DNA of 50,088 nucleotides from Methanomicrobiales archaeon HGW-Methanomicrobiales-2 (GTDB lineage Archaea > Halobacteriota > Methanomicrobia > Methanomicrobiales > Methanoculleaceae): assembly GCA_002839645.1 (NCBI GenBank), contig PGYL01000011.1:1-50088 (forward strand), read 5' to 3'. The notes below the pieces were generated by a model, which worked only from the letters and a program-made list of their open reading frames with translations, made no database searches and was not told where the DNA came from. Shown piece after piece: positions 1-50,088 of this stretch. Within the stretch, counting starts at the first letter, position 1; each line of letters opens with the position of its first letter. Made by a program: the position numbers and the translations under genes.

Positions 1-1
1 G

Positions 2-1561
2 GCCGGCACCGTTCTCCTCTTCGACGACGTCTCGCTCTCCGAGGACCTCCAGGAAGTCCTCAAATCCGCGACCGCGAACTTCCGCGAGCCGATCGAGCAC
101 AGGACCCTCACGACCGAGAGGAAGCTCCGGGTCTGCACCATCCCGGAGCGGTGCGTCTGGTGGCTCGCGAAGGTCGAGGATATCGGCGACGACCAGGTGA
201 TGAACCGGATGCTCACAGCCTGGATCGACGATACCGTCGAGCAGGACAAAAGGGTCTTTGAGTACATGAAGGAGGCCGAGGCGGCCGGCCGGAATACGGC
301 GAAGGACGACGTCCTCACCTGCCGGGCGATCTGGGAAGCTGTCAAGGCCGAAGTCCTCCCCGTCCGGATCCCGTTTGCCCGGCGGATCCAGTCCTCCACA
401 ACCCAGAACCGCAGGAACCCCGGCATGCTCTTTGACCTGATCAAGTGCCGGGCCCGGCTCTTCTCCCTCCAGCGGGACCGTGGGGAGGACGGGGCGGTGA
501 TCGCCCGACCGGAGGACTTCACGGCGGCGGCCAGACTCTACGCCGCCCTCTCCGGGACGGCCGGGGGCCAGGAGACGAAGCTGACGAAGAACGAGGCGGC
601 GGCGCTTGCGACGGTCGCCGGGATGGGAGTCGAGGTCTTCACCATCCGGCAGCTCCAGAGCGCTCTCGGTCTCTCCTACTACCAGACCCGGCGGCTCCTT
701 AACGGGTATGTCAGCCGGGGGACACCCTACTCCGGCCTCCTGGAGAAGTGCCCGGCGATCAGCCTCTACGATGCCACCGTGACGGAGAGCGATGGCGGTG
801 GGGTCACGGTTCGCCGCCGGGAGCAGTACTTCACGTTCGATATCGAGGTCTACCGGGCCTGGGGCGGGGGCGCCTCCGTCTGGCTGGACGACGACCCCGA
901 TGATGGCAGCAGTGCAGCAGATGTGCAGCATAGGTACAGCAACTGCTGCCAACAAGAGATCGGCCGGAGCGAGGAAGATTCCGGAAAAGACGTTCAGGAT
1001 CCTGATATAGATCGATCTATGTACGTACCTGTACAGCAGAATGAGAGAACGGAGAGCACGGTCGATAGAGTTCCGGATGATGACCGGGGTGCCTGTGTTT
1101 TCCGCACTGCTGTACATGAACCGAGGGATACCCTGCATCGGGGCGAAAAAACAGATCCGGGTCCGAATATGGCTGCACTCATTGGCAGCACCTGCTGTAC
1201 CTATGCTGCCAACGCTGCCAACATCAACCCCGCCGACTACATCCCCCTCCCGGTGGAGAAGGACGAACCCGGGCCCGCGTCTGCAACCGGCAGGCCGACG
1301 TCGTCGTTGAAACGGGGCGGCGGGGGGAAGTATCTCTGCTACGACTGTTTGAAGAAGGGAAAGCGACCCGGAAAGGTGCAGCCGCTCCCGGGGGTCCTCG
1401 ACCACCGGACGTTTACCCGGACGAAGGTCGAGATCGGCCGGTGCGACGTCTGCGGGGAGAAGAAGGCGGTCTACCGCTCGCGGGAGACGCAGGCGAAGGT
1501 CTGCGAAGGCTGCTACGCCCGGCTGGTCCGGGAGTGGAACGGGCGGGTGGGGGTGAGGTGA
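2..1561 (+). CDS. C-terminal part of a P-loop/zinc-ribbon DNA-processing protein (5' end outside window)
   Basis: The reading frame is open from base 2, so the gene starts upstream; 519 residues are visible. The first visible residues, VLLFDDVSLSEDL, look like a Walker B strand of a helicase or primase-type ATPase, and the following EHRTLTTERKLRV and CTIPERCVWWL fit a AAA-like core. A winged-helix-like stretch (ALGLSYYQTRRLLNGYVSRG) lies near residues 215-240. After it comes a low-complexity linker (about 1000-1300) with lower GC than its flanks. The C-terminus holds a treble-cleft or zinc-ribbon pattern, CYDCLKKGK followed by CDVCGEKKAVYRS and CEGCYARL. This is the layout of archaeal mobile-element replication proteins, but I cannot name the family. 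Coding is supported by an unbroken frame with strong third-position GC bias. Confidence 0.7.
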   Translation, partial: AGTVLLFDDVSLSEDLQEVLKSATANFREPIEHRTLTTERKLRVCTIPERCVWWLAKVEDIGDDQVMNRMLTAWIDDTVEQDKRVFEYMKEAEAAGRNTAKDDVLTCRAIWEAVKAEVLPVRIPFARRIQSSTTQNRRNPGMLFDLIKCRARLFSLQRDRGEDGAVIARPEDFTAAARLYAALSGTAGGQETKLTKNEAAALATVAGMGVEVFTIRQLQSALGLSYYQTRRLLNGYVSRGTPYSGLLEKCPAISLYDATVTESDGGGVTVRRREQYFTFDIEVYRAWGGGASVWLDDDPDDGSSAADVQHRYSNCCQQEIGRSEEDSGKDVQDPDIDRSMYVPVQQNERTESTVDRVPDDDRGACVFRTAVHEPRDTLHRGEKTDPGPNMAALIGSTCCTYAANAANINPADYIPLPVEKDEPGPASATGRPTSSLKRGGGGKYLCYDCLKKGKRPGKVQPLPGVLDHRTFTRTKVEIGRCDVCGEKKAVYRSRETQAKVCEGCYARLVREWNGRVGVR

Positions 1562-1597
1562 ACGATTGGCGGGCGTGTAGTTCGAGGGTCAACTCAC

Positions 1598-1690
1598 TCA
1601 TCGAGTCCTGCCCTCCGTGAGGGCGGCCACGATCTCCTGTTCCCGGATCTGCTGGAGGAGCCCGGGAAGAATTCTCGTGCGATCGAGCAT
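1598..1690 (-). CDS. Possible 30-aa small ORF downstream of the TIR/NDT-like gene
   Basis: An ATG at 1690 opens a 30-residue frame beginning MLDRTRILPGLLQQIREQEI and ending at TGA 1598-1600. It is in the same frame as the upstream gene that stops at 1721, so it may instead be the former C-terminus of that gene behind a new stop codon. The amphipathic leucine-rich composition looks protein-like. No function can be assigned. Confidence 0.25.
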   Translation of the reverse strand: MLDRTRILPGLLQQIREQEIVAALTEGRTR

Positions 1691-1720
1691 ATACCGGAGG
1701 TCTGAAGGCTGGTTTCTCGC

Positions 1721-2446
1721 TCACGGCGAGAGAGAATAGTCCAGCAGGCAATCGTAGCAGAACTGCGTCGCGTGCAGAATTGCTTCGTCCCGGTCCATGA
1801 AATCGTGCCACCGCCACTCCTTCTCGGTGAACGGCCGTATGCCGCGTCGCATACCTCCGATGTTCCTGGCATCGTAGCCCGCCTCGCAGAGGATGAGGGC
1901 GTAGCAGCCCTCTTGCGGGGAGGCAACGCTCAGGCCGTAGAGGATCCCGATCTCCAGGGTAGCCGAATCATTGATGCCGTATTCGTCCTCCTCCTCCCGG
2001 AAAAAGTGGATGATGCGTACCCTGCTCTCCTCGATCAGGGCTTTCGCCAGCCGGAAGTCGTATGCACGGCTATCCTCTCCCGGGAGTCGCGGATGAGAAG
2101 TCTTAAGGTCGTATGACACCCGGGCGTTAAACCCCTCACGTTCACGGAGATGCCGTTTCAAGGCTTCCAGATGGGTTCTCCCGAACGAGCCAGTTCGATG
2201 GGAAGCTCGCTCTTGAGCCTTTCCGGGTAATCGAGGTTCCTGTTGAGCCCGGAGAGGAAATTCATCGGTGAAAGGTACGAACCTGTACGGATAAACCCTG
2301 ATGATAACGAATTTGTTGCCCAAACGTGCAAAACTATGTCTTGAAGTAACAAAAATAGAACTCCATTGGATCAGGGTGTGGAGCATGAACGAGACAATCC
2401 TTGAGCGGAAATTATCCGAAGTCCCTTCCGTCATCATCAACGCCAC
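1721..2446 (-). CDS. TIR/nucleoside deoxyribosyltransferase-like protein, start uncertain
   Basis: The last ~150 residues have a convincing fold pattern: FGRTHLEALKRHLRE, then SRAYDFRLAKALIEESRVRIIHFF, then a conserved-looking GINDSATLEIGILYGLS, and a final CYALILCEA strand. The alternating strand/helix order and the S/E-x-x-E-I-G element resemble the nucleoside 2-deoxyribosyltransferase/TIR-like superfamily, whose members hydrolyse nucleotides or NAD. This is an inference from pattern only. The N-terminal 80 residues of the longest frame are unlikely, because they run antisense through the start of the wHTH gene at 2385. Another frame there (MNFLSGLNRNLDYPERL, ending near 2158) also looks codon-like, so the start may be a non-ATG codon near 2200 or the gene may be frameshifted. 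Confidence 0.5.
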   Translation of the reverse strand: MALMMTEGTSDNFRSRIVSFMLHTLIQWSSIFVTSRHSFARLGNKFVIIRVYPYRFVPFTDEFPLRAQQEPRLPGKAQERASHRTGSFGRTHLEALKRHLREREGFNARVSYDLKTSHPRLPGEDSRAYDFRLAKALIEESRVRIIHFFREEEDEYGINDSATLEIGILYGLSVASPQEGCYALILCEAGYDARNIGGMRRGIRPFTEKEWRWHDFMDRDEAILHATQFCYDCLLDYSLSP

Positions 2447-2849
2447 GGCCCCCCTGGGAAATAAGAAGGCATGGGCGATCTACATCGCGTTGTTGCAGAG
2501 AGACGAAGGGCTCCGGTTCAACCAGATCCGCGAACTCTTTGAGGCAGAGCCCCCGGAGATATCGAGGGCCTTAAAAGCGCTTTCAAATGCGGGCCTCATC
2601 GCCAGGCAGGCCCGTACCCTCGACAATGTCGGCAATATCGAAGCATCGTTCTATGTGCCGACCACCCTCGGGAAGTCCCTGATCGCGGCTCTCTACCGGG
2701 GGCTCCTGCCGTCGCGGGAGGACGAGCCGGAGAAGGGAATGCATGGAGAACCGTCCGGACCGGTACGAGCACACACCCAGGAGAGCCCGTTTTCCACGGG
2801 CAGGATTACTATCTCAACACCGGGGGAGGCAGAGGTGCATGTCCGCTGA
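2385..2849 (+). CDS. Winged-helix (ArsR/MarR-like) transcriptional regulator
   Basis: A 154-aa protein. Residues about 20-95 form a helix-turn-helix: KAWAIYIALLQRDEGLRFNQIRELFEAEPPEISRALKALSNAGLI, then a wing (ARTLDNVGNIEASFYVPTTLGKSLI). The C-terminal 50 residues are polar and probably disordered. ATG 2385 was chosen because GGTG lies 6 bases upstream; the frame is open to 2301, but that part reads poorly. It overlaps the following DUF3467-like gene by 11 bases, so the two are probably translationally coupled. A second, unrelated-in-sequence wHTH gene is paired with a similar partner at 24082-24582. I infer a DNA-binding regulator whose ligand or partner is the downstream protein. Confidence 0.75.
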   Translation: MNETILERKLSEVPSVIINATAPLGNKKAWAIYIALLQRDEGLRFNQIRELFEAEPPEISRALKALSNAGLIARQARTLDNVGNIEASFYVPTTLGKSLIAALYRGLLPSREDEPEKGMHGEPSGPVRAHTQESPFSTGRITISTPGEAEVHVR

Positions 2850-3144
2850 TGAGAAGAGAGGAAAACCGGCAATCGAGGTGTCACGGGAGCCTGCGTGCGG
2901 CGTGACCCACGTGGGCGGAGTCTACGGAACCATAACCCCCTTCCTTGGACAGGTGGCATTCTACTATGATGTGCCTGAGATCGGCGCCGGTGAGGACGGA
3001 GAGATGGGCGTCGAATCGATACAACGCAGAATCGTATTCGATGCGAGAATGTCACCCGAAACCTTCCGAACAATCGCCTTCTGGATGATGGATCAGGTGG
3101 AGCACTACGACCGGCAGGTGCAGGAGAAGGGCGGGGTACAGTAA
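2839..3144 (+). CDS. DUF3467-like small protein, partner of the wHTH regulator
   Basis: A 101-aa protein starting at ATG 2839 behind GGGGGAGG and GAGGTG. The layout is a polar N-terminus, a beta-rich stretch (THVGGVYGTITPFLGQVAFYYDVPEI), then RIVFDARMSPETFRTIAFWMMDQVEHYDRQV. That last element, a strand followed by 'MSP-x-x-x-x-x-L' and a long helix, matches DUF3467-type proteins, whose biochemical role is unknown. The start lies inside the upstream regulator gene. The paralogous arrangement at 23699-24079 supports reading the two as a regulator-partner module. I could not confirm the family by search. Confidence 0.6.
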   Translation: MSADEKRGKPAIEVSREPACGVTHVGGVYGTITPFLGQVAFYYDVPEIGAGEDGEMGVESIQRRIVFDARMSPETFRTIAFWMMDQVEHYDRQVQEKGGVQ

Positions 3145-3465
3145 CTCTTTTTCCCGGCCACTCCCTGCCGATCTGATGCCGTCTTCGATCCTGTCCGCCC
3201 CCATAAGTGAGCATGAGCCGCTTCAAAAGACTGATCCGGGGTGAGCGTCCCCTCACCCCCCGCCGAGCACCTTCACCAGCACCGCCGGCCCCGGCGCTGA
3301 TCGTTGAGATCCTCTTCTCCTCGCCTACCTTCTCCGCCCGAGAGCCGCTCCAGCGCCCGGATCCGGCTCTCAAACTCCTCGTCCTGCGCCTCCATTCTCT
3401 GCAGCGACCGGCAACCCGGGGAAAAGCGTTATCCTGATCGGCGGGTAACAGAAGTATGGTGCGGC
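3145..3465. other. Intergenic region with repeat copy 1 and a coiled-coil-coding relic
   Basis: No intact gene is visible. The left part holds the first copy of a 46-bp direct repeat (3204-3249). To its right, the minus strand between about 3250 and 3430 reads RSLQRMEAQDEEFESRIRAL, a charged heptad-like coiled coil with no start codon, followed by a C-rich tract. It looks like the tail of a lost gene. Confidence 0.35.
3204..3249 (+). repeat. 46-bp direct repeat, copy 1
   Basis: Begins TAAGTGAGCATGAGCCGC and ends GGGGTGAGCGTC. It is identical at 45 of 46 positions to 4212-4257 (C/A difference in GATCCGG versus GATACGG). The two copies flank the intact MNT-HEPN gene pair in the same orientation. 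Confidence 0.9.
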
Positions 3466-3768
3466 ATGCTTACGGCTGATAGCATCCTCGGGGCGCTGGC
3501 GGAACACCGGGAGCGGATCAGGAGCCTTGGCGTCCGGCGGATCGGGGTCTTTGGGTCGTTTGTCCGGGGTGAAGAGCGCGAAGAGAGCGATATCGATATC
3601 CTCATCGAGTTTGAGGAAGGGGGGCGTTCCTTTGACACGTACATGGACCTCAAGTTCTTCCTCGAAGATCTCTTCAGGAGGAAAGTCGACCTCGTCGACC
3701 GCGATGCCATAAAGCCGGCTCTGAGATCACACATCCTCCGGAGTGTTCGGTATGCCCCGGGAATATAA
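3466..3768 (+). CDS. mntA: MNT-type nucleotidyltransferase antitoxin
   Basis: A 100-aa minimal nucleotidyltransferase. The signature GSFVRGEEREESDIDILIEF is present at about residues 27-46: GS, then D-x-D with both metal-binding aspartates intact. A third acidic position lies in KVDLVDRD. Family knowledge: MNT antitoxins AMPylate a partner HEPN RNase and so neutralise it. ATG 3466 is preceded by GGTG with a 4-base gap. The gene overlaps the downstream HEPN gene by 17 bases, the usual toxin-antitoxin coupling. The length is typical for the family. Confidence 0.88.
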   Translation: MLTADSILGALAEHRERIRSLGVRRIGVFGSFVRGEEREESDIDILIEFEEGGRSFDTYMDLKFFLEDLFRRKVDLVDRDAIKPALRSHILRSVRYAPGI

Positions 3769-4096
3769 TATTTATCTCCGCGACATCCTCGAGGCTATCG
3801 GGAGAATTGACCGGTATACCCGGGGAATGGGTTATGAAGAATTCCTGCAGAACGAACTGGTGCAGGACGGAGTGATCCGGAACCTCATGGTCATCGGCGA
3901 GGCCACGAAGCTCATCCCCGAGCCGCTCAAATGCGAACATGCCGATATCTCCTGGAGAAAGATCGCAGGGATGCGGGACATCCTCATTCACGCATACTTC
4001 GGGATCCATAGCGAGATCGTGTGGGACGTCGTCCGGAACAAACTCCCGGAGCTGCAGGTTGCCGTCAGAGAGATGCTCGACGCTGACTCTGTCTAA
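3752..4096 (+). CDS. hepT: HEPN RNase toxin (DUF86 / HepT-like)
   Basis: A 114-aa all-alpha protein: YLRDILEAIGRIDRYTRGMGYEEFLQNELVQDGVIRNLMVIGEA, then WRKIAGMRDILIHAYFG. RDILIH is the R-x4-H catalytic motif of HEPN ribonucleases and is intact; tyrosine follows shortly (HAYFG), as is usual in HepT. Family knowledge: these proteins cleave RNA and are kept inactive by the cognate MNT enzyme. ATG 3752 lies inside the mntA gene; an in-frame GTG at 3743 is an alternative start. The whole pair is bracketed by the 46-bp repeats. Confidence 0.88.
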   Translation: MPREYNIYLRDILEAIGRIDRYTRGMGYEEFLQNELVQDGVIRNLMVIGEATKLIPEPLKCEHADISWRKIAGMRDILIHAYFGIHSEIVWDVVRNKLPELQVAVREMLDADSV

Positions 4097-4211
4097 TTGA
4101 CCCCTCCCGCCGGGGTTCTCGTTTTGAGGCGACCGTAGCAGGCTATCCCCCGGTTTGCCGGGTGCATGCTGACAATTATCGTCGACCCTCCGGGCGATCC
4201 GACCCCATCCG

Positions 4212-4257
4212 TAAGTGAGCATGAGCCGCTTCAAAAGACTGATACGGGGTGAGCGTC
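4212..4257 (+). repeat. 46-bp direct repeat, copy 2
   Basis: Same unit as 3204-3249 with one substitution. It sits immediately upstream of the second MNT gene, so each MNT gene has one copy in front of it (217 and 34 bases before the respective start codons). It could be a regulatory leader or the scar of a duplication or insertion. Confidence 0.9.
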
Positions 4258-4290
4258 ATACTACCCAGCATACAGATACGGTCGGGCGCA

Positions 4291-4620
4291 ATGGCAGGAC
4301 GCACATTAACCAGGACAGCACGGGAGACCATCGTCGCGATACTCACCCAAAACGATGCCGAATGGATCGCGATCTTCGGCTCCTATGCACGGGGAAATGC
4401 CGGCCCGGCAAGCGATATCGATATCCTGGTCCGGTTCGCCCGCAAAAAAAGCCTCTTTTCGCTTGTCCGTATCGAGGACGAACTCGCCCGGGCTCTCCGC
4501 ATGAAGGTGGACCTCGTCACCGAGAACGCCGTGAGCCCTTACCTTGCCGATGCAATATACCGTGATGCCGTGGTGATCTATGACGCCGGAGGACCTCGCA
4601 TATCTTCACCACATCCTTGA
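4291..4620 (+). CDS. Second MNT-type nucleotidyltransferase antitoxin
   Basis: A 109-aa protein with the motif FGSYARGNAGPASDIDILVRF, i.e. GS plus D-x-D, and KVDLVTENAV. Metal-binding residues are complete, so it is probably active. ATG 4291 gives a normal family length; an upstream in-frame start at 4249 lies inside the repeat. Sequence identity to the first MNT protein is low, so this is not a recent duplicate. Its expected HEPN partner is reduced to a short stub that overlaps its 3' end, leaving it an orphan antitoxin unless it acts on the neighbouring HepT. Confidence 0.85.
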   Translation: MAGRTLTRTARETIVAILTQNDAEWIAIFGSYARGNAGPASDIDILVRFARKKSLFSLVRIEDELARALRMKVDLVTENAVSPYLADAIYRDAVVIYDAGGPRISSPHP

Positions 4621-4681
4621 TGCACCGCGACGCCCGGGATTGACCGGACATTACCCCGGGAGCGGATATTCGGGGTCATAG
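4580..4681 (+). pseudogene. Truncated HEPN (DUF86) partner stub
   Basis: ATG 4580 lies inside the MNT gene at the place where a HEPN gene normally starts. It encodes MTPEDLAYLHHILDA, the expected first helix of a DUF86 protein, then reads into unrelated residues (PRRPGLTGHY) and stops at 4681. No R-x4-H motif exists. I read it as the remnant of a deleted HEPN toxin gene. Confidence 0.5.
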
Positions 4682-4733
4682 CCCTCCGGAAGATGAGACT
4701 CTTCGCTGAACCTTGTGCCGCTCTTACAACCCC

Positions 4734-5603
4734 TCACATCCGCGGACCGGGAACCAGCCCGCTCACGCAGGCGATGTGCTCCCCGGCCTGCGTGATCCGG
4801 ATCGAGAAGTTCCGGCCCCGCCACTGCCGCTCCACGTAGCCCTGCTCTTCGAGCTCCCTGAGGTAGCCGCGGTTGGTCCGGTTCAGGAGCGCCCTCTTCT
4901 TCCCGGCCCGCAGGTAGCCGTCCCGCTCGGCCGTGTGCAGCTTCTCATAGCCGTGAACGTTGGCACCGTGGAAGAACCCGATGATCTCCTCGCTTGTCAT
5001 CCCGTCGGTGCCGGCCTCCTTCCGCCGGAAGAGCTCGACGAGGAGCCCGACGTTCTCAGGCCTCGGCATCATGATCCGGAACTGCTGGAAGACTTCCGTC
5101 CTGACGTTCTCGACGATCGAGAGGCCGTGCTCGCACTCCTCCCCGTCCCCCGTCGCGTAACGGTCGGCGCTGACATAGTAGAGCGGTGCCTCATGCACCA
5201 TTGCCGCGAGCGTCACTGCGACCGAGGTCTTGCGCCCGCAGGAGGACATGTTGACGTAAACATCGTTCCCCGCCTCTTTCTCGGTGCGGATGAGGCAGGA
5301 GACGACTTTGAGGACGTCCAGGATATCGAACATCGCGACCGGGACGAAGGTCACGGCGATCCCGAGGTCCTGCAACCGCTCCGTCACCCGGCCGACGAAG
5401 TAGTGCTGTTTTTTGACCATCCCGGGATCGAGGTCGGCGTCCGGCGGGACGGCGAGGATGTAGGCCCGGTCGGCCTTGTTCTTCGTGAAGGGCGCCACGG
5501 CCCGGTCGATCTCGTGGCCGAGGGGGATGATGTGGACAACGTCCCGCAGGCCGCCCGTGAGTGCCTGGTTGTTCTCTTGAGTCACAATATTCACTAAATA
5601 CAC
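4734..5603 (-). CDS. HFX_2341-type transcriptional regulator (CARF-like domain + wHTH)
   Basis: 289 residues. The N-terminal half opens with DVVHIIPLGHEIDRAVAPF and continues DRAYILAVPPD, then VYVNMSSCGRKTSVAVTLAAM. This is a Rossmann-like CARF-type ligand-binding domain with the S-C-G-R-K/T loop seen in DUF6293/HFX_2341 proteins. The C-terminal third is a winged helix (GMTSEEIIGFF and RGYLRELEEQGYVERQWRGRNFSIRITQAG). Family knowledge: CARF domains bind cyclic oligonucleotides or nucleotide-like ligands. Starts are GTG at 5603, 5594 or 5585; the last gives the most family-like N-terminus. It is divergent from the operon at 5665 across about 60 bases and is a plausible regulator of it. Confidence 0.75.
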   Translation of the reverse strand: MYLVNIVTQENNQALTGGLRDVVHIIPLGHEIDRAVAPFTKNKADRAYILAVPPDADLDPGMVKKQHYFVGRVTERLQDLGIAVTFVPVAMFDILDVLKVVSCLIRTEKEAGNDVYVNMSSCGRKTSVAVTLAAMVHEAPLYYVSADRYATGDGEECEHGLSIVENVRTEVFQQFRIMMPRPENVGLLVELFRRKEAGTDGMTSEEIIGFFHGANVHGYEKLHTAERDGYLRAGKKRALLNRTNRGYLRELEEQGYVERQWRGRNFSIRITQAGEHIACVSGLVPGPRM

Positions 5604-5664
5604 GTGAAGTTGTTAATGGTTTGGTCCCGGTATACACTCTACTGTCGATAGGAGGTATCAGAAC

Positions 5665-6042
5665 ATGAGAACCAATCTTCAGGGGCTTGCCGGGCGGCGG
5701 GTGGGGCTGACCGCCGTCTTCTGGCAGTATGGAACCTACAGGGGCAACGGATGCTGCGGAAAGTCCATCCTGCTCAGGCACGTCCGCGATCTCTCCGGCC
5801 GGCTGCTTGCCGACCATATCTGGATCAACTACACCGCCGGGTTCGACGCGGCCGGGGAGTTCTGCCGCGGCGATATCGTCCGGTTCGTGGCCACGGTCGA
5901 TGAATATGTCAAAGGCTACCTGGGAGAGAAGATCGACGACCGGCTGTTGCGGCCGCCGGCGGTCGACTACTGCCTGAAATTTCCCCGCAGGGTAGAGAAG
6001 ATCGGCAGGGTCGAGCAGGGCGCATCCCCGGGGTTGAGGTGA
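5665..6042 (+). CDS. OB-fold-like small protein, first gene of the nuclease/helicase cluster
   Basis: 125 residues with a strong ribosome site (AGGAGGT at 5650-5656). The body reads GRRVGLTAVFWQYGTYRG, SILLRHVRD, ADHIWINYTAGF and RGDIVRFVATVDEYVKGYLG. Successive short beta strands with a conserved-looking 'DHxW' and 'GDIVxFxAxVxxYxKGY' resemble an OB-like barrel of the nucleic-acid-binding type. I infer a single-strand or structure-binding accessory protein but know no named family. It is followed within 5 bases by the next gene. Confidence 0.6.
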   Translation: MRTNLQGLAGRRVGLTAVFWQYGTYRGNGCCGKSILLRHVRDLSGRLLADHIWINYTAGFDAAGEFCRGDIVRFVATVDEYVKGYLGEKIDDRLLRPPAVDYCLKFPRRVEKIGRVEQGASPGLR

Positions 6043-6047
6043 GGCAG

Positions 6048-6815
6048 ATGGAGAAGCACCAGCGAGAACAGGTCGACCGGCTGCCTGGCGACCTCGACTT
6101 CCCGGCCCTCTACCGGGGGTACGCGTGGAAGAACGACACCTGGGCAAAGGGGTTCCCCGATATCCTCCGGCTTGAGCAGGAGGTGACGGCCGCCGCCAGA
6201 GGCCAGGTATTAGGGCTCGACCACGTGCAGAAGGTCGCCCGCTGGGGCGGTATCCCGGACCGGGATCGGATCCACTGCGCCGACCGGCTCTCCGTCACCC
6301 TTTATGTCGGTGACGCCCCGGCATACTGGCTGGTGCGCGAACCCGAGAACACCATCCGGGTTGTCGAGCGGCAGATCCGGGGGTTCGGGCCGACATATAC
6401 GAGCAAACTGCTCCGGTTCGCCGTCCCGCAGGTCTTCGGGGCGATCGACACGCGGCTGGTGCGTGTCTTCGGCTGCGGTGACCCGGAGAAGCAGCGGTAT
6501 CCCCTGCTCGACCTGACTGCCTCACCGTTCGGTGGTCGGTGGGCGATCCTCGCCGCGCAGCCGGCATGGCCCGGGGAGTACGGGACCTGGACCGAAACCC
6601 TGCAGGCGATTGCCTGCCGGCTCAACCGTGAGGAGGTCTGCTGCCCGCACCCGGCGGGGTTCGTGCGTGCGGGTCTCCGGAGCCACGGCATCTGGGTCGC
6701 GGCGGACGTGGAGATGGCGCTCTTCTCCTACGCCTCAGCGGTTGTGCGGGGGCCGTGCAAAAGCGAAACCCGGATGAGGGAGCAGCGGGAAGACTCAGTC
6801 ACGGGAGTGGTCTGA
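6048..6815 (+). CDS. Helix-hairpin-helix-like protein of unknown function
   Basis: 255 residues; ATG 6048 has GAGGTGA 5 bases upstream. The central part, RQIRGFGPTYTSKLLRFAVP followed by FGAIDTRLVRVFGCG, resembles the HhH/glycosylase-like pattern in which GFGP-x-x-x-S-K-L-L contacts DNA and D-T-R aligns with the catalytic-loop region. No typical glycosylase lysine is obvious. The flanking residues (WAILAAQPAWPGEYGTWTETLQAIA) are helical. The stop overlaps the start of the next gene (TGATG), so the gene is co-translated with it. The role is unknown; context points to DNA binding. Confidence 0.5.
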   Translation: MEKHQREQVDRLPGDLDFPALYRGYAWKNDTWAKGFPDILRLEQEVTAAARGQVLGLDHVQKVARWGGIPDRDRIHCADRLSVTLYVGDAPAYWLVREPENTIRVVERQIRGFGPTYTSKLLRFAVPQVFGAIDTRLVRVFGCGDPEKQRYPLLDLTASPFGGRWAILAAQPAWPGEYGTWTETLQAIACRLNREEVCCPHPAGFVRAGLRSHGIWVAADVEMALFSYASAVVRGPCKSETRMREQREDSVTGVV

Positions 6816-9091
6816 TGGCCCATAACGAGCGGTGCAGGAAGTGCAAGGAAACGGTACGGGCGATGCTTGAGAAACTCTACGGTTCGGTCGTTCCGAACCG
6901 CCGGATAACCCTTGCGACCCGCCCGGGCGGCTATGCGGATACGCCGGTCTACCCGGCTCTCGAAGGGATCTACCGGTCGCTCCAGCAGCACCGGGGTTTT
7001 GAGAAGTTTGTGCGGGCGGACTACGTGGATGCCGACTTCTTTATCCCCGACCCGGGGTTCGTCGTCGAGTTCGACGAGTCGCAGCACTTCACGGAGCCGC
7101 GGCTGATTGCGCTGGAGAACTATCCCGCCGCGGTGCAGGTCGGATACTCGATCTCGCGGTGGAAAAAACTCTGTTTGGATCTTGACAGGCATGATAACCG
7201 CCCCTTGGACCGGGACGAGCAGCGCGCCTGGTACGACACGCTCCGCGATTTCCTGCCGGCGAGCAAGGGGTTCCTGCCGACCCTGCGACTGTATGCACGC
7301 GAGAGGGTCTGGTGCGAGTTTGATCCTGACAATCCGGCGGACGTGGCACGGTTTCGGGAACTTCTGGAGGAGAAGAGAATGTATTCAACACTACCTGAAC
7401 CAGGTGATTTAACAGTACAGAACCAGGAGAGAGACCCGGCGGTTGCGGTGTCTCGTGAAGTACCGGGCGCAACAAGCAGCCCGACTGCTCCACAGAGTCC
7501 TGGTAAACCGGGAGAACATTATGTGGACATCTCCAGAGTTAAGAGAAACGAGGTCCCAGTGCCGGAGGCTCTCCTCCGGTTTGAGTACCTCACCAACGCC
7601 GTGAAACTCCGCTACCTTGAGGGCTGCTTTGCCCGCCCTGTCAAGAGGAATGCACCGTTCTTCTCGCGCTCCGCCGAGCCCATCGAGCAGGTTCGCCTCA
7701 CATCGAGCAATGGTACGCCGTTTCAGGCATACGTGAATACGCCGAAATACGTCGGAGGGGAAAAGGGATCTATCACACTAGGTCCGCTGCTCTCGGGGAT
7801 TGAACCCGATGCAATCCCTGATGTTCAGGAGCTCTCTGCAGTTGATAGGGATCTCTACCGAAGGGAGATGCAGACCGACGGCTGGCTCCGCCTCTTCTGC
7901 GAGTACATGCTGGTCAAGACAGTGATACACGAGCTCATCACCGACACCGAGGAGCATGAGAATGACTGGGGGTATCGGGACCTCAAAGTGCTTCTCGATG
8001 CAGCGGGCGCTGGAAAGGCAATCGGCGGCTCCAATCTCCGGGAACTCGTCACCCACGCCCTCCGGCTGGGCCTCGACCTCTCAAGGATCGCTCCCGACGG
8101 AGATCAACCCGAGGGGCCAGTCGACCACCTCGCACCGCTGCCCTACCGTGCATTCATGGCTCGCCGGGAAGAGTGGCTCGGGGTGGCGTCATCAGCCCTT
8201 GCCGACATCCGCTCGCGGGCGACGCAGGAAAAAATCCATACGGTGATGAAATGGGACCGGTACTCCATGTGTGCCTTTGAATCGGGGCCGGTCTTTATCC
8301 GAAAAGAGCCGGATTGGCTTCTGCCGCGGGTGACGTCCGCGCTCGCCTCGTTCACCGGGTGGGACAGCGGGCAGCCCGCCGACCAGATGATGACCGGGAT
8401 TCTGAGCCCATACCTGCACATCCTGATCGGCTCCTACTGGCACCACTTCAAGGAGGGATGCGATGTCCGGTTCTTTGAGGAACACCGCGAACTTGCAGAG
8501 ACGATTCCTCCGCTGCGCCAGAAACTCGATGAACAGTGGGCAGAGTTGCTCAAAGGAGCAGAGAGAACAGCCGGGATGCCGCTTGAGTCCCAGACGGCTC
8601 GAGGGTTCCAGAATGTATTAGACAATCCGAAAGCACAGAACAGATCACCCGCCCCACAGGCTCTCCCTATGGCGTCACTCGAAGATTACATAAAGTGGGC
8701 GAACGAGATTGGCCTCAGCCACTATGTTAAGCCACTCACCGATGTCCTCAATCAACTCTTCCCCGAACCCGATGTGCCGAAGTCGTTCGTGAGTTACTAC
8801 GCTCAAAACACGCTCGGCTACTCTAAGGTAGATGTCTTCTACCTCTACAGAAAGGGAAGCAACAAGGACCGTGTCAAGTTCCGAGTGTACTATAACGTCC
8901 TCGCTGCGTCCCTTGGTCAGGGCACCTCCAAAGAGGATATTCTCGAAATGCTGCCCTGGAATGTCGGGGATAAAGCACGCAACGGGTACGTAGATAATCC
9001 AGCCGAGTGGTATTTCGAGGGGTACTTCACCTCGAAACAGGAAGTGGATCATTTCCTGAACGCGATTAAAACTAGGAAGCAGCACGTTTGA
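6815..9091 (+). CDS. Large PD-(D/E)XK-like protein of unknown function
   Basis: 758 residues from ATG 6815, which overlaps the previous stop codon. The N-terminal domain (residues about 5-190) contains YVDADFFIPDPGFVVEFDES, then QHFTEPR, an acidic pattern D74, E85, D87 that fits a restriction-endonuclease-like core, preceded by C-x2-C (CRKC). Residues about 200-250 are a proline/serine linker. The middle (250-560) is an alpha-rich region with several WH/WY pairs that I cannot assign. The last 130 residues begin SLEDYIKWANEIGLSHYVKPL and look like a separate small domain. It is probably the nuclease or scaffold partner of the downstream helicase. Confidence 0.6.
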   Translation: MAHNERCRKCKETVRAMLEKLYGSVVPNRRITLATRPGGYADTPVYPALEGIYRSLQQHRGFEKFVRADYVDADFFIPDPGFVVEFDESQHFTEPRLIALENYPAAVQVGYSISRWKKLCLDLDRHDNRPLDRDEQRAWYDTLRDFLPASKGFLPTLRLYARERVWCEFDPDNPADVARFRELLEEKRMYSTLPEPGDLTVQNQERDPAVAVSREVPGATSSPTAPQSPGKPGEHYVDISRVKRNEVPVPEALLRFEYLTNAVKLRYLEGCFARPVKRNAPFFSRSAEPIEQVRLTSSNGTPFQAYVNTPKYVGGEKGSITLGPLLSGIEPDAIPDVQELSAVDRDLYRREMQTDGWLRLFCEYMLVKTVIHELITDTEEHENDWGYRDLKVLLDAAGAGKAIGGSNLRELVTHALRLGLDLSRIAPDGDQPEGPVDHLAPLPYRAFMARREEWLGVASSALADIRSRATQEKIHTVMKWDRYSMCAFESGPVFIRKEPDWLLPRVTSALASFTGWDSGQPADQMMTGILSPYLHILIGSYWHHFKEGCDVRFFEEHRELAETIPPLRQKLDEQWAELLKGAERTAGMPLESQTARGFQNVLDNPKAQNRSPAPQALPMASLEDYIKWANEIGLSHYVKPLTDVLNQLFPEPDVPKSFVSYYAQNTLGYSKVDVFYLYRKGSNKDRVKFRVYYNVLAASLGQGTSKEDILEMLPWNVGDKARNGYVDNPAEWYFEGYFTSKQEVDHFLNAIKTRKQHV

Positions 9092-9284
9092 GGTCGCAAG
9101 GCAGAGTAGGATTTGGGTAATGACCAATACCCGCTCTCTTGCGTCGATACCGCCGCCGAGATGAGGTTTCTGCACGACACCCTGCTCTCCACAACGTTCC
9201 CAGAGCGATGCTAAATCAGAGGCCTTTTCTCTTCCAACCCGGAAAGGTCACATACGGATAAACGGACTTCGGAGAGACACTGAG
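9092..9284. other. 193-bp gap between the two large genes
   Basis: No gene is visible. The gap holds a weak ribosome site (GGAG at about 9271-9274) in front of the helicase start. The spacing is wider than elsewhere in the cluster, so the helicase may have its own promoter, but no clear TATA box stands out. Confidence 0.3.
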
Positions 9285-12200
9285 ATGCAGCAAAAAGGAT
9301 GCCCATGGCTCGGATCATACTCAGCCGCAGCATACATGGCCGAGAGTGTGACCCGGTTGCTCGCCGAGCCACCGGCATTCGCCTCGCCTGAAGTACGGCA
9401 ATACGCACACTATCGGAGCGGGTTCACGCTCCAAAAGCCGAAATGTTTAGGGTCAGTGAAGCACGAGACCTTCGGCTCGGTTCTCGGAAAGATAGCCCAG
9501 CGCGGGATCCCCGCACCCTGCAGTCTCCAAGTCGAGCGATACGTCCTCAAAGAAGCAGAAGCAGCAGAACTGCTCGATTTTACTGAAGAGGAGGGTTCGG
9601 GTGCATTCGTATTCCGGTGCACACCGCGCAGAGACAATCTCGCCACGCTGCTGCAGGCCTGCTGCATCCCTGAACTGCTCCTTGCTGAGGATGAAGTCAA
9701 CGCACTCCTGCAACGCTACCGGTCGCTCTGCACCGAGTCCGAACAAAACTTCTTCGACACACTCATTGGTGAACTCCCTGATCCACGCCTTGGACTCCTC
9801 TTCCTGCCGCAGCGCCTCATAGACTCGATGGGGGTTCAGGATCACCACGACGAACGGGTGGACTTCGCACTGGAGGTGCCTGACTATTACGAGGGATGGC
9901 TCAAACTCGTCATCGAGATCGACGACAGGAGCCACACCTATGCGCAGATGTCGAAGGATCGGAAACGGGACCGTGACCTCAATGGTGCGGGATGGACAGT
10001 CTTTCGGTTTCCTCTTGGAAACAGGGCTGGGTGGCAGGAGAAACTCCAGCAGATCGTCGCAGAGATCTCCAGAGCCATACCACCTGAAATGCTCACAGCG
10101 GCCGAAACGCTACGTCACATGGAGGCACAGGCACAGGCAGCACTCTGCAATCTCGTCATGCTCCCCGTCGCCGAGGCGCAGATCACCGCGGCTGTGGCAC
10201 AGGTCGTCTACACCACCGGAAAAAGCTCCATCCGGATCGGCAATCCGCAGAACCTCCCTCTCGAACCGGTCGTGGCCGCGGTACGGAAGACCGTGAACGC
10301 AGTTACCGCACTCCACACTCCCGGAGAGATGGTTACGGTGACGCTCGTCTCCGACGTCCACCAGACTACAGACCTGATCTACTATGGGTATCCGTCAGCA
10401 GTGGTATGGGATGCACTCGCTGCCCGGGACGGCATCGTTCTGGCGCCACGGCAGGTATGGTCGGAGTACGTCGAGCCGTTCCTCTCGGCCTCGCCCCACG
10501 CGGTCGCGATCGACAACGTGGGCGCCGAAGCAATGCGTGCGAGCCTCAAGCATCTGCTCCGGAACGTCTTTCGGAAAGTGGCGTTCAGACCTAAACAGCA
10601 GGAGATCATCGAACGAACACTCTCGCTCCGCCCAGTCATCGGCCTCCTGCCCACCGCCGCCGGCAAATCGCTCTGCTACCAGCTGCCTTCGCTCCTCCAG
10701 CCGGGGTTCTGTTTCATCGTCGACCCACTCCGGTCGCTGATGATCGACCAGAAAAGCAGCCTTGAGGCGATGGGGATCCATCGTTGCCATGCTTTCATGA
10801 GTGGTGTCGGGGACGCCGATACGAAAGATGCCGAGATCCGGCAGCGTGGATACGAGAAGATAGAACGAGGTGAGTTCCTCTTTGTCTTCAACGCACCCGA
10901 ACGGCTCCAGATACCGGAGTTCATCGATCTGGTCAACCGCCAGATGGGCAACATAAATTACTGCGTTGTCGACGAGGCGCACTGCGTCAGCGAGTGGGGG
11001 CACGACTTCCGGCTCGCCTACATGAACGTCTGGCGGCGGATGGGCGAGTATGCCGTTAGGAAACCAACCTTCATCGCCCTGACTGGCACCGCCTCGCAGA
11101 ATGTCCTCGTCGATATCAAGCATATTCTCAAAATTTACGAGCCAGAGGCAGTCATTGAACCGTCGACGTTTGACCGTGCAGAGCTTATCTTCGAGGTTCA
11201 CCGGGTATCGGAGGCGGATCGTCTTACGAAGATCACCCAGATAGTACGGCGTCTCATCAATGATCCATCACTCGCTGCCGGCGGCACTCCTAGCGGTCTC
11301 ATCTTCTCGAACTTTGCAGAAGGAGATGTGGGTGTTACGCAGATAGCAGGGGAGTTAAGAACGAGAATTGGCCTTGACGTTCCGATGTACTTCGGAAGAA
11401 CACCCGCCGGTATCAGTACAATGGAATGGGAGCAGGAAAAGGCAGCACTGCAACTCCAATTCAAGAACGACCAGATCTCCCACCTGGTCTGCACCAACAG
11501 CTTCGGGATGGGGATCGACAAACCGAACATCCGGTTCACCGTCCACGCCATGCTCCCAAAGTCGCTCGAGGACTTCTACCAGCAGGCCGGGCGTGCCGGC
11601 AGGGATCAAGCACCGTCCCAGTGTGTCATAGTGTTCGCGGATGAAGAGCCAGAAGCCGCAGATCGGTTATTGGATCCCGAAATAACACCGCACGATGCAC
11701 TCACTCTCCGGTCGGATTACGCTCTTGGTCAGCGGGAAGATGCCGTGCGAAGCCTCTGGTTTCTCCGGCAGACCTTTCGAGGGGCATGGTATGAGAGCAG
11801 GGCGCTCTACTATACCGTTTACAATATCCTCGTGCCCCGGATGCCGGATTCAGGTGAAACGAAACGCTTTGATTACTCCATCTTGGATTTCCCGCCCCGT
11901 TATGCCACAACCGGCGACCCTGCGAAAGCGTCTGCTACAGATCTCAAACAGACGCTCGAGATGGCGCTCCACCGCTGTTACCTCACCGGGGCAATTGCGG
12001 ACTATGCCTATGATTATACCGGGAAGCGATTCCGCATCGACCTCAAGCGCATCGATGCCACTGACATATACTCTCACCTTGTCGAGTACCTTGGCGAGCA
12101 CATGACCGAGGCGGAACTTCGCATCCTGTTCAAAGATCGCCAAATGCAGCATTCGTATGAAGAAACCGCGTACGACTGCGGATGTATCCTGATCGAATAC

Positions 12201-13532
12201 ATGTATGAGACGATCGAGAAGCGACGGCGGCGTGCCATCCTGCACATGCTCCAGGCAGCACGGGATGGAGCGGAGCAGGGCCCGAAAATGTTCCGCAAGG
12301 CGCTCCTCGAGTACCTCGAAGCCTCGGCATTCACCAAACCGGTCAAGCAGATATCACGAAGTGATGATCACCGTCTCTGGCTGGAGGTACTCGCCCAGGT
12401 GCAGGGGATGGACGATCTCACCCAACTCCTCGGTGCCTGCCGGCGGCAGCTTGAAGAGTATCCGTCCCATCCTGGCCTCCTGATCCTGGCGGGATTCTGC
12501 CGGGCTGCCGGTGCCACCCCGGAGGAAGGAGTCAGGGATCTCGCTGAGGGTTTCAGGAACCTCAAGCGGGAACATGTGGCACCGGAGGTCTGCGGTGAGG
12601 TAGAAGATGCCATCATCAACCACACCCGAAGGCTGATGCCCTCTAGGGAGCCTGACATAAGCCGGGCGATACAGGAGGCGGATGTCCCGATCATCGGTCC
12701 AGACTTCTGTGAGCCGGAACCGTTCGACCTGTATGAAGAGCAGCAATTGTTACAGGCATTCGAGCAGTTTGAAGAGTTTTCTATGCCCGCTTGTGACCCT
12801 GGCGTTGCCAAATGGTGTATTCCACAGAAGCTGGAACAAGATTGGGAGTTATACGTGGATCTGTGGGACAGGGAATTATGTTGCGATGATGAGTGCCTGG
12901 ACGAGAGTTATATAGATCCTGACGTTGCCATTCAGGTTGACGAGCTACGCCAGAGGATTCGATTCCTTCAGGACCTGCTGCTCGATACACAAAGGCAGGA
13001 ACCAGTAGCACCGGAAGTCTGGGACGAGACCATCCAGAACGAGATAGATGCGCTGAAGGATGAGATCGCTGATCTCAAATCGGCCATGGAGTGCAGTGAA
13101 TTTCCCGATCTCGGTGAATTTGTCGATGAACCCGATGATTTTGATGAGGCCGATTTTGTATTTAAGGAGGTAAGTGATCTCATTGAGCTTGAACAGAGGC
13201 GTATTCAGCATGATGAGTTGCAGTTTGCGGTTATTGAGGATGAACGTCGATGGCAGCTGATGGAGGTGATGCCCCGATTGAAATCTGTTGTCAGCAAACG
13301 ATCGGAGCCGAACGATCAGCCTGGAGCGGTATCCGACACTATCGAGCATCGCCGACGCCAGGCGCGTGTTGAGGGAGACTCTGAACAAGATAATCAGAGT
13401 GAAGATGGAGTGCCCGGTTGTCCCCAAAGTGAAGGGCTGGGGCACGTGATTTGCGGCGCTTCAAGGCGCCCCTGTTGCACCATCCCCGATCCCGGGCCCG
13501 GCAACGAAGCCCTTAATACTAATCCAGATTAG
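9285..13532 (+). CDS. Giant fusion: PD-(D/E)XK nuclease + RecQ-like SF2 helicase
   Basis: 1415 residues. Residues about 150-245 form a Vsr/DUF559-like nuclease: ESEQNFF, VDFALEVP (D193), LVIEIDDRSH (E211, D213) and RDLNGAGWTVFRFP. Residues about 435-790 form a RecQ-like helicase: RPKQQEIIE, Walker A PTAAGKS (456-462), DEAH (563-566), TGTAS (600-604), FGMGIDKPNIRF and QQAGRAGRD. No RQC zinc cysteines or HRDC domain are evident. Residues about 900-1150 are helical repeats, and the tail after 1160 is acidic coiled coil with lower GC. The last ~60 residues look like read-through of non-coding DNA. It probably unwinds and cuts DNA together with the upstream PD-(D/E)XK protein. Confidence 0.85.
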   Translation: MQQKGCPWLGSYSAAAYMAESVTRLLAEPPAFASPEVRQYAHYRSGFTLQKPKCLGSVKHETFGSVLGKIAQRGIPAPCSLQVERYVLKEAEAAELLDFTEEEGSGAFVFRCTPRRDNLATLLQACCIPELLLAEDEVNALLQRYRSLCTESEQNFFDTLIGELPDPRLGLLFLPQRLIDSMGVQDHHDERVDFALEVPDYYEGWLKLVIEIDDRSHTYAQMSKDRKRDRDLNGAGWTVFRFPLGNRAGWQEKLQQIVAEISRAIPPEMLTAAETLRHMEAQAQAALCNLVMLPVAEAQITAAVAQVVYTTGKSSIRIGNPQNLPLEPVVAAVRKTVNAVTALHTPGEMVTVTLVSDVHQTTDLIYYGYPSAVVWDALAARDGIVLAPRQVWSEYVEPFLSASPHAVAIDNVGAEAMRASLKHLLRNVFRKVAFRPKQQEIIERTLSLRPVIGLLPTAAGKSLCYQLPSLLQPGFCFIVDPLRSLMIDQKSSLEAMGIHRCHAFMSGVGDADTKDAEIRQRGYEKIERGEFLFVFNAPERLQIPEFIDLVNRQMGNINYCVVDEAHCVSEWGHDFRLAYMNVWRRMGEYAVRKPTFIALTGTASQNVLVDIKHILKIYEPEAVIEPSTFDRAELIFEVHRVSEADRLTKITQIVRRLINDPSLAAGGTPSGLIFSNFAEGDVGVTQIAGELRTRIGLDVPMYFGRTPAGISTMEWEQEKAALQLQFKNDQISHLVCTNSFGMGIDKPNIRFTVHAMLPKSLEDFYQQAGRAGRDQAPSQCVIVFADEEPEAADRLLDPEITPHDALTLRSDYALGQREDAVRSLWFLRQTFRGAWYESRALYYTVYNILVPRMPDSGETKRFDYSILDFPPRYATTGDPAKASATDLKQTLEMALHRCYLTGAIADYAYDYTGKRFRIDLKRIDATDIYSHLVEYLGEHMTEAELRILFKDRQMQHSYEETAYDCGCILIEYMYETIEKRRRRAILHMLQAARDGAEQGPKMFRKALLEYLEASAFTKPVKQISRSDDHRLWLEVLAQVQGMDDLTQLLGACRRQLEEYPSHPGLLILAGFCRAAGATPEEGVRDLAEGFRNLKREHVAPEVCGEVEDAIINHTRRLMPSREPDISRAIQEADVPIIGPDFCEPEPFDLYEEQQLLQAFEQFEEFSMPACDPGVAKWCIPQKLEQDWELYVDLWDRELCCDDECLDESYIDPDVAIQVDELRQRIRFLQDLLLDTQRQEPVAPEVWDETIQNEIDALKDEIADLKSAMECSEFPDLGEFVDEPDDFDEADFVFKEVSDLIELEQRRIQHDELQFAVIEDERRWQLMEVMPRLKSVVSKRSEPNDQPGAVSDTIEHRRRQARVEGDSEQDNQSEDGVPGCPQSEGLGHVICGASRRPCCTIPDPGPGNEALNTNPD

Positions 13533-13548
13533 TACTAATCATGATTAG
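13519..13548. promoter_or_regulatory. Nested palindromic operator overlapping a start codon
   Basis: The six-base half-site CTAATC or its complement occurs four times in alternating orientation at 13519, 13527, 13535 and 13543, exactly 8 bp apart. This creates perfect palindromes GATTAGTACTAATC (13527-13540) and CTAATCATGATTAG (13535-13548), plus a near-perfect one at 13519-13532. The ATG of the DUF234 ATPase (13541) lies in the last palindrome and the stop of the helicase frame in the first. This suggests repressor binding on the promoter/start region. Confidence 0.75.
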
Positions 13549-14911
13549 GGAGTTTGTCGACCGCGAGACCGAACGTGCCCTTCTCGACGAGGAGTGGCAA
13601 AAAGACGGCGGGCGGCTGATCATCCTCTACGGGCGGCGCCGGATCGGCAAGACGCGGCTGGTCACCGAGTTCATCCGCGGGAAAGAAGGCATCCTCCACT
13701 TCGCCGAGGACACCGCGCCGCAGATCCAGATCCGGCGGCTGCAGGAGGCGGTAGCCCGGTTCTTCGCTGACCCGCTCCTTGCAACGCTCGAGATCTCGAC
13801 CTGGGACCAGCTCTTCACCTACCTCGCCCGGATACCGCTCGCCGAGCGCCGCTACCTCGTCATTGACGAGTTCACCTACCTGATCAAGAACGACCCAACC
13901 GTCCTCTCCGCGCTCCAGAAAGCCTGGGACACCGCCCTTGCCGGATCGAACTGGTGTATCCTCCTCTCCGGGTCGATGCTTGGCCTGATGACCGACAGTG
14001 CACTCTCCTACACCTCGCCTCTCTACGGGCGGCGGACCCGGGACATGCTTCTTGAGGCACTCCGGTTCTGCGACGCACGAAAATTGCTCCCCTCGTTCTC
14101 CTTCCCCGACGCTCTCAAGGCTCACCTGACTATCGGCGGCGTCCCCGAATACCTCCTCAAGGCCGGGGACCACCCCGACTATGCCACGTTCGTCGAGAAG
14201 GAGTTCTTCAATAAGTACGGCTACTTCTACCGGGAGCCCTACTTCCTTCTCTCGCAGGAGTTTCGGGAACTGAAGACCTATCAGGCGATCCTCAACGCCA
14301 TCGCCGTTGGGAACACGATTCCGGGGAGCATTGCCCAGTTCTGCGGCATGGACGCCCGCCACCTCTACCCCTACCTCGAGGCGATGATCCGGCTCGGGTT
14401 CATCGAAAAGGAGTTGCCCCTCCTCGGCAACCGGCGGCAGGGGCTGTACCGGATCAAGGACCCCATCTTCGACTTCTGGTACAACTTCGTCTTTTCGCAC
14501 CGGCAGGCGATCGAGACAGAGAGCCTTTCGAGCGATGCCGTCGATATGAACCCATACTTCGGCAAACAGTTCGAGGTCTTTGTGCGGTACGAGTTCTCCC
14601 GGAAGATCTTCCCGGGATACACCCTCGGGCGGTGGTGGTACCGCGGCGAGGAGATCGATCTGGTCGCCGTCCGGGAGAGCGACGCGAGCATTGTCTTCGG
14701 GGAGTGCAAGTGGGGGAGCCTTACGGAAAGGGAGGCCCGCGGCGTGCTTACGCGGCTTGTGCGGAAAGCAGAGCACGTCCGGCACGACCGCTACCCCAAC
14801 GAGCGCTTCTGCCTTGTTGCCGGCGGCGTCGAGGGGAAAGACCGACTCCGCGAGGAGGGGTTCCTCGTCTACGACCTTGAGGATATCGAGGCGGCGTGCA
14901 GCACCGGGTAG
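13541..14911 (+). CDS. Archaeal AAA ATPase with DUF234 nuclease-like C-terminus
   Basis: 456 residues. The N-terminal ATPase_2 domain has Walker A GRRRIGKT (31-38), Walker B YLVIDEF (105-111) and a sensor strand CILLSGS. A wHTH follows (about 285-345: SIAQFCGMDARHLYPYLEAMIRLGFI). The C-terminal DUF234 domain ends in a nuclease-like core: RGEEIDLVAV followed by FGECKWG, i.e. E-x-D and E-x-K. Family knowledge: these ATPases are very common in archaea and mobile elements, and their substrates are unknown. The start codon is inside a palindromic operator, suggesting self- or partner-regulation. Confidence 0.88.
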   Translation: MIREFVDRETERALLDEEWQKDGGRLIILYGRRRIGKTRLVTEFIRGKEGILHFAEDTAPQIQIRRLQEAVARFFADPLLATLEISTWDQLFTYLARIPLAERRYLVIDEFTYLIKNDPTVLSALQKAWDTALAGSNWCILLSGSMLGLMTDSALSYTSPLYGRRTRDMLLEALRFCDARKLLPSFSFPDALKAHLTIGGVPEYLLKAGDHPDYATFVEKEFFNKYGYFYREPYFLLSQEFRELKTYQAILNAIAVGNTIPGSIAQFCGMDARHLYPYLEAMIRLGFIEKELPLLGNRRQGLYRIKDPIFDFWYNFVFSHRQAIETESLSSDAVDMNPYFGKQFEVFVRYEFSRKIFPGYTLGRWWYRGEEIDLVAVRESDASIVFGECKWGSLTEREARGVLTRLVRKAEHVRHDRYPNERFCLVAGGVEGKDRLREEGFLVYDLEDIEAACSTG

Positions 14912-15036
14912 TTCCCTGCTCCTGCGTCTGCAGGCCAGCGGTGATGGCGGTCCGGGACCGGGGGTGCTCATTCCCTCCGGAGGGGGCATGATCGGGGAGG
15001 TGATCGCAGATTCACTCCCGGTGGACGCATCTTCTG

Positions 15037-15328
15037 TCACGCCAGGTACGACAGGACCCGCTCAAGGTCCCGGTACCCTCTGCACCTCATCAAGGACCGC
15101 TCCAGTCTTTTCGTACTGCACAAACTGCGGGGGTCCTCCTCCGCGAAAGCCCGGGTATCGGGATCTTCCAGCAGCACATAGGGCAACTGCGGGAATACCG
15201 ACCGGACAGGTGTTGTTTTTCCCGACTGGCGGGGCCCAATCACGGGCTACTGCCGGAAAGCCGGGAGCGAGCGACCGGATCTGTGCCTCTGCCTCCCGCT
15301 GGAGCATCCCCTGCATCGGTGTGGACAT
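15037..15328 (-). pseudogene. Frameshifted AAA_14/DUF4143-type ATPase relic
   Basis: Pieces of one ATPase are spread over two frames. MLQREAEAQIRSLAPGFPAV reads in one frame; then IGPRQSGKTTPVRSVFPQL and YVLLEDPDTRAFAEEDPRS, with an intact-looking Walker A, in another; then QYEKTGAVLDEVQRVP back in the first. Two frameshifts and a missing 3' end make it a pseudogene of about one quarter of the normal gene. It retains a palindromic promoter element upstream (15329-15349). Confidence 0.8.
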
Positions 15329-15349
15329 ATTGTAAATACGATTTACAAT
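15329..15349. promoter_or_regulatory. Perfect inverted repeat upstream of the AAA relic
   Basis: Two 9-bp arms, ATTGTAAAT and ATTTACAAT, are separated by ACG. It lies immediately upstream of the relic's original ATG (15328, minus strand). It is probably the operator through which the intact gene was controlled. Confidence 0.65.
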
Positions 15350-15484
15350 TTGTCCGGATGAATATACTCCTCTTCGACGGGGACCGCTGTCTCACTCAGG
15401 CCGGGCGGGCAGGACAGCACTCGTCTCACGGGTGCACTACGTGAAGGCGCAAAAAGAGGTTCTGTTGGGATGTTCTGTAGTTCA

Positions 15485-16891
15485 CTATATTTCCCCTTCC
15501 GGTGCCGGGGTAAGCTGTACTAGAGAGGTCTGCACCGGAGCAGGCGGCGCACCCCCGGTCACCTCCGTTGTATAGATATCCCACTGGCCGGTGTTGTTGC
15601 CCATCCAGACGATCACCCCCTCAGAGATCTCCGGATAGGACTGGCCGTACGGATCCTGGGTGATCGGCGTTTCCACTCCGGTGCTGAGATCGTACAGGTA
15701 GATGTCAAGGTTTCCGTTCCGCCAGTCTGAGTAGACCACATGGTCTCCGTCGACCGCAACCGCATCAGGATTTGCGGATCCACCTGTTATCTGTGTCACG
15801 TTCTCCGTCGATACGTCATAGAGGTATACGGCGGTCTCGTTATCGAGGGCGTTGATCCAGGCGACACGGTTGCCGTCACTCGAGACATCGGGATAACTAT
15901 CTTCACCAAAATCCCCCAGAAGTCTTACCTGCGGCTGCTCAAGGGACGCTACTGCGATGTCGAGGTCTCCTCCCTCGGTCTCATTATCCGCCCAGACGAT
16001 CGTGTTCCCCCCGATGTCGGTCAGGAGCTGCTCGTACGGATCGGCGGTCACGGGCGTGATGTTCCCGCTTGCAATATCGTAGAGGTATACATCGCCCAAT
16101 TCGTCTCCATCTATCCAGACAACGTAATCCTGTGAAACACCCGGGAATCCGGGCACTCCTGAGCCGTCCGTCACCTGCTGCAGTCCGCCTGAAACGATGT
16201 CATAGAGGAATACGATATCTCCTTTTGCCTGCGGGTCTACTCCCGTCCACACGACGTTGTTCCCGTCGATGGCAAGTTCGTACGGCAGCCCGATTGGTGT
16301 CGACGTCGAACTGGATATGGTTGAAGTGTTTCCTGATGGGATGTCGTAGTGTTGCACCGAGACTGACCTGTCGTCATACCAGACGATACTGTTCCCGGAT
16401 ATTGCTGGAAACAGCTTATCCCCCGGGCCGCTTGAAATTTGTGTCCCGGCACCTGCCGAATCGTTCTGCGGGGTCCGGGTAGGCTGTATCGCCGGCGGTT
16501 GTGGAGGCGCGACTGTCGGCGGTAGCGTTGACGTGACCGCTGGCGGTAGCGTAGGCGCGGCCGTTGGGACCGTTGGCGGTAGTGTAGGCGTGGCTGTTGG
16601 GACCGTTGGCGGTTGCGTGGGCGTGGCTGTTGGGACCGTTGGCGGCTGGACCGGCGGTAGCGCAGGCGTGGCCGTTGGGACTATTGGCGGTTCCGGTTCG
16701 ACTATTGGCTGCAGAGGTCCGACTACTGGCGGTCGCGTTGGCGTTGGTGTTGGCGGTGGCGGAGGTTCGACTACCAGCGGTTGATCCGGTTGCACGGGGC
16801 TAATAATCTGTGCCGAAGCGAGCCCCGCTGCACAAATGACGGCGATGACGACAATAGCGGCGGTCATCGCCCTGAAAAATATAATCCTCAT
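15485..16891 (-). CDS. Secreted TolB/YVTN-like beta-propeller protein with PT-rich stalk
   Basis: 468 residues from ATG 16891 (GGTGA 6 bases upstream; an upstream GTG adds three residues). Residues 1-28 are a signal peptide (MRIIFFRAMTAAIVVIAVIC, then AAGLASAQ). Residues about 30-145 are a Pro/Thr-rich stalk built of PTVPTATPTLPP-like units. From about 155 on there are repeated propeller blades with signatures such as GNSIVWYDDR, VWIDGDELGDVYLYDI, VVYSDWRNGNLDIYLYDL and VIVWMGNNTGQWDIY. It is probably anchored in or released from the cell surface. Binding partner unknown. Confidence 0.88.
   Translation of the reverse strand: MRIIFFRAMTAAIVVIAVICAAGLASAQIISPVQPDQPLVVEPPPPPTPTPTRPPVVGPLQPIVEPEPPIVPTATPALPPVQPPTVPTATPTQPPTVPTATPTLPPTVPTAAPTLPPAVTSTLPPTVAPPQPPAIQPTRTPQNDSAGAGTQISSGPGDKLFPAISGNSIVWYDDRSVSVQHYDIPSGNTSTISSSTSTPIGLPYELAIDGNNVVWTGVDPQAKGDIVFLYDIVSGGLQQVTDGSGVPGFPGVSQDYVVWIDGDELGDVYLYDIASGNITPVTADPYEQLLTDIGGNTIVWADNETEGGDLDIAVASLEQPQVRLLGDFGEDSYPDVSSDGNRVAWINALDNETAVYLYDVSTENVTQITGGSANPDAVAVDGDHVVYSDWRNGNLDIYLYDLSTGVETPITQDPYGQSYPEISEGVIVWMGNNTGQWDIYTTEVTGGAPPAPVQTSLVQLTPAPEGEI
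16500..16785 (-). repeat. Imperfect tandem repeats encoding the PT-rich stalk
   Basis: Units of about 33-36 bp (complement reads GGCGGTAGCGTAGGCGTGG-like on the plus strand) recur from 16500 to 16785 and encode P-P-T-V-P-T-A-T-P-T blocks. Such arrays are prone to copy-number change, which would alter stalk length. Confidence 0.7.
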
Positions 16892-17368
16892 ACGTTTCAC
16901 CTTCTCCGAGTTGTTGCCGGTTCTCCGTCTCTTGAGAGGTGGGAGAGCCTGTGCATGCGACCACGATCTCGTGTAGGTTGGTCCTGTGCAGAGCGGTGAA
17001 TGGTGGTATCACTCTTTCCCGGGAATCTCTTCTGACCTCGGTATGCGCATCTCTCGCTGGCGGTCTTTGACCGGGGCGATCTGTCCTGCAGGCGATGCCG
17101 GATGAAACTATCCACGGTATCGATGGTCCCACGCCGCGGCGTGATGGAGGGTTGAACGTATATTTTTTGCTCTCACAAGGTATCGGGATGGAGTGCTTCA
17201 CGGCACAGACCCCCTGCCCGTATTTCCCGCGGAGAAGGATGTTGCCGGAAAGCCGGCGGCGAGCGGCCGGCTCCGGGCCTCTGCCCGGGTGGTACGGTGT
17301 CTATTTATACCGGAACCGCCTCCAGAAACCTCAATGAGAGGACGATCCGCAACGGAAGGCTCGATCGC
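16892..17368. other. Intergenic region, 477 bp, with a second AAA relic
   Basis: No intact gene. The left half carries the promoter region of the propeller gene. Around 17215-17290 the minus strand encodes AEARSRPLAAGFPAT, close at DNA level to the N-terminus of the relic at 15037-15328 (shared GGCTTTCCGGCA and flanks). It appears to be a further decayed copy of the same gene. A TATA-like GGTATAAATAG lies just upstream of it on the minus strand. Confidence 0.4.
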
Positions 17369-18646
17369 ATGCCGGAGATGACCGGAACCGCAGAGCCGCC
17401 CGTATGCCCGCCCGGCGGGGCGGACCCGAAGCTTACGCATATCCTCTTCATCGCACTCCTCGCCATCGCCTTTACCGCAGGGTACATTGTCCTCTACGCG
17501 ACGCTGATCAACGCCGTCTGGTTCGACAACGACTTTGCGGGGGCCAACCGCTGGATGATCCCGGTGGGGGTGATGGCGTTTTCGCTGTTAGTCGGCCTCT
17601 GCCGGAAGTACCTGCATGCCCCGACCGTGATGGAAGGCGGGTTCATCGAGTCGATGAAGGGCGGCGGGCATAAGGTCGACTACCGGACGTTTCCCGGCGC
17701 ACTCCTCTCGTCGCTCTTCTCGCTCCTCTCCGGGGTAAGCGTCGGCCCGGAGGGGAGTATCGTCATCCTCATCGGCGACATCACCGCCTTCTTGCAGAAA
17801 AAACTCCGGATCGCGCGCGAATCCGCCGACGCCTCGTTCGGGGTCAACGTAGCCGCCCTCGCCTCGGCGTTCAACGGCATCATCGGCAACCCGCTCTTCA
17901 CCGGGGTCTTTGCTACGGAGTTCCAGGTGGGAGGCAAACGCGACGCCCTGAAGTTCCTGACCTGGAACCTGCTCGCAGGCTCCATCGGCTTTCTCTTCTA
18001 CCTGCTTCTCGGGCTTCCCTCGTTCGCCCGGAGCATCGCTTTCGCGCCGATCGGCGAGTTGCATCCCGGCTACGTCCTGTACGCGATCATCCTCGGCATC
18101 ATCGGAGCGCTGCTCGCGGCCTTTGCCGGCATCTCCATGCAGGGGACCGCGAAGGTCATGGAACGGGTCTTTAACGACCGCATCTTCCCTCCCATCCTTA
18201 CCGCAGGGGCCATCACCTCGGTCATAGGCTACTTCATCCCGAACCTGCTCTTCTCGGGCGAGAGCCAGATCCACGCGATCATCGCCGATCCTGTCGCGAT
18301 CGGCGCCGGGATGCTCCTTGCCATGGCTGTTCTCAAGATCCTCCTGCTCGCGCTCGCGTTCCGGAGCGGCTACATCGGCGGCCCCCTCTTCCCCATCCTC
18401 TTCTCTGCGACAATGCTCGGGCTTGCCATAAACCTGATCTTTCCGGGAGCGCCGGTCTCGATCTGCGTCCTCTGCATCGAAGCCTCTGCCCTCTCCCTGG
18501 CCATGGGAGCGCCCCTGACCGCCATCCTCCTGGTCGCGGTCGTGGGCACGGCCGACACTCCTATGCTCCTGCTCCTCACCATCTCCGCCGTCACCGCCAT
18601 GGTCCTCGCCGGCGGGCTCAGGCGGAGGAGAGCGGCGCCGGGCTAG
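17369..18646 (+). CDS. ClC-family chloride channel/transporter
   Basis: 425 residues from ATG 17369. About ten hydrophobic segments are visible. The ClC signatures are present: GVSVGPEGS (the GxGPEG loop, here VGPEG), GGPLFP in the RSGYIGGPLFPI segment, and MGAPLTAILL near the C-terminus. The usual GSGIP motif of the first anion-binding loop is not seen; instead GGGHKVDYRTFPG occupies that place, as in divergent archaeal/bacterial ClC homologues. No cytoplasmic CBS domains are present. It probably moves chloride or another anion, perhaps in exchange for protons: the glutamate of GPEG is kept. Single gene, no operon partner. Confidence 0.85.
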   Translation: MPEMTGTAEPPVCPPGGADPKLTHILFIALLAIAFTAGYIVLYATLINAVWFDNDFAGANRWMIPVGVMAFSLLVGLCRKYLHAPTVMEGGFIESMKGGGHKVDYRTFPGALLSSLFSLLSGVSVGPEGSIVILIGDITAFLQKKLRIARESADASFGVNVAALASAFNGIIGNPLFTGVFATEFQVGGKRDALKFLTWNLLAGSIGFLFYLLLGLPSFARSIAFAPIGELHPGYVLYAIILGIIGALLAAFAGISMQGTAKVMERVFNDRIFPPILTAGAITSVIGYFIPNLLFSGESQIHAIIADPVAIGAGMLLAMAVLKILLLALAFRSGYIGGPLFPILFSATMLGLAINLIFPGAPVSICVLCIEASALSLAMGAPLTAILLVAVVGTADTPMLLLLTISAVTAMVLAGGLRRRRAAPG

Positions 18647-18830
18647 GCGCGAGGGCGGCTCTGCATCCCTGCCCATCAGGGGAAGTGACATCCCCTCGGC
18701 ATGACCGGACTGCTCGACGAAGGGACGGCTACAGAGAAGGGCCGCAAGCAGGTCCGGCGGATCAACGGGCTAGTCAAACTGCTCGACAGGGGCTGGATCG
18801 AGTCCCGGGAGATGCCTGCCGCCGGGCACC

Positions 18831-19496
18831 CTATTCCTCGTCCCGGGCAGGGCAGGCGAGTTCGCAGGCACGACAGTGGTCGATCCGTTCCCTGCCGGAG
18901 GCCTTGTCGGCGTTCATCCGCGCCAGGCACCGCTCCCGGCTGTACCTGCCGGCGGAGAAGGCATCCATCGGGCAGACATGGACGCAATGCCCCTCACAGC
19001 CGGCACAGGGGAGGTCTCTTTCTGGGAGTTCCTCGTCGGGGCATTCCAGGTCTGCCCATACCGCCCGAAACCGGATTTTCGGTCCGAAGCCCGGGACGAG
19101 GACGAGGTTGCTTCTCCCCATCCGCCCGATGCCCGCCATGCAGGCCGCGTCCTTTAAGTAGATTCCGCCGTCTTGCATCCGGTAGGGGATGACCCGGGTT
19201 CCGGTTCCATACTTCTCCTGCAGCCAGCGGGCGAGCTGCTTGCCGATATCCGCGAGGATCCGGTCGCCGGGTGTTCCCCGCCCCGCTTCCCAGAGGTCGA
19301 GTTCGGGATCTTCCGGGTCGTGGTAGAGGCCGAGGACGATGTAGGTCCCCCGGTCGGTCCGCGATCCCCGGTAGCCGTCCGCAACCGCCGAAGGGCAGTC
19401 GATGAGCTTTGCTGCCGGGACGGCGCCCGCCACGTCCGCCCCGAGTTCGCGTGCCTTTCGGATGGCCGCCCCGATGATCTCCCGGTCGTCGGGCAT
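18831..19496 (-). CDS. Ferredoxin-like double [4Fe-4S] oxidoreductase (QueG/HdrA-like domain)
   Basis: 221 residues from ATG 19496 (the longer frame upstream has no homology-like features). The N-terminal part (IIGAAIRKARELGADVAGAVPAAKLIDCPS) and KDAACMAGIGRMGRSNLVLVPGFGPKIRFRAVW resemble epoxyqueuosine reductase-type proteins. The C-terminus has two cysteine clusters: CAGCEGHCVHVCP, and, further on, C with CRACELACP. This predicts two [4Fe-4S] clusters. The protein is shorter than true QueG and lacks its HEAT repeats, so the substrate is unknown; methanogens carry several such reductases. A divergent Hsp20 gene follows. Confidence 0.75.
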   Translation of the reverse strand: MPDDREIIGAAIRKARELGADVAGAVPAAKLIDCPSAVADGYRGSRTDRGTYIVLGLYHDPEDPELDLWEAGRGTPGDRILADIGKQLARWLQEKYGTGTRVIPYRMQDGGIYLKDAACMAGIGRMGRSNLVLVPGFGPKIRFRAVWADLECPDEELPERDLPCAGCEGHCVHVCPMDAFSAGRYSRERCLARMNADKASGRERIDHCRACELACPARDEE

Positions 19497-19615
19497 GGTA
19501 GAGGGATGGGGGCGGGGGGTGAAGAATGATCCGGTGGTTCGTCTTCCAGATGAGGGGACCCAACTTATATGAGCAGGGGGGTGCAGGCTGCACGACACCA
19601 GGAGGAGTTGAGAGT

Positions 19616-20074
19616 ATGGAAGAGAGAGAATCATCGTGCCCGTTTCAGAGGGCATTCGGTCCGGGGATCTGCGGGATGCACCGGCGGCTCCACGAGATGA
19701 TGGCAGCGCCCGGAAGAGCGATAATGCCCGTGATCCGGGGTGCAGGGATTCCGGTCGATCTCCGGGATCTTGAGGACGAGGTCGCGGTCGTCGCCGACCT
19801 CCCGGGGATGGAGAGCGGCGATGTCACGATACGGCTTACCAGCCCGGGGACGCTGCGGATCACCGTCCGGCGCAACGAGCCGCCGGAGGAAGAGTGGGAA
19901 GGCTACGCCGTCAGGGAGAGGTTGTCCGGCGAGATGACCCGAATTGTGAGCCTTCCTGCAGACGTCACGGAAGAGGGTGCGACGGCCACCCTCAGCAACG
20001 GCGTCCTGGCGGTGCGGTTGAAGAAGATTCCAGAAGAGCAGGGGGTCGAGATCCCGGTCCGCGAAGAGGCCTGA
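19616..20074 (+). CDS. hsp20: Small heat-shock protein, Hsp20/alpha-crystallin family
   Basis: 152 residues. The alpha-crystallin domain spans about residues 45-150: VDLRDLEDEVAVVADLPGME, then LRITVRRNE, RERLSGEMTRIVSLPADV and ATLSNGVLAVRLKKI (the conserved NGVLxVxLxK). The C-terminal I-x-I-type anchor appears as VEIPV. ATG 19616 is preceded by GGAGG (19601-19605) and a TATA-like element (19563-19570). It is an ATP-independent holdase chaperone; the N-terminal arm is short and cysteine-containing. Confidence 0.92.
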   Translation: MEERESSCPFQRAFGPGICGMHRRLHEMMAAPGRAIMPVIRGAGIPVDLRDLEDEVAVVADLPGMESGDVTIRLTSPGTLRITVRRNEPPEEEWEGYAVRERLSGEMTRIVSLPADVTEEGATATLSNGVLAVRLKKIPEEQGVEIPVREEA

Positions 20075-20265
20075 CCGTTCGGCACTCCCGCCGGAGAGGC
20101 AGCAGAGAGCGGTACCGGGAGGCTAACGAGAGGGTGGAGCCGTTCGGCCGCACGGAGGGGAGAGAAGGGGAGTTTGAGATGGCAGCCAAACACCGCGGGG
20201 AACGAGGAAGTCCGGCGGAGAGCAGGCGGTGCGGCGGTACCTGCTGCCGGGGCTCACCGTCGTGC

Positions 20266-20427
20266 TCAGTCATACAGGCCCATCGCCAGGTAGTCGTCAT
20301 CCGAGAGCTCGTCCCAGAGTTCGAGAACGAACGAGCCGTCGTCCAGGAGATCACCCGGGATCACCCGGTCAGGATCGACCTCCCTGACTTCCTCAACCCC
20401 TTCAAGGGTTCTCACAAGCGCCTTCAT
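20266..20427 (-). CDS. 53-aa acidic hypothetical protein
   Basis: ATG 20427 has GGAG 8 bases upstream, and a TATA-like ATTAATA about 55 bases upstream (20482-20496). The product begins MKALVRTLEGVEEVREVDPD and ends DELSDDDYLAMGLYD; it is strongly acidic with good codon bias. No family is recognised. Confidence 0.55.
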   Translation of the reverse strand: MKALVRTLEGVEEVREVDPDRVIPGDLLDDGSFVLELWDELSDDDYLAMGLYD

Positions 20428-20608
20428 TGTTAGCGTCTCCGTCCTGTGGCCGACCTTATCAGAATGGCCCGGGGGTCTTCCGGTATTAATAATGCCATCT
20501 TCGTGCACTCGTTGCTCTCCGGCCCCCCTGGCGGGGCAGGCCCTCGTGCAGGATGAAGGAGTCGTCCATCACCGGGAGTGTGTCTTTAGATTGGATTGCC
20601 GACCGGTC

Positions 20609-20755
20609 TCAGTCGATATTCCCATTCTCGTCCCGCTCCCATCCCTCATGCTCAAGGGTGAGCGTCGCGATACCGACGGCGTTTCCGCCGGCATCCATCT
20701 CCTCCGCAAGCGAGGACGATGCCCTCTCTGCGAAGTGGCGATCTCGAGCCAGCAC
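20609..20755 (-). CDS. 48-aa ORF downstream of the RelE-like toxin
   Basis: GTG 20755 opens a frame beginning VLARDRHFAERASSSLAEEM and ending LEHEGWERDENGNID. It lies 30 bases after the toxin stop and in the same frame, so it could be a third operon member or a remnant of a longer fused gene. Codon use looks coding. No function is visible. Confidence 0.35.
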   Translation of the reverse strand: MLARDRHFAERASSSLAEEMDAGGNAVGIATLTLEHEGWERDENGNID

Positions 20756-20785
20756 CCTTCCGGTAATATTGGCGGAAGGCTGCCC

Positions 20786-21118
20786 TCAGTACCCGAACCG
20801 GCGATCGTAGCCGGTATGGTCCAGCCACTCGATGATGACGGCGATGGTGTCGCCGTCGCTGGCCACGGTGTACATCAGTCTCCAGGACCGGGAGAGGTTG
20901 TACTTCCAGAGGTTCGTTATCGGCGGGTATCTTTGTAGATAGACCTTCGGGATCTGCCTCTTTTGAACCTGCGTGCCGCAAAAAGCGTTGGCCGATATCG
21001 CTGTGATGGCCTTGTCGAGGAGAACAGCCAGTTCCTGATCTTCTGCGCGGGCCGAGGTTTTCAGAGCCTCGAAGGCCTCTTTTACCGTTGTGTCTGCAAA
21101 ATAGATCGCGGCCCTCAT
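20786..21118 (-). CDS. RelE/ParE-like toxin of an archaeal type II toxin-antitoxin pair
   Basis: 110 residues from ATG 21118. The N-terminus has two helices (VKEAFEALKTSARAEDQELAVLLDKAI). The core is QKRQIPKVYLQRYPPITNLWKYNLSRSWRLMYTVAS, then IIEWLDHTGYDRRFGY. That is the RelE fold with basic and aromatic residues (K-x-x-IP, NLWKY, SWRLMYT, W-x-x-H-x-x-Y) placed as in many methanogen toxins. Family knowledge: such proteins are mRNA interferases. The start overlaps the antitoxin stop (ATGA), so translation is coupled. Confidence 0.85.
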   Translation of the reverse strand: MRAAIYFADTTVKEAFEALKTSARAEDQELAVLLDKAITAISANAFCGTQVQKRQIPKVYLQRYPPITNLWKYNLSRSWRLMYTVASDGDTIAVIIEWLDHTGYDRRFGY

Positions 21119-21387
21119 GTGATCCGCAGATCCTCGCGGGCCAGGTACCATCGGACAAGGTCGGGATCATGGATCCAGCAGACCTTCCCCCGGGGGTCAA
21201 TGGCGATCTTATTTGATTCCTGGAGGTACTCGATGATCGTCTTGAATGTCTGGTACATGACCTTTCGCGGCAGGCGTTCCCACAGCGCTCGGCGGCGGTA
21301 TTCGCCACTGTGCTCCCGGATGAAGTCTTCGACCATTTTGATCGTATCGAGTGTGGGAGAGTGAGCGGATCCGGCGCTTGCAGACAT
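21115..21387 (-). CDS. Cognate antitoxin with winged-helix-like fold
   Basis: 90 residues from ATG 21387. A polar N-terminus is followed by TIKMVEDFIREHSGEYRRRALWERLPRKVMYQTFKTIIEYLQESNKIAIDPRGKVCWIHDP. This is a compact winged helix (KVMYQTFKTIIEYLQESNKI then a wing with GKVCWI), typical of the archaeal partner of this RelE family. It probably binds the toxin through its C-terminal DPDLVRWYLAREDL helix and represses the operon. The TATA box is about 24-33 bp upstream, so the transcript is nearly leaderless. Confidence 0.82.
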   Translation of the reverse strand: MSASAGSAHSPTLDTIKMVEDFIREHSGEYRRRALWERLPRKVMYQTFKTIIEYLQESNKIAIDPRGKVCWIHDPDLVRWYLAREDLRIT

Positions 21388-21409
21388 GATCCTACTGTTG
21401 TTGTATGAA

Positions 21410-21420
21410 GATATATAACA
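21410..21420 (-). promoter_or_regulatory. TATA box of the toxin-antitoxin operon
   Basis: Minus-strand TGTTATATATC in a GC-rich setting, ending about 23 bases before ATG 21387. This gives a transcription start almost at the start codon. Confidence 0.6.
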
Positions 21421-21474
21421 AACGGATCTGACCGCGGTCATAATTCCCTTGCGGGTCGCCATTCTCCTGGTGCC

Positions 21475-21599
21475 CCCGGGTATCGGAGGGTACAGGACGA
21501 TGGATGGAGTGCTCAAGAGTAACGATGCATCCCGTCTTCCGGATCCGGCAGAACCTACTTATTATTCGGGAGCGCTACGGCGTGGCCCGTATCGGTATT
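21475..21599 (+). repeat. About 125-bp repeat, copy 1 (carries MNT relic start)
   Basis: Near-identical to 25536-25661: shared blocks include GACGATGGATGG, GTGCTCAAGAGTAACGATGCA, GGATCCGGCAGAACCT and GGGAGCGCTACGGCGTGGCC. Differences are scattered single bases and small indels. Confidence 0.8.
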
Positions 21600-21600
21600 C
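21525..21600 (+). pseudogene. N-terminal relic of an MNT nucleotidyltransferase
   Basis: ATG 21525 encodes MHPVFRIRQNLLIIRERYGVARIGI, the helix plus first strand of an MNT protein; the GS and D-x-D motif region is missing. The same start is found in the relic at 25586. Confidence 0.55.
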
Positions 21601-21700
21601 CTTTTTCTGCGCCTCCAGGGGAAACGATCGAGGGGAGAATGGCGCACGTCGCCGGGAACAGCGCAATCGGGCTGCAGATCTCCTCGCCGGATGACTGCAG

Positions 21701-21710
21701 TTTATTTATA
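21701..21710 (+). promoter_or_regulatory. TATA box of the molybdopterin oxidoreductase operon
   Basis: TTTATTTATA in GC-rich DNA, 54 bases before ATG 21764. Confidence 0.55.
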
Positions 21711-21763
21711 CGGGCCGGGTGCCACACGTCAGCAGTTAGAGGAATCAATATGGGGGAACTTTC

Positions 21764-22450
21764 ATGCGACGAGGACGCCGTACCGGTCAGATCATAGTCA
21801 TACTGCTGATCGGCGCCATCGCCGTCCTCTACGCCCTCGACCTGGCGGGGGACGGACAGGGAGTGAGGGAACTTGCACCTGCGGAGGTGCGGGAGTACCA
21901 GGGGGAGCGGCTCTCCTCGATTACGGATTTTCGTGAGAACTCGATCCGTGGCCCGCAGCACGTGAATGCAAGCACGTATACGCTCACCGTCGACGGGCTG
22001 GTGGAGAACCGAGGGGAGTACTCCTACGATACGCTCATAGAACGGTTCCCTCACTACCGCAAGGTCGTTACCCTCTACTGCGTGGAAGGCTGGGACGTCA
22101 CCATCCTCTGGGAGGGGGTACGGGTCAGGGATCTCCTGGAGGAGGCGGGGGTGAAACCGGAGGCGAACACGGTCATCTTCTACGCGGAGGACGGCTACTC
22201 CTCCTCACTTCCCCTTGCCTACATCGGGGACAGGGATATCCTGCTCGCCTATGCCATGAACAACGTCACCCTGCCGGCGGAGCGGGGATTCCCCTTCCAG
22301 CTGGTGGCCGAGGACCGCTGGGGCTATAAGTGGGTGAAATGGGTGACCCGGATCGAGGTCTCCGACGATGAGAACTACCGCGGCTACTGGGAGAGCCGGG
22401 GGTATTCAAACAACGGGAGCATCGACCGCTCCTTCTTCGGCCAGGGATAG
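21764..22450 (+). CDS. Membrane-anchored sulfite-oxidase-type molybdopterin oxidoreductase (MsrP/YedY-like)
   Basis: 228 residues. An N-terminal signal-anchor helix (QIIVILLIGAIAVLYALDLA) is followed by a catalytic domain facing outward. Conserved-looking elements are YTLTVDGLVENRGEYSYDTL, VVTLYCVEGWDVTILWEGV (the cysteine that would bind molybdenum), GYSSSLPLAYI and LPAERGFPFQLVAEDRWGYKWVKWV. All fit the sulfite-oxidase Mo-cofactor fold, although the protein is short. The natural substrate is unknown; bacterial MsrP repairs oxidised methionine. The next gene, 12 bases on, encodes a small membrane protein likely to be its redox partner. Confidence 0.82.
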   Translation: MRRGRRTGQIIVILLIGAIAVLYALDLAGDGQGVRELAPAEVREYQGERLSSITDFRENSIRGPQHVNASTYTLTVDGLVENRGEYSYDTLIERFPHYRKVVTLYCVEGWDVTILWEGVRVRDLLEEAGVKPEANTVIFYAEDGYSSSLPLAYIGDRDILLAYAMNNVTLPAERGFPFQLVAEDRWGYKWVKWVTRIEVSDDENYRGYWESRGYSNNGSIDRSFFGQG

Positions 22451-22462
22451 GGAGGAAGAGGG

Positions 22463-22690
22463 ATGGTGCGGTTCGCCTGCCGAAAACTGGTCGCCCGGAC
22501 CCTCCTTGTATTAACGCTCCTCTTTGTGATCAGCGGCTTTGGGATCACGGAACCATGGCTCGTGCGGTCCCTGACGTTCGGGCTTCTCGATAAGGCGCTC
22601 TCCCAGCAGATCCACTTTCTTCTCTGGGGCCCGTTCCTGATCGTGCTGGTGCTGCACCTGTACTACTCCTGCGGGGTATTCAGGAGGTAA
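22463..22690 (+). CDS. 75-aa two-helix membrane protein, partner of the molybdoenzyme
   Basis: Two hydrophobic segments (TLLVLTLLFVISGFGITEPWLV and IHFLLWGPFLIVLVLHLYY) flank a short loop. Each contains or borders histidine (QQIHFLLWG, LVLHLYY), compatible with a minimal b-type cytochrome like half of MsrQ/DUF4405. It follows the molybdopterin enzyme by 12 bases with GGAGG upstream, so the two are one operon. The haem role is inference. Confidence 0.65.
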   Translation: MVRFACRKLVARTLLVLTLLFVISGFGITEPWLVRSLTFGLLDKALSQQIHFLLWGPFLIVLVLHLYYSCGVFRR

Positions 22691-22738
22691 TGCTCAATCG
22701 GTCATCGCGGCAGGACATATGCCCTGCCTGCCGGAGTG

Positions 22739-23419
22739 CTATGCCGTCTCGATCTCCCTGACCATCAGGGAGATCCCGCCGTCGATGCCTGAGAAGAATG
22801 CAACGCCGTTTTTGCTGAACGAGTCGTAGGGGAGAATGCCTGCCTGGACAAAGCCGCAGCGTTCAAACGCTCTTCTGGAGATCGGGCCGGTGCAATCGGC
22901 AACCGCCCGGGAAAATCCACGCCTCCGGGCAGAGATGAGCGCACGCCGGATCATCGCCTGTGCCATCCCGCACCCGCGGTACGGCCGGGCCACGCCGATC
23001 TGGTAGATATGCAGCACGGTGCCTGCGGCGATCTTGTCCCGGTCGATGTACTGTTCTTCCAGTTCGTCGATCATCTCGACGGTTTCACGAAAATGCGCAA
23101 GAAACTCCGCCATCTTCGCCCCTTCGGCCGCGAGGTCGCCGGTGAGGTCAAGGCAGAAGATGAACCCGGCGATCTCGCCTGTCCGTCCGTCGCGGGCGAT
23201 ATAACTCAACTCTTTTCTGGCAAGAAATTCGGTGTACCGCCGTGCATACGGCAAAAAGATCTCCGGGTCCGGTGCATAACGGTGCGTTGTCGGCTCGTCG
23301 GCGATAAAGACGTCCGTGTAGAGCCGGGCCGCCTCTTCGACGTCGGCCGGTTTGAGAGGAAGATAGACGGGCGAGCGGGGGTGGTCGGCGCTGGTGGCGT
23401 TTCCGGCGGGTCTTTCCAT
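22739..23419 (-). CDS. GNAT-family N-acetyltransferase
   Basis: 226 residues from ATG 23419. The acetyl-CoA site is visible as IYQIGVARPYRGCGMAQAMIRRAL (V-x-P-x-x-R-G-x-G-x-A), preceded by SYIARDGRTGEIAGFIFCLDL and followed by FERCGFVQAGILPYDSF. The substrate is unknown. A minus-strand TATA (CTTATAAGCC) lies about 22 bases upstream, so the mRNA is probably leaderless. The 76-residue upstream extension of the frame is non-coding in character. Confidence 0.85.
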   Translation of the reverse strand: MERPAGNATSADHPRSPVYLPLKPADVEEAARLYTDVFIADEPTTHRYAPDPEIFLPYARRYTEFLARKELSYIARDGRTGEIAGFIFCLDLTGDLAAEGAKMAEFLAHFRETVEMIDELEEQYIDRDKIAAGTVLHIYQIGVARPYRGCGMAQAMIRRALISARRRGFSRAVADCTGPISRRAFERCGFVQAGILPYDSFSKNGVAFFSGIDGGISLMVREIETA

Positions 23420-23698
23420 GGCCCAGTGTTTGGGCTGTCCTGGCTTATAAGTCCCGGGCAGCATCGGCGGGTTTCTTACCAAAATGCCCGCGTACCTGCT
23501 ATGGTGCCGTTTTGAAGCAGCGTCCCGAACCCTTCCTGAAAAGGGCCGGGGACCGGACGTTTGAGGAGTTCGCGGGGGATCTCCCCGCACTTTCGTGCGA
23601 GCCCTCGAACCGCTTTCTTCGGTAAACAGGTGCTTGTCTGATGGCAAATTCTACTCGATCGAGTCTGAAATGCAATCAATCGGCAACGCACGGGAACC
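23420..23698. other. Promoter region and spacer between convergent-reading neighbours, no gene seen
   Basis: It contains the GNAT promoter; the rest has stop codons in frames with good codon bias. Nothing else is recognised. Confidence 0.4.
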
Positions 23699-24079
23699 CT
23701 ATACGAGCCGGTCTTCTTGCTTCCGCTCAACTTTTGTTGAGGATCTTCTCCCCTCCAGCCCCCCGGGAACGTACCTCTCCATGCCTTCCTCCATATGCAC
23801 CCTCTCAAGAATCCCGCTTAGCGCTTCAGCAAGTTTCTGTGCGGCAGCGTGCGACATGTAGACGCGTGTCCCGTTTACCAGCGCTCTCCCCTCCCGGCGG
23901 ACGCCGGGCATCTCCAGAAAGTCGATACAGACATCCCTGTGCGTTACCTGCACATACGCAAGGTTTGAGTAGGAACTGTGCGTGATATCCAGCTGCAGCT
24001 CCTCCGGCTCGAACTGATAGAGTTTGCGGAGATCGACGGCGGCTGCTCCGTCTTTTTTCTCTTCCTGCTCCTCCCCCAT
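23699..24079 (-). CDS. DUF3467-like protein, second wHTH-linked copy
   Basis: 126 residues from ATG 24079. After an acidic N-terminus comes QFEPEELQLDITHSSYSNLAYVQVTHRDVCIDFLEMPGV, then GTRVYMSHAAAQKLAEALSGILERV. The order is strand pair, 'V-x-ID-F', 'MSHAAAQKLAEAL' and a final helix, as expected for DUF3467. It begins 2 bases after the stop of the wHTH gene. The arrangement mirrors 2385-3144, though the proteins share little identity. Confidence 0.75.
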   Translation of the reverse strand: MGEEQEEKKDGAAAVDLRKLYQFEPEELQLDITHSSYSNLAYVQVTHRDVCIDFLEMPGVRREGRALVNGTRVYMSHAAAQKLAEALSGILERVHMEEGMERYVPGGLEGRRSSTKVERKQEDRLV

Positions 24080-24081
24080 GG

Positions 24082-24582
24082 CTACGCCCCCACGGAGAAG
24101 ATCGAATACTTTGACTCTGCTTCCCGTGCAGAGCAATCTTCTCCCGTTGTCCATTCGCCGGCATAGTTCGTCGCGACTGCAAGCGGTTCCGCCTTTGCCC
24201 TGAGCGATCTGTTGTAATAGTCCAGGATCGCTGTGTTCATGCAGTCCGTCCCGCCCCGATCGTCGATCATGGCATAGGCCAGCAGGGAGAGCGCAATGAA
24301 CTTCTTTGACTCGACGACGACTCGATAGACCGGATGCTGGGCGTCACTGGACACGTTCTCGATCAGTCCGAGTCTGACGAGCACCCTGAGTGCCTCTCTG
24401 ATGCTGGGGGCCTTTTTGCCCGTCATCTCCTCAAGGTACCCGGGCCGATAGTCCATCGTCGGATCGGCGACGATCTCTTCGACGACCTGAGCGAGAACGG
24501 TATTCCCGAATAGGCCACCATACGGTTTGTCCAGGAACTCTTCAAGTTCTTCTGGAAACTCCGGCAGTTTCTTCCCTGACAT
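24082..24582 (-). CDS. Winged-helix regulator paired with the DUF3467-like gene
   Basis: 166 residues from ATG 24582, chosen because GGAGG lies 7 bases upstream (an ATG two codons earlier has no spacing). The wHTH at about residues 40-95 reads DYRPGYLEEMTGKKAPSIREALRVLVRLGLIENVSSD, then HPVYRVV. The rest is helical (KFIALSLLAYAMIDDRGGTDCMNTAILDYY). It probably controls its own operon, with the DUF3467-like protein as modulator. Confidence 0.75.
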   Translation of the reverse strand: MSGKKLPEFPEELEEFLDKPYGGLFGNTVLAQVVEEIVADPTMDYRPGYLEEMTGKKAPSIREALRVLVRLGLIENVSSDAQHPVYRVVVESKKFIALSLLAYAMIDDRGGTDCMNTAILDYYNRSLRAKAEPLAVATNYAGEWTTGEDCSAREAESKYSIFSVGA

Positions 24583-24691
24583 AATCATCCCTCCAACTGC
24601 AGCACCCGTGCTCCCATCAGGAGCGCTATGGGTGCTCTCACTGGTAGTAAGCAGTAGTGAGTGATGGTAAAAAAATATTCTGATACAGGAT

Positions 24692-25000
24692 CTATTCTTT
24701 CAGTTTGGTCCAGTGCCGGTGATGGGGCACTTCGAGGTCGTAGTATGTCATCCATCGATCCGCCCACACGGGCTTTTCAAGTTTGATGACTTTGTCCCCA
24801 CCGCCGGCACGGTATAGGCGAATGTAATCCTGTCCGATTGAGTCGACAAATTCTCTCGCCTCAAAGCCGTTCTCTCTGCACTTTCGCTGACAGTCCTGAA
24901 TCTTCCTCACGCCGCCGCGTTTCTTTAACCATCCAAGAAAAATAGCTCCTTTCTCTTCCGGGTCAGGCCCATCTGGCGTAGGGAGGTTATGTTCTCTCAC
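24692..25000 (-). CDS. 102-aa hypothetical protein
   Basis: GTG 25000 start, preceded by GGTGA. The protein is basic and helical: RKIQDCQRKCRENGFEAREFVDSIGQDYIRLYRAGGGDKVIKLEKPVW, then a tryptophan-rich end. Codon use is coding-like and GC is lower than average. No family is recognised; it borders a degraded region. Confidence 0.5.
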   Translation of the reverse strand: MREHNLPTPDGPDPEEKGAIFLGWLKKRGGVRKIQDCQRKCRENGFEAREFVDSIGQDYIRLYRAGGGDKVIKLEKPVWADRWMTYYDLEVPHHRHWTKLKE

Positions 25001-25049
25001 CGGGCGTCACCGCATGGGATATTGAGTTTATGGTTTTATCAATGTTCTA

Positions 25050-25263
25050 TTTTGCTTTTTATCTTGAATCGGGCTCAAGGCAACGTACTCTGCTATCAAT
25101 TTTTTCGACAGTGTCGAAAGAGTTCTCTTACCGTATGGTGCTCGTTCTGCCTTGAGAATATTCCTGCCGATCCGATCGCCGATATGCCAGTACAGCAGGA
25201 CCTATTCGACGTTTACTGCAGTCGCAGCACGGCCCTTTGCCGCCCGGATCAGGTCATGGAGAT
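25050..25263 (-). pseudogene. DUF1016 (YhcG-type) N-terminal domain relic
   Basis: Reading leftward from 25263: DLHDLIRAAKGRAATAVNVE, an in-frame TAG, VLLYWHIGDRIGRNILKAER, APYGKRTLSTLSKKLIAEY. The segments 'VN-x-E-x-VLLYW-x-IG' and 'YGK-x-x-L-x-x-LS-x-x-L' are signatures of the DUF1016 N-terminal domain, whose full proteins carry a PD-(D/E)XK nuclease. The internal stop and missing C-terminal nuclease make it a pseudogene. Confidence 0.75.
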
Positions 25264-25535
25264 CTGAAAGGAGGAAGGAGATGTCCGGACCCGAAGAAGG
25301 GGTAGCGCTAATCGGTTGTAATGCTGCATCATCGGGGGGTATATCCTGCCGTTGAGCCTTCCGTGTCATCTGCGTTCACTTCCCGGATGTTCTCCATGCT
25401 GATGTGCGTGTATGGGCCGTCCATGGCGGAGGATATACTCTGGAGAATAGTAAATGCGAAAAGGCATGGGAAAAAGATAGTGATCCGACCACGCGTGATG
25501 CTGGACTGTCCGGCCACGGTGACAGGATGCGAGTT

Positions 25536-25661
25536 CCCGGGTATCGGGGGGTATAAGACGATGGATGGGGTGCTCAAGAGTAACGATGCACCCCCTTGCC
25601 CGGATCCGGCAGAACCTTTGTGTTATCCGGGAGCGCTACGGCGTGGCCCGTATCGGCATCT
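25536..25661 (+). repeat. About 125-bp repeat, copy 2
   Basis: Direct copy of 21475-21599. Both copies end inside the MNT relic. Confidence 0.8.
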
Positions 25662-25742
25662 CCGGGTCTGTGGGAGACGCCCGTAGGCGATATCGACATC
25701 CTGGTGAAGTTCCGGGAAGGGGACCTTCTACTCGAAGCCTGA
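25586..25742 (+). pseudogene. Frameshifted MNT nucleotidyltransferase relic
   Basis: ATG 25586 encodes MHPLARIRQNLCVIRERYGVARIGISGSVG. After a frameshift near 25675 the other frame gives GDIDILVKFREGDLLLEA and a stop at 25740-25742. The GS and D-x-D elements are both recognisable but in different frames, and the 3' third is missing. Confidence 0.75.
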
Positions 25743-25814
25743 TGGCTTCTTACGCTCCGCGCTGCACCTGTCCTTTGTGGTTTGCCCGGATCGACCGTTC
25801 GATACTCTCTGTAG

Positions 25815-26075
25815 CTGAAGGGCTGCGGCTGTTTGAGGTGCTGAATGATGTTGTCGTTCCTGAGGGGCGGAGGTCACGTGCCGGGGTTGCGGCGGTACCG
25901 GTTGTCGGCATAGGGGCCCAAAAGAGTACAGAAGTAAGGCCGGGAATGTGGGACAACCGAATGCGTTGATGCTGAGAAGTGCCTCAAAGTCGTATAAATC
26001 CCGGAAAGCAGCGGGAGACAGACGGGATCGGACTCGTGGAGAAGCAGAGCAAAGCAGTCCGGATTGATTTAACGA
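25815..26075 (+). repeat. Diverged direct repeat flanking the grpB-like gene, copy 1
   Basis: It starts GGGCTGCGGCTGTTTGAGGT and ends near GGATTGATTTAACGAAAC. Copy 2 is at 26863-27128. The ends are well conserved and the middle is diverged. In the plus-strand frame both encode GLRLFEVL(N/D)DV, then a Pro/Arg-rich stretch. Confidence 0.6.
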
Positions 26076-26169
26076 AACGTTTTTCCGACATTGTCGGGAA
26101 AAATTACCGTAAGCGCAGGTTCCATGGTGCCTTACCGCGTATGCCTCGTTAGATTGCAATACTCGGGTG

Positions 26170-26751
26170 ATGAACTTGGTAAAACCGCTGAATGAAATGA
26201 GTCTTGAAGAACTGGGACGACTTTTCCCTATCATCCTGTCTGAGTATAATCCGGATTGGCCGGCGATATATGCCTCTGAAAAGGAACTTATCGAACACGC
26301 TGTCGGCAGGCACAACATCAAACGGATCTCGCATTACGGCAGCACCTCCATCCCCGGGATCATCGCAAAGCCGACAATCGATATCCTGCTCGAAGTGAGC
26401 GACGATTGCGACAATGAGGAGCTGATTCACAATTTGGTGGGCATCCGATACCTCTACGACCCCCAGCCACGCGATCCGCCGCCTCACATGATGTTCATGA
26501 AGGGGTATGCGCCGGAAGGGTTTGTGGGACAGACCTACCATATCCACGTCCGCTATGGCGGCGACTGGGATGAGTTGTATTTCCGGGATTATCTTATTCT
26601 CCATCCGGATGTTGCGGAGGAATATAGCAAACTGAAACGCCGTCTCAAAGAAGAGTATCCGTTCGACCGCGAGGCCTATACACAGGGAAAGACGGCATTC
26701 ATACGGTCCGTTGTAAAGGAAGCACGGAATGAACCGGGCAGAATTGAGTGA
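26170..26751 (+). CDS. GrpB-family nucleotidyltransferase-like protein
   Basis: 193 residues from ATG 26170 (a GTG one codon earlier is possible). The GrpB pattern is clear: LSEYNPDWPAIYASEKELIE, RISHYGSTSIPGIIAKPTIDILLEV (G-S-T-S-x-PG-x-x-x-K-x-x-IDI), HIHVRYGGDWDELYFRDYL and LILHPDVAEEYSKLKRRLKEEYPFDREAYTQGK. GrpB proteins belong to the nucleotidyltransferase superfamily; the substrate is generally unknown. It is flanked on both sides by the diverged repeat pair, suggesting insertion as a unit. Confidence 0.85.
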   Translation: MNLVKPLNEMSLEELGRLFPIILSEYNPDWPAIYASEKELIEHAVGRHNIKRISHYGSTSIPGIIAKPTIDILLEVSDDCDNEELIHNLVGIRYLYDPQPRDPPPHMMFMKGYAPEGFVGQTYHIHVRYGGDWDELYFRDYLILHPDVAEEYSKLKRRLKEEYPFDREAYTQGKTAFIRSVVKEARNEPGRIE

Positions 26752-27186
26752 TTGTACCGTCGGCCCGGTGCTGAAGGGCCTTGTCGACAGCCGGCTTGTA
26801 GCGAGGAAGATTGCCGGGCTCGAGGGTATACTGAAGGTGTTCCGCGAGCCGGCCGGTCTGGGGCTGCGGCTGTTTGAGGTGCTAGATGATGTCGCCATGC
26901 CAGAGGCGCGGGCGCCTCCGGAGCCGCGGGCAGGAGTTGCGGGGACCTCAATCTCCGGCGCAGGCACGGGAAGGGGCGCAGGAGTCCGGGGAAAGTGCGC
27001 TAGGCAACCTGATACGCCGGTCTTGAGGTGTGCTGCAAAGGAGTATAGACCCTGGAAAGGTACGAGAGAGAAACGAGACCGGATCTCCAAGAAGGGCAGA
27101 GTAAAACGTTCTGGATTGGTTTAATCAAACTGCCAATCTCTATCTTTACGCAGTATATGCAAAATCCAACCCCCCTTGACCTTGGT
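26752..27186. other. Decayed 435-bp region between grpB-like gene and mcrC
   Basis: It contains repeat copy 2 (26863-27128). A plus-strand frame from 26729 is open to 27124 but degenerates into Arg/Gly/Pro-rich sequence, so I do not call it a gene. Confidence 0.4.
26863..27128 (+). repeat. Diverged direct repeat flanking the grpB-like gene, copy 2
   Basis: It begins GGGGCTGCGGCTGTTTGAGG and ends GGATTGGTTTAATCAAACT. See 25815-26075 for the partner copy. Confidence 0.6.
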
Positions 27187-28566
27187 CTACCCTGTTACTC
27201 TCGGGACAGCGGGTCTCGTGACCTCCTCTTCTCGGCTCCCTGCTCCAACGATCACACACATCGCCTCGGCCAGCGATCTCCGGAATGTCGCCCATCCCTT
27301 ATCTGTGTTCAGGTTTTCGGATAGGTGGACTGAGCGGATATAGAGCGGTATAGTGTACATTGAGCCATCTTTGTCTGTGTAAGCAAAGAGAAATGTGCCA
27401 TATTCTACGGCTTCGGTTTCAGGATAAAGGAGCATGGCGCCGGACGCATGGAGTTTGGTGACGTAGGCATACATCTGATACATGTCGGGCTGCTTGACTT
27501 CGAATCGGGGATCCTCGAAGTTGAGCAACTTGTACTTTGTGTCGATGATAGCCGTGGCAGCACCATCCCGTATAGTGATATCCGGTATGAGCCTGAATGC
27601 CTTTCTTCCGGTGGTGGCATTCTCTGCCAGATGCCCTATCGGCTTCTGTGGTTGGACCTCCACTTGCTTTTCGAAGAAGTAGACAGGGTCGTCCAGCAAC
27701 ACTTGGGCGATGAACTCCTCAAAGAGCCTCTCCATCGGGATCAGGAGAGAGAATGCCTCTGCATGGGATGCCCGAAGCGTGAGAGTAGAATGTGCAAGAA
27801 ATATCCGGCAAACTCGGATGAACGGCTCGAACCGCTGGTTCAGTCGGGTGAACCGGATCTGGTCGACCTCGGTAAGGGTCACCGGTGTGAGACTGACGGG
27901 TTCAAGCACGTTGTTAATATATTTGAGGAGCCGGAAGTTCTCGGAACTTCTTACCATCCGAGACATGAGGTGGCAGGTGTATTTGAGCGTCCTGTTCAAG
28001 GTGTTGTCTCTGGAAAATTCATGAAAGACGCAGGGGACAATGTGAAGTTTGGCAGGATTTGTGTAACGCCGTGTGTCAATCTGCTCCCGGACGAAATGTA
28101 GTTCTTCGCTTCTTCTAACGTACTCCCGGACTTGGTTTGATTTGATGAGCTCGGCGAGGTTCTTCGCGAACAGCCAGACAAAGACCTCAAAGAATTCAAA
28201 CTCCTCGGTGTCAAGATCTGCCGTATCGATCTCGGTGATCGGGAGTGATTCGGTGTAGGAGAGCATCTTGAGGACGTTGCCGGCGATGATGGACTTGTGG
28301 GTTTCGTAACTATCATTGTTGAAGAGTTTGGGAAGAATCTGGATTGTGAGATCTCCAACCCTGACTACGCCGATATAATTTAGAGGTTTGAGCGTTTTCC
28401 GGCCGATTTCAAGAAAATATTTTGTTCCGTTGAGCTGGTCGAGCTCCTGAAGGGTCTCCTCCGTCAAGTACAGCACGTTCTCTGCTGAGGAGAATGAGTC
28501 GGTCTCCTGGGCCAGTTTGTACTGGTAGGAGACATACTCAAAGAGTGTCGCAACCGTCTTGCTCAC
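27187..28566 (-). CDS. mcrC: McrC: nuclease subunit of a McrBC-type restriction system
   Basis: 459 residues from GTG 28566, which overlaps the mcrB stop in GTGA and has GGTGGA 6 bases upstream. N-terminal part: LEIGRKTLKPLNYIGVVRVGDLTIQILPKLF, the typical McrC opening. The C-terminal PD-(D/E)XK core is FRLIPDITIRDGAATAIIDTKYK (D, then D-T-K) followed by QMYAY. Family knowledge: McrC binds the McrB hexamer, stimulates its GTPase and cuts DNA. All catalytic residues are present. The tail after the core (EEEVTRPAVPRVTG) is probably disordered. Confidence 0.93.
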   Translation of the reverse strand: MSKTVATLFEYVSYQYKLAQETDSFSSAENVLYLTEETLQELDQLNGTKYFLEIGRKTLKPLNYIGVVRVGDLTIQILPKLFNNDSYETHKSIIAGNVLKMLSYTESLPITEIDTADLDTEEFEFFEVFVWLFAKNLAELIKSNQVREYVRRSEELHFVREQIDTRRYTNPAKLHIVPCVFHEFSRDNTLNRTLKYTCHLMSRMVRSSENFRLLKYINNVLEPVSLTPVTLTEVDQIRFTRLNQRFEPFIRVCRIFLAHSTLTLRASHAEAFSLLIPMERLFEEFIAQVLLDDPVYFFEKQVEVQPQKPIGHLAENATTGRKAFRLIPDITIRDGAATAIIDTKYKLLNFEDPRFEVKQPDMYQMYAYVTKLHASGAMLLYPETEAVEYGTFLFAYTDKDGSMYTIPLYIRSVHLSENLNTDKGWATFRRSLAEAMCVIVGAGSREEEVTRPAVPRVTG

Positions 28567-31424
28567 AGCAGTCCACCAGTTGGTTCTGCTTTGGTTTTCT
28601 CGATGAGCCGGGAGCATGCCTGAATGAAATCATCACCACACAGTGGGTCTCTGAACCTGAATGATCGGCCATCGACCTCCACGAACTCTTTGCCGAGGAT
28701 CTTCTCAAGTTTTGCAGGAGCGTCGTAGAAGTACTCTTGAAGCAGTGGGAGAATCTCATGATACCAGGTGAAGATGAGCGATTCTATCGCCTCGTCCACA
28801 TTTGTTGCCTCACTCATACGCATGAGATAACTGTGCCCGATCTGATGATCTCTATCATAGAGGGTGGTTACTTGCTGGTTGATGTAGGAGAGGAGACCGA
28901 TCGAGAGTGAGTAAATCTCTCGCAGGTCTGCATCTTCACTCGTGAGAATCTGTTTAAGCACCTCATAATCAGGCATCAGCTCGATGAACCCAAACCGCCG
29001 GCGGAGAGCGATGTCAATGAGGGCGATACTCTTGTCTGCCGTGTTCATAGTGCCGAGGATGTAGAGATTCGGTGGGATGCCAAAGGAGGTCTTTGAATAC
29101 GGCAATGTTGTAACCATCTGGTTCTTTGCCAATAGTCGCTTGTCAGCCTCGATAAGCGTGATCAGCTCCCCGAAGATGCGGGAGATGTCACCACGGTTGA
29201 TCTCATCGATTGTCAGGTAAAAGGGAACGCTATCAATGTGTTCTCGGGCTTCCTGCTCCTCGTCAGGGTGCAGTGTTGGCATCTTTCCCTTCTCATACCA
29301 GACTTTCTGTATCCCGGCTTCTTGCATAAGGGCATTGAAGGCTTCCCGGCAGAGCCGCTTGAAGATTCCCTCCTGGATCACGTACTGGATCTGCCCTTCG
29401 TCCGTGTTGACCGGCCGGAGCCCCTCGATGAACTCTTCGTATGAGAAGGACTGGTGGAAAGTGACGAATTCATAGGGTTTGACTGTCTCGTCTTCCTCAG
29501 TAAGCGTCAGGTGCAACTCATCGGGATTGACCTGTGCGAGCGAGAGCAACTGGAGCGTTTCATTATATTCAAGGGGAAAAAGCGTTCCACGAAGGTTTAC
29601 CCTGATCGGCGCTGCATCCGAGAGAAGATCATCGGTTTTTAGCGTTTGCCAATCGGGGCCTTCTACTCGCTTGATGCCTCTAATGAAGACTTTCGGGTAG
29701 CCATCAGTCCCAGGCTCTTTTCGGACGCATTGAGCGATTGCATAGACTTTGTGGTATTTCTTCCCGGCATAGATGAAGACGATATCGTCCTGTTGAATCT
29801 CTTCAAATGCACTTCTATACTTCCCGGGCCAGAGTTCTGTCTCTTCTCTCCAGAGGTTCTCCGGATCCCATCGTTCGGGGTTAATGGTGAGCCAGAAGAA
29901 TCGTGTATCTTCCAGAATGTCTTTTCTCTTGACTGTTGTTGCACCGCGCTGCTGGACAAACTCCTTAACTACCCATGTCTTCCCGGTTCCCGGAGGACCG
30001 TAGAGGATTATCTGATTTTTCCTTTTCAGTAGCGATCTCATGTGCTCAAAAAGCGGATTGATCATTTTTCCATCCCCATTGGACATGAGATGAAGTATCG
30101 TCTCAAAATCATCTTTCGAAAGCTCGATAATGGTATTCCGCCAGTTTCCTTTCACTGATTTGGGCTTGTTCACCTCATCGCTGGTAATTATCCAGTCTAC
30201 GTTACGGCAAAAAGGTTGTTCCAATTGTTTGTTGATTTGTACAGGCGATTTTACGATGCCGATACCAAGGATTTTCTTCATGCCCTTATTCGCAACGATA
30301 TAATCGCCCTCCCTCACTTCATGGGTGAAGTTCCAGAGCATTTCGGACTGGATTTGAAAGGCTCCCGGCTTTCGGAGGTAGTCGTAAGTTGGGTTTGTTG
30401 TGTTCTCGTTGGCGATCTTCTGCATTTCCAATCGGAATGATTCAAGGTCTGGGGCGTTCTGGAGTCTTTCGAAATAGTACTCTGCAAGTTCGGTGTAACT
30501 TACACTCGCGATGCCCTGAGGTGTCCACACGGTATCCCAGTGCACTGCATTCCAACCAGGAGCGACCTTCCAGTAGCGCACACTCCGGGGAGAATTATCA
30601 TATCTCCACCACAGGGCGTCCAGAGTCCAGAGGTCAACACCCAGCCTGTCAGCAAGTGTCATCAGAATATCGTTGATAGCACGGTATTGTTTGCCGAAAG
30701 ATGTGCCCCAGCTCAGTTCTGGCCATAATCCGGCTTCTTTAAGCCCGCTCTCAGATGTACTATTCCATACACCGTACGTTTCCGGGAACTCAACTTGGAG
30801 AATCGCGGTGAGAATCGCCTTGCCGAGGCCTTTCACTGTCTTGTTCTGCTTGGGACTGACATAATCTAGGCGTTCATTAATGGGTTGTGATTCATCGGTC
30901 AGAACAGTGAGCATCTGCCTTAATGATCCCATGTCGGCCGTGATGGATGATGTCTGTCGATACAGACCTGTCCAGTGTTTGTTGTTCTCGAAGAGGAGAA
31001 ATCCCGTGAACTCCTCCTGAGATAGATTCGGAATATTTTGAGGGGCAAAGACCGGTTGATATCTGGTGATAACCTCGGTCTTTGCCTGAATAATGCCCTG
31101 CAACTCCCCATCTGCGGTGGACTGTCGAAGCAACTCTTTCAGGTGCGTGACCGCATGCTCAAAATCTGCTCGCGCCACTACAGCAAAGCCTAGACTCTGT
31201 AAGAACGTATTTGCTTCCTCTCCTCCGCTGAAATCCGATGCAGGGAGTTCTTCACCGTTTGCGTATCTGTTTGCTATGGAAAGAACGTATTTCGGAGGCA
31301 GAAGATGCTGATTGAAGATAAGTGCATATTTTGTGGCCTCACGTTTGGAAAGTATCGCCTCTGGTTCAATCTCCGCAAGTGCTTGAAGCGCATGCTCACG
31401 CGTAATGCTTTTTGGGATTCCCAC
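28563..31424 (-). CDS. mcrB: McrB-type GTPase with ScoMcrA-like head and two PUA/EVE-like modules
   Basis: 953 residues. Residues about 20-275 match the ScoMcrA-like N-terminal head (YALIFNQHLLPPKYVLSIANRY, LLFENNKHWTGLYRQ). Residues about 282-445 look EVE-like (RYWKVAPGWNAVHWD, GDYIVANKGMKKILGIGIV). The AAA core starts with Walker A GPPGTGKTW (476-484), is interrupted by a second EVE-like insert (about 508-625: FFWLTINPERW, DDIVFIYAGKK, KVYAIAQCV), and resumes with TIDEINRGDISRIF and the McrB signature GTMNTADKSIALIDIALRRRF. EVE/PUA modules in this family recognise modified bases. GTG 31424 is the only start after an upstream in-frame TAG. Confidence 0.9.
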   Translation of the reverse strand: MGIPKSITREHALQALAEIEPEAILSKREATKYALIFNQHLLPPKYVLSIANRYANGEELPASDFSGGEEANTFLQSLGFAVVARADFEHAVTHLKELLRQSTADGELQGIIQAKTEVITRYQPVFAPQNIPNLSQEEFTGFLLFENNKHWTGLYRQTSSITADMGSLRQMLTVLTDESQPINERLDYVSPKQNKTVKGLGKAILTAILQVEFPETYGVWNSTSESGLKEAGLWPELSWGTSFGKQYRAINDILMTLADRLGVDLWTLDALWWRYDNSPRSVRYWKVAPGWNAVHWDTVWTPQGIASVSYTELAEYYFERLQNAPDLESFRLEMQKIANENTTNPTYDYLRKPGAFQIQSEMLWNFTHEVREGDYIVANKGMKKILGIGIVKSPVQINKQLEQPFCRNVDWIITSDEVNKPKSVKGNWRNTIIELSKDDFETILHLMSNGDGKMINPLFEHMRSLLKRKNQIILYGPPGTGKTWVVKEFVQQRGATTVKRKDILEDTRFFWLTINPERWDPENLWREETELWPGKYRSAFEEIQQDDIVFIYAGKKYHKVYAIAQCVRKEPGTDGYPKVFIRGIKRVEGPDWQTLKTDDLLSDAAPIRVNLRGTLFPLEYNETLQLLSLAQVNPDELHLTLTEEDETVKPYEFVTFHQSFSYEEFIEGLRPVNTDEGQIQYVIQEGIFKRLCREAFNALMQEAGIQKVWYEKGKMPTLHPDEEQEAREHIDSVPFYLTIDEINRGDISRIFGELITLIEADKRLLAKNQMVTTLPYSKTSFGIPPNLYILGTMNTADKSIALIDIALRRRFGFIELMPDYEVLKQILTSEDADLREIYSLSIGLLSYINQQVTTLYDRDHQIGHSYLMRMSEATNVDEAIESLIFTWYHEILPLLQEYFYDAPAKLEKILGKEFVEVDGRSFRFRDPLCGDDFIQACSRLIEKTKAEPTGGLL

Positions 31425-31672
31425 CTGCCCATCTCCACGGTTCTATAACAGGGGATGCGGCACATCGATATTTAACCGCTTTGAAATCTTCTTTTAGACC
31501 TCCAGAAGATTTACTGAAATCTTTAAGCGACTTCAAACTCCATGAGAAGAGGTGACTTGGATTCCTGGGACTGATGCAGCTGGCATGTAGCATCATGATC
31601 CGGAGAGCATTGGGATGACCTCGATAGTAATTCATACTGGACAGGCGTGTTTTCACAGGATTGCTGAATAAA

Positions 31673-33166
31673 TTACCCATATAGATCCTTATAATAGTCC
31701 CTCGCCTGTTGCATTATTCTATAATGTTCTTCGGCTGAAAACTGCTCTCTCCTTACTCGCTCAGCGCGTTCTAATAATTCTCTTGCTTTTCTTTCCCTTT
31801 CTCTTGATTCCTTTAGTAATCTGGCCTCTTCTTCTCTCTCCTGTAATTTACGTTTCTCTTCCTGCTCGATTTTTACTAGTTCTTCAATTCTGTCTTTAAT
31901 ACACCTGTCTATTCCTTCGATCACATGTTTCTGGTTGCTCCATTCCATCCAGGTTTCTTTCACGACTCTGGATCTCATGCTTGATGGAAGAATTCTTTTG
32001 TACCTTGGATTAATTCTCAATATTAGAGATCGAAATTGAGGAAGTAGCGCCGCAAGGTGTTTCCCCGATTTCTTCAGGGATTTTGCTTTTTTGTCGAGCA
32101 ATTCTATATTACTACCTCCAATACTTTCAGCTTGAGTATATGCAAAAATTGCATCGTTATTACGTCCCAACTTTGACGCTATATCACCTTTCAGGATGTG
32201 CGCAAACATATTATTGGGATCTGTCTTAATGGCGCGCTCCACCGATTCCAGAGCTTCAGACAGATGATCTTGTGTATATAGCCGCATGCCTCTATCATAC
32301 CAAATATCAGGGAATGTCGGATCGATATTTATTATGTCAGAATAACAAGCGAACTCTTCTGATTCTTCACGCAAAATATTGTGTATAAGAGCTTTAATCC
32401 GTATTACAGTAGCATTTGCAGGATAAAGTTCCAATGAGTTGTTAATTGCATCTAATGCCTCATGGTATCGGCCCTGGCCCAGCAATGCTCTTCCTTTTCT
32501 ACACCATGTAATTGGATCGTATTGGAATAACGTGAGTGAGCAATTCACTGCTTCGAGAGCTTCGGCATATTGCCCTCGTTCAATAAAAATGGCTCCTTCA
32601 TGAGACCATTCTTTTGATAAGTTGCCTAGTATGTCTAGAGATAGGCGGTTTCTAATGTCTTGGATACTCGAATTATCTACTTGAAATGCTTTATTTATGG
32701 ATTGAACGGCGGCAGAGTATTCTCCCAAATAACTGAGTGCAATACCGACTTCTCTGTATATTATAGTGCTATCATTGTCATTTGACATTAATGCCAGATT
32801 AAAGGATTCAATGGCCTCGGCGTATTGTTTGTTTGACATGAAGCGTTCTGCATCTTGAAGATGGTTTTGCTGTATCGCCTCCTTGGATTTAAAAGATTCC
32901 TTGGACTCTATCTTTTGTGGAGTAGGGCTAATAGTTGGCCTGTAAGCAAAATTAACAAGTTTGTTTTTGTGGCACGATGAGCAACGACCACGGCCTCGAT
33001 GTATTGAACCGTAATCGTTCAATCTATTGCAAATCTGGTTTACCTGCTGTCTCGGACGAATGTCTAATATGCTGGATAAGCAATCGTCACAATACTCACC
33101 AGGGTTACGCTCTAAAAATGATACAATATGATCTGAATTACCGAATCCAGCTGAAAATCTCCTCAT
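31673..33166 (-). CDS. Low-GC TPR-repeat protein with zinc-finger-like N-terminus and coiled-coil tail
   Basis: 497 residues. Residues 25-75 have C-x2-C (CDDCLSS) and later CSSCHKNK, a likely zinc site joined to a small winged-helix-like segment (RQQVNQICNRLNDYGSI). Residues about 100-370 hold tetratricopeptide repeats (AERFMSNKQYAEAIESFNLAL, EALEAVNCSLTL, EALDAINNSLELYP, EALESVERAIKTDPNN). The last 80 residues are a charged coiled coil. Base composition is clearly AT-richer than neighbours, pointing to recent acquisition. It is a likely protein-protein scaffold; a link to the adjacent McrBC system is possible but unproven. Confidence 0.85.
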   Translation of the reverse strand: MRRFSAGFGNSDHIVSFLERNPGEYCDDCLSSILDIRPRQQVNQICNRLNDYGSIHRGRGRCSSCHKNKLVNFAYRPTISPTPQKIESKESFKSKEAIQQNHLQDAERFMSNKQYAEAIESFNLALMSNDNDSTIIYREVGIALSYLGEYSAAVQSINKAFQVDNSSIQDIRNRLSLDILGNLSKEWSHEGAIFIERGQYAEALEAVNCSLTLFQYDPITWCRKGRALLGQGRYHEALDAINNSLELYPANATVIRIKALIHNILREESEEFACYSDIINIDPTFPDIWYDRGMRLYTQDHLSEALESVERAIKTDPNNMFAHILKGDIASKLGRNNDAIFAYTQAESIGGSNIELLDKKAKSLKKSGKHLAALLPQFRSLILRINPRYKRILPSSMRSRVVKETWMEWSNQKHVIEGIDRCIKDRIEELVKIEQEEKRKLQEREEEARLLKESRERERKARELLERAERVRREQFSAEEHYRIMQQARDYYKDLYG

Positions 33167-33776
33167 GAGATAACATCTCTATGAGAATCGAGACTGTGAA
33201 TAATATATGTGTTATGAATTGTTTGCTGCAAATTCACTGGCCCCACCATCATTTAATAGGTTCAATGAGTGCAAGATATACTCAATTGGTTACAGAATGT
33301 GCTCAACTGGTGGCGTATGGCGATCGAACGTGTGAGGGTGTTATCTTGAGGTTGTCCCAAACCTCTTTGCCAGGAGGGGGACACCCCCTCCCGGTCCCTC
33401 CCCGCGTGGCGATACCAGGGTAAAAAGCCGTTTCCCCATTCTGACCTCTGTTATGGCCCGGGTGGCAGAAATTTTGTACACAAGTGCTCCGCTCAAGATA
33501 TGCCAGAGGTTTGCAGACCGTTTTGGGACGACCTCTTTCAAATGATCAGGGTGCGGGTCTTATCGTGCTGAAATTTGGAATAAAGACGATTGTTCAGGGA
33601 AAAATGGTCCCGCGGCAAGTACGGAAACAAAGTGACACTATCCATGTACCCGGTTTAATCAAGTGAAATATACCGCCATGCCGTGCAGAAGTCGTTGTGG
33701 CGATATCAACGACGTAGATGATGCTTCCAAGGATGGATCGATGTAATACTCCAGAGCATTGAACCTCAAAACAAGA
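33167..33776. other. Intergenic region of 610 bp between TPR gene and tRNA-Glu
   Basis: It holds a minus-strand TATA-like CATATATTATT (near 33200) for the TPR gene and a REP-like element (33371-33420). There is also a 30-aa plus-strand frame at 33453 (MARVAEILYTSAPLKICQRF, then ADRFGTTSFK) that may be a relic. A second open stretch encoding LIVLKFGIKTIVQGKMVPRQ is not recognised. Confidence 0.4.
33371..33420 (+). repeat. REP-like GC-rich palindromic element, copy 1
   Basis: GGAGGGGGACACCCCCTCC forms a hairpin, followed by a C-rich spacer and the tag GTGGCGATACC. The same tag and architecture occur at 45138-45180 (inverted) and 45241-45296. Confidence 0.65.
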
Positions 33777-33849
33777 TGCTGCTAAGGGGATTCGAACCCC
33801 TGTCGTCGGCGTGAAAGGCCGACATGATTGGCCTCTACACTATAGCAGC
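33777..33849 (-). tRNA. tRNA-Glu (anticodon UUC)
   Basis: On the minus strand the acceptor arms GCTGCTA and TAGCAGC pair (7 bp). The anticodon stem-loop is CGGCCTTTCACGCCG with TTC in the loop, and the T arm GGGGTTCGAATCCCC is perfect. The discriminator is A and no CCA is encoded. No intron is visible. The low-GC TPR/McrBC region ends next to it, a common integration edge. Confidence 0.95.
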
Positions 33850-33939
33850 ATGCACAACGTGCTATACAACTTCGATGCCTGGAGATAAAAAAGTTGTGCC
33901 GGGAGGATCCGGACCACTCGTCCGGAGACCGGGTCTTAC

Positions 33940-34809
33940 TCACTTGTTGATCGGGGATCCTTCCTTCTGGGTGGCGGTCTTGTAGGCCGCCATCAACTGC
34001 CGGGTGATGGGGCCGGGCTTGCCGTTCCCGATGACCCTGCCGTCGATCTCGCGGATCGGGCCGACCTCCGCCGCGGTTCCCGTGACGAAGACCTCGTCGG
34101 CCGCGTAGAGATCGAAGTAGCCCAGGTTCCGCTCGAGGAGGGTGAGGCCCATCGACGCCGCAAGCTCCAGCACGACCAGGCGGGTGACGCCGCGCAGGTT
34201 GTTTAAGGTCGGCGGGGTGATGATGACGCCGTTCTTGACGACGAAGATGTTGTCCCCCGACCCCTCGGAGACGTTGCCGTGGATGTCGAAGAAGATTGCC
34301 TCGTCCACGCCGCGGTAGTTCGCCTCGATCTTCGCGAGGATGTTGTTTAAGTAGTTGAGGCTTTTGACGTTCGGCGGCATCGACTCCGGAGGAGTGCGCC
34401 GGACCGAGACGCAGACCGCCCGGAGGCCCTTCTCGTAGAGATCGCCATACATCGCGCCCCACGTGACGGCGATGATGATGACGGTCGGTTTCGGGCACTT
34501 CCGGGGGTCGAGGCCGAGGTCGCCCTTGCCCCTCGTCACGATCGGGCGGATGTAGGCGTCCGTTAAGTTGTTCTTCCGCAGGGTCTCCTTGATCGCCTCG
34601 GCCATCTCCTCTCTCGTGATCGGAACGGCAAGGTCGATCGTCTTTGCCGAGTCGTAGAGCCGTGCAAGATGCTCGTCAAGACGGAAGACCCTTCCGTTGT
34701 AGGCGCGTATCCCCTCGAAAACGCCGTCGCCGTAGAGGAGACCGTGGTCGAAGACCGAGACCTTCGCCTCCTCTTCGGGGACGTATCTGCCGTCAAGGTA
34801 AATGATCAT
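33940..34809 (-). CDS. ilvE: Branched-chain amino acid aminotransferase
   Basis: 289 residues from ATG 34809, the normal class IV aminotransferase length; the longer frame upstream is antisense to other sequence. Motifs: [22 protein letters not shown] (start of the PLP domain), [26 protein letters not shown] (the PLP lysine in S-L-N-Y region), [24 protein letters not shown] (E-G-S/T-x-x-N) and [15 protein letters not shown]. It catalyses the last step of Ile, Leu and Val synthesis. A clear TATA box lies upstream; the gene is transcribed alone, downstream of but separate from cfbB. Confidence 0.95.
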
Positions 34810-34845
34810 GCAACAAGTATGGTTCCGGTTTGTTTGTATGTTTTG

Positions 34846-34856
34846 TGTTTTATACC
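34846..34856 (-). promoter_or_regulatory. TATA box of ilvE
   Basis: Minus-strand GGGTATAAAAC, about 37-47 bases before ATG 34809. Confidence 0.65.
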
Positions 34857-34904
34857 CTGCAATGACCGGTAAAAATAGTGCGGCGGCCTCCCCACCGCTC
34901 ATGC

Positions 34905-36269
34905 CTATGTCCGGCAGCAGTCCACGAAGTGCCCGAGCATCCCCCGGCTCGCCACCGGGTGGAGGTGCGTGTAACCTGCGATGGTCCGGTCGCTGACCGC
35001 ACCGTCGCACCCGCTCTCGATGCCGCTCCCCCGGCTCAGCCGGTAGGCGTAGTGCGTCCCGGGTGCAAGGCGGACGCTGCTGTAGTGGAACTCGTGACCC
35101 TTGAACGCCGCCTCGCCCATCGGGCTCCCGGCCGCGCTCGTCCCCACCACATACCCGAGCATCCGCCTCTCGGGCATCCGGGTCTCGCCGGAAAAGACCC
35201 CGGCGAGTTCGTAGGTCTTCTCCGTATTCGCATCCATAAACCCGCGGGCGAGGACCATCCGGTCGGTGAGGTAGATGAGCCCCCCGCACTCCGCGTAGAT
35301 TGGCGTGCCGTTCCGGGAGACCTCGCGGAATCCCTCCCGCATCGCGGTGTTCGCCTCGAGTTCAGGGCCGAAGAGCTCCGGGTAGCCGCCGCCGAGGATG
35401 TAGCCGTCGGCCTCCGGCAGCCGGTCGTGGATCGGGGAGAACGGGACCACCTCAGCGCCGAACGACGCCAGGACGTCGAAGAGGTCGGCGTAGTAGAAGT
35501 TGAAGGCCTCGTCCAGCGCGACGCCGATCCGGACGTCCGGATCGGGAGCCGCATACACGGACCCCTCCTCCACCGGCAGAGACTCCCGGGCGAGCGCAAG
35601 CAGGGCGTCGAGGTCGACGTGATCGCCGATCATCCGCTTCACTACCTCGATCCGCTCTAAGAACGCCTCGTTCCCCTGCCCCTCCCGGTAGGGGACGAGG
35701 CCGAGATGGCGCATCGCGAGTTCCATCTCCGCCGTCCGGGGGATGGCGCCGACGACGGGAATACCGCAGTAGTGCTCGATCGCCCGGACCGCCTTCTCCT
35801 GGTGGCGGGTGCCGGTGATGTTGTTTAAGATGACTCCGCGGATATCGACGTCCGTATCGAAGGCCAAAAAGCCCTTCACGATCGCCGCCGCGCTCCGGGT
35901 GATGCTCCGGGCGTTGATGACGAGAACGACCGGCAGGTCGAGTTGCTTGGCAATCGCGGCCGTGCTCCCGAGATCGGTCAGCGCCTCCGCGCCCTCAAAG
36001 AGGCCCCGCACCCCCTCGACGACGGCGATATCTGCTCCCCGGCAGCCGTGGGCATAGACCGCCCGGACCTCCTCTGGGCTCATCACGTAGCCGTCCAGGT
36101 TCCGGCAGGGCCGGCCGGTCACCCCTGTGAGGTAGGAGGGGTCGATGTAGTCCATCCCCACCTTGAAGGTCTGGACGGTCCGGGTGGTCGAGAGAAGGGC
36201 CGAGAGCGCGAGGGTGATGCTCGTCTTCCCGCTCCCGGACCGGTCCCCGGCGACGAGGAGGGATTTCAT
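34905..36269 (-). CDS. cfbB: Ni-sirohydrochlorin a,c-diamide synthase
   Basis: 454 residues, a CbiA-type enzyme. The N-terminal ATP domain has [10 protein letters not shown] (8-17), [24 protein letters not shown] and [12 protein letters not shown]. The C-terminal GATase_3 domain has [23 protein letters not shown] (nucleophilic Cys), [10 protein letters not shown] and [11 protein letters not shown]. It amidates the a and c side chains of Ni-sirohydrochlorin in coenzyme F430 synthesis. CbiA of cobalamin synthesis is a close relative; the cfb neighbourhood decides the assignment. The start overlaps the cfbD stop (ATGA). Confidence 0.93.
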
Positions 36270-37330
36270 CGCATGCTCCGCAGGACCGCCCCGAACTCGC
36301 TCTCGACGACGTCGCGGACACCGAGGGTCTTTGGGTGCAGGTCGATCTCGACCACGACGTGCCGGTGCCCCAGCTCCCGGAGCGGCGCCACCTGCCGGGG
36401 GCCGTTCGTGACCGAGAAGACCTCGATACCTTGCGTATACTCCGGCGGGACGGCGTGCGGCACCCCGACGAGGAGGGCGAAGTCGGGGGCAATCTCCTGG
36501 ATACGCTCCCCGATGGCGGGGCCGTTTGCGCCGTACTCGTCCAGCGCCCCGAGGAGTTCGGGGTCGACCCCCCGGTCCTGCATGCCGGCAAGGATCCGGG
36601 CGGCGTCCTCCCGCACCTTCGGGAGGCCTCGCGATTCGAGGTTTGCCAGGTACGTGATCGCGGCGTCCGGGCAGGCATCGTGGAGGCCGAGGAGTTCGTC
36701 GGCGAACATATAGGCGGTCTCTTTCTTCGCGTTCATGACCGCGACTCCGGTGGCACCGGAGTCGGCGAGCTCCACGAGCCGTTCCGCCGCGATGTGCTTG
36801 AGGTCGCCCCGCGAAGGCTCGATGTACGTCCGGGACGCCGCTCCCCGCAGCCGCTCCACCTCGTTTGCTTTTGAAAGGAGGTGCCGCTGGCGTTCCAGTT
36901 CGTCGGCGCTGATCCAGCCGCCGGCGGCCGCGGGCTCGAGCGTCGCGATCACCCCGTCGATGTTCTCCCGAAACCCGGCATGGATGTCCACGGCGATCGC
37001 CGGCGTGGCGATCCCGGCGTCATGGATCGCAGACTGGAGGTCTTCGCCGATGATCATCGAGACACAGGTCCCGACGACCGCAATCCGCCGGGGTGCAAAT
37101 GTCTCCTCAGCGTAGCGGAGCACCCGCATGAGCGGCTCGTGCCCGCCGAAGATGAACTCGTTGTCGGCGAGCGATGTCGTCAGCACCCGCATGCCGTCCT
37201 CTTCGAGGAGACGGGCGTGCTTGAACGAACAGCCTGACGGGCCGTGGAGGATCGCCACGTCCACCCCCAGGTCGCGGGCGGTGTAGAGCGCCGCGACAAT
37301 TGAACTCGGTCTCGGTTGAATGTAATCCAT
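36266..37330 (-). CDS. cfbD: Ni-sirohydrochlorin a,c-diamide reductive cyclase, nitrogenase-like subunit
   Basis: 354 residues from ATG 37330, which has GGAG 6 bases upstream (an in-frame GTG adds four residues). It belongs to the NifD-related family: DVAILHGPSGCSFKHARLLEEDGMRV carries a cluster cysteine, and AVVGTCVSMIIGEDLQ the second. The C-terminal half includes YLANLESRGLPKVREDAARIL and LVGVPHAVPPEYTQGIEVFSV. With the NifH-like CfbC it performs the multi-electron ring reduction to 15,17(3)-seco-F430. cfbC is not in this window, so the reductase must be encoded elsewhere. Confidence 0.93.
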   Translation of the reverse strand: MDYIQPRPSSIVAALYTARDLGVDVAILHGPSGCSFKHARLLEEDGMRVLTTSLADNEFIFGGHEPLMRVLRYAEETFAPRRIAVVGTCVSMIIGEDLQSAIHDAGIATPAIAVDIHAGFRENIDGVIATLEPAAAGGWISADELERQRHLLSKANEVERLRGAASRTYIEPSRGDLKHIAAERLVELADSGATGVAVMNAKKETAYMFADELLGLHDACPDAAITYLANLESRGLPKVREDAARILAGMQDRGVDPELLGALDEYGANGPAIGERIQEIAPDFALLVGVPHAVPPEYTQGIEVFSVTNGPRQVAPLRELGHRHVVVEIDLHPKTLGVRDVVESEFGAVLRSMR

Positions 37331-37332
37331 AG

Positions 37333-38490
37333 TTATCTCCACATCTTCACTGCAAGGACGATTGCCCCCGCAGGAGTGATGCTCCGGGCGAGAGCGAGCC
37401 CCGCTTCCAGCGTCGCCGCGGCATGCCCCTCCCCGACGTAGACGATTCCCGTCGGCCCGACGGCCGATACCGCCCGCCGGATGTCCCCGGGAGAGAACCC
37501 TTCGCAGACCGCCCGTGCCTCCTCGCCGATGACGAGTGTCAGGGCGCCGTTGCCCGAGAGTTCTCTCGCGTACCGCGCGGCTTCAACGGTGGTCGCCATA
37601 TTCGTCCCGCTGTTTGCATTGTCAACGATCAGGAGGTCTCCCTCCCGCCGGGCCGCCATCCGGCCGGGCAGGGCGGCAAACTCCGCGAGCGGCGCGGGAT
37701 CGATGCCGAGCACGCAGGCGGTTGCGGCCGCGAGTGAGAGCGCCGTGCGGTAGCCCGCAAGGGTGCAGAGCGGGTTTGCAAAAGTACCGGCGATCCCGCA
37801 TCCTTCGTAGCGGCAGACCTGGCCGTCGAAGGATACCATCCCGTCGGCGGCGACCGTCTTCCCCGACAGGGCGATCCCCGGCGGGAGCACGATCGTCCGT
37901 GCCCGGGAGAGCAGCCGGCATTTCTCGGCGATCGCGTGCTTCTTCCCCGCGGCGACCGGGTAGTCCTCCGGCGAGGTCAGCACCGCCACGTCTCCGGCTG
38001 CGGTAACCCCGAGCGACTCCTCGGCGACCAGCCAGCCCCCGATCCTTTCTGCCTCACGCGCCGCCGCTATCAGGGAGGCCGGGGTGATGCTCTTCTTCCA
38101 GAGCCGCTCCCGCTCCGGGTAGCGGTAGGTCCCGGTCGAGGTGTGCAGGATGCCCGGCCCCGGCATCAGCGCCGCGAGAGCGTGGGCGGTGGTGGTCTTC
38201 CCCCGTGCGCCGGTGATCTCGATGAAAGGGTGCGGGAGACGGCCGTCGAGGACCCGCTTCACCATCTCGTGGTGGGAGACCGCGGGACCGTGCCGCCGGA
38301 GGAGAGGGTGATCGGGGTCGAGATGGACCGGTGCGGTGACCAGATCGTAGGTGCGGACGAGTGCCTCCTCAACAGGGATGCCGGCCCGTCCAAGGTAGAC
38401 GTCCACCTCGTCCACCTGGTGGCCGGCACCACGGAGTGCCACGGCGAGTTCTGCCCCACCGTGGATGGTATCCAGCACCAGGACTCGCAT
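37333..38490 (-). CDS. cfbE: Coenzyme F430 synthetase (Mur-ligase-like)
   Basis: 385 residues. The Mur-type ATP site FIEITGARGKTTTAHALAALM lies at about 89-110; other conserved parts are WLVAEESLGVTAAGDVAVLTSPEDYPVAAGKKHAIAEK, LLIVDNANSGTNMATTVEAARYA and YVGEGHAA. It closes the carbocyclic F-ring in the last step of F430 synthesis. ATG 38490 is 5 bases after the cfbA stop, and the stop is 2 bases before cfbD, a tight operon. Confidence 0.93.
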   Translation of the reverse strand: MRVLVLDTIHGGAELAVALRGAGHQVDEVDVYLGRAGIPVEEALVRTYDLVTAPVHLDPDHPLLRRHGPAVSHHEMVKRVLDGRLPHPFIEITGARGKTTTAHALAALMPGPGILHTSTGTYRYPERERLWKKSITPASLIAAAREAERIGGWLVAEESLGVTAAGDVAVLTSPEDYPVAAGKKHAIAEKCRLLSRARTIVLPPGIALSGKTVAADGMVSFDGQVCRYEGCGIAGTFANPLCTLAGYRTALSLAAATACVLGIDPAPLAEFAALPGRMAARREGDLLIVDNANSGTNMATTVEAARYARELSGNGALTLVIGEEARAVCEGFSPGDIRRAVSAVGPTGIVYVGEGHAAATLEAGLALARSITPAGAIVLAVKMWR

Positions 38491-38495
38491 ATCCT

Positions 38496-38903
38496 TCAGG
38501 GTTTCAGTGTCGCGATCGCGTCGGCCGCGTTCTTCAGCATCAGTTCGGCAAGGAGCGGGTCGCTGCCGATGGGGCTTGCGTAGACGAGCGGCACCGTCTT
38601 CCCGTTCAGCTGGAACGTGCCGTTCCGCGCCCCCTCGGCGAGGCCCAGGAGTTCGGGGATGTCCTGATTGATGTGGACGCCTTTCGCGAGGAAGAGCGGG
38701 ACAACGACGAGCATATCGATATTCTCGCCCCGAAACGCCTCGAGCTGGTCCACTACCGTCGGGGTGTTGAGGCTCATGAAGCCGGGTTTGACGAGGTACT
38801 CATCGGTCTTCTCGGCGATGAGCCCTGCGGTAGTCTCGATCAACTCCTTATTGTACGGGAGTTTGCTGCCATGTCCGACCAGTAACATTCCAATTCTACC
38901 CAT
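38496..38903 (-). CDS. cfbA: Sirohydrochlorin nickelochelatase
   Basis: 135 residues, the single-domain CbiX-short type. Metal-binding histidines sit in MLLVGHGSKLPYNKELIE and VPLFLAKGVHINQDIPELLG. It inserts Ni into sirohydrochlorin (and in vitro Co), the first committed step to F430. It is the first gene of cfbA-cfbE-cfbD-cfbB. A TATA-like TTTTAATATG lies about 22-35 bases upstream of ATG 38903. Confidence 0.93.
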   Translation of the reverse strand: MGRIGMLLVGHGSKLPYNKELIETTAGLIAEKTDEYLVKPGFMSLNTPTVVDQLEAFRGENIDMLVVVPLFLAKGVHINQDIPELLGLAEGARNGTFQLNGKTVPLVYASPIGSDPLLAELMLKNAADAIATLKP

Positions 38904-38925
38904 ATGTTACAAGGTACTACGATAG

Positions 38926-38957
38926 CATATTAAAATAATTACCGATTATTTTTAAGG
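38926..38957. promoter_or_regulatory. Divergent promoter between cfbA and the rightward operon
   Basis: An AT-rich island (CATATTAAAATAATTACC followed by GATTATTTTTAAGGC) between divergent starts 38903 and 38979. The left TATA serves cfbA; the right one, TATTTTTAA, is about 22-30 bases from ATG 38979 and implies a leaderless mRNA. Confidence 0.6.
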
Positions 38958-38978
38958 CCCCGCTCCAAAACCTATGTG

Positions 38979-39337
38979 ATGGCAAACTTCGAACGGGAGA
39001 TCACCTACTGTATCAACCGATTCTTCGCCCACCGGCAGGCTCACGGGTTTGCCTACCGGCTCAAGCAGAGCAAATGCAATACTCAGTACTCCCTCGACCC
39101 CCGTTACTACCTGGCCAGCGAGTGCAAGTCGAGTTCCGATTCGGTGCAGGGAGGGCGAAGGAGGCATACCTCATGCCCTGGAGCAGGGTGCTCGGGTACT
39201 ACGGGAACGTGCCCGGCATCTCGATCGACGACTTCCGGCTCTGCTGTGCGCTCAACCGCTCCGGTGAGGAGCACGACCTTCCCGGGCTGGATACAAATCA
39301 ATATCCTCTCACACCACCAACGGATGGAGAAGCATGA
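38979..39337 (+). pseudogene. Deleted/frameshifted nuclease-like gene ahead of marker 9
   Basis: MANFEREITYCINRFFAHRQ and AHGFAYRLKQSKCNTQYS are followed at once by LDPRYYLASECKS, whereas a resolvase-like PD-(D/E)XK protein should have an aspartate-bearing strand between them. The frame then shifts to VEFRFGAGRAKEAYLMPWSR, continuing to TGA 39335-39337, which overlaps the next ATG (ATGA). The E-C-K of the nuclease site survives but the preceding strand is lost. The promoter and coupling to the next gene are kept, so transcription may still matter. Confidence 0.65.
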
Positions 39338-40473
39338 TGGAAGCATATGATCGTTTTGAACTCCTCATAAACGATCGAGTCGTAAAAACGCCGATAGCAA
39401 TCGCATCCATGGCGGGGATCGTGGATGCGGCCTACGTTCTTGAGCGGGCCGCTCATGTCGGGGCCGCATTCATCGGCGGCTACTCCATCGACGGCCCCAC
39501 CCTCGATGCAAGCCGGCAGATGGCAGAGGGGGGCCGGAAAGAGTTTTTATACGACGATCCCCTGGAAGCGCTGGAGAGAGAGATCGATGCCCTGAAACAG
39601 AGCGACGTTGTCACGGGCATCAACCTCCGCGGGAGCACTCCTGTTGCATACGGGGAGGTGGCCGAAGCTTTTGAGAACCGCGTGGTCTACGAGATCGACG
39701 CCCACTGCCGGCAGCAGCCGATGCTCGAGGCCGGGTGCGGCGAGTACCTTCTTACCCACCCATCAAAACTCGTGGAGATCATCCGCACCTTAAAAGCGGC
39801 GGATGTGACCGTCTCGGTGAAACTCCGGGCCGGTGTCGCCGCCGACGACGGCGACCTCGTCCGCGCCGTCTGGAAGGCGGGGGCGGATATCCTCCACGTC
39901 GACCTGATGGACTTCGGGCACAACAAGGTCCGCCAGATCCGCAACGCCTCCCCCCTGATGCTGATTGCAAACAACTCCATCACCACCTTTGATAAGGCGA
40001 TGGACGCCTTCTCGCATGGGGCAGACCTCGTCTCGCTTGCCCGGCAGTCCGATCCCTGGACGCTTGCCGGCCTCGATGCCGCCATCACCCGGTCCGCCGA
40101 CGAAGGCGGCTGGTACAACGCCCCAAAGCAGATCTGCCGCGGCGGCGACATCCGGGGGCTCACCTTCTGCTGCATGCCGGTGAAGGCCTGCCCGCTCATC
40201 CCGACCCTCGAGAAGATCGGGCTCTCGCGGAATGATTACCTCAAGATCAAACAGGAGGCGGTGAAGGAAACTCCGCTCGACGACGGGAAGAACACCTGTT
40301 TTGGGAGCCTCGCCTGGTGCTGCAAGATCAGTTCTCCCTGCATGTTCCGGAACATGACGCTGGAGAGTAAAGGCCTCTCTGCCCGGGATTACATGCGGTG
40401 CAAGCACCGCCTCTCCGAGAGGATACTGCACAGGGTGTTCGATGGAGAAGAGACCGTCGATGGATCGAGCTGA
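39334..40473 (+). CDS. Methanogenesis marker protein 9 (dihydrouridine-synthase-like barrel with cysteine cluster)
   Basis: 379 residues. The TIM-barrel part has PIAIASMAGIVDAAYVLERA, GINLRGSTPVAYGEV, EIDAHCRQQPMLEAGCGEYLL, VSVKLRAGV, ILHVDLMDFG and ADLVSLARQSDPW, close to DUS/DHOD-type FMN enzymes. The C-terminal extension is cysteine-rich: CCMPVKACPLIPTLEKIGLS, then CFGSLAWCCKISSPCMFRN, consistent with an iron-sulfur cluster. Family knowledge: found in methanogens only; its substrate is not established to my knowledge. It overlaps both its neighbours by a few bases (ATGA upstream), so it belongs to the operon 38979-41823. Confidence 0.9.
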   Translation: MMEAYDRFELLINDRVVKTPIAIASMAGIVDAAYVLERAAHVGAAFIGGYSIDGPTLDASRQMAEGGRKEFLYDDPLEALEREIDALKQSDVVTGINLRGSTPVAYGEVAEAFENRVVYEIDAHCRQQPMLEAGCGEYLLTHPSKLVEIIRTLKAADVTVSVKLRAGVAADDGDLVRAVWKAGADILHVDLMDFGHNKVRQIRNASPLMLIANNSITTFDKAMDAFSHGADLVSLARQSDPWTLAGLDAAITRSADEGGWYNAPKQICRGGDIRGLTFCCMPVKACPLIPTLEKIGLSRNDYLKIKQEAVKETPLDDGKNTCFGSLAWCCKISSPCMFRNMTLESKGLSARDYMRCKHRLSERILHRVFDGEETVDGSS

Positions 40474-41266
40474 ACGTGCGCAGATGGCAATGATGCTCGA
40501 GGTCTGCGCCTACCCGAAGCCCGGGAACGTAGACCGGTGCCATGACTATTCGGATACCCGTCTCGAGCACTTCCTCGCCTCGACCATCCTCGCGAGGCCC
40601 GCCTTCGATGCGGCCGAGAGGACCGGCGGCCGGGTCGGGGGCCTGATCCGGGAGGCGGTCACGCTCACCGCCGGCCACGCGGGGGGCAACACCCACTTCG
40701 GGGCGTTCATCCTCCTCATCCCGCTCGTCCTCGGGGGAGATATCGACGGAGCACGCCGCATCGTCGCCGGGACCGATGTCGAGGACGCGATCGATTTCTA
40801 CGCGGCGTTCGGCCTCACCAGTGTCCGGATGGCGGAGAGCGACGACCTCGACGTGAACGACCCGGCCTCGATCGCCGCCATCCGGGAGCGGGGCATGACC
40901 CTTGCCGACATCATGGCGCACTCCGCACCCCGGGATATGGTCGCCCGGGAGTGGACGAACGGCTTTGCCCTGACCCGCAGGTTTGCAGACCTGCTTCATG
41001 CGCACGGTCACGGCAGGCAGGCGATCGTCGCGGCGTTCCTCGACCTCCTTGCGTCGGAACCCGATACCTTCATCGCGAAGAAGCACGGGGGGGCGGTGGC
41101 GGAGAGGACGATGCAGTGTGCGGCCGAGGTGCTCGGCGGGGGACGCGACCTGTGTGCCTTCGACGCCGAATGCATCGCCGGCGGCGTCAACCCGGGTTCG
41201 ATCGCCGACATCACCATCGCCGGGATATACGTGGCGCTCGGGGAGGGATGGCAGTGGGACTGCTGA
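40442..41266 (+). CDS. Triphosphoribosyl-dephospho-CoA synthase-like protein (CitG family)
   Basis: 274 residues from ATG 40442 (GGGTG 5 bases upstream; ATG 40460 is an alternative). The CitG/MdcB family pattern is clear: ALEVCAYPKPGNVDRCHDY-like opening (here LEVCAYPKPGNVDR), LTAGHAGGNTHFGAFILLIPLV, and near the end HGGAVAERTMQCAAEVL and FDAECIAGGVNPGSIADITIAGIYVAL. In bacteria the family makes the prosthetic group of citrate lyase; no lyase genes are nearby, and methanogens use it for an unknown purpose. It overlaps the marker 9 and DUF447 genes. Confidence 0.85.
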   Translation: MEKRPSMDRAERAQMAMMLEVCAYPKPGNVDRCHDYSDTRLEHFLASTILARPAFDAAERTGGRVGGLIREAVTLTAGHAGGNTHFGAFILLIPLVLGGDIDGARRIVAGTDVEDAIDFYAAFGLTSVRMAESDDLDVNDPASIAAIRERGMTLADIMAHSAPRDMVAREWTNGFALTRRFADLLHAHGHGRQAIVAAFLDLLASEPDTFIAKKHGGAVAERTMQCAAEVLGGGRDLCAFDAECIAGGVNPGSIADITIAGIYVALGEGWQWDC

Positions 41267-41823
41267 GCGAGGGGATCAACGAGGTCATCGCGACCACCGA
41301 CTGCAACGCTGCTCCCATGGGGATCATCAACCGGGCCGGCTCCCTGCACATGGTCCTCTTCCGCGGGAGCCATACGGCGAGGAACATCGCCCGGGACCGC
41401 TTTGTGGTGGCGAACTTCGTCTTTGACCCGGTTATCTACGTCCGGACCGCGTTTGACGACCTTCCCGGGGATGCCTTTGTCCGGGAGAAGATCGACGGGA
41501 TGGTCGTCTGCCGCCTCCGCGACGTGGAGGCCTGGGCCGCGTTTGCCGCGGACGTGGAGCGGTCGAGCGACGAGGCGATCGTCGTCCGGCTCGTCCCCTT
41601 CCACGAGGAGGTGCTCGACCTGCGGCTGCACCCGGTGAACCGGGGCTTTGCAAGCGTCGTGGACGCGACGGTCCATGCCACCCGCTATGTCGGGAACCGC
41701 GACCCGTGGCTTAAACGATTGATCGAGCACCACACCGGCCTCGCCCGGAAGTGCGGCGGCCCCCGGGAGTGGGAAGCGGTCGAACTCCTCGAGCGGTATA
41801 TCGGCGACCTGACGGGGGAGTGA
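41248..41823 (+). CDS. DUF447 flavin-binding split-barrel protein
   Basis: 191 residues. Features: LLSEGINEVIATTDCNAAPMGIINR, HMVLFRGSHTARNIARDRFVVANFVFDPVIYVRTAFDDL, and RLHPVNRGFASVVDATVHATRYVGNRDPWLKRLIEHH. The order matches DUF447, an FMN-binding split barrel related to flavin reductases. Its start lies within the CitG-like gene; ATG 41248 is taken, but GTG 41254 has better spacing (7 bases) from GGGAGGG. Its constant company with the CitG-like gene suggests a shared pathway. Confidence 0.85.
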   Translation: MAVGLLSEGINEVIATTDCNAAPMGIINRAGSLHMVLFRGSHTARNIARDRFVVANFVFDPVIYVRTAFDDLPGDAFVREKIDGMVVCRLRDVEAWAAFAADVERSSDEAIVVRLVPFHEEVLDLRLHPVNRGFASVVDATVHATRYVGNRDPWLKRLIEHHTGLARKCGGPREWEAVELLERYIGDLTGE

Positions 41824-41982
41824 CGGTTTTTCCGTTGCCCGAACTCCCGGCCGGGATTGCCGGTCCAAAAAGACCGGATGTACCCGCTCTTCCCGGGGAT
41901 CGAGGGCGGCCTGCCGCCCGGCCCGGGCACGGAGGCGTGTATCTCTTCTCCTGCTTTCTATACTCTTCGCAGCATAATAATC

Positions 41983-41990
41983 CATATATA
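41983..41990 (+). promoter_or_regulatory. TATA box of fasciclin gene 1
   Basis: CATATATA, 43 bases before ATG 42033. Confidence 0.55.
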
Positions 41991-42032
41991 CAATAACCTG
42001 CCACGAAGGGCCCTTACAGGAAGGTACCTGGT

Positions 42033-42473
42033 ATGGCGAAGATCTTTGATACATTACAGAATGACGGCAGGTTCAGCCGGCTCATCGAGATTATTCAGAC
42101 CCTCGGCGAGGAGAAGATGCTGCAGGGTGAAGGGCCGATGACGTTCTTTGCTCCGGTCGACTCGGCATGGGATGCGATCCCCGAGCCGAACCGGGCGATG
42201 ATCTTGAACGATAAGCAGATGCTCTCGCATCTCATCGACTTCTTCACGATCGGCGGGCATAAGTGCACGCTTGAATCGCTGCTCTCAAAGAATGTCGTGC
42301 AGACTGTCGAAGGGAGCCTCATCGCGGTCAGGAAGACCGAGCGCGGCACGCAGGTGGACGAGGCCCTCGTGCTCGAGGGGGACATGGAGGCGGACAACGG
42401 GATCATCCACGCCCTTGACGGCATCCCCTTCGTGACGCTCTCGCAGGCCTTCGAGGCCTACGCTGCAAAGTAG
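42033..42473 (+). CDS. Single-domain fasciclin (FAS1) protein 1
   Basis: 146 residues, one FAS1 domain: TLQNDGRFSRLIEIIQTLGEEKMLQGEGPMTFFAPVDSAWDAIP, MLSHLIDFFTIGGHKCTLESLLSKNVVQTVEGSLIAV, and NGIIHALDGIPFVTLSQAFEAY. No signal peptide or membrane anchor is present, unusual for FAS1 proteins, which are generally adhesive and extracellular. It is the most divergent of the four tandem copies, having H2-type FFTIGGHKCT rather than the Y-H motif. AGGAAGGT lies upstream. Confidence 0.88.
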   Translation: MAKIFDTLQNDGRFSRLIEIIQTLGEEKMLQGEGPMTFFAPVDSAWDAIPEPNRAMILNDKQMLSHLIDFFTIGGHKCTLESLLSKNVVQTVEGSLIAVRKTERGTQVDEALVLEGDMEADNGIIHALDGIPFVTLSQAFEAYAAK

Positions 42474-42630
42474 CCCGGACCGACAGAACTTTTCCGTCCG
42501 GCAAACATCCCCTTCTTTCCTGCCGGGTGCGGGGTGCTTCCCCTCGTTGCCGCCTGCCAGGATGGGTGTACAATCCGGCCCTATCTCCCTCTCCCGCCGT
42601 CCCGGGAGCCCGTGCGGATATAGACGTAAT

Positions 42631-42639
42631 TTTATATAT
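42631..42639 (+). promoter_or_regulatory. TATA box of fasciclin gene 2
   Basis: TTTATATAT, about 40 bases before ATG 42679; GGAGG (42667-42671) follows. Confidence 0.6.
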
Positions 42640-42678
42640 TGGGCTAAATGATCCGGGTGTCCATCTGGAGGAATATCC

Positions 42679-43113
42679 ATGAAGAGTATCTTTGAGACAG
42701 CCCGGGAAGACGACCGGTTGAGCACCTCAATCGGGATGATACAGGCCGGAGGGGTGGCGGAGCTCCTCAGGGGGGAGGGGGAGTATACGGCATTGTTCCC
42801 CACGAATGAGGCGTATTCCGGGTTCCCCGGAGAGGTGCTGGACGCCATCACGGACGACCGGGAGAGGCTCGCGGGTATGATCCTGTATCATGTGATCCGG
42901 GGCAAACTCACTGCGCAGGAACTTGCACAGATGGAGGCGATCAGGACCCTGCAGGGGGATCACCTGGATATTACAGGGCCTCCGGCAGCGATGCGGCTCA
43001 ACGACGCCACCATAATCCAGCCCGACATCGAGTGCACGAACGGCATCTATCATATCATCGACCGGGTGCTCCTGCCGCGGGCGGTCGAGGTACGGGTGAA
43101 GAAGCTGGTCTGA
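42679..43113 (+). CDS. Single-domain fasciclin (FAS1) protein 2
   Basis: 144 residues: KSIFETAREDDRLSTSIGMIQAGGVAELLRGEGEYTALFPTNEAYSGFP, LAGMILYHVIRGKLTAQEL (the Y-H motif), and CTNGIYHIIDRVLLPRAVEV. Signal peptide absent. Strong ribosome site GGAGG 7 bases upstream. Closest in style to copies 3 and 4. Confidence 0.9.
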   Translation: MKSIFETAREDDRLSTSIGMIQAGGVAELLRGEGEYTALFPTNEAYSGFPGEVLDAITDDRERLAGMILYHVIRGKLTAQELAQMEAIRTLQGDHLDITGPPAAMRLNDATIIQPDIECTNGIYHIIDRVLLPRAVEVRVKKLV

Positions 43114-43193
43114 GGCGGCGGCCCTCGTCTCGGGCCCAACCCCGTTGCCCGACCACCCTTACCTTTATCTTCTCCCGCCGGGAGTTGGTTCGT

Positions 43194-43619
43194 ATGAAGA
43201 GTATCCTCGCGACTCTGCGGGAATCCGGATCGTTTGCCACGTTCCTTGACCTCGTACAGGCGGCCGGCATGGAAGAGCGGTTGAGCACCGAAGGGCCCTA
43301 TACGCTCTTCGTCCCGGATGACGATGCGTTTTTGGCAATATCCCCCTCAGAACTCGATGCGATCCGCCAGAACGCCGAACGGCTCACCGGTATCCTGAAT
43401 TACCATATCGTCCCGGGGGTGCATTCCATGATCGACCTGCTCGGCATACGGGCCCTGCGTTCGCTCCAGGGGGGGGACCTGGCCGTGGGGGTTGCGCCGG
43501 AGGGGGTGCTGGTCAACAACGTGCCGGTGGTGGAATCTGATGCGTGGTGCACGAACGGCATCTGCCACGCGGTCAACGCGCTGCTCCTGCCTGCCGTTGC
43601 CAGAGCGGCTGCTGCATAG
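43194..43619 (+). CDS. Single-domain fasciclin (FAS1) protein 3
   Basis: 141 residues from ATG 43194 (GGAG 9 bases upstream; TTTATC TATA-like element at about 43163). KSILATLRESGSFATFLDLVQAAGMEERLSTEGPYTLFVPDDDAFLAI, LTGILNYHIVPGVHSMIDL and CTNGICHAVNALLLPA are the FAS1 landmarks. Signal peptide absent. The frame is open upstream to 43032, but that part is the antisense tail of copy 2. Confidence 0.9.
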   Translation: MKSILATLRESGSFATFLDLVQAAGMEERLSTEGPYTLFVPDDDAFLAISPSELDAIRQNAERLTGILNYHIVPGVHSMIDLLGIRALRSLQGGDLAVGVAPEGVLVNNVPVVESDAWCTNGICHAVNALLLPAVARAAAA

Positions 43620-43654
43620 ACGTTCCCGACCGGTCCCCGGGCAAGCCCAGAACG

Positions 43655-43662
43655 TATAAATA
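43655..43662 (+). promoter_or_regulatory. TATA box of fasciclin gene 4
   Basis: TATAAATA, 37 bases before ATG 43699. Confidence 0.6.
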
Positions 43663-43698
43663 ATCCGGCACATGTAGTGGTGCGAGTGGAGAAGCAGT

Positions 43699-44124
43699 AT
43701 GAAGAACATCATTGAGACCCTGGAGGACTCCGAGAGCCTCACCGTTTTTCTCGAACTGATCCGGATAGCGGGCATGGAACCGATGCTCCGTGAGAGGGGG
43801 CCGTTCACGGTCTTCGTCCCGACGGACGAGGCATTTTCGAGGGTCCCTAAAGATCGGATGGAAGAGATCAGGAATGACCCGGACAAACTCCTCCTCATCA
43901 CGAGTTACCACGTCGTGCCGGAACGGCTGACCTCGGAGGACCTCCGGAGTATCGGCGCCGTCAGGTCGGCCCTCGGGACCGATCTGGTCATACGGTCGTC
44001 CGACCGTGGCATCACCGTCAACAGTGTCCCGATCGTCGAGGCCGATGCGTTCTGCACGAACGGCATCTGCCATGCCATCAGTTCGGCGCTTGTCCCGCCG
44101 ACGATCGAGATCGTTACTCCCTGA
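43699..44124 (+). CDS. Single-domain fasciclin (FAS1) protein 4
   Basis: 141 residues: KNIIETLEDSESLTVFLELIRIAGMEPMLRERGPFTVFVPTDEAFSRVP, LLITSYHVVPERLTSEDL and CTNGICHAISSALVPPTIEI. GGAG 7 bases upstream. Signal peptide absent. Together with copies 1-3 it forms a tandem family with independent promoters, suggesting different expression rather than one operon. Confidence 0.9.
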   Translation: MKNIIETLEDSESLTVFLELIRIAGMEPMLRERGPFTVFVPTDEAFSRVPKDRMEEIRNDPDKLLLITSYHVVPERLTSEDLRSIGAVRSALGTDLVIRSSDRGITVNSVPIVEADAFCTNGICHAISSALVPPTIEIVTP

Positions 44125-44141
44125 CGGGGGGCCGCCGCCCT

Positions 44142-45026
44142 CTACCTGCAGGTGTAGGTGCCTTCGTTCTCGGCGACGAACCCTTCCCGGGCGAGGTCGC
44201 CGAGGATCCTTCTCACCCGTCCGGGCTCCTCACAGACCAGAAGCACCACTTGCTCCTCCGTGACGGTCCCCTCCTCGAGGACGAGTGCGAGTACCCGTCC
44301 TCTGATCTGCCGGTCGGACCCCTCGAACCGGCTCTGCCGGGTATAGGACGCACTCCGCCGGTTCGGGTTCGCCGTCCGCTTCTTTAACACCGTGCCGTAG
44401 TCCATCAGCGCGCTGTACCACTCCCGCGGGTTCTCCCGGGGGAGGCTCTGCTCGACGAGCGGGAGTATCTCGTCGTCGCGGACGTCCTCCCGGTCCTGGA
44501 AGAAGAAGTGGATGAAGATCCGCCGGATGTTCGTCTCGATGTAGACGACCGGCATGTTGAACGCATACGCGACAATCGCCGCCGCGGTCGCCTTCCCGAT
44601 GCCGGGGAAGGTTGCGAGCGTATCGGGATCGGCCGGGAGCCGGCCGCCGTACTCGCCCACCACGCGCCCGGCAGTGGTCTGGAGCGCGATTGCCCGGCGG
44701 TTGTAGCCCATGCCCTGCCAGGCGAGGAGCACCTCGCTTCTGGGTGCACGGGCAAGGCTCTCGAAGTCCGGAAACTGTTCGAGAAATTCCCGGTACTTCA
44801 CGGCAACCCGCTCGACCTGTGTCTGCTGGAGCATGATCTCCGAGACGAGGATCCGGTAGGGGTCGGTGGTCCGCCGCCAGGGGAGATCGCGGCCGTGGGC
44901 GCGGTAGTGGGAGAGGATGAGGTCCCGGAAGAGCCGGATGGTCTCCTGGGTGACCCCCTCCTCAAGGATCGCTTCGAGGAGCCGGCGTTCGCGGTCGTTC
45001 TGGTCGGGGTCGAGGGTGCCGATCAC
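44142..45026 (-). CDS. MutY-like adenine DNA glycosylase lacking the Fe-S motif, with wHTH tail
   Basis: 294 residues. HhH-GPD core: DLPWRRTTDPYRILVSEIMLQQTQV (catalytic E63), GMGYNRRAIALQ, FPGIGKATAAAIVAYAF (hairpin) and VVYIETNIRRIFIHFFF, where the usual catalytic Asp of D-G/T-N is Glu164. In place of the four-cysteine loop the sequence reads YGTVLKKRTANPNRRSASYTRQSRFEGSDR, with no cysteines. The C-terminus (EEGTVTEEQVVLLVCEEPGRVRRILGDLAREGFV) is a winged helix instead of the MutT-like domain. It probably removes mismatched bases, but specificity may differ from classical MutY. Confidence 0.8.
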   Translation of the reverse strand: MIGTLDPDQNDRERRLLEAILEEGVTQETIRLFRDLILSHYRAHGRDLPWRRTTDPYRILVSEIMLQQTQVERVAVKYREFLEQFPDFESLARAPRSEVLLAWQGMGYNRRAIALQTTAGRVVGEYGGRLPADPDTLATFPGIGKATAAAIVAYAFNMPVVYIETNIRRIFIHFFFQDREDVRDDEILPLVEQSLPRENPREWYSALMDYGTVLKKRTANPNRRSASYTRQSRFEGSDRQIRGRVLALVLEEGTVTEEQVVLLVCEEPGRVRRILGDLAREGFVAENEGTYTCR

Positions 45027-45137
45027 ACTATCATTCTGTCAGACGGCGAGAAATAGGTTGGGCAGGGGGGGTTGAGGGCCTCTTGAATTGCGCTGGTCGT
45101 GTTTATGCCATTGCAATACTTGGCACGGATTTCCATC

Positions 45138-45180
45138 GGGTATCGCCACGCACTGCCCCCGCCCCAAGGGGCGGGGGAGG
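45138..45180 (-). repeat. REP-like element, copy 3 (inverted)
   Basis: It reads GGGTATCGCCACGCACTG, then a strong hairpin GCCCCCGCCCC/GGGGCGGGGG on the plus strand. Its complement carries the GTGGCGATACC tag of the other copies. Confidence 0.65.
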
Positions 45181-45240
45181 AGGCCGGAGGCCGGGTGAGG
45201 TGGGGTTGACGAGAAGTGCAGATTAGGGTGAGTTGAGACA

Positions 45241-45296
45241 GGGGAGGGGGAGACCCCCTCCCCGTCAGCCCCTCCCCCCGTGGCGATACCCCACGG
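45241..45296 (+). repeat. REP-like element, copy 2
   Basis: GGGGAGGGGGAGACCCCCTCCCC hairpin (given here in parts: arms GGGGAGGGGG and CCCCCTCCCC), C-rich spacer and tag GTGGCGATACC. Confidence 0.65.
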
Positions 45297-45349
45297 TCCA
45301 CTATATCAGGACACGTGGGGAGAGATTCTGCCGGAGATCTCTGAATTGC

Positions 45350-48300
45350 TCAAAACACCCGCGCCCGCATCACCGTGAGCCGGACGCCTGCCGCCTCGTC
45401 GAGGTAAAACGTTCGCTCTTCACCGTGGGCCCGGCAGAACTCCTGGAGGTCGAGCATATGCGTAAGCCCCACCGCCGCCTTCTCGTTCTGCACGAGGTCG
45501 AGCGGCGGCTCCAGGAGCGGCCGGGGCAGAAAGACCATGCATTTGGACCGGCTCCGGGTCAGCGATACGTTCAGCCGGGTTCTGCTGTAGATGAACTCGG
45601 CCTCGGCAAGTGCGGTCTCGACATCGCTTACGCCGTAACTGACGATGACCGCCTCCGCCTCCTGGCCCTGCATCTTGTCGACGGTGTCCACGAACGGGTG
45701 GGACTCCCAGGCTCGAATATCGGCCAGGTGGTCCTGGATTGCCCCGATCTGGGCATGGTGCGGGCTGACGATGAAGAGCCCCTGCCGCCAGAAGAGGAAG
45801 TCCCCGTCCTCTGTCGCCGGATACGGCTTACCCGAGCAGGGGTCGAGGAGCCTCTCCCGGAGCGCTCCGGTCAGCCGGGCAACCAGCCCCGCCTCGATCC
45901 GGTTCTCCACCGTCGTCCGGACACCCTCGAGGACACAGAGCACGAGCGGGTACGCCGGATCGAGGATCCACTCGATAAACTCCTCCTCCTCCGGAAAACC
46001 CGGTGCAAGGGCGATCCGCTGCCGCCCGATCGCGTCGGTCGCCGGAGCGTAGCCGGTGCCGTAGAGCGTCTCCGCCGGGAACCCTGAGAGGGTGCGGTTC
46101 ATCCGCCAGTTCTCCTGGAGCTGGCAGGTATAGACGGGGCGGTCGGGGTCGTCACGGCGGCGGAGGTAGGCGAAGATGGAGTCATCGAGCCCCGGCAGCC
46201 CGTCTTCCGGCACCGGATACTCCCCCTGGACGACCGGGGGGAGCTGCAGGTCGTCGCCTGCGAGGACGAGCCTTCCCTCCCGGCCGAGCATCGGGAGCAC
46301 CATCGCCAGCTCGGCCGGCCTCATCTGCGACGCTTCATCGACGACTAAGAGGTCGAGGGACGGGAGGGACTTCTCGAGTTTGCCGAAACTGTGCACCGTC
46401 CCGCCGAGGAGGAGGGACGGGTAGCCGACGACGGTCTCGGCCCGGTCGTGGGGCAGCACTTCGAGGCTCCGTTCGCCTCTGGGCGTCCTGATGCTCTTTA
46501 ATTTGTAGATCGGCAGGCCTGCGGCAAGGTCGAACTCGTCGACGGACTCCTGCACCTTGATGAGCAGGTTCTCGACGGCGGCGTGGGTGAATGCCGCGAC
46601 ACCCACCCTGATACGCTCTCCGTGCGCCCTCCGTGCTTTGACGAGCGAGAGGATGGCCTTCGCGAGGAAATGCGTCTTCCCGGTCCCGGGCGGTCCCCAG
46701 ACGAGGGTCAGGCGGTTCGTCATCAGATGGGAAAACGCCCGGGCCTGGCTCTTAGTGAACCCGGCGCCGTGGACGAGCCGTTCTGCATCGGCGACGACCT
46801 CCCCGGGCTCACGGACCGGGGCGGCGAACCCCTGCGGGTCCCGGAGGAGGCGGATGAATGCGTTCTCCGGCTGCTCGTCCAGGGTGAGAAGGCGGTCGAC
46901 GTATCGCGGCACGACAAAATCGGTGAACCGGGGGTGCAGCACCGCGAGGTCGCCCTCGGCGAAGGGTGCGTGCTCCCGGCAGTAGGTCACCTCAAGGGCG
47001 AATCCCCTGACCTGTCCGGCTTTCCGGTCGACGATGCTGTCCCGGACCCTGGCAAAGCAGACTCCGCTCTTCCCCGGGTTCGGGCTGCTCCGGTAGCGGA
47101 GGTCGTCAAATGCGAGGAGGGCCTCTTCACCCGCATCCCCGTCCGGCACGAGGAGGTAACTGAATGCCTGCGACTGCTCGAAGAGCGAGAGGTCGAGAGG
47201 TGCGAGCACCTTCCAGAAGTTCCCCTCGCTCTTCCGCACAGGGATGCTTGTCCCGTCCCGGACCCTTACGGTCCACGGCCTGCTCCGGAGTTCCTGTATC
47301 CGCCGCGCACCCATGGTCGATTCGTACTCCGCGATGAAGAGGAGGCGGGATATCTCCGGCATGGCGGCATCCCACGAGCGGGGGAACCGGAAGTTCTCCG
47401 CCCACCGCACGAGGCTGCCCTTCACCCGTTCGCGGAGCCCGTCGAGCGCGCTCCCGGCCGCAAGCAGGCGGCGCGATATCTCCTGCCGGACCCAGCCTGC
47501 AGCCTCCGGTCTTGCCCCGCCCCACGCCATGATGATGGCGTCGCTCTTCATGGCGTTGCTCTGCTCGTTCCAGAAGAGGCTCGCCGGGGTCAGCTGGTAT
47601 GCGAAGCGCGAAGAAGGGATGGCGAGAAGGACCTCCGGCAGACGGAGCGTGAACGGGACGGGGAGCGCAAGCAGCCGCCGGATCTCCCGGGTGAGGACGA
47701 CAAGCGGGAACGGGACCGAACTGCTCGGGTGGCTGGACCCAAGAGCGACCCCGGGGTCCTGGTAGTAGAACCGCAGCTGCAGGGCATCTTCTGCGGTCGC
47801 GGGGTCTTTTATCGCCTCTTCGAGCAGCCGGGTGAAGAGTTCCGTTTCGTAGGTGTCGTAGACGTAGGTCTGCACCGATTTCCGGTCCGGCCAGTCCCTG
47901 CCCTGGTTATAGTCGTGGACGGCCGCAAGTTCTGCGGTGAGTGCCCGGACAAACTCCTGCCGCACCCGCGTGCAGTCATCGGGGTGCGCGGCAACGAAGA
48001 CGGCTTCGTTCGAAGGCGTCCCGTAGACCGCTTCGCCCTTGATCCGCCGGAACCCGAGCGCGTAGACCCTGCCGGAGACGGGGTCCTTCTGGAGTGTCAG
48101 GATGATGCCGACGTCTTCGTAGATGGGGAGGGCAAGCGAGGTTGCGGCGAGCGGAACGACCTCTCCCGTGGTGAGCGCCCGGACGGTTGCCCGCAGGCGG
48201 TCGCCCTGATCGGCGAGCGACCCGCAGTTGTCGAGGTGCCGGTCGCTCCCGGGGTCCCGAAAAAACCTCTCCAGGTCGGCAAGCGTGTTGATGGAGAGAT

Positions 48301-49144
48301 CGGCGCTCCAGGGTGCTTGCCGGAGGTAACGCCGCCCGACCGTCGAGAGGCCCGGTATCTGCGAGACCGAGGCGGAGGCCACCGCCTCCTCGCGACAGTG
48401 GGAGTAAAACTCACAGGACTCACATCGTGAGGTGATATGCCAGGGCACGTCCTCCGGCGCGCCGGCAAGGATGCCCGGGAGACGGTGGCGGAGGAAGTCC
48501 TCGATCACCCGTATATTGAGGTGCAGGCTGAACGGTTCCGCAACGTCTGCTCCGGAGAGCCAGATCCCGGCCCGGGAGAGGTCGACCTTGAGATCGATTT
48601 TGAGCAGGTTTAAGGCGTGATCGAGGATAAGGGCATACAACGTTGCCTGGATCCGGTGACTGACGCTGAGGTCTTCGCTCGCCTTGATGTCGATGACCGA
48701 AAGTTGCGGCTCTCCGTTCGTCCCGGGCTCAAGCCTGATGAGATCGGGACGGCAGGGGGAGAACCGGTGCACCCCGGGTTCGAGACCGTAGTTGCGCAGA
48801 AAGTGGACCGAGACCGGGATGGTCGACTGGTAGATCGCCTCGCCCGGGGAGAGCCGGGGGAGGAGGTCGAAACTCTCCTCGATAGAGAACGAACGGTCGG
48901 AGAGGGGGCCTGTCCCGTCCGGGATTCGCACCCCTCCCGCCAGTCTGGTCTGGATAACCTCCTCTTCCCAGTGGATGCCTGCGTCCAGGAGGGCTCGCGT
49001 CACCGGGCTCCTGTCCATCGGAACCGCCGGGATGCCGGCTATTTCGCGCTCCTGCTCCGGGGTCGCGTGGTAGCGGAGGTAGCGTTCGCAGTCGTGGTAG
49101 AAGAACCAGCCGATGAGCGACGGGCTGAGGTTGAAGCGGGGCAT
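45350..49144 (-). CDS. Cas4-like nuclease fused to a Dna2/UvrD-type SF1 helicase
   Basis: 1264 residues. Residues 1-255 form a Fe-S nuclease: C19 (HDCERYL), D134 (RPDLIRL), D152-x-K154 (VIDIKAS), Q166 (QATLYAL) and C241, C244, C250 (CESCEFYSHC), the AddB/Cas4 pattern. A long middle (260-780) contains no clear motifs. The helicase occupies about 790-1240: GPPGTGKTHFLAKAI, VVDEASQMRPAEL, LAGDDLQLPPV, YTCQLQENWRMN and VDKMQGQEAEAVIVSYG followed by SLTRSRSKCMVFL. It is similar to TM0106/Dna2-type enzymes, probably in DNA repair or RNA/DNA flap processing. Confidence 0.9.
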   Translation of the reverse strand: MPRFNLSPSLIGWFFYHDCERYLRYHATPEQEREIAGIPAVPMDRSPVTRALLDAGIHWEEEVIQTRLAGGVRIPDGTGPLSDRSFSIEESFDLLPRLSPGEAIYQSTIPVSVHFLRNYGLEPGVHRFSPCRPDLIRLEPGTNGEPQLSVIDIKASEDLSVSHRIQATLYALILDHALNLLKIDLKVDLSRAGIWLSGADVAEPFSLHLNIRVIEDFLRHRLPGILAGAPEDVPWHITSRCESCEFYSHCREEAVASASVSQIPGLSTVGRRYLRQAPWSADLSINTLADLERFFRDPGSDRHLDNCGSLADQGDRLRATVRALTTGEVVPLAATSLALPIYEDVGIILTLQKDPVSGRVYALGFRRIKGEAVYGTPSNEAVFVAAHPDDCTRVRQEFVRALTAELAAVHDYNQGRDWPDRKSVQTYVYDTYETELFTRLLEEAIKDPATAEDALQLRFYYQDPGVALGSSHPSSSVPFPLVVLTREIRRLLALPVPFTLRLPEVLLAIPSSRFAYQLTPASLFWNEQSNAMKSDAIIMAWGGARPEAAGWVRQEISRRLLAAGSALDGLRERVKGSLVRWAENFRFPRSWDAAMPEISRLLFIAEYESTMGARRIQELRSRPWTVRVRDGTSIPVRKSEGNFWKVLAPLDLSLFEQSQAFSYLLVPDGDAGEEALLAFDDLRYRSSPNPGKSGVCFARVRDSIVDRKAGQVRGFALEVTYCREHAPFAEGDLAVLHPRFTDFVVPRYVDRLLTLDEQPENAFIRLLRDPQGFAAPVREPGEVVADAERLVHGAGFTKSQARAFSHLMTNRLTLVWGPPGTGKTHFLAKAILSLVKARRAHGERIRVGVAAFTHAAVENLLIKVQESVDEFDLAAGLPIYKLKSIRTPRGERSLEVLPHDRAETVVGYPSLLLGGTVHSFGKLEKSLPSLDLLVVDEASQMRPAELAMVLPMLGREGRLVLAGDDLQLPPVVQGEYPVPEDGLPGLDDSIFAYLRRRDDPDRPVYTCQLQENWRMNRTLSGFPAETLYGTGYAPATDAIGRQRIALAPGFPEEEEFIEWILDPAYPLVLCVLEGVRTTVENRIEAGLVARLTGALRERLLDPCSGKPYPATEDGDFLFWRQGLFIVSPHHAQIGAIQDHLADIRAWESHPFVDTVDKMQGQEAEAVIVSYGVSDVETALAEAEFIYSRTRLNVSLTRSRSKCMVFLPRPLLEPPLDLVQNEKAAVGLTHMLDLQEFCRAHGEERTFYLDEAAGVRLTVMRARVF

Positions 49145-49568
49145 GGGCGGTCTCGGTGGTCAGGGAGGGTCGGGAGCCCTCCCGGTTGTGACTCTTTGTT
49201 TGTGCGGTTGTGGGAAAACAGTTGTTACATATGGATAATTTTGAGTTCTGCATGGAGTACGGGCCACCCCATCGTGCGGGTTATCGGCCCGGGCGCGGTT
49301 CACCCCGCGCGGACATCGGGTCCTGCGCGCAACCGGGCAGCCGATCAGTCCTGTAGTTCCCCGGGAGATGACGCGCGCCCGTCTCCACGGCGGGGCTCTG
49401 TCCGGGGCGGGTGCAGTAAGATGGTCTGTGCGCTCTCTCCCCGGCAGATCCGGGGGTGCCGGCGCGGCGGTTGCCATGCGCGGGATCCGGACCTGGCGAT
49501 GAAGGGGCGGGTGTCAGGCCCGGGATGCCGGGATTCCGTGGAGGATGTTTCGTTTTAGCCTTCGTTTT
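49145..49568. other. 424-bp intergenic region, no gene recognised
   Basis: Upstream of the nuclease-helicase gene. It begins with a hairpin-forming stretch (GGGAGGGTCGGGAGCCCTCCC) and contains an AT-rich patch (49205-49245). Open frames here are without codon bias. Confidence 0.4.
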
Positions 49569-49704
49569 TGCATAATTATTATATACTCGTGGTGACAGAT
49601 GTTGTAACTCACAAGGGTGAGATGGTTCGGGGCGGTGTATTCCGGCCTGTTCCGTCATCTGTTCGGGATTTATTCCGGTCCGCCGGGATGAATGCCGGGC
49701 CAGA

Positions 49705-49827
49705 ACATAATGTTTATATGCAATTGGCTACAACATTATGTCTCACAAGGGTGATGCAGGTTCGGTCGGAACTCTTCGGTTCCGGCCGGGATCTGCAATG
49801 GGGCGAAAATTCCAGAAGAATTTTCGC
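49705..49827 (+). ncRNA. Candidate small structured RNA, module 2
   Basis: Arms ACATAATGTT (49705-49714) and AACATTATGT (49732-49741) enclose TATAT. A hairpin with stem GGTCGGAAC/GTTCCGGCC (one G-U pair) follows at about 49765-49788, then a perfect 10-bp stem GCGAAAATTC/GAATTTTCGC with a five-base loop (49803-49827). A transcript from about 49742 is predicted, not shown. Confidence 0.4.
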
Positions 49828-49845
49828 GTCAAATCCCGGAATGGG

Positions 49846-49974
49846 ACGTAATGTTTATATGCCTGAAGAACAAACATTATGTCCCTCACAGGTGAAATGT
49901 CTCGGCCTGATTCCGGCCGAATTCCCCTGTATTCAACAAAGGACATGACGATTCGAGTTCTCAAACCTCGAATC
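49846..49974 (+). ncRNA. Candidate small structured RNA, module 3
   Basis: Arms ACGTAATGTT (49846-49855) and AACATTATGT (49873-49882), one mismatch, 17-base spacer with TATAT. Hairpin TCGGCC/GGCCGA (49902-49920) and a second stem GATTCGAG/CTCGAATC (49950-49974) follow. Confidence 0.4.
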
Positions 49975-49984
49975 TGATGCAGGA

Positions 49985-50069
49985 AACAAATGTTTATATA
50001 GTTAGGAAATAAACATTGTTCTCCTGATGATGGAGAATCAACACGACCGCCATTGCGCGGGTTGATTCT
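49985..50069 (+). ncRNA. Candidate small structured RNA, module 4
   Basis: Arms AACAAATGTT (49985-49994) and AACATTGTTC (50012-50021), 17-base spacer with TATATA. A 9-bp stem AGAATCAAC/GTTGATTCT (50034-50042 with 50061-50069) follows. The sequence continues beyond the window. Confidence 0.35.
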
Positions 50070-50088
50070 GACGTTGGCATTGGCAATG

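Follow-up and report, generated by a model that had tools for sequence, protein, structure and literature searches.

A tandem TATA-box array at the end of a Methanoculleus contig, most probably the promoters and leader of a ribosomal RNA operon

Which transcript is served by a row of near-regularly spaced TATA boxes that runs up to the very end of a contig? The stretch of DNA analysed here, called the window throughout, comprises 50,088 bp and corresponds to contig C44 of a 2.78-Mb genome assembled in 69 contigs, with base 50088 as the contig end. Its last 0.5 kb carries TATA modules followed by hairpin-forming sequence, which a preliminary description based on the letters of the window took for an array of independently transcribed small RNAs. 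We have compared this region with its counterparts in related genomes, the named relatives being Methanoculleus, and examined its folding and its possible status as promoter, leader, operator, small-RNA array or coding frame.

Results

The modules and their parts

Four TATA-type boxes were located (Table 1), with spacings of 135, 141 and 139 bp, and the four modules about 140 bp apart of the preliminary description were thus recovered. The architecture assigned to all of them, a 10-bp arm and its complement separated by 17 bases, is exact for module 2, the sole module with perfect 10-bp arms and a 17-nt gap. In module 3 the arms extend to 14 nt with a gap of 15 and one mismatch, which becomes a G-U pair as RNA, and in module 4 the arms can be read as AATGTTTAT/ATAAACATT (gap 11) or as AATGTTT/AAACATT (gap 15), the latter being in register with the other modules. 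For modules 2 to 4 the observed palindrome match is reached in at most 1% of shuffles. Module 1 is without a palindrome, the best arrangement matching at 3 of 8 positions and being equalled by 94% of shuffled controls; its promoter, with the box ATTATAT and no palindrome, is weak and may be inactive. The CTCACA-GGTGA-like sequence said to follow the arms is found in modules 1 to 3 and is absent from module 4. The hairpins described in the bodies are indeed strong in modules 1 to 3, as the fold scores show. A box C/D-like reading of the body-closing GGTGA...CTGA and a kink-turn at 50024-50070 were both discarded by eye, since in each the pairs break the rule.

Table 1. Features of the array and its left neighbour (window coordinates; fold z, RNA fold z-score)
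Feature	Position	Strand	Remarks
Helicase/nuclease-like protein, AAA_11/AAA_12 (Pfam)	45350-49144	minus	1264 aa; left neighbour of array
Module 1 TATA-type box ATTATAT, fourth promoter before 16S	49578..49584	+	no palindrome
Module 1 leader RNA body, hairpins	49605..49700	+	fold z = -4.7
Module 1 start-proximal transcribed element CTCACAAGGGTGA	49608..49620	+	potential TCAC-AAGG-GTGA mini-hairpin
Third promoter before 16S (module 2)	49705..49741	+	TATA TTTATAT 49713-49719 in 10-nt palindrome, arms 49705-49714 / 49732-49741; homologous promoters upstream of 16S
Module 2 CTCACAAGGGTGA element	49742..49754	+	expected transcription start ~49738-49743, from TATA spacing
Module 2 leader RNA body, two long hairpins	49744..49845	+	fold z = -6.1
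Second promoter (module 3)	49843..49885	+	TATA 49854-49860 within 14-nt arms, 49843-49856 / 49872-49885; fold z = -3.7
Module 3 leader RNA body	49884..49985	+	fold z = -1.9; fold of homologous module conserved genus-wide
Module 3 CTCACAGGTGA element	49885..49895	+	expected transcription start ~49879-49884
First, 16S-proximal promoter (module 4)	49989..50017	+	TATA 49993-49999; AATGTTT 49989-49995, AAACATT 50011-50017; expected start ~50018-50023
Conserved 16S-leader hairpin GAATCAAC...GTTGATTC	50035..50068	+	similar type in most examined genera of the order
5' strand (beginning) of pre-16S processing stem, GACGTTGGCATTGGCAATG	50070..50088	+	pairs with post-16S spacer in relatives; contig ends ~60 bp before mature 16S

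Elsewhere in the window, a 33-bp unit, GACCGTTGGCGGTAGCGTAGGCGTGGCTGTTGG, is present in 3.4 tandem copies at 16535-16645. The helicase/nuclease-like protein is closely related to proteins of Methanoculleus, and Desulfobacterales encode relatives of 47-49% identity (L154, L155); judged by these matches, a transfer of its gene between domains is possible.

The array lies upstream of 16S rRNA

In a DNA search the region was found directly upstream of 16S rRNA in 28 of 35 genomes of the same genus; none of the 24 good-quality genomes lacked it. Viewing the sequence after base 50088 for further modules had been suggested in the preliminary description; in the relatives whose sequence continues, what follows is 16S rRNA, the archaeal 16S model of Rfam (RF01959) beginning 60 bp past the equivalent of that base. 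By homology and synteny, the gene would therefore lie about 60 bp past the contig end, outside the window and the assembly. A 16S rRNA match is missing from the entire assembly of the window genome, in which a second array occupies the start of contig C67, beside scpA. Since the assembly is devoid of 16S and repeated rRNA operons break assemblies, both contig ends are explained, and the array cannot be treated as a closed unit because the contig stops at 50088. The arrays of C44 and C67 share the end sequence GGCATTGGCAATG, and since both end there alike the two operons are probably identical past this point. An Rfam search of the window end returned no family at the gathering score, the best hit being a chance leucine-leader match.

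Synteny separates the array from its left neighbour. In genome G028 (L007/L140) the helicase gene of the window, four modules and the start of 16S stand in a row on a single contig, and at L141 and L143 the helicase gene adjoins the module array and the contigs break at about the same place. Conversely, none of the 17 related loci at which the helicase gene is flanked by 2.5 kb of sequence without an rRNA operon (L136-L139, L142, L145, L146, L148-L153, L156, L157, L159, L160) has modules. Thus, the array goes with the rRNA operon and not with the helicase. As in archaeal tandem rRNA promoter arrays, several TATA boxes with start-site spacing point to 16S, and they lie directly upstream of it in the relatives and, by synteny, in the window, which ends about 60 bp short. 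We consider it highly probable that the modules are the tandem promoters and the external transcribed spacer (5' leader) belonging to one of the two rRNA operons of a Methanoculleus genome, a reading carried by the position upstream of 16S (homology and synteny), the repetition, the TATA boxes, the conserved covarying leader fold and the processing stem.

Similar arrays across the order

As many as six promoters precede 16S in the scpA-linked operons of the genus; relative to the 16S start motif, their TATA boxes lie at about -163, -300, -442, -572, -717 and -863. A similar array is found beside scpA in the family's second genus. Read by eye, the majority of examined rRNA operons from other families of the order contain two to six TATA modules, and a CAAYATTGTTNCCTCACAA-like start region is frequent in these. 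A hairpin of the GGAGAACCAA...TTGGTTCTGACG type, similar to that at 50035..50068, precedes 16S in most of the examined genera of the order. The palindrome was rejected as an order-wide promoter feature, as by eye the other genera keep the CAAYATTGTTNCCTCACAA-like start region and not a matching left arm; the latter was seen in Methanoculleus and in at least one module of the sister genus. Given that the start region is shared, the right arm of the palindrome is part of an older start-region element.

Two promoter modules upstream of 16S at L096, from another family of the order, are near-identical over about 80 bp ending in TTTATATCCTGGAGCGCCCAATATTGTTA, and appear to be a recent module duplication, the way in which such arrays would grow. 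Start-proximal sequences also recur in tandem modules upstream of 16S at L110 (AACATAAGTATCTCGCGTTG) and at L108 (ACAACATGT.GATCCTCAAGT), and these are probably genus-specific versions of the start region.

A conserved leader fold and a processing stem

The aligned leader of 16 species, folded piecewise, gave energies 4 to 13 SD below column-shuffled controls per module, values that are generous because column shuffling loses dinucleotides. Leader modules 2 to 6 each contain 9-12 double-changed (compensatory) pairs. Compensatory changes in predicted helices, as looked for in a structured pre-rRNA leader, are found both in the promoter hairpin described below and over the whole leader. The bodies are successive pieces of a single pre-rRNA leader, and the predicted fold of this leader is retained genus-wide. 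Together with the post-16S spacer, the window end forms a pre-16S processing stem, with about 15-17 bp on each side of the internal loop GCGGAAA / ACGTAAA. Because the window end forms this stem, the sequence before it is leader and would be discarded.

Not every element of the preliminary description survives this comparison: a repeated promoter, a palindrome round the TATA box and a structured transcribed RNA behind it all stand, and the independent small-RNA genes do not. The small-RNA reading, in which each unit is transcribed and terminated separately under common regulation, accounts for promoter-like heads that repeat before hairpin bodies that differ. It is nevertheless very unlikely, as the modules run into 16S rRNA in every checked relative with downstream sequence, and those of the window all point towards a single 16S rRNA gene expected some 60 bp past the contig end; the conserved folds span downstream promoters, hence the read-through RNA is what has been conserved. 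A covariance-model search of the module had been put forward in the preliminary description; in model and pattern searches of 8 genomes, convincing matches were obtained at rRNA operons only; no unit was seen apart from another gene, the array being continuous with 16S. The coding alternative, a repeat-containing protein from the open frame of 126 aa at 49568-49948, had been left standing in the preliminary description. The frame is open, and yet it has no Pfam match and is not kept between species: indels in the homologous leaders are not multiples of three and break it, base pairing being retained. We regard this alternative as practically discounted.

A probable RNA hairpin over the 16S-proximal promoters

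An 18-pair hairpin was tested on 46 modules from the -300 and -442 positions. The model consists of an outer stem GCAGGAA/TTCCTGC, a middle stem AAYGTTT/AAACRTT, an ATAT bulge that is part of the TATA box, and an inner stem of 4 bp, which is missing from a minority of modules. Over the 46 modules, 86% of cells are paired, compared with 82% in shuffles and 37-47% when the model is slid; double-changed cells number 47 against 19 in shuffles, and the covariation score was reached by none of 500 shuffles. Column pair 18/43 is T-A in 34 modules and C-G in 12, with zero mismatches, under a module selection that permitted either letter on each side of this pair independently; the left variant ACATTT entered the selection after it had been sighted in L022, and that case is not selection-independent. 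At least 4 switches between T-A and C-G were counted on the 16-species tree, by a parsimony that scored the right-hand letter, with the left-hand letter changing along in every row, and on a tree whose branch support is partly low. In the outer stem, counted over related sequences, G-U cells outnumber A-C cells by 41 to 9, as is expected for RNA. From the same alignment RNAalifold alone recovers nothing beyond the middle stem plus one small hairpin close to the start. Conversion between modules is an unlikely source of the arm covariation: for example, L013 shares the inner sequence GTGTTGAAGCAC with L021 and L014, to which it is closely related, yet each of its arms departs from theirs at one position.

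The palindrome covaries genus-wide, has a bulge and favours G-U over A-C. A hairpin formed in the RNA over the TATA box and the start site is therefore a better reading of it than an operator bound by a protein. The operator is the main rival for the hairpin part alone and leaves the rRNA promoter array untouched; it holds that the arm symmetry serves a dimeric DNA-binding regulator that shuts off the rRNA promoters. The position of the arms is indeed one from which a repressor would keep TBP/TFB and polymerase off, their spacing is fixed at 15-16 nt, and in the genomes searched the palindrome was found at rRNA operons only. However, arm sequences differ between modules of one genome (AATGTTT and AACGTTT; AACATTT in L022) with the partner always matching, and the inner stem (GTGA/TCAC, GCGA/TCGC, GTCG/CGAC) pairs past the one-sided ATAT bulge, for which a symmetric DNA site has no counterpart; the G-U excess of the outer stem likewise speaks against it. 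Genome-wide model and pattern searches in 8 genomes did not detect the same site before other genes, the best non-rRNA match (E 0.0055), whose right arm is imperfect, falling in the TATA region of a thermosome-like gene. Taken with these observations, the operator seems to us unlikely.

Discussion

We propose that each TATA module would act as a separate promoter of the same rRNA transcript, with a start expected at each box, and that polymerases from upstream promoters would read through the downstream ones. The leader so made, up to about 0.5 kb here and 0.9 kb at the other copy, would later be cut off at the pre-16S processing stem. Between promoters the leader is predicted to fold into autonomous hairpins, and at the 16S-proximal promoters the stretch of DNA that begins shortly before the TATA box and reaches the expected start would also encode a hairpin of the read-through RNA. 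A larger number of promoters may raise and tune rRNA output. The likeliest role of the hairpins would be to keep a long untranslated leader compact whichever promoter is used; they may also guard it against early termination, decay, and interference or pairing with 16S. It is more doubtful whether the 16S-proximal promoters of Methanoculleus double as RNA elements, in which a conserved hairpin that includes the TATA box with the start region, and that would fold only in transcripts begun further upstream, would let passing transcription act on the downstream promoters or carry an archaeal rRNA antitermination or processing signal; we put this forward tentatively, as a possible specific role of the promoter hairpin in regulation.

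The preliminary description knew of no described family with this layout in methanogens; the tandem rRNA promoters of haloarchaea are a precedent. According to PMC4983044, Halobacterium cutirubrum has up to five rRNA promoters (Dennis 1985, cited therein), at least one of them growth-rate regulated; for the 16S of Haloferax volcanii, three start sites from dRNA-seq are given at -185, -293 and -444 (PMC4983044). What the array has in common with those of Halobacterium and Haloferax is a read-through leader and a series of TATA promoters located within about 0.2-0.9 kb before 16S. It differs from them in its regular spacing of 130-146 bp and in the number of modules, which reaches six in the genus; the covarying hairpin over the 16S-proximal promoters, observed here on modules of Methanoculleus, may be a further difference. 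The bacterial rrn leader, with its several promoters and boxB-boxA-boxC antitermination (PMC10250234), is alike in outline, since there, too, 16S is preceded by a structured leader that is not translated, and leader and trailer form a processing stem; here the promoters are archaeal TATA promoters, and we claim no membership in that class. The archaeal pre-16S leader/trailer stem is cut by the splicing endonuclease at a bulge-helix-bulge (PMC7714728); the last 19 bases of the window are the 5' strand of that stem, seen here as a stem with an internal loop, whereas the promoter hairpins, with one 4-nt bulge, are a different structure. We found no description of hairpin-spanned tandem rRNA promoters in the literature, and no paper on such arrays in Methanomicrobiales in its open-access part; a search for transcripts or mapped 5' ends from Methanoculleus likewise gave no result.

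With this finding it is settled that an rRNA operon lies at the contig end and that the supposed small RNAs are its leader. How rRNA output is set in archaea is poorly known beyond haloarchaea. If the promoter hairpin acts in control, it would represent a promoter-embedded control of rRNA synthesis, of which we found no archaeal description. With two or more promoter modules at most of the examined rRNA operons of a methanogen order, and with candidate starts and covariation in the leader fold to build on, the number and use of the promoters and the function of the leader become testable.
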